Shown piece after piece: positions 1-35,560 of a stretch of DNA of 35,560 bases. The stretch is taken from assembly GCA_016278485.1 (NCBI GenBank), contig JADQBT010000028.1, positions 1 through 35,560 of the forward strand, written 5' to 3'. Every line of letters begins with the position of its first letter. Position 1 is the stretch's first letter. The translations under genes were made by a program, and so were the position numbers. Source of the DNA: Halanaerobiales bacterium. Its GTDB lineage: Bacteria > Bacillota > Halanaerobiia > Halanaerobiales > Halanaerobiaceae. The notes under the pieces were generated by a model. The model did not search any database. It was not told the DNA's origin and saw only the letters and a list, made by a program, of their open reading frames with translations.

Positions 1-113
1 TTCAGCAAGTAAGACCTATAGCATATGGTACAGCACTTGTTTTGATTGTATTAGTAGTAATTATGAATTTAACCGCAATTATAATCAGGGCCAGATTTAG
101 TAAAAAATTATAA
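1..113 (+). CDS. pstA: Phosphate ABC transporter permease PstA, C-terminal end (partial)
   Basis: The window opens inside an ORF read in the frame starting at base 3; it ends at TAA 111-113. The 36 visible residues include RPIAYGTALVLIVLVVIMN followed by a basic tail (RARFSKKL). This is one last membrane helix and a cytosolic basic end, as in PstA, the membrane subunit of the high-affinity phosphate importer. The identification rests on this short end plus the pstB and phoU genes directly downstream in the same orientation, the usual pst operon order. The start and most of the gene lie outside the window. Confidence 0.8.
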   Translation, partial: QQVRPIAYGTALVLIVLVVIMNLTAIIIRARFSKKL

Positions 114-184
114 TTTTTCTTATTAGATAGTCTTTTAAAAGTTAGTTATTGTTTATTTAATTATATTTAGGAGGAGTAATTCTT

Positions 185-946
185 ATGGCAGGTGTTAACA
201 AAATAGAGGTGAAAGATCTAGATTTTTATTATGATGATTTTCAAGCATTACAAGATATTAATTTAGAAATTAAAAAGAATAAAGTTACTGCTTTAATAGG
301 TCCATCAGGATGTGGAAAGTCAACGTTTTTAAGAACTGTAAATAGAATGAATGATCTTATAGAAGGTACAAAAGTTAAAGGTGAAGTATTACTTGATGAT
401 AAGAATATATATAGTAATAATATAGATGTTGTACAACTGAGAAAACAAGTAGGTATGGTTTTTCAACAACCTAATCCATTTCCTAAATCAATATATGAAA
501 ATGTGGCATATGGTCCTAAAATACATGGGTTGAAGAATAAAAGAGAGATTGATAAAATAGTTGAAGAGAGTTTAAAAAGCGCCGCATTATTTAATGAGGT
601 TAAAGAAAGGCAAAATGATTCGGCACTAGGACTTTCGGGCGGACAACAGCAGAGGTTATGTATTGCTAGAGCACTTGCGGTAAAACCAGAAGTATTATTA
701 ATGGATGAACCTGCTTCTGCACTTGACCCAGTTGCAACAGCAAAAATAGAGGAATTAATTGAGGTTTTGAAGAAAGATTATACTATAGTAATTGTAACAC
801 ATAGTATGCAGCAGGCTGCTCGAGTTTCTGACTATACAGCGTTCTTTTTAATGGGAGAAATAGTTGAGTACGATAGAACTGAAAAAATATTCGAGAATCC
901 ATCAGACCAACGCACAGAAGATTATATCACAGGGCGTTTCGGATAA
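185..946 (+). CDS. pstB: Phosphate ABC transporter ATP-binding protein PstB
   Basis: This is the ATPase subunit that powers inorganic phosphate import through PstC/PstA. The 253-residue length is normal for PstB. Visible motifs are Walker [10 protein letters not shown] (about residues 39-47), the Q-loop region [19 protein letters not shown], which is typical of PstB, the ABC signature LSGGQQQR, Walker [14 protein letters not shown] and the switch histidine in VTHSM. An AGGAGG ribosome binding site sits about 8 bases before the ATG. The gene follows the pstA end by 71 bases and precedes phoU by 22 bases, so it belongs to one operon. No Pho-box-like repeat is recognisable in the short upstream gap; the operon promoter is presumably further upstream, outside the window. 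Confidence 0.97.
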
Positions 947-968
947 TTTAAAACTAGGAGGTGGAAAA

Positions 969-1616
969 ATGCGCGACCATTTTCACAAGGAATTAAAGGA
1001 TTTAGAAAATGGAATGTTAAAAATGGGAAGTATTGTAGAAGAATCTATTAGAAAAAGTATCCAGTCCTTACGTGAGCAAGATCTTGATCTGGCAGATCAA
1101 GTATTGGCAGAAGATGATCTAATAGATAATTATGAAGTTGAACTTGAAGAGATGGCGATAAAATTAATTGCACTCCAGCAACCAGTTGCCATTGATTTGA
1201 GAAAAATAATAGTTATTTCAAAGTTAGTAACAGATCTTGAAAGAATTGGAGACCATGCCTGTAATATTGCAAATATGGTGAAAAACATAGGTAAAGAACC
1301 ATTAATAAAGCCTTTAATTGATATACCCAAAATGACAGATATAGTAGCAGAAAGGTTACAAAGTAGTTTGCAGGCGTTTGTAGAGATGGATGTGGAAAAA
1401 GCAAGAGAAATTGCCAGACGTGATGAAGAAGTAGATATTTTAGATGAACAAATTATTAGAGAATTGATTACTTTTATGATTGAAGATCCATCTAATGTCC
1501 GACAAGCAACTTCATTAATATTTATTAGTAGATTTTTAGAAAGAATCGGAGATCACGCCACAAATGTCTGTGAACGAATAATATATATGAAAACAGGCGA
1601 AAGATATAACTATTAA
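969..1616 (+). CDS. phoU: Phosphate signalling complex protein PhoU
   Basis: PhoU is a cytosolic helical-bundle protein that restrains phosphate import and Pho signalling together with the Pst transporter. The protein has two tandem three-helix repeats. Each carries the acidic metal-binding pattern ERIGDHA (about residues 77-83, in TDLERIGDHACNI, and again in LERIGDHATNV near residue 198). An open frame extends upstream to 864 inside pstB, but the start chosen is ATG 969, because a clear AGGAGGTGG site lies just before it and the protein then starts MRDHFHKEL, like known PhoU proteins. Length is 215 residues, usual for the family. Its stop codon is only two bases from the convergent manA stop. 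Confidence 0.95.
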   Translation: MRDHFHKELKDLENGMLKMGSIVEESIRKSIQSLREQDLDLADQVLAEDDLIDNYEVELEEMAIKLIALQQPVAIDLRKIIVISKLVTDLERIGDHACNIANMVKNIGKEPLIKPLIDIPKMTDIVAERLQSSLQAFVEMDVEKAREIARRDEEVDILDEQIIRELITFMIEDPSNVRQATSLIFISRFLERIGDHATNVCERIIYMKTGERYNY

Positions 1617-1618
1617 AT

Positions 1619-2677
1619 TTAAAAGAGATTATAACCAGGGATTTTATGAATCTCATCAGGGCTGAAGTTAAGTGATTTCAGCCTTCTTTTTATTTCTTCT
1701 TTATCTATAGGTAAATATGTCATTAAAAATTCAATTTCTCCTTTTAGAGAAGTTATATCAATTGAAGCTGGAATTAAGACTGTTTCTCCTGCGCTGAAAT
1801 TAATTAATTTATCATTAAATTTTAATTCAGCTGTTCCCTGGGTAGCTATCAAAATGTAAAAATGTTCTCCGTTAGATTTGATATGATAAATGCCGTTTAA
1901 ATTAATCTTTTCTGTAACAAAATATGGTGAAGTAGCCAGAAAGGTTGTTTGCCATTCGTCAGTAGTATGAGTTAATAGCTTTTGTTTTTTTTGTTTTGCT
2001 CGATAATTAATAACATCCAACGCTCTTTCAATATGTAGAGTACGTGGCTTACCATCTTTACCAACTCTTCCCCAGTCATATAAACGAAATGTTGTATCAG
2101 AACTTTGTTGAATTTCTGCAATTAGTATACCTGAACCAATGGCATGTACAGTTCCTGCAGGAATAAAGTAAGAGTCACCTGCTTTAACTTTAACTCTTTG
2201 TAGATATTCGCTTAATTTTTTATTATTAATTGCTTTTTTTAAGTAAGAGCGGTCCAGATCTTGATTAAGTCCAAATATTAATTCAGAACCTGGCTTTGCA
2301 GCTACTATATACCATATCTCTGTTTTACCTTGTTCATCAGCAGATCTAAGAGCTGTTTTATCTGAGGGATGAACCTGGACTGAAAGTTGTTGATTTGCAT
2401 CAATGAATTTTATTAGGAGAGGGAACTTATCATTAGCATTTAATTTTATATTTTTGCCCAGTAGCTTTTCCTGATTATTTTTCATTAATTCAGCCAAAGA
2501 AATTCCTCTTAATGGACCATTTTCAACTAAACTTATATAATTATTATATTGTGAAATCTCCCAACTCTCTCCAGTTTTTTCGTAGGGTAAGTCTCTATTA
2601 AAAATTTTTGCCAGGTGTTTACCACCCCATATTTTTTTTTGGTAGATTGGTTTAAATTTAAGTGGATATAGATCCAA
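1619..2677 (-). CDS. manA: Mannose-6-phosphate isomerase, class I (ManA type)
   Basis: A zinc enzyme interconverting fructose-6-phosphate and mannose-6-phosphate, linking glycolysis to mannose use or GDP-mannose synthesis. Visible: FKPIYQKKIWGG at the N-terminus; the zinc-site region LSVQVHPSD; KTEIWYIV; GDSYFIPAGTVHAIG; and the late active-site stretch TFRLYDWGR. The frame is open back to 2734, but I chose the TTG at 2677-2675: a GGAGG motif lies about 8 bases before it, and the protein then starts MDLYPLKFKP, as Bacillus-type ManA proteins do. That gives 352 residues, slightly longer than the roughly 315-residue Bacillus forms. The gene is transcribed alone, convergent with phoU and divergent from the ABC exporter. 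Confidence in function is high, in the exact start moderate. Confidence 0.9.
   Translation of the reverse strand: MDLYPLKFKPIYQKKIWGGKHLAKIFNRDLPYEKTGESWEISQYNNYISLVENGPLRGISLAELMKNNQEKLLGKNIKLNANDKFPLLIKFIDANQQLSVQVHPSDKTALRSADEQGKTEIWYIVAAKPGSELIFGLNQDLDRSYLKKAINNKKLSEYLQRVKVKAGDSYFIPAGTVHAIGSGILIAEIQQSSDTTFRLYDWGRVGKDGKPRTLHIERALDVINYRAKQKKQKLLTHTTDEWQTTFLATSPYFVTEKINLNGIYHIKSNGEHFYILIATQGTAELKFNDKLINFSAGETVLIPASIDITSLKGEIEFLMTYLPIDKEEIKRRLKSLNFSPDEIHKIPGYNLF
1660..1691 (+). terminator. Intrinsic terminator of the pst-phoU operon, lying inside the 3' coding end of manA
   Basis: A stem GGCTGAA (1660-1666) pairs with TTCAGCC (1677-1683) around a short loop. It is followed by TTCTTTTT on the plus strand. 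It stands 44 bases after the phoU stop and within the coding sequence of the opposing gene. Confidence 0.6.
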
Positions 2678-2772
2678 AATAATAACCTCCAATTGCGTTA
2701 ATTTATTGTATATATCTTTATTCTTGTATTCCAAGTCATAATCCTGCTTTTAGATAGTAGTTGTTGATATTT

Positions 2773-2801
2773 TTGCATATTTTTAATTGTTATGATAAAA
2801 T
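2773..2801 (+). promoter_or_regulatory. Candidate sigma-A promoter of the ABC exporter
   Basis: TTGCAT (2773-2778) and TAAAAT (2796-2801) are separated by 17 bases and lie about 17 bases before the ribosome binding site of the following gene. Both boxes differ from consensus, so this is a moderate call. Confidence 0.4.
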
Positions 2802-2833
2802 TACTGATTAGTATGCAAAAGGAGCGAATATAT

Positions 2834-4579
2834 ATGATCAAAAAATTTAGTAAATATTATAAAAATCACTGGCAATTATTCTTATTAGATATTGTTAGTG
2901 CATTTATTATGTCTGGGCTTGATCTGGTTTTTCCAATGGTAATTCAACGTATGATTGACGAATATTTTCCTGCTCGTGATTTAAACTTAATAATAAAAAT
3001 GGTAATCTTATTATTTATTCTATACATAATTAGATTGGTATTGCAATATATTGTTCATTTCTGGGGCCATGTAGTTGGAATTAGAATGGAAACAGATATG
3101 CGTTCAGAAATTTTTGCGCATCTACAAAAATTGTCATTTAAATTTTATGATAACAATAAAGTAGGGTATTTAATGTCTAGAATAGTTAATGACTTGAATA
3201 ATTTATCTGAGTTAGCCCATCACGGACCAGAAGATTTATTTGTTTCTGCAGTAATGCTAATTGGATCTTTCATAATTTTATTGAATATGAATTGGATCTT
3301 AGCTCTTGTTACCTTTGCTCTGATACCAGTTATGTTCTATTTTTCTTTAAATCTAGGGGAAAAGATGTACCATTCATTTAAAAATATAAGAGAAAAAGTA
3401 GCAGAAGTTAATACTATCATTGAAGATAGTCTTAGTGGAATAAGAGTAGTAAAATCTTTTACCAACGAAGATTTTGAGAATGATAAATTTAGCGAAGGTA
3501 ACCATAATTATCGCCGTTCCAGAGAGGGAGCTATGCGGAATATGGCGAGTTTTTACTCTGGGATGCATTTTTTCATAAATATGATTCGACTTATCACTTT
3601 AGCAACTGGAGGATATTTGATTTACTTAGGTCAATTAACTAGTGGGGAAATAGTAGCTTTTCTCTTTTATATTAATATGTTCATGAATCCGATTAGAAGG
3701 CTAGTTAATTTTAATGAGCTGTTTCAGCGGGGAATGGCTGGATTTAACAGATTTACTGAGTTACTAGAGGTTGAACCGGAGATTATTGATTCGGAAAATG
3801 CTATTGAATTAAATGAAGTTGCAGGAAAAATTGAATATCGAGATGTGACCTTTGGTTATGATAATCATACTAAGGTCTTTGAAGAGATTAATATTATAGT
3901 TGAACCTGGTCAAACAATCGCCTTTGTTGGCCCTTCTGGTGCTGGAAAATCAACCTTATGTAAATTATTACCGCGCTTTTATGAAATAGATAAGGGAGAA
4001 ATTTTAATTGATGATCTAGATATTAAACAAATAAAGTTGAATTCATTAAGGGACAAAATAGGAATAGTTCAGCAGGATGTCTTTTTGTTTAATGGAACTA
4101 TTAAGGACAATATAGCTTATGGAAAGTTTGATGCAACAGAGGAAGAAATTATTGCTGCTGCAAAAAAAGCAAATGCACATCAATTTATATTAGGGTTAAG
4201 CGAGGGTTATGATACCAATATTGGAGAACGAGGTGTCAAATTATCTGGTGGACAAAAACAGAGAATTTCAATTGCTCGTTCATTTTTGAAAAATCCACCT
4301 ATTTTAATACTTGATGAAGCTACATCCTCACTTGATAATCGAAGTGAAAAGATTATTCAAGCATCATTAGAAAGATTAGCACAAGGTAGGACAACACTGG
4401 TTATTGCCCATAGATTATCAACAGTTATTAATTCAGATGAAATTATGGTATTAACTGAGCAGGGTATAGCCGAAAGAGGTAAACACCAGGAATTGATTGA
4501 AAAGGATGGAGTCTATAAGAAATTATATGAAGATCAGTTTACTGTTGAATTAAATATGGTAGATGAAGCGGCCGGTTAA
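2834..4579 (+). CDS. ABC exporter half-transporter (MsbA/MdlB-like, permease-ATPase fusion)
   Basis: A 581-residue protein with an N-terminal six-helix exporter domain (about residues 1-300) fused to a nucleotide-binding domain (about 335-570). The ATPase half shows Walker A GPSGAGKST, signature LSGGQKQR, Walker B ILILDEATSSLD and the H-loop AHRLST. Such half-transporters dimerise and extrude lipids, drugs or peptides; the substrate cannot be told from sequence, and no partner half-transporter is adjacent. An in-frame ATG exists at 2792, but the start at 2834 follows AAAAGGAGCG at proper spacing and gives the usual start MIKKFSKYYKNHW. A hairpin terminator overlaps the stop codon. A homodimer is the simplest reading. 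Confidence 0.9.
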   Translation: MIKKFSKYYKNHWQLFLLDIVSAFIMSGLDLVFPMVIQRMIDEYFPARDLNLIIKMVILLFILYIIRLVLQYIVHFWGHVVGIRMETDMRSEIFAHLQKLSFKFYDNNKVGYLMSRIVNDLNNLSELAHHGPEDLFVSAVMLIGSFIILLNMNWILALVTFALIPVMFYFSLNLGEKMYHSFKNIREKVAEVNTIIEDSLSGIRVVKSFTNEDFENDKFSEGNHNYRRSREGAMRNMASFYSGMHFFINMIRLITLATGGYLIYLGQLTSGEIVAFLFYINMFMNPIRRLVNFNELFQRGMAGFNRFTELLEVEPEIIDSENAIELNEVAGKIEYRDVTFGYDNHTKVFEEINIIVEPGQTIAFVGPSGAGKSTLCKLLPRFYEIDKGEILIDDLDIKQIKLNSLRDKIGIVQQDVFLFNGTIKDNIAYGKFDATEEEIIAAAKKANAHQFILGLSEGYDTNIGERGVKLSGGQKQRISIARSFLKNPPILILDEATSSLDNRSEKIIQASLERLAQGRTTLVIAHRLSTVINSDEIMVLTEQGIAERGKHQELIEKDGVYKKLYEDQFTVELNMVDEAAG

Positions 4580-4597
4580 TAACCGACCGTTTTTCTT
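4569..4597 (+). terminator. Intrinsic terminator of the ABC exporter gene
   Basis: CGGCCGGTT (4569-4577) pairs with AACCGACCG (4581-4589) with one mismatch and a three-base loop, followed by TTTTTCTT. The stem includes the last codons and stop of the exporter and ends next to the convergent TSUP gene stop. Confidence 0.8.
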
Positions 4598-5345
4598 ATA
4601 ATAACATATCATAGAGTAGTTTGATAACAACTCCAAGAGACATCGCAATAAAAATAGGCTTTATTATCTTGCCACCATGTTTAATAGCTACTTTACTTCC
4701 CAATCTGGCTCCGATTAGCATTGAAATCCCCATTGGCAAACCGATAGTATAAATAATTTTTCCATTTAGAGCAAAGAGGATTAAAGATACTATATTACTC
4801 ACAAAATTTAATATTTTAGCGTTTGCAGTACTTATCGTAAAATTAAAGCCAAAAAATTGAATAAAAGCAAATAAAAGAAAAGAACCTGTACCGGGACCAA
4901 AAAAGCCATCATAAAAGCCGATTATGAGTGCAAAAGTCATTCCAGAAAAAACATTTAATTTATTTAGTCCAGTAAAATTATTGCTTTTGCCGATATCTTT
5001 TTTAAAAAGTGTATATATTGATACAAAAATAAGTAATGTCAAGACAATTAGTTTTAAATAAGTAGCTGGAATTGATAATGCAGTTGTAACACCAGCTATA
5101 GCCCCTATAAATGTAAAAGGAATTAAGTACTTCATGAGAGGCTTATAAACGTTTCCAGATTGAAAATAAGTAAATGAGCTGGTAAAAGATCCCCAGGAAG
5201 CAGCAAATTTATTGGTGCCCAGCGTTAAGTGAGGCGGAATACCTGCTGCTAATAAAGCTGGTACTGATAATATTCCTCCGCCACCAGCTATTGCATCAAC
5301 AAAGGCAGCGACGAAAGCTACAATACATAGTAAAATTATTGTCAT
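4596..5345 (-). CDS. TSUP-family (TauE/SafE-like) membrane permease
   Basis: A 249-residue, almost entirely hydrophobic protein with about eight predicted membrane segments in two similar halves. Visible family features are the N-terminal glycine-rich FVDAIAGGGGILSVPALLAAGIPP, the following LGTNKFAAS, and in the second half GFYDGFFGPGTGSFLLFAF with NAKILNFVSN. Proteins of this family export or import sulfur-containing or organic anions (sulfite, sulfoacetate, thiosulfate and similar); the substrate here is unknown. A GAAAGGAG site precedes the ATG. It is a single gene, divergent from the PspC gene and convergent with the ABC exporter, so the neighbours give no substrate hint. Confidence 0.88.
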   Translation of the reverse strand: MTIILLCIVAFVAAFVDAIAGGGGILSVPALLAAGIPPHLTLGTNKFAASWGSFTSSFTYFQSGNVYKPLMKYLIPFTFIGAIAGVTTALSIPATYLKLIVLTLLIFVSIYTLFKKDIGKSNNFTGLNKLNVFSGMTFALIIGFYDGFFGPGTGSFLLFAFIQFFGFNFTISTANAKILNFVSNIVSLILFALNGKIIYTIGLPMGISMLIGARLGSKVAIKHGGKIIKPIFIAMSLGVVIKLLYDMLL

Positions 5346-5416
5346 ATCTTTCTCCTTTCAAATTTGCTTACAATTACTTTTTATTCGTTTATAATCTAAT
5401 AAATCCTCTTTTTTTC

Positions 5417-5445
5417 TTGTTTTAGTTTTTAAGTCATATTATACT
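5417..5445 (+). promoter_or_regulatory. Candidate promoter of the PspC-domain gene cluster
   Basis: TTGTTT (5417-5422), 17-base spacer, TATACT (5440-5445), about 20 bases before the GGGGG ribosome binding site of the PspC-domain gene. The -10 box is good, the -35 box moderate. Confidence 0.45.
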
Positions 5446-5475
5446 TATATTAATTGTTAATAAGGGGGTTTTTAG

Positions 5476-5901
5476 ATGAGTAGTAAAAAACTATATAGAT
5501 CAAGAGAGGATAGAATTATAGCAGGAGTTTGTGCTGGATTGGCAGATTATTTTAATATTGATACAACATTTGTTAGATTAGCATTTATATTTTTGTTCTT
5601 AGTAGAAGGAGTTGGGGTAGTTGCCTATTTGATAGCATGGGTTATTATACCAGAACAATCTCAACAGTTAATAGTAGAAGGAAGTAGTCAGGCAGAGGCT
5701 AACTTTGCAAACGAGGAATATGAAATGAATTCTAAAAATATAGATAGAAATAGAGTATTGGGATATATACTTATTATTCTAGGCTTAGTATTTTTGCTTG
5801 ATAGATGGTTACCTGCAATCTACTGGGATAAGTATTGGCCAGTTTTATTGATAATAGTTGGAGGTATTATTTTAAGCAGGGGGTTTAAAGAGAATGAATA
5901 G
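5476..5901 (+). CDS. PspC-domain membrane protein with C-terminal DUF5668-like segment
   Basis: The first 60 or so residues are a PspC domain (KLYRSREDRIIAGVCAGLADYF ... FIFLFLVEGVGVVAYLIAWVIIPE), with the typical arginine-rich start and a membrane helix pair. After a polar linker (about residues 65-90) follows a second hydrophobic part, GYILIILGLVFLLDRW ... YWPVLLIIVGGIIL, resembling the membrane region of LiaF/LiaI-type proteins (DUF5668). PspC and LiaF/LiaI proteins sense or buffer cell-envelope stress at the membrane. An AAGGGGG site lies before ATG 5476. The gene overlaps the next one by 8 bases, so the two are translated together. No sensor kinase or response regulator is adjacent. Confidence 0.85.
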   Translation: MSSKKLYRSREDRIIAGVCAGLADYFNIDTTFVRLAFIFLFLVEGVGVVAYLIAWVIIPEQSQQLIVEGSSQAEANFANEEYEMNSKNIDRNRVLGYILIILGLVFLLDRWLPAIYWDKYWPVLLIIVGGIILSRGFKENE

Positions 5902-6193
5902 AGATTATAGAAATAAGATAATAATGGGCTTATTTTTAATCTGTACTGGTCTGCTTTTTCTTTTAAGTACTACTGGCATCATCAATTTAAGAATATGGTT
6001 AGTAATTGCAAAATTTTGGCCAGTTTTAATTATATTTATGGGATTAAATCTTCTGTTAGTTGATACTAGGTTTTGGTGGCTATTACTCATTATATTAATA
6101 ATAATTTTTATGGGATTTGGATATTATTTAGATTCTTTGCCTGGCTGGCAGGATAGAATTATTCCCTTTTATAATTATCAATGGAATTTGTAA
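5894..6193 (+). CDS. Small membrane protein, LiaI/DUF5668-like
   Basis: A 99-residue protein with three hydrophobic segments (about residues 9-27, 34-54 and 61-77). The pattern GLFLICTGLLFLLSTTGII followed by FWPVLIIFMGLNLLL matches the repeated unit of LiaI/LiaF-like membrane proteins, and is similar to the C-terminal part of the preceding gene, suggesting duplication of this module. It overlaps the PspC gene by 8 bases; its GCAGGGGG site lies inside that gene. The C-terminal 20 residues are aromatic-rich and probably exposed. A role in envelope stress response is inferred from family and context only. Confidence 0.75.
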   Translation: MNRDYRNKIIMGLFLICTGLLFLLSTTGIINLRIWLVIAKFWPVLIIFMGLNLLLVDTRFWWLLLIILIIIFMGFGYYLDSLPGWQDRIIPFYNYQWNL

Positions 6194-6202
6194 TAAATTA
6201 CA

Positions 6203-6232
6203 TTAGTAAGTCCGCCTTACTTATGTTATAAT
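6203..6232 (+). promoter_or_regulatory. Candidate promoter with an overlapping inverted repeat
   Basis: TATAAT (6227-6232) with a poor -35 TTAGTA (6203-6208) at 18 bases. The spacer holds an inverted repeat, ATTAGTAAG (6202-6210) against CTTACTTAT (6216-6224), one mismatch, which could bind a repressor or form a short hairpin. Confidence 0.4.
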
Positions 6233-6254
6233 CTTGTCATAAGGAGGGGTCAGC

Positions 6255-6479
6255 TTGTATTTAATCAATAGTAGTAATAATATCATTAATATTTTAGTTC
6301 TAGCATTAATATTTTGTATGCTGATCAGTTTCTTTTATCCGGTAGTGGCTGAGGCTGCTCTTGGGGACTTTTTAAGTGATAACAAGGGTGGCTTATGGAC
6401 TATAGTTAAAGGTCTATTAATGTTCTGGCTATTGAATTACTTGGGTAATATAAATGATCAGCCTGAGCCGATTAATTGA
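6255..6479 (+). CDS. Small hypothetical protein with signal-peptide-like N-terminus
   Basis: A 74-residue ORF starting with TTG, supported by a strong AAGGAGGGG site nine to ten bases upstream. Residues 10-34 look like a signal peptide or membrane helix (IINILVLALIFCMLISFFYPVVAEA), with AEA-A as a possible cleavage site. A short polar loop (LGDFLSDNKGG) and a second hydrophobic helix (about residues 48-63) follow. I do not recognise a family. It stands after the PspC/LiaI-like pair and may belong to the same envelope cluster, or have its own promoter at 6203-6232. It ends before a bidirectional-looking hairpin. Confidence 0.6.
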   Translation: MYLINSSNNIINILVLALIFCMLISFFYPVVAEAALGDFLSDNKGGLWTIVKGLLMFWLLNYLGNINDQPEPIN

Positions 6480-6517
6480 ATCACCGGGGGAAAATAATAA
6501 AAAAATCTGGTAAGTCT

Positions 6518-6551
6518 AAAGAGCTAATGTATAATTTAGCTCTTTTTTTTT
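6518..6551 (+). terminator. Intrinsic terminator between convergent genes
   Basis: AAAGAGCTAA (6518-6527) pairs perfectly with TTAGCTCTTT (6536-6545) over an eight-base loop, followed by a run of T to 6551. It ends the 6255-6479 transcript; its right arm contains the stop codon of the convergent gene. Confidence 0.85.
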
Positions 6552-6958
6552 ATGATAGTCATAATTCCAGCTAGTCTTTCTGATGTCTGGCCATCATATA
6601 AATTAAAATATAACTTTTCTTTATAGAAATATTCTTTTTTAATTTTAAATATCTGCAGATGATCAGGATTTTTTTTGGCAACCATCACAACTTCATGTCC
6701 TCTATACATAACCATATGGACTTTAGCTTGATAAATAAGCAGGGCTAATTGATCATCATTTATTTTAAAATTAATATTTCTTCCTGTATATCTAGCAATT
6801 TTTTCATTTAACTTTTCAGTTTGATTTGCATGATATAAATCAATAGTAATATTTTTTGTATTAAAATTGACTGGAAAAGATTGGTTGCTATATTGAGAAA
6901 GGGGTATATATTGTACTGCTGGATAGGGAAATATTTTGTCTGAATAACCAAATGGCAT
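6536..6958 (-). CDS. Hypothetical protein, no recognised family
   Basis: A 140-residue soluble protein. A GTG at 6967 is in frame, but it lies within the ribosome binding site AAGAGGTGATTA, so the ATG at 6958 (protein start MPFGYSDKIFPYPAVQY) is the better start. The N-terminal third is rich in tyrosine, proline and aromatic residues. The rest looks like an alpha/beta fold with TGRNINFKINDDQLALLIYQAK, VHMVMYRGHEVVMVAKK and a lysine-rich end. There is no signal peptide, membrane segment or catalytic motif I can name. It is transcribed alone, divergent from the SPOCS/LysM genes; a shared sporulation role would be a guess. Confidence 0.65.
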   Translation of the reverse strand: MPFGYSDKIFPYPAVQYIPLSQYSNQSFPVNFNTKNITIDLYHANQTEKLNEKIARYTGRNINFKINDDQLALLIYQAKVHMVMYRGHEVVMVAKKNPDHLQIFKIKKEYFYKEKLYFNLYDGQTSERLAGIMTIIKKKS

Positions 6959-7062
6959 ATTAATCACCTCTTAATATTTTATTAAGATAGCCATTAAAAT
7001 GTGTAGAGTAGTAATAATTGTTATTTTTTGATATATAAATAATAGTGACCGGTATAATCTTC

Positions 7063-7089
7063 ACAATCCGGTTGGTTGTGCATATATTA
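7063..7089 (+). promoter_or_regulatory. Possible late-sporulation (sigma-K-like) promoter of the SPOCS/LysM genes
   Basis: CATATATTA at 7081-7089 fits the CATANNNTA -10 pattern known for sigma-K, with AC at 7063-7064 separated by 16 bases, the known spacing. It lies 39 bases before the start codon. Because the pattern is short and AT-rich, chance agreement is quite possible. Confidence 0.3.
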
Positions 7090-7127
7090 TTAATGATATT
7101 TTATTTTTGAAAGAGAGGAGGTCTATT

Positions 7128-8723
7128 ATGGCAATTAGTTTTAATGAAGAATTGATAAGAGTAGAATATGTGATTGGTGAAGAAACAATAACCGAAACCG
7201 TGAGCGGACAGATTACAGTGCCAGATAATAAGCCTGATATTTTAAGGGTGGTAGATGTAACAGCCAATATAATAAATATAACAACAGAAATTGAGGAAGA
7301 AGGAGTAGATATAACTGCTGATATTGAGGCAGGTGTTATTTACGTTGCAGATGTAGATGAGCCGTATTTCAGGCAACCAGTACATTTTACAGAAGGAACT
7401 TTTCAGTTCACAAATTTTGTAGATATACCAGATGCAGAGATTGGTATGAATGTATTTACAGATTTAAAAGTCAGAAAAGTTACTTATGAAATGATAGATG
7501 AAAGAACTGTTGAAGTTACAGTTGTTATTTCTAAATTTGTTAAAGTAACTGAATACCGACAAATTACTGTCATTACTGATCTGACTGGTATACCTGAAGA
7601 CAATATCACTTCAGAGCTATTGAGAATTGAGGATGTTGTCGGCGAGGATATGGCGACAACTGTTATCAGCGGTAGGATTGAACTTCCGGAAGGAAAACCA
7701 CCAATTGAAAGGATCTTAAATGCTCAGGCAGAGTTACTCAATTTAGTCACTGAAATTACTGAAGATGGAGTTATTGTAACTGGTTCAGTTGAAGGTGGGG
7801 TAATTTATGTAGCGGATGTACCTGAACCCGCTTACCAACAACCGGTTCATTTCCTTGAAGGAACCTTTAACTTTAGTGAAGCATTTGATATTCCTGGTGC
7901 AGAAGAAGGAATGTCAGTTTATGCAAATACTATTATTAGAAAAGTAACTTATGATTATATCGATGAAGATACAGTTGAAGTTAATGTAACAATACAATTT
8001 TTTGTTAAAGTCACTGAACCAAAACAGGTTGAAGTAATAATTGATATTATGAGTGACCAAGTTGAAGTAGAGCGAGAACTTCTTCGTGTTGAGGATGTTG
8101 TTGGTGAAGATACTATTTTTGAAACAGTTTCAGGTAGATTAAATGTTCCAGCAGCTAAACCTGATATTGAAAGGGTTATAGAAGCTACTAGTAAAATAAT
8201 TAGTACTGAAACAACTACCGAAATCGATGGTGTAATGATTGAAGGTGAGATAGAGGGTAGAATACTCTATGTGGCAGATGTAGAAGATCCATATTTGCGT
8301 CAACCAGTTCATTTTACTGAAACAGAATTTAATTTTGATAATTTTGTAGATATTCCAGGTACTGAAGCTGGTATGAATGCGCATACAGAAGTAAAAGTTC
8401 AGAAAACAAATTATGATTTATTAAATGCTAGAACAGTTGAGATCACTTCTGTTATACGTAAATTTGCTAAAGTTACAGAGTTTAGACAATTAGAAATTAT
8501 TGTAGATTTGGTTGTAGTTTCTGAGGTAACTGAACCAGGTGTTTGCCCACCATCATATGTGGTTTATGTTGTTCAACCAGGAGATACTCTTTGGAAAATA
8601 TCTAGACGCTACCGTACTACAGTTGATGCAATCATAGAAGCCAATCCAAATATTAATCCTGATAATTTACAGGTAGGCCAAAAAATATGTGTACCAGGCG
8701 ATATCATAAGACCAAAGGGTTAA
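7128..8723 (+). CDS. Spore-coat-assembly-like protein: three SPOCS (DUF3794) repeats plus C-terminal LysM
   Basis: A 531-residue acidic protein made of three similar units starting near residues 8, 163 and 317: ELIRVEYVIGEET, ELLRIEDVVGEDM and ELLRVEDVVGEDT. Each continues with a VSG-or-ISG strand, a P-x-xKP turn and YVADV-x-(E/D)-P-x-x-(R/Q)QPVHF. This is the SPOCS/DUF3794 domain. A LysM follows at about 485-525 (YVVQPGDTLWKISRRYRT ... NLQVGQKICVP), expected to bind peptidoglycan. The architecture resembles SipL of Clostridioides difficile, a SpoVID counterpart that binds SpoIVA and tethers the coat to the forespore. There is no signal peptide, fitting synthesis in the mother cell. ATG 7128 is chosen over upstream TTG 7107 because GAGAGGAGG lies between them. 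A similar gene follows. Confidence 0.85.
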   Translation: MAISFNEELIRVEYVIGEETITETVSGQITVPDNKPDILRVVDVTANIINITTEIEEEGVDITADIEAGVIYVADVDEPYFRQPVHFTEGTFQFTNFVDIPDAEIGMNVFTDLKVRKVTYEMIDERTVEVTVVISKFVKVTEYRQITVITDLTGIPEDNITSELLRIEDVVGEDMATTVISGRIELPEGKPPIERILNAQAELLNLVTEITEDGVIVTGSVEGGVIYVADVPEPAYQQPVHFLEGTFNFSEAFDIPGAEEGMSVYANTIIRKVTYDYIDEDTVEVNVTIQFFVKVTEPKQVEVIIDIMSDQVEVERELLRVEDVVGEDTIFETVSGRLNVPAAKPDIERVIEATSKIISTETTTEIDGVMIEGEIEGRILYVADVEDPYLRQPVHFTETEFNFDNFVDIPGTEAGMNAHTEVKVQKTNYDLLNARTVEITSVIRKFAKVTEFRQLEIIVDLVVVSEVTEPGVCPPSYVVYVVQPGDTLWKISRRYRTTVDAIIEANPNINPDNLQVGQKICVPGDIIRPKG

Positions 8724-8755
8724 TTTGAATTTAAAAGAGGAAAGGGGGGTGAATA

Positions 8756-8842
8756 ATGTCCGACCGCAAAGATTCTAAAAAGAAAAAAGTAAATATTAAT
8801 CCAGAAAAAATCAAAAAAATAATTAAAATTAGGAAAGCATGA
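8756..8842 (+). CDS. 28-residue basic micro-ORF between the two SPOCS/LysM genes
   Basis: ATG 8756 follows an unusually strong GAGGAAAGGGGGGTGAATA ribosome binding site; the ORF ends at TGA 8840-8842. The peptide starts MSDRKDSKKKKVNINPEKI and ends KIRKA: nearly half lysine or arginine, with no hydrophobic segment. It sits 32 bases after the first SPOCS/LysM gene and 17 bases before the second, whose own ribosome binding site (TAGGATCAGG) is weak. It may therefore be a real small basic protein, perhaps spore-related, or a leader that couples translation to the downstream gene. No family is recognised and the evidence is the binding site and position only. Confidence 0.5.
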   Translation: MSDRKDSKKKKVNINPEKIKKIIKIRKA

Positions 8843-8859
8843 TGCGGTAGGATCAGGTT

Positions 8860-10383
8860 ATGCCAGAACAATTACAGATTAGTGAAACAATTGGTAGTAG
8901 AACGGTTGATACTGAGGTAGTTGAAACAGTAGGAATTCCCTCAAGAATGCCCCCTGCTGAAAGAGTAGTAAGTGTGAATGCACGGGTAGAGATTACTGAT
9001 ACATCAGTAGGAAATAATTCTGTTGTATTTGATGGAATTATTAGATCAAGTATTTTTTATGCGCCGATAGAAGATCCTTCCAATGTAGTAAATCTACGCA
9101 GGACTTTTGATTTTACTGAAAGAGTTTCGTTTACTGGTGCGAGGCCTGGTTTTGATGCTACTATTGAAGCACTTATATCTGATATTGATTTTTATCTGAT
9201 AGATGAAAGATTAATAGGTGTTGAATTTGTAGTCGACAGTGAAATAGAAGTGACTGCTCCAGATAGAATTGAGTTTATTACACAGCGACCTGAACTTGAT
9301 ATTAGAACTCAAAGAGTAAGGATAAGAAGGGAAGTAACAGAAAGGAATTTTGTTAGAACATTAACTGCTACTGAAAGAATTCCTGCTAGCTCTGAAGATA
9401 TCCAAGAAATAATAAGTGCGGATTCCTCAGTACAAATAGTGGATACCACAACTGAAAGGAATTTAGTAATTATCGAAGGGGTTGTAAGAACCGATTTAAT
9501 ATATAGAGATCAGTCAGACCAATTAGAGTATGTTTCAATTAGATTTCCTTTTAGTGAGGAGTTTAGCGTCAATGGTGTAGTATCAGGTATGTCACCATTT
9601 GTTGATGTTAATGTGATTTCTTCAGAGGCAGAAGAATTAGATGATCGAAGAATTCGTGTGAGCGTTAGAACGGGATTCCAGATATTGGTAATTACTGTTG
9701 AGGAAGTTGATATACCTACTGAGGTGGTAGGAGATGTTGTCTATTTTCCAAGAAGAAGAATAGTTTTTGTAGAAAGAATAGTTGCTGAAGAGTCGACTAG
9801 GATATTGGCACGAGATCAGATTAGTATTCCTGAAGGAAATCCAGATGTAGCAAGAATTGTTAGAACAACTGCCCGGGTAAGAGGTGGCAGTGTTTCCGCT
9901 GAAACTACAGCAGGTGGTGTGATTATTGAAGGTGTTGTAGTGGTGAATGTTATTTATGTAGCAGATTTACCACAACAGCCAGTATATTTTACCGAAGGTA
10001 CAATTCCATTTAGTTATTTTATGGATATTGATCAGGTAACTGACAATATGGATGCTTTTGTGGATGTTGAGGCTATTGAAAGTAGTGGTAGAAGAGTAAG
10101 TGATACAGAAATACAGGTTAGCGCTAGATTAGATGTTAATCTTATTGTTACTGAAAGAGTTCGTGTATCAGTTATTACTGGATTTGGGGAAGAACCAACA
10201 GTAGATGAGCCAGTAACTGCTCCAGAAGCAGATGATTTTATCACTTATACGATAAGATCAGGAGATACTCTTTATTTAATTGCGCAACGATATGGTGTAA
10301 CTGTTAATCAACTAGCTCAACTTAATAATATACAGAATCCGTCTAATATTGAAGTTGGTCAACAAATCCTGATTCCAAGATAG
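8860..10383 (+). CDS. Second SPOCS (DUF3794) repeat protein with C-terminal LysM
   Basis: A 507-residue paralogue of the preceding gene: three diverged SPOCS units (roughly residues 5-150, 155-290 and 300-450) and a LysM at about 462-506 (TIRSGDTLYLIAQRYGVTV ... NIEVGQQILIPR). The third unit is closest to the upstream gene (VIYVADLPQQPVYFTEGTI). The first two are much more diverged and arginine-rich, losing the YVADV block. No signal peptide or membrane helix. It is likely cotranscribed with the preceding gene and the micro-ORF, and ends at a clear terminator. A role in spore coat or cortex-associated assembly is inferred from the SipL/SpoVID-like architecture; a non-sporulation wall role is the alternative. 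Confidence 0.82.
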   Translation: MPEQLQISETIGSRTVDTEVVETVGIPSRMPPAERVVSVNARVEITDTSVGNNSVVFDGIIRSSIFYAPIEDPSNVVNLRRTFDFTERVSFTGARPGFDATIEALISDIDFYLIDERLIGVEFVVDSEIEVTAPDRIEFITQRPELDIRTQRVRIRREVTERNFVRTLTATERIPASSEDIQEIISADSSVQIVDTTTERNLVIIEGVVRTDLIYRDQSDQLEYVSIRFPFSEEFSVNGVVSGMSPFVDVNVISSEAEELDDRRIRVSVRTGFQILVITVEEVDIPTEVVGDVVYFPRRRIVFVERIVAEESTRILARDQISIPEGNPDVARIVRTTARVRGGSVSAETTAGGVIIEGVVVVNVIYVADLPQQPVYFTEGTIPFSYFMDIDQVTDNMDAFVDVEAIESSGRRVSDTEIQVSARLDVNLIVTERVRVSVITGFGEEPTVDEPVTAPEADDFITYTIRSGDTLYLIAQRYGVTVNQLAQLNNIQNPSNIEVGQQILIPR

Positions 10384-10389
10384 TTATTT

Positions 10390-10423
10390 AATGGGAAGAG
10401 ATTATCTCTTCCCATTTTATTTT
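10390..10423 (+). terminator. Intrinsic terminator of the SPOCS/LysM operon
   Basis: AATGGGAAGAG (10390-10400) pairs perfectly with CTCTTCCCATT (10406-10416) over a five-base loop and is followed by TTATTTTAT. The rest of the gap to the next gene is plain AT-rich sequence. Confidence 0.85.
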
Positions 10424-10529
10424 ATAATAGTTTATTAATAAGCAGGATTTTTCAATTGGTTAATGAATTTATTAATATAGAGAATAATAAAATAATGAAG
10501 TCTGTTGAGTTACATTAGGAGGGGTATTT

Positions 10530-11570
10530 ATGGAGGGTAAGATGAAAGCGATTGTAAAAAACAATGCTGGCCCAGGAGCTGAATTAATGGATGTTGATAT
10601 TCCAACTCCAGGACCAGGACAAGTTTTAATTAAGGTTAAAAGTACTTCTATTTGTGGTAGTGATTTGCATATTTATAAATGGAATAATTGGGCAGAAAAG
10701 AATGTGAAACTGCCTCAAATAATGGGGCATGAAGTTGCCGGAAAAGTAATTGCATTAGGGGAGAACGTGAAAAGTGTTAAAGAAGGTGATTTTGTTTCTG
10801 CTGAAACACATATTCCTTGTGGCCATTGTTATCAATGTAAAACAGGTAATCGACATATTTGCGAAAATATGAAGATCTTAGGTGTGCATACAGATGGAGT
10901 TTTTGCCGAGTATGCGATATTAGAAGAAGTAGATGTCTGGCATAATGATCCAAGTATTCCTGCTGAGAGTGCGTCGATTCAGGAACCATTAGGGAATGCA
11001 ATTGATACTATTAGAGCTGGAGATGTGACAGGCAAAGAAATATTAATTACCGGTGCTGGGCCGGTAGGATTATTGGCAGTTGGGGTGGCACGGGCTTTTG
11101 GAGCAACTAAAATTATTGTAAGTGAACCTAATGAATATCGAAGGAAAATTGCTAAAAAAATGGGTGCAGACTTGACATTAGATCCAATTAATGAAGATTT
11201 ATTGAGCCTGGTTATTAAGAATACGGATGGTAGAGGAGTTGATTTTACAGCTGAGATGTCAGGAAACAAAAATGCTATACAACAAGGATTGAAATCGGTT
11301 AGACCGGGAGGATCAATGGCCTTACTTGGTCTGCCTGATGATCCAATAAGTATTGATTTAACCCAAGACTTGATTTTTAAAGCAGTGAATTTAATCGGGA
11401 TTACAGGACGAGAAATGTTTAAAACTTGGTATATAGCGGGTAGATTATTAAAAGAGAATAGGTTAAATCTTTCTCCAGTAATAACACATACTTTTCCTTT
11501 AGCAGATTTTGAAAAGGGCATGAAATTAATGGAAGAGGGCAATTGTGGCAAAATTATTTTAAAGCCATAA
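10530..11570 (+). CDS. tdh: L-threonine 3-dehydrogenase (zinc-dependent)
   Basis: Oxidises L-threonine to 2-amino-3-ketobutyrate with NAD, the first step of threonine catabolism. A medium-chain zinc dehydrogenase of 346 residues. Seen: catalytic zinc ligands in ICGSDLH (Cys42) and GHE (67-68); the structural zinc cysteines in CGHCYQCKTGNRHIC (97, 100, 103, 111); the Rossmann motif GAGPVG (about 176-181); and GREMFKTWY near the end, which is characteristic of Tdh. ATG 10530 has AGGAGGGG at correct distance; a second ATG 12 bases later is possible. The kbl gene follows after 36 bases, which confirms the threonine assignment over other polyol or alcohol dehydrogenases. Confidence 0.93.
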   Translation: MEGKMKAIVKNNAGPGAELMDVDIPTPGPGQVLIKVKSTSICGSDLHIYKWNNWAEKNVKLPQIMGHEVAGKVIALGENVKSVKEGDFVSAETHIPCGHCYQCKTGNRHICENMKILGVHTDGVFAEYAILEEVDVWHNDPSIPAESASIQEPLGNAIDTIRAGDVTGKEILITGAGPVGLLAVGVARAFGATKIIVSEPNEYRRKIAKKMGADLTLDPINEDLLSLVIKNTDGRGVDFTAEMSGNKNAIQQGLKSVRPGGSMALLGLPDDPISIDLTQDLIFKAVNLIGITGREMFKTWYIAGRLLKENRLNLSPVITHTFPLADFEKGMKLMEEGNCGKIILKP

Positions 11571-11606
11571 GGAACCTATTTATATTAAAAAAAGGGAGGG
11601 GCAAAT

Positions 11607-12785
11607 ATGAATAAAAAATTTGAAAATTTCATGGGTCAAAAACTAGCTCAGCTCCAAGATGAAGGAATTTATAATAAAATTAAGACATTAGAAGGCCCGC
11701 AAGGTGCCTGGGTAAAAATTAATGGTGAAAAAATGTTAAATTTCTGTTCGAATAATTACCTTGGTTTAGCAAATCATCCTGAAACCGTTGCTGCTGCTAA
11801 AACAGGTCTTGATGATTATGGAATTGGACCAGGTGCAGTTAGAACTATTGCTGGGACAATGTCTTTACATACTAGATTAGAAAAAAAATTGGCAGAATTT
11901 AAAAAAGTTGAAGCTGCTTTAACTTTTCAATCAGGCTTTGTGGCTAATCTTGCTGTGATACCGGCATTGGTTGCTAAAGGTGATACAATTTTGAGTGATG
12001 AGTTAAATCATGCAAGCATTATAGATGGATGTAGGCTTACGGGAGCTAGTGTTACTGTTTTTAGGCATAGTGATATGGGACATTTGCGTGAATTACTGGA
12101 AAGTGATTTACCGGGCAGGAAACTAATTGTTACAGATGGTGTATTTAGTATGGATGGTGATGTGGCCTTATTACCTGAAATTGTAAAATTGGCTGAAAAA
12201 TATAATGCATTAGTAATGGTTGATGATGCTCACGGAGAAGGTGTACTTGGTTCTAATGGTAGAGGTATCGTTGACCATTTTGATTTACACGGCCGGGTTG
12301 ATGTTGAAGTTGGCACATTTTCCAAAGCAATTGGCACTGTTGGTGGCTGTATTGCAGGAAGTGCAACGTTGGTTAAATATCTTAAACAAAAGGCGCGACC
12401 ATTTTTATTTAGTTCGGCAGTTACACCGCCTGATATAGCAGCTACTATTAAGTCGATTGAAATTTTATCTAGAGATGATAAATTAGTTCAGAAATTATGG
12501 AATAATGGAGATTATTTTAAGAAAAAAATGAAAGATGCTGGTTTTGATGTTGGACAAAGTCAGACTCCAATTACTCCAGTCATGATTGGAGATGAAAAGC
12601 AAGCCAGTGAATTAAGTGAAAAATTGTTAGATAAAAATATTTTTGCCCAATCAATTGGTTTTCCTACTGTTCCAAAAGGAACAGCCCGCATTAGAGTGAT
12701 GATTTCGGCAACTCATAGTAAAAAAGATCTCGACTTTGCTTTTGAAAAATTTGTTGAAGCAGGGAAAGAGTTGGCTATCATATAG
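11607..12785 (+). CDS. kbl: 2-amino-3-ketobutyrate CoA ligase (glycine C-acetyltransferase)
   Basis: A PLP enzyme of the alpha-oxoamine synthase family that cleaves 2-amino-3-ketobutyrate with CoA into glycine and acetyl-CoA. 392 residues, normal length. Seen: [15 protein letters not shown], the glycine-rich [11 protein letters not shown], the cofactor-binding aspartate/histidine in [11 protein letters not shown] (about 205-215) and the PLP lysine in GTFSKAIG (Lys240). Family members KBL, BioF and HemA share these motifs; pairing with tdh supports KBL. An AAAGGGAGGGG site precedes the ATG. A large inverted repeat starts just after the stop. Confidence 0.93.
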
Positions 12786-12789
12786 AAAT

Positions 12790-12833
12790 ATAAATTTTAC
12801 CTTACAGTTTTTTTACTGTAAGGTAAAATTTAT
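12790..12833. repeat. 19-bp perfect inverted repeat with an all-T loop
   Basis: Bases 12790-12808 are exactly complementary to 12815-12833; the six loop bases are all T. It stands 5 bases after the kbl stop, so as RNA it would form a very stable hairpin that may end the tdh-kbl transcript or protect its 3' end. The usual T tract after the stem is missing (GATAATAAAATT follows), so it is not a standard terminator. Confidence 0.85.
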
Positions 12834-12894
12834 GATAATAAAATTATAATAATTGAAAGTTATTAAGGAAAAAATAATTTCATGGTGATTAAAT

Positions 12895-13947
12895 ATGAAT
12901 TATAAAATTATTGTTTCCTTAATTTTTGTGCCCTTAAGTTTAGGATTAAATTATTTTTTTGATGGTTCAACTTTAGCATTTTTATCATCAGCTGTTGCAA
13001 TTATTCCTTTAGCAATGCTGGTTACACATTATACTGGACAACTTGCTGATAGTGTTGGTCAAAGTTGGGGAGGTTTAATAAATGTTACTTTTGGCAATAC
13101 AACTGAATTAATCATTTCTTTATTTGCCATAAGTAAAGGTCTTTTAGATGTTGTAAAAGCAGCAATCACTGGTTCAATTCTTATGAATTTATTATTGATT
13201 CTTGGATTAAGTTTTTTTGTAGGTGGCCTAAAATACCGTAGTCAAAAATTTGATAAATTGGTAGCAATAACAAATAGTGCGATGCTGATGTTAGCAGTGA
13301 TTGCGATGCTTATTCCTGCTATTTTTTTCTTTACGTCGGCAAACATTTTATTAGATGTACTTAATATTTTAAGTATTGGTGTAGCAGTAGTCTTATTGAT
13401 AACTTATTTTGCTAGTTTATATTTTACAATGGTAATTCATGAAGCAGAAAAAAAAGCTGCAAATGATGCTGTAACTAATAAAAAGTCAAATAATTTTTCC
13501 TGGCAAGAAGTCATTATGTTATTTTTAGTAACAACTTTTGTGGCTATAGAAGCAAATATTTTAGTAGGGTCTATAGAAGAAATTTCTGTAGAAATGAATA
13601 TTTCACAGGTCTTTTTAGGAATTATTGTTTTACCAATTATTTCAAATGTTGCGGAAAGTTATACGGCAATTAGAATGGCAAGAAATAATAAGATAGATAT
13701 GAGTATTAACATTGCAGTAGGGTCAAGCACCCAAATTGCTTTATTTTTAGTCCCGATATTAATTCTGCTGAGCCATATTATTGGTAATCCTATGAACGTT
13801 CTATTTAGTATTTTAGAAATAACTTCAATTTTTGTATCAGTACTTGCAATTAATATTATCTATTTGCAGGGTAAATCTAACTGGTTGGAAGGAGTCCAAC
13901 TTTGTGCTGCTTATTTAATTATAGCTCTTGCATTTTATTTTGCCTAA
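12895..13947 (+). CDS. CaCA-family cation/proton exchanger (CAX/ChaA-like)
   Basis: A 350-residue integral membrane protein with about ten to eleven predicted helices in two halves. The two alpha-repeat motifs expected for Ca2+/cation exchangers are present: GGLINVTFGNTTELIIS in the first half and LPIISNVAESYTAIRMA followed by INIAVGSSTQIALFLVP in the second, each with its key acidic residue. Such proteins export calcium (or Na+/K+) in exchange for protons. Start ATG 12895 follows a weak TGGTGATTAA site. The 3' end overlaps the convergent L,D-transpeptidase gene by 29 bases. It is not obviously in an operon. The specific ion cannot be stated. Confidence 0.88.
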   Translation: MNYKIIVSLIFVPLSLGLNYFFDGSTLAFLSSAVAIIPLAMLVTHYTGQLADSVGQSWGGLINVTFGNTTELIISLFAISKGLLDVVKAAITGSILMNLLLILGLSFFVGGLKYRSQKFDKLVAITNSAMLMLAVIAMLIPAIFFFTSANILLDVLNILSIGVAVVLLITYFASLYFTMVIHEAEKKAANDAVTNKKSNNFSWQEVIMLFLVTTFVAIEANILVGSIEEISVEMNISQVFLGIIVLPIISNVAESYTAIRMARNNKIDMSINIAVGSSTQIALFLVPILILLSHIIGNPMNVLFSILEITSIFVSVLAINIIYLQGKSNWLEGVQLCAAYLIIALAFYFA

Positions 13948-14275
13948 TAACAATTTGATCTCCAATTCTTACTTTATTATAGACCTGTTCAACATCCTGA
14001 TTATGCATTCTGACACAACCATGTGAAACCGCCTGTCCGATTAACCAAGGTTTGTTTGTACCATGTACACCATGTTGTTGGGGTGTAAATTGCATCCAAC
14101 GGGTCCCCAAAATACCACCTGGTTGGAATATTTTATTAATAATTCTAAAATTTCCAACTGGGGTAGGTGTAGCAGGTTTTCCAATTGCTACAGGATAACT
14201 AGCAATTGCTTTATTATTATTCATAAGGTATAATCGGCGTGGTATTAATGCAATGAAAATACTATAATTTGACAA
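13919..14275 (-). CDS. Minimal L,D-transpeptidase (YkuD domain)
   Basis: A 118-residue protein that is nearly only the YkuD catalytic domain. The active-site pattern is present: HGTNKPWLIGQAVSHGCVRM, with the catalytic cysteine in SHGCVR, preceded by the family stretch YPVAIGKPATPTPVGNFRI. YkuD enzymes make 3-3 peptidoglycan cross-links or attach proteins to the wall. The start is TTG 14275, with a near-perfect AGGAGGTGATTAC site just before it. There is no clear signal peptide (the N-terminus SNYSIFIALIPRRLYLM is only weakly hydrophobic), unusual for an extracytoplasmic enzyme. Divergent from ispE, overlapping the exchanger at its 3' end. Confidence 0.9.
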   Translation of the reverse strand: MSNYSIFIALIPRRLYLMNNNKAIASYPVAIGKPATPTPVGNFRIINKIFQPGGILGTRWMQFTPQQHGVHGTNKPWLIGQAVSHGCVRMHNQDVEQVYNKVRIGDQIVIRQNKMQEL

Positions 14276-14292
14276 AAGTAATCACCTCCTCT

Positions 14293-14321
14293 TTAACAAT
14301 GCAAGTGATTAATGATATAAT
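14293..14321 (+). promoter_or_regulatory. Sigma-A promoter of the ispE-purR operon
   Basis: TTAACA (14293-14298), 17-base spacer, TATAAT (14316-14321), about 22 bases before the GAAGGAGA site of ispE. Strong match to consensus. Confidence 0.75.
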
Positions 14322-14356
14322 TAATTAGATACTCTACCATAAGAAGGAGAATTCAA

Positions 14357-15226
14357 ATGAACGAAAAAACAATTACGGCACCTGCCAAAATAAACTTAGC
14401 TTTAGATATAGTTGGGAAGTTTGCAGATGGGTTTCATGATTTAAAGATGATTATGCAATCTATTAATTTAACAGATAAGGTAAAAATTAAAGAAATTCCT
14501 GCCGGAATAAAATTAGATATACCGCATGCAAAACTACCGTTAGATGAGAAAAATGTTGCTTATCAGGCAGCTAAATTATTTTTAGAAGAAAACAATTTAG
14601 ACAAAGGGGTCAAAATATATATAGAAAAAAATATTCCAATAGCAGCAGGATTAGCTGGAGGTAGCACAGATGCTGCTGCTGTTCTCAGGGGAATGAATCA
14701 ACTATTTAAAACAAAAATGTCCTTAGATGATATATTAATGCTGGCCAGACAGATTGGTTCAGATGTTCCTTTTTGTGTAGAAGGTGGTACTGCATTAGCT
14801 ACAGGCAAAGGTGACCGTTTAAATTACTTACCAGATCTACCTTCAACACAATTAGTAATTGTAACTCCGCCTCTGCAAATAAGCACTCCAGTTGTTTACA
14901 ATGCTTATGATGAATTGAAACCAGATATTAAAATACCAGTTAATAGTTTAGTAAATGATCTTAAACACAAAAATACGATTAATTGGAAAGCTGGTTGGAA
15001 TAATGTATTAGAAGCTGTAACTATTAATATGACGCAAGAAGTTGATAAAATCAAGGAGATATTATTAGATTATGCAGTTGACCTAGTAATGATGACAGGT
15101 AGTGGTCCTACAGTATTTGCTATTTGTGAAAACGACAAAATAGCAGATGAAATAACTGCTAACTGGCCTCGGAAAAATGATTTTATTACTAAAGCTAAAA
15201 CTGTGGGGAGAGCTCCGCTAATCTAG
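14357..15226 (+). CDS. ispE: 4-diphosphocytidyl-2-C-methyl-D-erythritol kinase
   Basis: A GHMP-family kinase that phosphorylates CDP-methylerythritol in the non-mevalonate (MEP) isoprenoid pathway. 289 residues. Seen: N-terminal APAKINLALDI; the ATP-binding glycine-rich loop IPIAAGLAGGSTDAAAV (about residues 95-111); GSDVPFCVEGGTALATGKGD; and the C-terminal GHMP motif MMTGSGPTVFA. An AGAAGGAGA site precedes the ATG. As in Bacillus, it lies upstream of purR; here a nucleotidyltransferase gene is placed between the two, 22 bases after ispE. Confidence 0.95.
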   Translation: MNEKTITAPAKINLALDIVGKFADGFHDLKMIMQSINLTDKVKIKEIPAGIKLDIPHAKLPLDEKNVAYQAAKLFLEENNLDKGVKIYIEKNIPIAAGLAGGSTDAAAVLRGMNQLFKTKMSLDDILMLARQIGSDVPFCVEGGTALATGKGDRLNYLPDLPSTQLVIVTPPLQISTPVVYNAYDELKPDIKIPVNSLVNDLKHKNTINWKAGWNNVLEAVTINMTQEVDKIKEILLDYAVDLVMMTGSGPTVFAICENDKIADEITANWPRKNDFITKAKTVGRAPLI

Positions 15227-15248
15227 GCTTAGTTGAGGAGGTTGTTTA

Positions 15249-15998
15249 ATGAAAATTGATGCTATAATATTAGCTGGTGCCTTAAATAATAATGGATTAC
15301 AAAGTTGTGCTATTGAAAAATATGAAGCTCTAATTAAGATTGGCGGTAAGCCAATGGTTGAATACGTAGTAGAAGCAGTTAATGGAGCCCATCTGCTTGA
15401 TAAAAAAATTTTAATTGGTCCAATAGAAGATTTAAATTATCTTAAAAAAGATGTAGAATTTTTAATTTCATCTGGAGAAACGATGATTGATAGCATTTGT
15501 GCAGGCTTAAATATATGCCAAGATAGTGATTATATTCTGATAGTTACTTCTGATATCCCCCTGATTCGCTCTTTTATGATTGATGATTTTATTAAGCAAT
15601 CTTTAGGAACTGGTCAATCTGAAATATATTATCCAATTGTTTCTAAAGAGTGTAATGAAAGCAAATATCCTGGAGTTGAAAGAACTTATGTAAAGTTAAA
15701 TGCACAGGAGTTTACTGGTGGTAATTTAGCACTTATCAAACCTGCTATTATAGATGATTTATTAACTATGTTTACTAAAATGATTACCTGGCGAAAAAAG
15801 CCCTGGAAATTAAGTCAATTACTTGGGGTTAAAATGGTCTGGAAATACTTTTTTGGTCAATTGCAATTAAATGATGTAGAGCAAAGATTTAGCGAGGTAG
15901 TAAATCATCAAGCAAAAGCTGTAAAAATTAATTATCCAGAGATTGGGATAGATATTGATAAAAAAAGCGATTTAAACTTAATAAAAGCCGCAATTTAA
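15249..15998 (+). CDS. MobA-like nucleotidyltransferase family protein
   Basis: A 249-residue protein with an N-terminal NTP-transferase fold: IDAIILAGALNNNG, EALIKIGGKPMVEYVVEAV, then the metal-site aspartate region YILIVTSDIPLI. The usual LAGGxGxRM loop is altered to LAGALNNNGLQ, so nucleotide binding may differ from MobA, IspD or GlmU. The C-terminal half (TWRKKPWKLSQLLGVKMVWKYFFG) is basic and amphipathic and could touch the membrane; the protein ends with YPEIGIDIDKKSDL, typical of this family. AGGAGG precedes the ATG. It lies between ispE and purR with tight spacing, so it is cotranscribed. The substrate is unknown. Confidence 0.75.
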   Translation: MKIDAIILAGALNNNGLQSCAIEKYEALIKIGGKPMVEYVVEAVNGAHLLDKKILIGPIEDLNYLKKDVEFLISSGETMIDSICAGLNICQDSDYILIVTSDIPLIRSFMIDDFIKQSLGTGQSEIYYPIVSKECNESKYPGVERTYVKLNAQEFTGGNLALIKPAIIDDLLTMFTKMITWRKKPWKLSQLLGVKMVWKYFFGQLQLNDVEQRFSEVVNHQAKAVKINYPEIGIDIDKKSDLNLIKAAI

Positions 15999-16011
15999 AA
16001 GGAGGTAGAGT

Positions 16012-16815
16012 ATGGACGACTTCAAACCAGCAGCAAGACTTTCAATTATAATGGGAATTTTAGTAGAAAATCCAGGCCAATTATTTTCACTTGGTGATTT
16101 TGCCGAAAGATTTTCAGTAGCCAAATCGACATTAAGTGAAGATATTTCGCGGTTAAAATATATCTGTAAAAGCCAATACTTAGGAGAAATAGAAACTGTT
16201 ACTGGTGCCGCAGGAGGGATCAAATATGTCCCCTTGCTTGCTAAAAAAGATGAAAATCAAATATTAAAAAAAATTGCGGATAAAATAAAAGACCCTGCCC
16301 GTATTTTACCTGGTGGTTTTCTATATATGACTGATATCATTTTTTCTTCCAAAATATCCTGGCAAATTGCCAAAATATTTGCCACCAGATTTAAGAATAT
16401 TAAACCTGATTATGTTATCACAGTTGAAACTAAAGGTATTCCACTAGCGATGATGACTGCTAGGGCTTTTTCAGTGCCAGCAATCACTATTAGACGCAAT
16501 CATAAAGTTACTGAAGGAGCTGTTTTATCAAATTATTATTTTTCAGGCTCCTCAAAAAAAATACAGACAATGTCCTTAGCTAGGCGTGCATTAAAACCAG
16601 GTGCAAAGGTGCTGGTTATTGATGATTTTATGAAAGCAGGAGGAACTGCAAAAGGAATATTAGATCTTATGGAAGAATTTAAGGTTGAAGTTGTTGGTAC
16701 GGGTGTTATGATAGCAACTGCAACACCAGAGAAGAAATTAATTGATGAATACCTCACATTATTTACTCTAACAAGAGTTGATGAAAAAGAAGGTGTTATT
16801 GAAATTAATTATTAA
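16012..16815 (+). CDS. purR: Purine operon repressor PurR (Gram-positive type)
   Basis: A 267-residue repressor of purine synthesis and salvage genes, released from DNA by PRPP. An N-terminal winged helix (about 1-75: LSIIMGILVENPGQLFSLGDF, FSVAKSTLSEDI) is followed by a phosphoribosyltransferase-like domain. The PRPP loop VLVIDDFMKAGGTA (about 200-213) is intact. Start ATG 16012 has AAAGGAGGTAGAG before it. The gene follows the nucleotidyltransferase by 13 bases. In B. subtilis yabJ and spoVG come next; here a convergent ATPase gene overlaps the purR end by 11 bases and spoVG lies about 4.6 kb away. Confidence 0.95.
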   Translation: MDDFKPAARLSIIMGILVENPGQLFSLGDFAERFSVAKSTLSEDISRLKYICKSQYLGEIETVTGAAGGIKYVPLLAKKDENQILKKIADKIKDPARILPGGFLYMTDIIFSSKISWQIAKIFATRFKNIKPDYVITVETKGIPLAMMTARAFSVPAITIRRNHKVTEGAVLSNYYFSGSSKKIQTMSLARRALKPGAKVLVIDDFMKAGGTAKGILDLMEEFKVEVVGTGVMIATATPEKKLIDEYLTLFTLTRVDEKEGVIEINY

Positions 16816-17881
16816 ATACTTCTTTAATTAGTTTTTGTGTTAATGTATTAATGCCATTAAAATCCATTGCTTCAATATAAAAAGTTTCAAGTTCATCATG
16901 TTTTCTATGAGCTAAATCAAGTGCATTAGTAGCTTTTTGTTGTTGTATTTGAGCTTCTGTCCTGAGGGCGGAAGCTTTTGTATTTAGATTATTATTATCG
17001 ATAGAGCTTAAGTTGTATTTTGTACATTTGTTATTTTGAGAATAGTCATGTGGCAGTGCATTATGATATATATATGATACTTTTCTGTCTTCAATATAGA
17101 TAGCTTCATAATTTTCAGGAATTAAGGGGTCATGTAAAATTAATTGCTGAAAGTTTTCCTGACTATATTTATTTGAAATAGTTTTTAATAATTTTGAGAC
17201 AGGACCATTTAGAGGAGCGTTTAATAAATATACTTTTTCTGATTTTTGTATTATTTCAGAAAGATAGGTTATCCGACCAACGGGTGTATTAGCTGAACTA
17301 AATAGATGTCTATCTTTTGGTTTTGCATTTTCAGTTGGGGATGATACATATACCTGATTAAGTAGTTCTTTAGTAAGTTTATTATATAAGCGGTTATTAA
17401 TTTTGTTTTCTAAACTTTTATTACCAGCATTAATTAAAAGGGCGCTGATTTTTAAATATTGATAAGCTAATTCAAAACTCTCAGCAATTTCTCTTGTTAG
17501 CTCCATTATTTCTTGTTTATTTTTTCTAAGTAAGTGTTTATCCCAAAATTGTCCTAAATTAATAATGTTTTCATGAGCACCCGGGAAAGAAGGATCTATC
17601 AGATGGGGTGCTGTACCGTCAAAAATTGCAGTTTTCAAATCAGGTAAGACAACTCCATCAAGAGATTGAGAATCTGAAGAACACCAATGTTTTTCTACAG
17701 GCATATTTAGCTGTTCAGCTTGATTAGCAATCTTTTTCATAAGTGTTGATTTGCCTGTACCCGGCCCCCCTTTAATAATAAAAATACTATCAGCTTGCCA
17801 GGGTAAAAATTCATAAAGTGAGTAAAAACCTTCACCAGTATTATTGCCTGGAAAGTAATTATTAACATAAAATTCCATCAT
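16805..17881 (-). CDS. PRK06851-like P-loop ATPase with degenerate second half
   Basis: A 358-residue cytosolic protein. The N-terminal half has a clear Walker A (KGGPGTGKSTLMKKI, Lys44) and family landmarks HWCSSDSQSLDGVVLPDL and FDGTAPHLIDPSFPGA. As I recall, family members have two P-loop halves; here the second (about residues 190-280) keeps the layout (EKVYLLNAPLNGPVSKLL at 215-232) but lacks the glycines and lysine of a P-loop. The frame is intact, so this looks like evolved loss, not a frameshift. The function of the family is unknown to me. The start is uncertain between two adjacent ATGs (17881 or 17878) after AAGGTGGG. It converges on and overlaps purR by 11 bases and diverges from glnR. 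Confidence 0.7.
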   Translation of the reverse strand: MMEFYVNNYFPGNNTGEGFYSLYEFLPWQADSIFIIKGGPGTGKSTLMKKIANQAEQLNMPVEKHWCSSDSQSLDGVVLPDLKTAIFDGTAPHLIDPSFPGAHENIINLGQFWDKHLLRKNKQEIMELTREIAESFELAYQYLKISALLINAGNKSLENKINNRLYNKLTKELLNQVYVSSPTENAKPKDRHLFSSANTPVGRITYLSEIIQKSEKVYLLNAPLNGPVSKLLKTISNKYSQENFQQLILHDPLIPENYEAIYIEDRKVSYIYHNALPHDYSQNNKCTKYNLSSIDNNNLNTKASALRTEAQIQQQKATNALDLAHRKHDELETFYIEAMDFNGINTLTQKLIKEVFNN

Positions 17882-17939
17882 ATCCCACCTTTTTATTTAA
17901 TAGTTACTATATCAGTATATGTAAGAAGATAAAATGCGT

Positions 17940-17956
17940 TCTTAAAAAACCTAACA
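17940..17956. promoter_or_regulatory. Candidate GlnR operator upstream of glnR-glnA
   Basis: TCTTA-N7-TAACA matches the known GlnR/TnrA box TGTNA-N7-TNACA at seven of eight fixed positions (C in place of G). It ends 5 bases before the -35 box of the glnR promoter, a location suited to repression. A second dyad, ACATGA (17954-17959) with TCATGT (17968-17973), surrounds the -35 box but does not fit the GlnR pattern. Confidence 0.5.
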
Positions 17957-17961
17957 TGAAG

Positions 17962-17990
17962 TTGACATCATGTGATTGTCTTGCTATAAT
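17962..17990 (+). promoter_or_regulatory. Consensus sigma-A promoter of glnR-glnA
   Basis: TTGACA (17962-17967) and TATAAT (17985-17990) with exactly 17 bases between them. Both hexamers are perfect; transcription should start about 20 bases before the GGAGGAGAGG ribosome binding site of glnR. Confidence 0.9.
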
Positions 17991-18022
17991 TACGTTATAA
18001 ATTACTGGAGGAGAGGGTAATT

Positions 18023-18424
18023 ATGCCTAATGCAAAAAAAATACCAATGCGTGAGGTGCGTGAAAGGACTGACCTGACTTCAAGACAAATTAGATATTAT
18101 GACCAACTTAATCTAATTTTTCCCGAGAGAACTTCGGGTAATCAGCGTCTTTTTTCTGAAGATGATATCAAGAGGTTATTAAAGATTAAAGAGTTAATTA
18201 AACAAGGTTATGCCATTGACAAAATAAGAGAAAAAATAAAACCTCCTCTGAGTAAAAATAAGAGTATAAAAGAGAATAAAACTTATACTGAACCAATGAA
18301 AGAAGAAAAATATTTTCGTGGTGATAGATTGAATTCTCTTTACCCGGTTTCAGATAGGTCTACTTTAATTAGGAAACTTGATGCACGTAAAAAGGATAAG
18401 AAGAAAGAGGAGGAGAGCAATTGA
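18023..18424 (+). CDS. glnR: MerR-family glutamine synthetase repressor GlnR
   Basis: A 133-residue regulator. The MerR-type DNA-binding domain occupies about residues 7-75 ([20 protein letters not shown] ... [22 protein letters not shown]), with the GlnR/TnrA hallmark [15 protein letters not shown]-x-P-x-R. The C-terminal part is short, lysine-rich and probably disordered, like the GlnR tail that responds to feedback-inhibited glutamine synthetase. Directly upstream of glnA and overlapping it by four bases (TTGA), as in the glnRA operon of Bacillus. Autoregulation is suggested by the candidate operator at 17940-17956. Confidence 0.9.
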
Positions 18425-19749
18425 AATATACAAAAGAAGTAATATTAGAACAGGCAAAAAAATTAAATGTTGAGTTTATTAGGCTACAGTTTGTTGACAT
18501 CTTAGGAATAATTAAAAATGTTGCTATTACCATCGAACAATTACCAACTGCGCTTGATGGCAAAATAATGTTTGATGGGTCTTCGATTGAAGGTTTTACT
18601 CGTATTCATGAATCAGATATGTATTTGAAACCTGATTTTGCTACCTTTACTGTTTTTCCTTGGAAAACCGGAGAGAGTAGAGTGGCACGCTTTATGTGTG
18701 ATATTTATACTCCGGAAGGTGAGCCATTTGTTGGTTGTCCCCGCGGAACATTAAAGAAAGTAATTGCAGAAGCGAAAGAGCTTGGTTATGCTATGTTTGC
18801 TGGCCCTGAACCAGAATTTTTTCTTTTTGAAAAGGATGCTAAGGGAGATCCAACTACAATTACCCATGATCAAGGTGGATATTTTGATCTTTCCCCAGTA
18901 GATATGGGAGCTAATGCAAGAAGGGATATTGTACTTGCATTGAAGAAAATGGGATTTGATGTTGAGGCTGCCCACCATGAAGTGGCTCCTGGGCAACATG
19001 AAATTGATTTTAAATATACTGATGCACTAAGAACAGCTGATAACATTGCAACTTTTAAATTTGTCACAAAGGTAGTTGCGCTTGAACATGGATTGCATGC
19101 TACATTTATGCCGAAGCCTATTTATGGTGAAAATGGATCTGGTATGCATGTACACCAATCTTTATACCAGGGTAAGGAAAATGCTTTTTATGATCCTAAT
19201 GATGATTTACAGTTAAGTGAAATAGCTTATCATTATATTGGTGGCCTATTAAAACATGCTCCAGCCTTAACAGCAATTACTAATCCAACTATTAATTCTT
19301 ATAAGAGATTAGTGCCTGGTTATGAAGCGCCGGTCTATATTTCCTGGTCAACTAGTAATAGAAGTGCATTAGTACGTGTTCCATCTGCCCGGGGTCATGG
19401 AACCAGGTTGGAACTTAGAAATCCTGACCCAGCTGCAAATCCTTATCTGGCAATGGCAGTGATGCTAAAAGCTGGTCTAGATGGAATTAAAAACAAAATT
19501 GAACCCGGTGAGATAACCCTTGATAATATTTATGATATGTCATATAGCGAAAGATTAGATAGGGGTATTGATAGTCTGCCTGCAAATATAATTGAAGCTG
19601 TAAATTATCTTAAAGAGGATAGTATTTTGAGAGAAACCCTGGGAGAACATATTTTTAGTCATTTTGTTGAAGCAAAAGAGATTGAGTGGTCAGTATATAG
19701 AAAACAAGTACATCAATGGGAATTAGATCAATATCTTTTGACATATTAA
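18421..19749 (+). CDS. glnA: Glutamine synthetase type I
   Basis: Makes glutamine from glutamate, ammonia and ATP; a dodecameric cytosolic enzyme. 442 residues, the size of the short GSI-alpha form typical of Firmicutes, which is controlled by feedback inhibition and GlnR and not by adenylylation. Visible signature regions: [27 protein letters not shown], the ATP/metal motif [11 protein letters not shown], and [17 protein letters not shown]. The start is TTG 18421 within the glnR stop (AGGAGGAGAGCAATTGA), so translation is coupled. A 15-bp tandem repeat overlaps the stop codon, and a hairpin lies 67 bases downstream. Confidence 0.97.
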
Positions 19750-19775
19750 TTATATTTCAATTAATTATATTTCAA
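19746..19775. repeat. Tandem 15-bp direct repeat across the glnA stop codon
   Basis: Bases 19746-19760 (TTAATTATATTTCAA) are repeated exactly at 19761-19775. The first copy contains the glnA TAA. It looks like a local slippage duplication; no function is evident. Confidence 0.8.
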
Positions 19776-19815
19776 GTTTACAAATCTATAAAAAAATATT
19801 ATAATAAAGAAGATA

Positions 19816-19841
19816 AAAGCAGGTGGAGTTCCATCTGCTTT
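19816..19841 (+). terminator. Hairpin after glnA, possible terminator
   Basis: AAAGCAGGTGGA (19816-19827) pairs with TCCATCTGCTTT (19830-19841), one G-T wobble, two-base loop on paper (in practice the inner pair will open). The following TATTATGTT is a poor T tract, so termination may be partial, allowing read-through into the transporter gene. Confidence 0.5.
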
Positions 19842-19863
19842 ATTATGTTAAGGGGTGATTGCT

Positions 19864-20391
19864 TTGTCACGAAGATCAAATATTAGGGAACAATTGTTAG
19901 AATTGAATTGGAAAAAAATGAATACGCGAGTACTTTCATTTATGGCGTTATTTGTTGCTTTTACTGCTGTGGCTACATATTTACATATACCTGGTCCGAG
20001 TAGTTCATATTTTAATCTAGGAGAAGTGGCAATTTATACTATTGCTCTAACTTTTGGTGCTAGAGCTGGTGGAATTGCTGGTGCTACTGGCTCTGCTTTG
20101 ATGGATATTATTTTAGGTTACTCAATCTGGGCACCCTTTACTTTCATAATTAAAGGGCTTGAAGGGTGGATAGTAGGTAGAATATCTCAAAAAGGAGATT
20201 GGAAATACAATTTGATAGCTATTATGGTAGGTGGTAATCTAATGATTGCTGGTTATGCAGTGGCTAAAGCAATGTTATTGAGTTGGGCGGTAGTTTTACC
20301 TGAAATTGGCATTGACTTTGCTCAAATGCTAATTGGTGGTATTATTGCATTCCCATTATCACACCATTTAGATAACTATTTCAGGAAGTGA
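19864..20391 (+). CDS. ECF transporter substrate-binding (S) component
   Basis: A 175-residue membrane protein with about five to six hydrophobic segments. GPSSSYFNLGEVAIYTIAL, FGARAGGIAGATGSALMDIILGY and FIIKGLEGWIVGRI are the pattern of small S-components (ECF-ribofla_trS-like group) that bind a vitamin and dock to a shared energising module. TTG 19864 is chosen over GTG 19855 because the latter sits in the AAGGGGTGATT binding site. The vitamin is unknown. The next gene, an AIR-synthase-like protein, starts 4 bases after its stop, so the two are likely functionally tied. The ATPase/EcfT genes are not in the window, as is usual for group II ECF systems. Confidence 0.8.
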   Translation: MSRRSNIREQLLELNWKKMNTRVLSFMALFVAFTAVATYLHIPGPSSSYFNLGEVAIYTIALTFGARAGGIAGATGSALMDIILGYSIWAPFTFIIKGLEGWIVGRISQKGDWKYNLIAIMVGGNLMIAGYAVAKAMLLSWAVVLPEIGIDFAQMLIGGIIAFPLSHHLDNYFRK

Positions 20392-20395
20392 TATT

Positions 20396-21388
20396 TTGGA
20401 AATTGGAAAATTAGCTGGAAAAAAATTGAAAGATTTAATATTAAATAAGCTAGAACATTTTAGAGATGACGTTATAGTACCTGCTGGCCCAGGAGAAGAT
20501 AGTTCTGTTATTGATTTTGGTGATAGGCTGTTAGTTATGTCATCTGATCCTATAACCGGAGCAGGAAAAAATGCGGGTTATCTGGCAGTTAATATAGCCT
20601 GTAATGATATAGCAGCTACTGGGGCAGAACCAATCGGTATTCAAGTGATTCTGTTGTTACCGCCGTCTATGAAAGATCAAGAGGTAAGTGAACTAATGGA
20701 GGAATTAGTTAGATCCTCACGTGAACTTAATGTAGAAATTTTGGGAGGCCATACGGAAATACTTGATATTGTAACCCGGCCGATTATCAATATTACTGCA
20801 ATTGGACAGGCTAAAAAAAATCAATATTTGGCAAGTAGATGTGCTAAAGAAGGCGATATCCTGTATGCAACAAAAGGGATTGGTCTTGAGGGTGCATATA
20901 TATTAGCCAATGATTTTACAGAGTTGCTCCTTGAAGCTGGTGTTGAACAAAAAGTAATTATTGAAGCACAGGAATTTGCTAACAAGATAAGTGTAATCGA
21001 AGATAGTCAGATTGCAGTTGCCAATGGTGCAAGAGCACTTCACGATATTACTGAAGGAGGTCTTTATGGAGCTGTTTATGAATTGGCTCAGGCTGCTGGA
21101 CTTGGGTTTGAGTTAGATTTAAGCAACGTTAAGGTTCCTTCGGCGGTAAAAACGATAACTGATAAACTGGGGCTTGATCCGGCCGGTTTGATTTCATCAG
21201 GAAGTCTTTTGATAGCTGCAGCAGCAGATAAGGATTTAATAAGTCATTTTCGTAATGCCGGGATAGAGATATTTGCACTTGGTAAACTTACGAAATCTGG
21301 ATATTATATAACTAAAAACCAGAGAAAAGAAAGATTCCATTTACCTGAGAAAGACGAATTATGGAATTTTATGGATAAAAATTGCTAA
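20396..21388 (+). CDS. AIR-synthase-related protein (PurM/HypE/ThiL superfamily)
   Basis: A 330-residue, two-domain protein of the PurM-like ATP-binding fold. Seen: AGPGEDSSVIDFGDRLLVMSSDPITGAG, then YLAVNIACNDIAATGAEPIGIQV (metal and nucleotide region), GGHTEI, and in the second domain HDITEGGLYGAVYELAQAAG and GLDPAGLISSGSLLIA. These match HypE-like members annotated as AIR synthase family. It lacks the C-terminal cysteine expected of a true HypE, and no hydrogenase genes are near. The start is TTG 20396 with an AGGAAGTGA site inside the preceding gene. Being joined to an ECF S-component, a kinase or cyclase role in cofactor salvage (ThiL-like) is conceivable, but that is only inference. Confidence 0.75.
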   Translation: MEIGKLAGKKLKDLILNKLEHFRDDVIVPAGPGEDSSVIDFGDRLLVMSSDPITGAGKNAGYLAVNIACNDIAATGAEPIGIQVILLLPPSMKDQEVSELMEELVRSSRELNVEILGGHTEILDIVTRPIINITAIGQAKKNQYLASRCAKEGDILYATKGIGLEGAYILANDFTELLLEAGVEQKVIIEAQEFANKISVIEDSQIAVANGARALHDITEGGLYGAVYELAQAAGLGFELDLSNVKVPSAVKTITDKLGLDPAGLISSGSLLIAAAADKDLISHFRNAGIEIFALGKLTKSGYYITKNQRKERFHLPEKDELWNFMDKNC

Positions 21389-21393
21389 ACCAC

Positions 21394-21422
21394 TTGAATA
21401 GAATTGTAAAATAGAGTATAAT
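21394..21422 (+). promoter_or_regulatory. Promoter of spoVG
   Basis: TTGAAT (21394-21399), 17-base spacer, TATAAT (21417-21422), a strong sigma-A-type promoter, about 29 bases before the AGGGTGGTGA site. In B. subtilis spoVG uses sigma-H; no clear sigma-H pattern was recognised here. Confidence 0.65.
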
Positions 21423-21465
21423 ATAAGCAATAAATGTAAAATTATACCAAAGGGTGGTGAAATTG

Positions 21466-21726
21466 TTGCAAATAACTGATGTGAGAGTATTCCCAGTGGA
21501 GAGTCAGAAAAACATGATTCGGGCTTATGCGACAGTAACATTCGAGGATGAATTAGTTGTGCGTGATGTACGTGTCATTGAAGGAAAGAATGGCCTTTTT
21601 TTATCAATGCCTGCTAGAAGAAAAAGGAATGGTGAGTTCCAGGATATTTGTTTTCCATTAACTGCTGAATTTCGTAAAACAATCGAGACAGCAGTACTGG
21701 GAAAGTACACAAAAGAAGTTGCTTAA
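21466..21726 (+). CDS. spoVG: Septation/sporulation regulator SpoVG
   Basis: A small RNA/DNA-binding regulator that affects septation, sporulation and wall metabolism. After TTG 21466 the product begins MQITDVRVFPVESQKNMIRAY and continues with ASVTFEDELVVRDVRVIEG-like strand order (here ATVTFEDELVVRDVRVIEG), then GLFLSMPARR and FPLTAEFRKTIETAVL, the complete SpoVG core of about 86 residues. Upstream in-frame GTG and TTG codons at 21454 and 21463 are possible, but the chosen start gives the conserved N-terminus and 7-8 bases from AGGGTGG. A terminator follows directly, so it is transcribed mainly alone, while in Bacillus it is cotranscribed in the purR-spoVG region. Confidence 0.93.
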   Translation: MQITDVRVFPVESQKNMIRAYATVTFEDELVVRDVRVIEGKNGLFLSMPARRKRNGEFQDICFPLTAEFRKTIETAVLGKYTKEVA

Positions 21727-21736
21727 TAATGTTCTC

Positions 21737-21763
21737 TGGCCACCAGTAAATGGTGGCCATTTT
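21737..21763 (+). terminator. Intrinsic terminator of spoVG
   Basis: TGGCCACCA (21737-21745) pairs perfectly with TGGTGGCCA (21751-21759), five-base loop, followed by TTTTGTTT. Confidence 0.85.
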
Positions 21764-21782
21764 GTTTGATATAACGTTAATC

Positions 21783-21811
21783 TTGACAAAATTATTTTTC
21801 TCTGTTATACT
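21783..21811 (+). promoter_or_regulatory. Sigma-A promoter before the HhH-DEDDy gene and glmU
   Basis: TTGACA (21783-21788), 17-base spacer, TATACT (21806-21811). With the preceding terminator it separates spoVG from the following operon and gives a leader of roughly 50-60 bases. Confidence 0.75.
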
Positions 21812-21878
21812 TCTTACGATTAAAGGTTTATAATATAGTAATAAGAGATAATTTTACCAGGATTTGAGGCGAGCTATT

Positions 21879-22718
21879 ATGCAACCTTATGTTATGGCTA
21901 GTGACCTTTATCAATTTAAACTTGCTTTAATTTTAGGCAGAGGCAAAAGATTAAAAAAATTACTACGGAAGTATCCTACGGAAAGAAAATTTAAAAATGC
22001 TACCAAAAAGGAAATTGCTAAAGTAGTCGGTATTAAAGATATTAATTCAGAGACAATAAAAAAATTGCAAGAAATTGATATCTTATATGATGAGTTAGTA
22101 ACTTTTCAGCCGCAAGCTAATTGGAGTAAAAAACCAGATGCAAATATAATTATGGGCATAGATACAGAATATTTTAAAAGTGGTCTTGACTCAATCCAGT
22201 TTGTGATTATGGAAAGACTAAGTGTCTTAAAGGCTGGTTTTATTTTTACTAATCAACAACTTGCCCCTTCTGTAAGTCAAATTAAAGGCATAAAGATGCT
22301 GCAAAGTGTAATTGCAGAATACAAACCAGAGCTAATTGTAGGGCATAATTTCAATTCAGATATTACTATTCTTGAAAAAGCGGCAGGCGAGAAACTTCCT
22401 GAACTACATTTTTATGATGATACTATGGATCTTTTGAGTCTTAGTAATCTTTCTCATATAATTGGGAGTGCAAGTTTAAATGATGCTGCGAAAAGATTGT
22501 TTAATTTTGAATCTATAGGTTTATATTCCGCTTACACAGATCCTGTTCTTTTAATTGAATATGGAATAAAAGATGCGATTTTTCCTATTTTAATAAGGGA
22601 ATATATTATAAATGGTCAACTTGATAGACAAAAAATAGTTATTCAGGTTGATCAACTGATTGCAGAAGAAAACCGAAAACTTTTGGATAAAAATTTTTTT
22701 AAATTACAGATTAGTTAA
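21879..22718 (+). CDS. Predicted 3'-5' exonuclease-like protein: helix-hairpin-helix plus DEDDy RNase-H fold
   Basis: A 279-residue basic protein not present at this locus in Bacillus. Residues about 41-66 (ATKKEIAKVVGIKDINSETI) resemble a helix-hairpin-helix nucleic-acid-binding motif. Residues 92-240 carry the three exonuclease motifs in order: ExoI IMGIDTEYF (Asp95, Glu97), ExoII VGHNFNSDITIL (Asn157, Asp161) and ExoIII YGIKD (Tyr228, Asp232), a YxxxD site that defines the DEDDy class. This suggests a metal-dependent 3'-5' exonuclease on DNA or RNA, but I do not recognise the family. ATG 21879 follows GAGGCGAG; an upstream TTG at 21864 is in frame. It has its own promoter, and glmU starts 19 bases after its stop, so the two are cotranscribed. 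Confidence 0.7.
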   Translation: MQPYVMASDLYQFKLALILGRGKRLKKLLRKYPTERKFKNATKKEIAKVVGIKDINSETIKKLQEIDILYDELVTFQPQANWSKKPDANIIMGIDTEYFKSGLDSIQFVIMERLSVLKAGFIFTNQQLAPSVSQIKGIKMLQSVIAEYKPELIVGHNFNSDITILEKAAGEKLPELHFYDDTMDLLSLSNLSHIIGSASLNDAAKRLFNFESIGLYSAYTDPVLLIEYGIKDAIFPILIREYIINGQLDRQKIVIQVDQLIAEENRKLLDKNFFKLQIS

Positions 22719-22737
22719 AAGGGGGCAGTCTAAATAA

Positions 22738-24093
22738 ATGTCTGATTTATTAACTGTAATTTTGGCTGCAGGTAAAGGTACTAGAATGAAATCTGATCTG
22801 ACAAAGGTTTTGCACCCAGTAGCCGGGCAAACAATGTTAAGCCATGTTATTAAAACTGTTGATGAATTTGCTGGAGAGATAGTTTGTGTTGTCGGTCATC
22901 AAGCTAAGAAAGTGAAAGAATCGATTACAGCTGATAATATACATTTTGTTGAACAGCAAGAACAATTGGGCACAGGTCATGCTGTTAAACAGGCAGAAAA
23001 ATATATTGAAAAGCACAAAGGACCGGTTTTAATTCTATATGGTGATACACCTCTATTAAGAAGTGAAACAGTAAGCCAATTAGTAGAGAGGCATCAGAAT
23101 TTAGAGGCGGATTTAACTGTTTTAACTGCTATTTTAACTAATCCAACGGGTTATGGTAGAATAGTTAGAAAAGAAAATGAATATGTAGAAGCTGTTATAG
23201 AAGAAGATGATGCTGAGCAAAGTATTAAAGAGATTAAAGAAATAAATAGTGGAGTCTATTGTATTGACAGTCAGTTACTTTATGAGTTTTTGCAAAATAT
23301 GGATACTGATAATGCTCAACAAGAGTATTATCTAACCGATATTATTGCCTATGCTGATGCTAAAGATTTAATTTCTTGTCCTATGCTTATCAATGATCAA
23401 ACTGAAATAGTAGGTATTAATGATAGAGCTACTTTAGCAAAGGCAGAAAAAATTTTAAGGGAAAGAATTAATCTTAAACATATGAAAAATGGAGTTACCA
23501 TCATTGATCCTGCTACTACATATATTGATGCTGATATTGAGATTGGGAAAGATACGGTTATTTATCCTTTTGTTTATCTTGAAAATGCTACTCAAATAGG
23601 TGAGAACTGTATCATAGGTCCTCATTCAAGACTGCAAGAAGCAAGACTGGCAGATGACGTAGAATTACTTGAACATTCGATTATAAGAAAAAGTAGTATT
23701 GGAACTAATACTATTGTAGGTCCATTTGCTTATCTTCGTCCTGGCTGTAATATCGGCGAAAATTGTAAAGTAGGTGATTTTGTAGAGTTGAAAAAAGCTC
23801 AAGTAGGCAATGGTGCAAAAGTACCACATTTGAGTTATGTTGGTGATGCAGAAATTGGCGAAAATACCAATATTGGAGCGGGAACTATTTTTGCAAATTA
23901 TGATGGTGTTAATAAGCATAGAACTAGTATTGGCAATAATGTATTCATTGGTAGTAATACAGTATTGGTTGCACCAGTCAAAATTGGCTTAGAAGCAAAG
24001 ACAGGTGCTGGTTCGGTAGTAACAAAGGATGTTTCTCCGGGAGAAACAGTTGTAGGAGTTCCAGCTCATAAATATAGTAAAGAGAAAAATTAG
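22738..24093 (+). CDS. glmU: Bifunctional UDP-GlcNAc pyrophosphorylase / glucosamine-1-phosphate acetyltransferase
   Basis: Makes UDP-GlcNAc, the precursor of peptidoglycan, in two steps. 451 residues. The N-terminal uridyltransferase domain (about 1-228) has LAAGKGTRMKSDLTKVLH, EQLGTGHAV and YGDTPLL. The C-terminal left-handed beta-helix (about 250-451) has many hexapeptide turns and the acetyltransferase stretches PFAYLRPGC, NIGAGTIFANYDGVNKH (catalytic histidine region) and IGSNTVLVAPVKIG. AAGGGGG lies about 12 bases before the ATG. It is followed by prs after 22 bases, as in Bacillus. Confidence 0.97.
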   Translation: MSDLLTVILAAGKGTRMKSDLTKVLHPVAGQTMLSHVIKTVDEFAGEIVCVVGHQAKKVKESITADNIHFVEQQEQLGTGHAVKQAEKYIEKHKGPVLILYGDTPLLRSETVSQLVERHQNLEADLTVLTAILTNPTGYGRIVRKENEYVEAVIEEDDAEQSIKEIKEINSGVYCIDSQLLYEFLQNMDTDNAQQEYYLTDIIAYADAKDLISCPMLINDQTEIVGINDRATLAKAEKILRERINLKHMKNGVTIIDPATTYIDADIEIGKDTVIYPFVYLENATQIGENCIIGPHSRLQEARLADDVELLEHSIIRKSSIGTNTIVGPFAYLRPGCNIGENCKVGDFVELKKAQVGNGAKVPHLSYVGDAEIGENTNIGAGTIFANYDGVNKHRTSIGNNVFIGSNTVLVAPVKIGLEAKTGAGSVVTKDVSPGETVVGVPAHKYSKEKN

Positions 24094-24115
24094 TAAAGTT
24101 ATAGGAGGTTAATTA

Positions 24116-25060
24116 ATGTCGACCTACAGTGAACAATTGAAGATTTTTTCTGGAAATGCCCATCCTAAATTAGCGAATGATTTATGTGCATATCTGGGAA
24201 CTGAACCTGTCAATGGCAAAGTAACTCGTTTTAGTGATGGTGAAATTGGTGTTCAGATTGAGGAAACTGTTAGAGGAGCTGATGTTTTTGTAGTTCAGCC
24301 CACGAGTCCTCCTGTAAATGATAATTTGATGGAATTACTGGTTATAATTGATGCGTTAAGGCGAGCTTCGGCCAGAAGGATAACAGCGGTTGTACCTTAT
24401 TATGGATACGCGCGTCAAGATCGTAAAGCACGTCCTCGAGATCCTATTACAGCGAAATTGGTAGCTAATTTAATTGCTAAGGCTGGTGCAAGGCGGTTAT
24501 TATCTTTAGATTTACATGCACCTCAGATTCAGGGTTTTTTCGATATCCCTGTTGACCATCTTTATGCAGCACCAATTATGATGGACTATTTCAAAAATAA
24601 AAATCTTGAAAATATGATTGCAGTGGCACCAGATGTTGGTTCAGTTAAAAGAGTAAGGTCTTTTGCGGAAAGTTTGAATATTCCAATGGCAATTATAGAT
24701 AAAAGGCGTCCTAAGCCAAATGTAGCAGAAGTAATGAATATTATCGGTGAAGTTGACAAAAAAGATGTTATTTTACTTGATGATATTATAGATACAGCTG
24801 GTACAATTACTGAGGCTGCACGGGTATTAAAAGAAAAAGGGGCAAGAGATGTTTATGCTTGCGGGACACACGCCTTATTTTCTGGTCCAGCAGTAGAGAG
24901 GTTGAAAAATTCCCCTATCAATAAAATAGTTATTACAAATACTATTTCACAGCCAGATGAGACTGCTCTTGATAATCTGGAGGTATTGTCTGTGGCTCCA
25001 CTAGTGGGTGAAGCTATTGACAGGATATTTAAAGATTTATCTGTAAGTGTACTTTTTTAG
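24116..25060 (+). CDS. prs: Ribose-phosphate pyrophosphokinase (PRPP synthetase)
   Basis: Makes PRPP from ribose-5-phosphate and ATP for purine, pyrimidine, histidine and NAD synthesis; PRPP is also the ligand of PurR encoded upstream. 314 residues, standard. Seen: FSDGEIGVQIEE, the ATP-binding flexible-loop region VVPYYGYARQDRKARPRDPI, the metal-binding DLHAPQIQGFFDIPVDH and the PRPP loop VILLDDIIDTAGTI. AGGAGGTTAATTA precedes the ATG. It forms an operon with glmU. A new promoter lies downstream before the L25 gene. Confidence 0.97.
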   Translation: MSTYSEQLKIFSGNAHPKLANDLCAYLGTEPVNGKVTRFSDGEIGVQIEETVRGADVFVVQPTSPPVNDNLMELLVIIDALRRASARRITAVVPYYGYARQDRKARPRDPITAKLVANLIAKAGARRLLSLDLHAPQIQGFFDIPVDHLYAAPIMMDYFKNKNLENMIAVAPDVGSVKRVRSFAESLNIPMAIIDKRRPKPNVAEVMNIIGEVDKKDVILLDDIIDTAGTITEAARVLKEKGARDVYACGTHALFSGPAVERLKNSPINKIVITNTISQPDETALDNLEVLSVAPLVGEAIDRIFKDLSVSVLF

Positions 25061-25092
25061 TAAGTAATTAGTAATTTATTTTAAATTTGCCC

Positions 25093-25121
25093 TTGCTGAT
25101 AAATGCTATCAATGATATAAT
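25093..25121 (+). promoter_or_regulatory. Promoter and structured leader of the L25/Ctc gene
   Basis: TTGCTG (25093-25098), 17-base spacer, TATAAT (25116-25121). It gives an approximately 80-base leader containing a hairpin GCCAGT (25153-25158)/ACTGGC (25170-25175) before the AAGGAGAGG site. The gap between prs and this gene holds nothing else visible. Confidence 0.6.
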
Positions 25122-25209
25122 AAAATTTGTTCTGTATTGATTATGAAAACTTGCCAGTTTAAAATTTGTACTGGCTTATAATTTACTTTTACGCAAGGAG
25201 AGGATAGTC

Positions 25210-25878
25210 ATGGAAAGACATTCAATTGAGGCGGATATTAGAACAGAGACTGGAAAAGGTGCTGCTCGCCGTCTTAGAAGAGAAGGTAGAATACCTGGTG
25301 TAGTTTATGGTAGAGAAAAAAAGCCAGAATCAATTGCAATTGACCCTGGGCTTATTTCTAAACTAATGCACTCAAATTCAATTTTTGACCTTACTTTAAA
25401 AGGTGATGAAGAGAAAGAAGAAGTAGTTATTATTAAGGATTATCAGAAAGATGTAATTAAAGGTACATTGACTCATGTTGATTTTCAATTTATTTCTATG
25501 GATGAAAAGATATCCGTATCAGTACCACTTCGTTTATTAGGTACTGCTGCAGGTGTACATGAAGGTGGGGTTTTGCAACAATTGATGCGCGAAGTAGATA
25601 TTGAAGCTTTGCCAACAAATATTCCTTCAGAAATTGAACTTGATATTTCTGAATTGGAAATGGCTAACTCATTATCTGTTGCTGATCTTGAAACACCTGA
25701 AGGTGTTGAGATTACTACTGATTCTAATGAAGTAATTGTTACAGTAGTACCACCTACTGAAGAAATTACAGAAGAGGAAGAAGAAGATATCTTTGCTGAC
25801 GAGTTTGAAGAACCAGAAGTAATTGGCGAAGAATCTGATGAAGAAGAGGAAGAAGACTTTGAACGTGAGGAAGAGTAG
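25210..25878 (+). CDS. rplY: Ribosomal protein L25 / general stress protein Ctc
   Basis: A 5S rRNA-binding protein of the large subunit. 222 residues: the L25 domain (about 1-90: ETGKGAARRLRREGRIPGVVYG), a C-terminal TL5-like beta domain (about 95-185: KISVSVPLRLLGTAAGVHEGG, VDIEALPTNIPSEIELDISEL), and a strongly acidic tail of about 35 residues made mostly of Glu and Asp. This long form with an acid tail is common in Firmicutes (Ctc). Located between prs and pth as in Bacillus. ATG 25210 follows AAGGAGAGG. In Bacillus it is a sigma-B stress gene; here a sigma-A-type promoter is visible instead. Confidence 0.95.
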   Translation: MERHSIEADIRTETGKGAARRLRREGRIPGVVYGREKKPESIAIDPGLISKLMHSNSIFDLTLKGDEEKEEVVIIKDYQKDVIKGTLTHVDFQFISMDEKISVSVPLRLLGTAAGVHEGGVLQQLMREVDIEALPTNIPSEIELDISELEMANSLSVADLETPEGVEITTDSNEVIVTVVPPTEEITEEEEEDIFADEFEEPEVIGEESDEEEEEDFEREEE

Positions 25879-25888
25879 TCAGATAACT

Positions 25889-25921
25889 TTAAAGCGTGGC
25901 CTGATAAAGGTTACGCTTTAA
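25889..25921 (+). terminator. Intercistronic hairpin between rplY and pth (possible attenuator)
   Basis: TTAAAGCGTGGCC (25889-25901) pairs with GGTTACGCTTTAA (25909-25921), with two G-T pairs and a seven-base loop. Outer AGATA (25881-25885) and TATCT (25927-25931) can extend it. Only ATTT follows, so full termination is doubtful; the pth ribosome binding site lies directly after. Confidence 0.5.
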
Positions 25922-25945
25922 TTTGCTATCTGGAGGGTTTAAACT

Positions 25946-26503
25946 ATGAAAATAATTGTAGGATTGGGAAATCCAGGTGAAGAATACGCTTTAACCAGAC
26001 ATAATGTTGGTTTTAGGTTTGTATATGAACTAGCCAGTCATTGGGGGATTTCAAATAGTAGTTACCGTTTTGATGGACTACTTGGGCAATCTAGATATGC
26101 TGGTGAAAAAATATTTATATTTCAACCACTTAAATATATGAATAATAGTGGTTTGCCTTTGCGCAAAATTTTTGATTACTATAAATTATCAGTAGAAGAT
26201 CTATTAGTTGTTTATGATGATTTGGACTTACCAGTTGGTAAGATGAGATTTAAAGCTAATGGTGGAGATGGTGGTCATAATGGAATAAAATCTATTATAA
26301 ACCATCTTGGTACAGATCAAATTCCAAGATTAAAGTTGGGAATTGGACGTCCGCCCGATCAAATTCCAGTGACTAACTATGTGCTTGGAAAGTTTGCTGG
26401 TGAAGAGGAAAAATTGATAAAAGAAACAATTGGCCTGGCAATAGATTCAGTTGAATTAATGCTTAAAGATGGATTGATTGTTGCCATGAATAAATATAAC
26501 TAA
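25946..26503 (+). CDS. pth: Peptidyl-tRNA hydrolase
   Basis: Releases tRNA from prematurely dropped peptidyl-tRNA. 185 residues. Seen: IVGLGNPGEEYALTRHNVGF with the catalytic histidine (about residue 20), QPLKYMNNSG, VVYDDLDLPVGKMRFK with the conserved aspartate, GGDGGHNGIKSI and PRLKLGIGRP, all canonical. ATG 25946 follows CTGGAGGGTTT. It lies between the L25 gene and mfd as in Bacillus (spoVC); the small fin gene found between pth and mfd in Bacillus is absent, the gap being only 60 bases. Confidence 0.97.
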   Translation: MKIIVGLGNPGEEYALTRHNVGFRFVYELASHWGISNSSYRFDGLLGQSRYAGEKIFIFQPLKYMNNSGLPLRKIFDYYKLSVEDLLVVYDDLDLPVGKMRFKANGGDGGHNGIKSIINHLGTDQIPRLKLGIGRPPDQIPVTNYVLGKFAGEEEKLIKETIGLAIDSVELMLKDGLIVAMNKYN

Positions 26504-26507
26504 TTAA

Positions 26508-26537
26508 AGCCCGTGCATTTATTGTAGGGGCTCTTTT
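26508..26537 (+). terminator. Weak hairpin between pth and mfd
   Basis: AGCCCGTGCA (26508-26517) pairs with TGTAGGGGCT (26523-26532), one mismatch and one wobble, followed by CTTTTG. It may reduce read-through into mfd. Confidence 0.45.
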
Positions 26538-26563
26538 GCCATTTCAGATAGGGGAGAATTAGC

Positions 26564-29500
26564 ATGAATTTTAACCACTTATTATTTGAAAATAAGAGAT
26601 TTCAACTTATAAATAAAAAAGTAAGCAAAGAGAATATTAAAATTAACGGTTTATCCGGAAGTAGTTTAGCATATTTTATTGGAAGTCTTAAACAAGAAAA
26701 TAATAATTCAACAGTTATTTTCTTGCCAGAAAACTATCAGTTGCAGATTTTATATGAAGATTTATTGAGGCTTGTTGATAGTGAAAGATTGTTAATTTAT
26801 CCAGATGAAGAAATTCTCCCTCATGAACAACTCATGCCTGATTTGGTTACATTAAAAGACAAAAGCCAGGTAATGGTAGATTTGTTATACGGAAAAAAGA
26901 ATAAAATTATTTTGACTACACCAGCTGCAGTTATGCGAAAAATGCCACCTGTCGAAGTATATCAAGAGAAAACAATTCATTTAAAAATAGGTGAAGAAGT
27001 AGTTTTAAAGGATTTATTTGATAATTTATTTCAGCTTGGTTATAGCAAAGAACAAATGGTGGAAGAGCCTGGCCAATACAGTGTGCGTGGTGGGATTGTT
27101 GATATATATACTTTATTGAAGGAGAAACCTTTTCGTATAGAATTCTTTGGTGATGAAATTGATTCTATAAGGTTAATTGATCCTGCTACACAGCGGTCAG
27201 TTGCGGATATTGAAGATTTAATTATACCGCCATATGCTAATTTAATTTTTGGAGAAAATGAAATAGAAAAAGCTTTACCAAAAATTGAAAAGGATTACCG
27301 CCAAGCTGTTATAAATTTGCGCAAAGCAAATTTACTTGACGAAGCAGAATATCTGCGTAAAAAGGGTAGCGAAATGGAAGAAAAATTAAGGGAGTTTCAA
27401 AGATTTGCTGGTTGTGAACAGTTTTTACCCTATTTTTATGAGCAAACAGCCAGTTTTTTTGATTATCTAGATAACAGTACTCACTATTTTATTGTTAGAC
27501 CAGATAAAATAGTTTATCAAGCAGAAAGTTTTTGTAATAATATTAGTGATAACTTATCAACCTTATTGGAACAAGGTATAGTTTTGCCTTCTTATATTAA
27601 CAATTTTTTTACCGATCAGGAATTTATTTTAGATTTGAAAAAAAAGAAAACGGTTCTTTTTGTCAGTGAATTTGATGAAAAAGATTATTTTAAATCAGAA
27701 GAAATCTATAACTTTAATGCAAAGGGAATTGAACCCTATCATTCTCAATTAGATTTATTTGCTAGAAGAATTGAAGAATTAATAAAACAAGATTATAAAA
27801 TTATTGTTTCTTTAAATACATCAGCAAAAAAAAGACGTATTTCATCATTTCTAAAAGATAAAGGCTTACCTGTTGCAGATAAAATAAACAATAACTCTAA
27901 ATTACTAGTTTTACCAAATAGCTTTTCAGAAGGTTTTATCTGGCATGATATTAAATTAGCCGTTTTTTCTGAAAATGAAGTATTAGGTAATCCACAACGC
28001 AAAAAGAGAAAAATTGGAGATTTCTCTGATGGGATTAAAATATCGTCTGTAAATGATCTTCAACCAGGTAATTATGTGGTTCATGAAAATCACGGTATCG
28101 GAAAATATTTGGGTGTTGAAACTCTTGAAATTCAAAAACAGCATAAAGATTACTTAGTTATCAAATATGCAGGAGAAGATAAATTATATGTGCCAACAGA
28201 CCAGGTTGATTTGGTGCAAAAGTATGTTGGTGCTGATGGTAAAGCTCCTCGGTTATATAAATTAGGTGGTAGTGAATGGCAAAAAGTAAAGCAAAGGGTT
28301 GAAAACTCTGTTAAAGAGATGGCAATTGGGCTACTTGAGCTCTATGCTTCTAGAGAAACTCTTTCCGGTTATAGTTTTTCTGAAGATACGATCTGGCAGA
28401 AAGAATTTGAAACTGCTTTTCCTTATGAAGAAACTCCTGATCAAAAACAAGCGATAGAAGATGTTAAAGCAGATATGGAAGATGATAAGCCAATGGACCG
28501 TTTATTATGCGGTGACGTTGGTTATGGCAAAACTGAAGTTGCGATTCGAGCAGCATTTAAAGCTGCTGTTGAAGGAAAACAGACTGCTGTTTTAGTTCCT
28601 ACCACCATATTGGCTCAACAGCATTTTAATACATTTAACGAAAGAATAGATGATTTTCCGGTTAATGTTGAGATGATTAGTAGATTCAAGACACCGGCTG
28701 AGCAAAGAAAAATTTTGAAAAAAGTAACTGCTGGTAAAGTTGATATTATAATCGGTACACATCGTTTGCTATCTAAAGATGTTCTTTTCCATGATTTAGG
28801 ATTACTAGTCATAGATGAAGAGCAGCGTTTTGGAGTGACACACAAAGAGCGTATTAAGGATATGAAAAGAAATGTAGATGTACTCACATTAACTGCAACT
28901 CCAATTCCCAGAACCTTACATATGGCACTAGTTGGTGTCCGGGATATGAGTGTTATTGAAACTCCTCCTGCTAATAGATATCCGATTAGAACTTTTATTA
29001 AGGAAAATAATAAAGAATTGATTGCGGATGCATTAAGAAGAGAGTTAGGAAGAGATGGACAGATTTATTTTGTTCATAATAGAGTCGCTGATATTGATAA
29101 GGTAGCAGATAAGATTAATAAATTAGTACCTGAAGCAAAAATAGCTGTTGCCCATGGGCAAATGAATGAGCATAAATTAGAAAAATTAATGTATAAATTT
29201 TATAACAAACATTTTGACGTTCTGGTCTGTACTACGATAATTGAAACCGGACTAGATATACCAAATGTTAATACAATTGTCATAAATAGTGCTGATAAAA
29301 TGGGGCTTTCCCAATTATACCAGTTGCGTGGTCGAGTAGGAAGAACTAATAAAATTGCATATGCTTATCTTCTTTATGAAAGGGATAGAATACTACCTGA
29401 AGTTGCAGAAAAGAGATTAATGGCTATTAAAGAGTTTACTAGTCTAGGTTCTGGATTTAAAATTGCGATGCGCGACTTAGAGATTAGAGGTGCTGGTAAT

Positions 29501-30064
29501 TTATTAGGGGCAGAGCAAAGTGGACATATTGCTGCAGTAGGATTTTCACTTTATACTAAATTATTGGAAGCTACAATTGAAGAACTAAAAGGCAAGGAGA
29601 AAGAACAAATAAAAGAAGTAGAGATTGATCTCAATATTGATGCCTATATTCCAGATGATTATATTAGTGATTCATCACAAAAAATAGAGGTTTATAAGAG
29701 AATTAAAGATATAAAAAATGAGGAAGATACGACAGATATTATTGATGAGTTAATTGACCGTTTTGGTGACCTGCCAGATGCAGTTTTAAAGTTGGTTGAG
29801 ATTGCTAGAATTAGGATAATTTGCAAACAACTCAAAATTATTAAAGTTGTTCAGCAGGAAAAGTTAATTAATTGCATTTTTAAAGATGGTGATGAACTTG
29901 CTGGTCAGAAAATTATTGATTTTGTTGAAAAACATCGGCATCAAGTTAGAATTAGAGCATCCAAACAGCCTGAAATAGGTATTAAATATAAAAAGGGAGA
30001 TAAATTAACGGTTTTAGTCCGTAAAGTATTGAGTTCACTCAAACAAATTGTTACCAATAAATAA
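26564..30064 (+). CDS. mfd: Transcription-repair coupling factor Mfd
   Basis: A 1166-residue ATP-driven translocase that removes RNA polymerase stalled at DNA damage and recruits UvrA. Domains in order: UvrB-like N-terminal part (about 1-350, with GQYSVRGGIVDIY and FRIEFFGDEIDSIR), a diverged middle domain, the RNA-polymerase-interacting domain (about 490-570: LQPGNYVVHENHGIGKYLG), RecG-like helicase domains (Walker A LLCGDVGYGKTEVA about 645-658; DEEQRFGVTHKER; TATPIPRTLHMAL; TTIIETGLDIPN; QLYQLRGRVGR) and the C-terminal TRCF domain (YIPDDYI). Length is full. GATAGGGGAGAA precedes ATG 26564. No disruption seen. Confidence 0.97.
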   Translation: MNFNHLLFENKRFQLINKKVSKENIKINGLSGSSLAYFIGSLKQENNNSTVIFLPENYQLQILYEDLLRLVDSERLLIYPDEEILPHEQLMPDLVTLKDKSQVMVDLLYGKKNKIILTTPAAVMRKMPPVEVYQEKTIHLKIGEEVVLKDLFDNLFQLGYSKEQMVEEPGQYSVRGGIVDIYTLLKEKPFRIEFFGDEIDSIRLIDPATQRSVADIEDLIIPPYANLIFGENEIEKALPKIEKDYRQAVINLRKANLLDEAEYLRKKGSEMEEKLREFQRFAGCEQFLPYFYEQTASFFDYLDNSTHYFIVRPDKIVYQAESFCNNISDNLSTLLEQGIVLPSYINNFFTDQEFILDLKKKKTVLFVSEFDEKDYFKSEEIYNFNAKGIEPYHSQLDLFARRIEELIKQDYKIIVSLNTSAKKRRISSFLKDKGLPVADKINNNSKLLVLPNSFSEGFIWHDIKLAVFSENEVLGNPQRKKRKIGDFSDGIKISSVNDLQPGNYVVHENHGIGKYLGVETLEIQKQHKDYLVIKYAGEDKLYVPTDQVDLVQKYVGADGKAPRLYKLGGSEWQKVKQRVENSVKEMAIGLLELYASRETLSGYSFSEDTIWQKEFETAFPYEETPDQKQAIEDVKADMEDDKPMDRLLCGDVGYGKTEVAIRAAFKAAVEGKQTAVLVPTTILAQQHFNTFNERIDDFPVNVEMISRFKTPAEQRKILKKVTAGKVDIIIGTHRLLSKDVLFHDLGLLVIDEEQRFGVTHKERIKDMKRNVDVLTLTATPIPRTLHMALVGVRDMSVIETPPANRYPIRTFIKENNKELIADALRRELGRDGQIYFVHNRVADIDKVADKINKLVPEAKIAVAHGQMNEHKLEKLMYKFYNKHFDVLVCTTIIETGLDIPNVNTIVINSADKMGLSQLYQLRGRVGRTNKIAYAYLLYERDRILPEVAEKRLMAIKEFTSLGSGFKIAMRDLEIRGAGNLLGAEQSGHIAAVGFSLYTKLLEATIEELKGKEKEQIKEVEIDLNIDAYIPDDYISDSSQKIEVYKRIKDIKNEEDTTDIIDELIDRFGDLPDAVLKLVEIARIRIICKQLKIIKVVQQEKLINCIFKDGDELAGQKIIDFVEKHRHQVRIRASKQPEIGIKYKKGDKLTVLVRKVLSSLKQIVTNK

Positions 30065-30084
30065 CTAAATTGGTTCTTTCTTGA

Positions 30085-30185
30085 ACAGAATAATTTTACA
30101 TTTGATGGATAAACTATTTGTTACAAACCCAGATGATGATTTTATTCTGTGAGGGAGGTGAAGACTGGTTTAATAGCCAGTTGAT
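30085..30185 (+). promoter_or_regulatory. Structured spoVT leader with a hairpin bridging ribosome binding site and start codon
   Basis: ACAGAATAA (30085-30093) is exactly complementary to TTATTCTGT (30142-30150), closing a 48-base loop immediately before the GGAGGTG site (30154-30160). The start ATG 30186 is 25 bases after that site, too far for normal initiation. Between them ACTGG (30164-30168) pairs with CCAGT (30177-30181); folding this hairpin reduces the effective spacing to about 7 bases. The fold is read from the sequence; its regulatory use is inference. Confidence 0.5.
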
Positions 30186-30746
30186 ATGAAAGCTACAGGA
30201 ATAGTTCGTCGCATCGATGATTTAGGTCGGGTAGTAATTCCCAAAGAGATTAGAAGAACCATGCGTATTAGAGAGGGTGAACCTTTAGAAATATTTGTTG
30301 ATCGTGAGGGTGAAGTAATCTTAAAAAAATATTCCCCAATGGGAGAACTGAGCGATTTTGCTCAAGAATATTGTGATGCGCTTGCTTCAGAAACAGGTCA
30401 TGCTGTTTTTGTGCTTGATAGAGATGTTATAATAGCTCTAGCCGGTGTTTCCCGACAACCGTTTATTGAAAAAATGATAAGTCAAGATGCAGAAGAAGTC
30501 ATGGAAACTAGAAGACAGTCAGTTATTGAAGGAAAAGGTGTTCGTGCTTTTTGTAGTGATTGTGTAGAAGAAAATTCTGAGTATGATTTTAGTTATTCTG
30601 TTCTTTCTCCAATTATAGTTGAAGGTGATCCAATTGGTGTTGTTGTAATAAGTAATAAGCATGAAGTAGATAATAAATTCTCTGAACTAGAGGAAAAACT
30701 TGCAGCAACAGCAGCTGCATTTATGGCCCGGCATTTAGAACATTAA
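30186..30746 (+). CDS. spoVT: Stage V sporulation protein T (AbrB-type regulator)
   Basis: A forespore transcription regulator, activating or repressing sigma-G genes in Bacillus. 186 residues. The N-terminal AbrB swapped-hairpin DNA-binding domain (about 1-50: MKATGIVRRIDDLGRVVIPK EIRRTMRIREGEPLEIFVD) is followed by a GAF-like ligand domain (about 55-180: YCDALASETGHAVFVLDRD, SVLSPIIVEGDPIGVVVIS). Position between mfd and spoVB is the conserved Firmicutes order. The start codon is certain from the conserved MKATGIVRRIDDLGR, although the ribosome binding site is 25 bases away. No sigma-G promoter could be assigned in the 121-base upstream gap. Confidence 0.95.
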   Translation: MKATGIVRRIDDLGRVVIPKEIRRTMRIREGEPLEIFVDREGEVILKKYSPMGELSDFAQEYCDALASETGHAVFVLDRDVIIALAGVSRQPFIEKMISQDAEEVMETRRQSVIEGKGVRAFCSDCVEENSEYDFSYSVLSPIIVEGDPIGVVVISNKHEVDNKFSELEEKLAATAAAFMARHLEH

Positions 30747-30754
30747 CATCGGGT

Positions 30755-30816
30755 GGTCTGCAACAGGCGGACCCGCCTGTTGTATTAATTTGCTTACTGT
30801 TATCAGTCTCTGATAA
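30755..30816 (+). promoter_or_regulatory. spoVT-spoVB intergenic region with mutually exclusive hairpins
   Basis: A terminator-like stem CAACAGGCG (30761-30769)/CGCCTGTTG (30774-30782) can be replaced by GGTCTGC (30755-30761)/GCGGACC (30767-30773), which uses the same bases. A third perfect stem TTATCAG (30800-30806)/CTGATAA (30810-30816) stands just before the GGAAGG site of spoVB. The T tract after the first stem (TATTAATTT) is poor, so partial termination or simple RNA protection are possible. Confidence 0.5.
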
Positions 30817-30835
30817 TGTTGGAAGGATGTATGTG

Positions 30836-32461
30836 ATGGAAGAGAGAAAAGCAAATAATTTTATAAGGGGAGCAGCGATCTTAACTGCAGCAGGATTATT
30901 GGCCCGTGTTATGGGGTTTGTCTACAGAGTAATTTTAACACGAATTATTGGAGCAGAGGGTATGGGTTTGTATCAGATGGCATATCCTATTTATACTATC
31001 TTATTAGTGGTTTCGCGTTCAGGCATTCCTATTGCTTTAGCGAAAATGATTGCTGATAAAATTGCCTGTGAAGAAAGAAGAGCAGCATATAAAATTTTCA
31101 AAGTAGCAAGACGATTAAGTATTGGTATTGGCTTGTTCTTTGCACTTTTAATGGCTTTTCTAGCCCGACCTTTAATAAATTTATTATCACTTGATCCCAG
31201 AGCATATTATGCGGTATTAGCTATTTCACCAGCTATTTTCTTTGTATCAATAATGGCTACATATAGAGGTTTTTTTCAGGGCATGCAAAATATGGTACCA
31301 ACTGCTTATTCACAGGTGCTTGAACAATGGATTAGAATGTTGACAATGATTGGCTTAGTTTATTTCATGGTTCCATATGGATTGGATATAGCAGCAGCTG
31401 GAGCAAGTTTTGGTGCTGTAACTGGTTCTGTTGCTGGACTTTTAGTTTTGATTTTTATATACTATAAGAAGAGGAAGACCATATTTTCTTTTGTAAACCA
31501 AGGGCGGAAGAGTCAGCTTAGTAGTATAAAAATTATTAAAGATATAGCTGTACTGGGTATTCCTATTACATTTGGCGCACTTGTACTGCCATTGATGAGT
31601 TTGGTTGATCTAGTATTTGTGCCTCATCGATTACAAACAGCAGGTTATTTAATGGAAGAAGCAACGACTCTTTATGGTAGGCTTTCTGCTGTAGCAATGC
31701 CGTTAGTGAATTTCCCTACAATTATTACAGTTTCTCTAGCAGCAAGTCTTGTTCCATCTATTTCAGAAGCTTTTGCTCTGAAAAGAGATGATCTTATTAA
31801 AAGAAGAACTCAGACTGCTTTACGTTTAACTATTATGATCGGCTTGCCAGCAGCTGTTGGGTTATTTGCAACGGCAGAACAATTAACTACAGTAGTTTTT
31901 TCTGAGCCTGCTGCAGCTATTCCCTTAAGATATGTTTCCTGGGGCGTATTATTTATTGCATTACAACAAAGTAGTTCAGCTATCTTGAATGGTATAGGTA
32001 GAACTACTATTCCTGCCAGAAATTTATTTATTGGAGCTATAGTAAATGGCTTTATAAATTATCAATTAACAGCGATGCCTAGTTTCGGAATCAGAGGTGC
32101 AGCAATTGGGACAACAGTTGGATTTGCTATTGCTGCTTTATTGAATCTATTATCTGTAAAAAAACATACAGGCTTTAAAATACAATTTTCCGAAATGGTT
32201 TTTAAACCCCTTATTGCAGTTTTGGGGATGGCTTTAGTTGTAAAAGAGGGTTTTCCTTTTTTAAGCAGAAATTTAGCTAATTATTGGCCAGAATATAGTT
32301 ATCAATTAAGTACTTTTGGAATTGTTATTATTGCTGCTTTTGCCTATTTGTTATTACTTTTATTAACTGGTGAGATTAAATATAATGATCTTGTTCTAAT
32401 ACCTGTTTTTGGTAAAAAATTAGCCAATTTACTACTTAAAATTGGTTTAGTGGGTGATTAA
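30836..32461 (+). CDS. spoVB: SpoVB-family polysaccharide/lipid flippase
   Basis: A MOP-superfamily membrane protein with about 14 helices, 541 residues. N-terminus NNFIRGAAILTAAGLLARVMG FVYR followed by RIIGAEGMGLYQMAYPIY is the SpoVB/YabM-type start; a later part SVSLAASLVPSISEAFALKR is also family-typical. SpoVB is needed for spore cortex synthesis in Bacillus, probably as a lipid-linked precursor flippase. The frame opens at ATG 30827, but that codon abuts GGAAGG; ATG 30836, 9 bases from it, is the likely start (MEERKANN). The stop codon is directly followed by the mazG ATG. Other MurJ-like flippases are a possible alternative, but position supports SpoVB. Confidence 0.9.
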   Translation: MEERKANNFIRGAAILTAAGLLARVMGFVYRVILTRIIGAEGMGLYQMAYPIYTILLVVSRSGIPIALAKMIADKIACEERRAAYKIFKVARRLSIGIGLFFALLMAFLARPLINLLSLDPRAYYAVLAISPAIFFVSIMATYRGFFQGMQNMVPTAYSQVLEQWIRMLTMIGLVYFMVPYGLDIAAAGASFGAVTGSVAGLLVLIFIYYKKRKTIFSFVNQGRKSQLSSIKIIKDIAVLGIPITFGALVLPLMSLVDLVFVPHRLQTAGYLMEEATTLYGRLSAVAMPLVNFPTIITVSLAASLVPSISEAFALKRDDLIKRRTQTALRLTIMIGLPAAVGLFATAEQLTTVVFSEPAAAIPLRYVSWGVLFIALQQSSSAILNGIGRTTIPARNLFIGAIVNGFINYQLTAMPSFGIRGAAIGTTVGFAIAALLNLLSVKKHTGFKIQFSEMVFKPLIAVLGMALVVKEGFPFLSRNLANYWPEYSYQLSTFGIVIIAAFAYLLLLLLTGEIKYNDLVLIPVFGKKLANLLLKIGLVGD

Positions 32462-33265
32462 ATGAAAAAAAATATATTATTAAATGAAGTGGAAAGATTG
32501 GTTGGGATTGTAAGCCATTTACGAGGACCTGATGGCTGTCCATGGGATCGCGAACAAAATTATTATACATTAAAAGAGAATATAATTGAAGAAGCATATG
32601 AAGTGGTAGAGGCTCTGGAAAACAAAGATCTTGTTAATTTAAAAGAAGAATTAGGTGACCTATTATTACAGGTAGTTTTTCAAGCACAAATAGCTACGGA
32701 AAATAAAGATTTTGATTTAAGTGAAGTCTTTTCATTAATAAGTGATAAATTAATAAGAAGACATCCACATGTTTTTGCGGATACCAATGTAAAAAGTATT
32801 GCTGAAGTAAAAGAAAATTGGGATAAGATAAAAAGTAAAGAAAAAAACAAAAAGGAATTTTCAATATTAGATAAAGCAAAATCTGGACAACCTGCATTAA
32901 ATCAAGCTTACGATGTACAAAAAATTGCTGCTGAAGTTGGCTTTGATTGGGAAGAAACCAGTGAAGTAATTAATAAAATTGAGGAAGAATTAAGTGAGGT
33001 AAAAGAGGCAATATCTTTAAATGATGAGATAAAAATCAATGAAGAATTAGGTGATTTGCTTTTTGCTGTGGTTAACTTGGCCCGTTTTCAAAAAGTCAAT
33101 CCAGAGCTATCTTTATTAAAGGCAATAATAAAATTCAAAAAACGATTTGCATATATGGAAAAAGATGTTTCGAATAAAAAGGTTCGAATAGAGGATCATT
33201 CTCTGGCAGAGCTTGACCAACTATGGGAAAAAGCCAAAGAAGAATTTAAGGAGGATTTAAATTGA
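32462..33265 (+). CDS. mazG: Nucleoside triphosphate pyrophosphohydrolase MazG
   Basis: Hydrolyses (d)NTPs to NMP and PPi, house-cleaning of nucleotide pools. 267 residues with two MazG domains: the first with LRGPDGCPWDREQNYYTLK, ENIIEEAYEVVEAL and LKEELGDLLLQVVFQA; the second with KIEEELSEVKEAI and INEELGDLLFAVVNLAR, each with the EExxE ... ExxD metal site. Bacillus YabN at this position has an extra N-terminal methylase-like domain; that is absent here, giving the E. coli-size form. It starts immediately after the spoVB stop with GGGTGATTAA as binding site, and its TGA overlaps the TTG start of dacF, so three genes form one operon. Confidence 0.95.
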   Translation: MKKNILLNEVERLVGIVSHLRGPDGCPWDREQNYYTLKENIIEEAYEVVEALENKDLVNLKEELGDLLLQVVFQAQIATENKDFDLSEVFSLISDKLIRRHPHVFADTNVKSIAEVKENWDKIKSKEKNKKEFSILDKAKSGQPALNQAYDVQKIAAEVGFDWEETSEVINKIEEELSEVKEAISLNDEIKINEELGDLLFAVVNLARFQKVNPELSLLKAIIKFKKRFAYMEKDVSNKKVRIEDHSLAELDQLWEKAKEEFKEDLN

Positions 33266-34422
33266 GAAAATTAGGTAGTCTTTTAATATTATTTCTAATA
33301 GTTACTATTGTTCTAAGTGCAGGTGTTGTAAATGCTCAAAATTTTGATGTAGATGTTGATTCAGCTATTTTAATAGAGGTAGAAACTGGTCAAATTATTT
33401 TTGAAAAAAATGCAGATCGCAAATTACCTCCAGCTAGTATCACAAAAATAATGACACTTTTAATTGCAATGGAGAAGGTTGAAGATGGGTCAATCCATTT
33501 AGATGATGAAGTTACTATTAGTAGCTTTGCTGAGTCAATGGGGGGGTCTCAGATATATTTAAAAGCAAATACAAAAGTTAAGATGGGTGATTTGCTAAAA
33601 TCAATCACTATTGCCTCAGCAAATGATGCCAGTGTCGCTGTAGCAGAAGCTATCGCTGGTACATATAGCAATTTTGTTAGCATGATGAATGAGAGAGCAG
33701 ATGAATTAGGTATGAATAATACAAATTTCACTAATTCTACAGGATTGCCTGATCCAAGTGGAGAACATTATTCTACTGCACGTGATATCATGATTATGGC
33801 ACAAGAATTAGTGAAATATGATCAGATAAGAGAGTGGGCTTCAATTTGGGTTGAGTATTTACAATTACCAAATCGTAAAGCAATGCTGGTTAATACTAAT
33901 AGTTTAATAAATAAGTATACAGGCATGGATGGTTTAAAAACAGGCCATACTGATGAAGCTGGCTTTTGTCTTGCTGCTACAGCAAAGAAAGGTGAGACTC
34001 GTTTAGTATCTGTTGTACTCCAGGCTGATACACTGGCAGATAGAGAAGAAGCTACTATCAGGTTGTTAGATTATGGATTTAATGGTTTTACTAAAAAGCA
34101 ACTTGCCGAAAAAGGGGATACAGTTCAAAATATTTCGCTACCAAATGGTGCAGAACCATTTATTGTAGGTGAAGTGGCTGCAGATTTATATGTAATTGTA
34201 CGTAAAGGCCGTGAAGACGAGTTGAGTCGTAAAGTCAGATTGATTGAAAATCTTAAAGCACCAATTGAAAAAGGTGAAGTTTTAGGAGAATTAGTTGTAC
34301 TTCAAGGTGATAAAGAGTTAAGCAAAATAGATATTGTAGCGCTTAAAAATTATGATAAAGCTAATTTTTTAGTAAGAATCTGGCGAGGTATTGTTAACTG
34401 GATTGGAAGTTTTCTAAAGTAG
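33262..34422 (+). CDS. dacF: D-alanyl-D-alanine carboxypeptidase (DacF/PBP5 type)
   Basis: A low-molecular-mass penicillin-binding protein trimming the terminal D-Ala of peptidoglycan stem peptides. 386 residues. Signal peptide of about 25 residues (KLGSLLILFLIVTIVLSAG, cleavage near VNA-QN). Catalytic triad motifs are complete: SxxK as SITK (59-62), SxN as SAN (119-121), KTG (226-228). A PBP5-like C-terminal beta domain (about 265-355) is followed by a terminal amphipathic helix (FLVRIWRGIVNWIGSFLK) that anchors to the membrane. The start is TTG 33262 overlapping the mazG stop, with AAGGAGG upstream. The gene ends at a terminator. Confidence 0.93.
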   Translation: MRKLGSLLILFLIVTIVLSAGVVNAQNFDVDVDSAILIEVETGQIIFEKNADRKLPPASITKIMTLLIAMEKVEDGSIHLDDEVTISSFAESMGGSQIYLKANTKVKMGDLLKSITIASANDASVAVAEAIAGTYSNFVSMMNERADELGMNNTNFTNSTGLPDPSGEHYSTARDIMIMAQELVKYDQIREWASIWVEYLQLPNRKAMLVNTNSLINKYTGMDGLKTGHTDEAGFCLAATAKKGETRLVSVVLQADTLADREEATIRLLDYGFNGFTKKQLAEKGDTVQNISLPNGAEPFIVGEVAADLYVIVRKGREDELSRKVRLIENLKAPIEKGEVLGELVVLQGDKELSKIDIVALKNYDKANFLVRIWRGIVNWIGSFLK

Positions 34423-34451
34423 ATTATATATAGTTTCTAACTATATACGAA

Positions 34452-34484
34452 AAGCCGATCATCTTTTAGGTGGTTGGTTTTTTT
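34452..34484 (+). terminator. Intrinsic terminator of the spoVB-mazG-dacF operon
   Basis: AAGCCGATCATC (34452-34463) pairs with GGTGGTTGGTTT (34469-34480) with four G-T pairs, five-base loop, followed by T to 34484. Confidence 0.75.
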
Positions 34485-34546
34485 GTATATTAATTGGTTT
34501 TAACGAGAATATTATTTTTAAGGAGATCATATTGAGGCGATGAATT

Positions 34547-35470
34547 TTGCGTTTGTTTAAATATAATATTCTTTTTATTTTAATTTTGTTTACTTTGTTA
34601 TTGTCGGGTTGTTCGTCATTAATAGTTGAAGAAGAGGAGTTAATAAATGAAGAACCATTATTAAAAGTTAAATTAGCTGATGGGAAAATAGAACTTGTGA
34701 GGCTTGAAGAATATATTGCGGGTGTTCTAGTTGGTGAATTGGGAAGTGGGTGGCCAGAAGAAGCATATGCAGCTCAAGCAATAGTTGCCAGGACATATAC
34801 ACTAAAATATTTAAAAGAAAAAAACACTAATATAATTAGTGGTAGTTACAAAAAAGCTCAGGCTTATAAAATGGGAAATATACCAGTTGAAATAAGAAAA
34901 GCTGTTTTAAAAACACGCGGAGAGATTATTTTATACAATAATGATTATATATATTCTTGGTACCATTCTTCCGCTGGAGGAAGAACAAGTACGGCTACTG
35001 TTGGTTTGAATTATCAGTTGGAAGAACCACCTTATATTAAAATTGTTGATTCACCAGATTATCTTGCCCCATTAAATATTAAAAAATGGAGTTATACTGT
35101 ATCCACTGAGAAACTAATCCAGGTATTAAGTAAAATGGGTAGTAGATTTTTAGCTATTAATAATGTAGAGATAGCGGAAAAGGATTTTAGTGGACGAGTA
35201 AAAACGTTTCTAATTGCAGATGAGAATAAGAAGATTCATATTAATGCAGCTGAGCTTAGAATAAATTTAAACCCGCAATTATTTAAGTCAACAAAAATTT
35301 CTAAAATAGAAAACTCAGCAAATCAAATTAAATTCATTGGATCCGGTTATGGACATGGAGTGGGTTTAAGTCAGTGGGGAGCTTATGCATTGGCTAAAAT
35401 GGATTATAATTATGTTGGGATAATAAAGTATTATTATGATGATATTGAAATTAAACAGCTTTATAAATGA
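34547..35470 (+). CDS. SpoIID/LytB-domain lipoprotein (SpoIID-like)
   Basis: A 307-residue secreted protein. The N-terminus is a lipoprotein signal (about 1-22) with lipobox LSGC (Cys22), followed by an acidic linker. The SpoIID domain then shows RLEEYIAGVLVGELGSGWPEEAYAAQAIVARTYTLKYL, SWYHSSAGGRTSTA and the C-terminal GSGYGHGVGLSQWGAYALAK. SpoIID is a lytic transglycosylase active on denuded glycan during engulfment; LytB-type paralogues act as amidase modifiers. B. subtilis SpoIID has a membrane helix, not a lipobox, and lies elsewhere, so I do not assign the symbol. The TTG start 34547 follows GAGGCGATG; another AAGGAGA (34519-34525) lies before a four-codon mini-ORF at 34532-34543. Confidence 0.85.
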   Translation: MRLFKYNILFILILFTLLLSGCSSLIVEEEELINEEPLLKVKLADGKIELVRLEEYIAGVLVGELGSGWPEEAYAAQAIVARTYTLKYLKEKNTNIISGSYKKAQAYKMGNIPVEIRKAVLKTRGEIILYNNDYIYSWYHSSAGGRTSTATVGLNYQLEEPPYIKIVDSPDYLAPLNIKKWSYTVSTEKLIQVLSKMGSRFLAINNVEIAEKDFSGRVKTFLIADENKKIHINAAELRINLNPQLFKSTKISKIENSANQIKFIGSGYGHGVGLSQWGAYALAKMDYNYVGIIKYYYDDIEIKQLYK

Positions 35471-35481
35471 GTTATAAATGA
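35461..35481. repeat. Direct repeat across the SpoIID-like stop codon
   Basis: TTATAAATGA at 35461-35470 recurs at 35472-35481 after a single G. The first copy contains the stop TGA. Probably a slippage duplication. Confidence 0.7.
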
Positions 35482-35516
35482 ACTTAAAGATTATTAAAAA
35501 TTATTGAAAATAGTTC

Positions 35517-35545
35517 TTGACAGAGTGGAGTGTGTTTGATAAGAT
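35517..35545 (+). promoter_or_regulatory. Strong sigma-A promoter at the window end, possibly for an rRNA or tRNA operon
   Basis: TTGACA (35517-35522), 17-base spacer, TAAGAT (35540-35545), followed by AGTAAACGTCGC near the expected transcription start. A perfect -35 box with a preceding AT-rich stretch and a GTCGC start region are common before stable-RNA operons of clostridia. The promoted gene lies outside the window. Confidence 0.65.
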
Positions 35546-35560
35546 AGTAAACGTCGCATT

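Follow-up and report, generated by a model that had tools for sequence, protein, structure and literature searches.

The sipL locus and its surroundings

The window (the whole 35,560-nucleotide stretch that we analysed, part of a genome of 2.86 Mb in 39 contigs) carries two adjacent genes, here called A and B, each encoding three SPOCS units followed by a C-terminal LysM domain. Between them lies a micro-ORF of 87 nt (28 amino acids plus a stop codon) with a strong ribosome-binding site, and a small divergent gene, S, lies upstream of A. The features are as follows.

6536..6967, minus strand: gene S, a divergent small gene of about 140 aa, MPFGYSDKIFPYPAVQYIPL..., a conserved neighbour of A
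7060..7089, plus strand: predicted sigma-E/sigma-K-like promoter of gene A, TTCACA-N15-CATATATTA, conserved at 12 of 12 loci
7128..8723, plus strand: gene A, SipL orthologue of 531 aa with three SPOCS units and LysM (Pfam)
7236-7496, 7701-7955 and 8163-8420, plus strand: SPOCS cores of A (PF12673, E 2.5e-16, 2.0e-17 and 1.5e-18)
8565..8696, plus strand: LysM domain of A, residues 480-523 (PF01476, 2.1e-19)
8756..8842, plus strand: micropeptide gene, 28 aa, MSDRKDSKKKKVNINPEKIKKIIKIRKA, net charge +9 (conserved at all 12 SPOCS-bearing loci of the order; coding by pN/pS)
8860..10383, plus strand: gene B, second SPOCS-LysM protein, 507 aa (Pfam)
8956-9198, 9397-9627 and 9844-10080, plus strand: SPOCS cores of B (PF12673, E 2.9e-11, 2.1e-12 and 1.7e-17)
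10246..10377, plus strand: LysM domain of B, residues 463-506 (PF01476, 7.4e-18)

The initial annotation had read three SPOCS units and a C-terminal LysM in each gene, and profile searches with PF12673 (SipL/SPOCS) and PF01476 agree. Pfam places three SPOCS units in A, which starts with the ATG at 7128 (5.8e-51; LysM 2.1e-19), and three in B (2.1e-42; LysM 7.4e-18), and all six PF12673 matches in the whole genome fall within these two genes. The three SPOCS units of A share 43-54% pairwise identity. Compared with them, B reaches only 19-25% in its units 1 and 2 and 26-32% in unit 3, in agreement with the earlier description of A's units as alike and B's as one similar and two diverged. Both proteins are predicted to be very acidic (pI 4.2 for A and 4.4 for B), the SPOCS part of B strongly so. 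AlphaFold models built from ortholog alignments are all-beta with a terminal LysM, and at a mean pLDDT of 81 and a pTM of 0.44 the arrangement of the domains is uncertain. Comparison of A and B with the PDB gave confident matches to LysM domains only, and phage records searched with B returned only the LysM stretches of endolysins and similar proteins.

The genome also encodes SpoIVA (PF09547, 2.7e-117, in a 506-aa frame without stops), Spo0A and SASP genes. With three SPOCS units detected in either protein and spoIVA present, the sequence results give no ground for refuting the initial annotation's basic observation. Elsewhere, the window carries a gene with a SpoIID domain and ORFs that by sequence look like spoVG and spoVT. 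Gene S (MPFGYSxKIFPYPAVQYIPL...) has no Pfam or NCBIfam match over cut-off; counting this genome, 11 of the 12 SPOCS-bearing genomes of the order have it next to A, and so do most other genomes of the class. It is probably an undescribed sporulation gene. Three short ORFs were also observed in the window. In relatives a CAP-domain protein of ~250 aa occupies the place of a 74-aa ORF at 6255-6479 (plus strand), which corresponds to the N-terminal part of that protein alone; similarly short forms are seen in Halothermothrix sp. DTU029 and in a relative. A 99-aa LiaI/LiaF-type membrane protein at 5894-6193 (plus strand) reaches about one third of the ~300-340 aa of its orthologues, and a 118-aa YkuD L,D-transpeptidase ORF at 13919-14275 (minus strand) is without the C-terminal LysM of the orthologues in relatives (180-233 aa).

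Upstream of A, the two promoter boxes (TTCACA at 7060-7065 and CATATATTA at 7081-7089) occur as a two-part motif once in the window and in none of 100 shuffles, and all 12 genomes have both of them in front of A, with slight variation in the first. The −10 box fits the sigma-E and sigma-K consensus known from Bacillus. The suggestion that this box would fit mother-cell expression is thus upheld at the level of predicted promoter type. Among the 11 other SPOCS-bearing genomes of the order, the search we used finds a hairpin resembling a terminator in 9, placed after A and before the micropeptide gene, and most have a CATATA box there as well, so that in these relatives B and the micropeptide gene would seem to form a separate transcription unit. 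Neither signal is seen between A and the micropeptide gene in the window, which leaves A, the micropeptide gene and B as one three-gene unit, probably carried in this species on a single transcript from A's promoter.

Age of the A-B pair and its LysM domains

Protein A shares 57-67% identity with its counterparts in the order (11 further genomes). It occurs throughout the class Halanaerobiia, with gene S as its neighbour in nearly every case. Orthologues of B are present in 17 of 59 Halanaerobiia genomes with scores of 614-762 bits, after which the next match falls to 253 bits. A maximum-likelihood tree of 54 proteins, in which long branches make the deeper joins uncertain, supports a class-wide A clade (99/97) and a class-wide B clade (100/100) as separate groups. 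Judged by sequence and tree, A is the class-wide SipL orthologue and B an ancient SipL paralogue. Because the two clades are separate and each is class-wide, the pair is older than the order, and a recent local duplication is ruled out. The proposal that the pair arose by duplication followed by specialisation therefore stands with respect to paralogy and falls with respect to a local event; the SpoIVA/cortex division of labour that went with it is taken up below.

Within the order, 12 of 38 genomes carry SPOCS genes, and none were found in one genus of this family, probably Halanaerobium, represented by 12 species. A survey of related genomes for tandem order, as the initial annotation had proposed, found A and B side by side in every one of the 12 SPOCS-bearing genomes. 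Other members of the class that possess A, Halonatronum and Natroniella among them, have neither B nor the micropeptide, so these two components are not needed for a SipL system as such. A third SPOCS gene, C, is present upstream in the other 11 genomes of the order, usually past S; in the two copies checked with Pfam it encodes three SPOCS units but lacks a LysM. It has been lost in this genome (window, around 6480-6540). As for other numbers and kinds of SPOCS genes, two relatives (L035 and L036) have two C-type genes each, a class genome (G435, L135 175-5630) has a row of short SPOCS-like genes that represents a different kind of SPOCS expansion, and several consecutive SPOCS genes are also seen in distant Bacillota MAGs.

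In Clostridioides difficile, SipL combines three DUF3794 domains with a LysM through which it contacts SpoIVA directly, and residues W475 and I463 matter for that binding (PMC6436350). The LysM domains of A and B both keep GD[TS][LI] followed by an aromatic residue (W/Y/F) at the position of SipL W475. From these precedents A is likely, and B may plausibly be expected, to have a role in the SpoIVA layer; assigning cortex binding to one of the two finds no support in them.

We nonetheless weighed a division in which one of the two proteins contacts SpoIVA or the coat and the other senses peptidoglycan (cortex or lipid II) in the manner of SpoVID. B is less conserved than A and its SPOCS units 1 and 2 have diverged, as such a division might lead one to expect. 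In this genome, moreover, the LysM of A is basic (pI 9.1) and that of B acidic (pI 4.7), and the acidic LysM of SpoVID binds lipid II (PMC10659427). Across orthologues, however, the difference in charge is inconsistent: the ranges of A and B overlap, with p = 0.014 within the order and a mixed picture in the rest of the class, and we therefore rejected it as proof of specialisation. Both proteins, moreover, retain the aromatic residue as well as the residues of the LysM core. The initial annotation's assignment of one protein to coat/SpoIVA contact and the other to the cortex finds no consistent support in the sequences, and we regard such a split as unlikely.

A conserved micropeptide gene accompanying B

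The initial annotation mentioned a micro-ORF between the two genes in its title only; it is indeed there, at the position given above, and a homologous ORF of 28-37 aa occupies the A-B gap in 12 of 12 SPOCS-bearing Halanaerobiales genomes. Members of the family share a conserved core at the C-terminal end, of the form VNIKPQKIKKIIKIKK. Over the 12 genomes of the order the pooled pN/pS is 0.175, whereas the two shifted frames give 1.37 and 1.20, and the entropies at the three codon positions are 0.40, 0.33 and 1.25. These values establish that the micro-ORF is coding and constrained and rule out a chance ORF: it is a real coding gene under strong purifying selection. A conserved micropeptide tied to a second SipL paralogue is apparently undescribed in the literature searched, and it is the best-supported novelty of the locus.

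When a profile built at the level of the order was run against a 398-genome sample of the phylum, matches were confined to Halanaerobiales; weak phylum-wide matches (E 0.004-0.04, several of them within long frames) were taken as chance. Inspection of weak local matches and widening of the profile brought out relatives in Frackibacter and Orenia, and a limitation of the micro-ORF to the order Halanaerobiales proved wrong. In two genomes of a sister family, Candidatus Frackibacter and G394, the micropeptide gene lies ~150 nt or less upstream of a single-SPOCS gene in the same SPOCS cluster and not upstream of B. In three Orenia-type genomes B is found at a different genomic place, near uvrC-like genes in two of the three, and the micropeptide gene sits directly upstream and overlaps the start of B. 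No micropeptide gene was found upstream of B-like genes in distant Bacillota MAGs.

Altogether, B and the micropeptide occur together in 17 of the 17 genomes with B among the 59 Halanaerobiia genomes, in three different gene arrangements, and the widened profile found no credible copy in the 42 class genomes without B. These genome counts are not independent events; independent support comes from the agreement of presence and absence within two further families and from the joint occurrence at another genomic place. Since the micropeptide is present wherever B is found, it is probably a partner of B.

A different account of the same arrangement would make the micro-ORF a cis-acting leader whose translation sets that of B by coupling, the peptide itself being inert. 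The spacing suits it, for the micro-ORF ends 14-36 nt before the start of B in most genomes of the order and runs into it in Orenia. Conservation of the amino-acid sequence with third positions near saturation nevertheless argues against an inert product, as does the position of the gene in Frackibacter and G394, where it is nowhere upstream of B; we find a leader distinctly improbable.

We also considered whether the micropeptide could replace SpoVM, as a small membrane-surface peptide that draws either SpoIVA or a protein of the SipL type to the forespore membrane. The SpoVM model PF08183 has no match over cut-off in this genome or in any of the 59 class genomes, while the Bacillus subtilis control was matched, and SpoVM has also not been found in some clostridia (Galperin et al. 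2012, PMC3533761). The micropeptide is of similar size, and it is basic and encoded beside genes for likely SpoIVA partners. Against this, the micropeptide shows no similarity to the SpoVM profile (hhalign probability 0.1%), the helical hydrophobic moment of its core is no better than that of shuffles (p = 0.69), short of an amphipathic membrane helix, and it is much less hydrophobic than SpoVM (mean hydrophobicity −0.26 versus 0.19). Neither homology to SpoVM nor a clearly amphipathic SpoVM-like helix is thus supported. Moreover, several members of the class that have SipL but no SpoVM do not have the micropeptide either, so a role as a general substitute is ruled out. Taken together, we hold this possibility to be very improbable.

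A proposed SpoIVA-layer module and its known counterparts

The reading that we favour, and consider rather probable as a whole, is that of a sipL locus in which A is SipL, B is a paralogue acting in the SpoIVA layer and the micropeptide is B's partner. A would be made in the mother cell from the sigma-E-type promoter, would most likely bind SpoIVA on the forespore surface through its LysM, and would help SpoIVA and the coat to encase the forespore. B, encoded on the same transcript here, most likely has its role in the SpoIVA-based basement layer as well. The micropeptide would work with B, probably by binding it, and may help B to dock on or assemble at the forespore surface. Binding is proposed because the SPOCS part of B is strongly acidic and the peptide carries a net charge of +9. 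A peptide so basic beside the acidic A and B fits an electrostatic partner, weakly, since acidic proteins are usual in salt-adapted bacteria. The partner could also be another SPOCS protein, given that the Frackibacter peptide gene adjoins a single-SPOCS gene and not B.

A bolder version, possible but in our view doubtful, is that the micropeptide represents a new, Halanaerobiia-specific class of spore-morphogenetic peptide, dedicated to the second SipL and setting its docking on the SpoIVA layer. If true, this would amount to a lineage-specific basement-layer module in bacteria without recognisable SpoVM. Detailed knowledge of the basement layer of the spore coat comes for the most part from two species, Bacillus subtilis (SpoVM, SpoIVA, SpoVID) and C. 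difficile (SpoIVA, SipL, SpoVQ). A second SipL with its own conserved micropeptide offers a concrete, small target for genetics and biochemistry, of a gene size that annotation easily misses.

Among these known components, SpoVM of B. subtilis is likewise a tiny sporulation peptide (26 aa) linked to SpoIVA, from which the micropeptide differs in having no sequence similarity to it and in not being clearly amphipathic. SpoVQ of C. difficile is a lineage-specific partner of SipL and SpoIVA (PMC8265636); it is a bitopic membrane protein, whereas no membrane segment is seen in the micropeptide. SpoVID of B. subtilis shares with A and B the SPOCS domain and a C-terminal LysM and is described as the functional counterpart of SipL (PMC10659427, PMC6436350), but belongs to a different sequence family: against the SpoVID model spore_VI_D (NCBIfam TIGR02907) the two proteins score 17.9 and 24.4 bits, over the LysM only, with a cut-off of 169.85. 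The closest likeness is to SipL of C. difficile (CD3567), which like A and B has three DUF3794/SPOCS units and one C-terminal LysM (PMC6436350), and the genome studied here encodes SpoIVA alongside two proteins of that architecture. Work on C. difficile describes one SipL, whereas here a micropeptide gene and the paralogue B lie directly downstream, probably on the same transcript. The tandem SipL-type proteins are thus a known type of system with a paralogue added, and the micropeptide is its new component.
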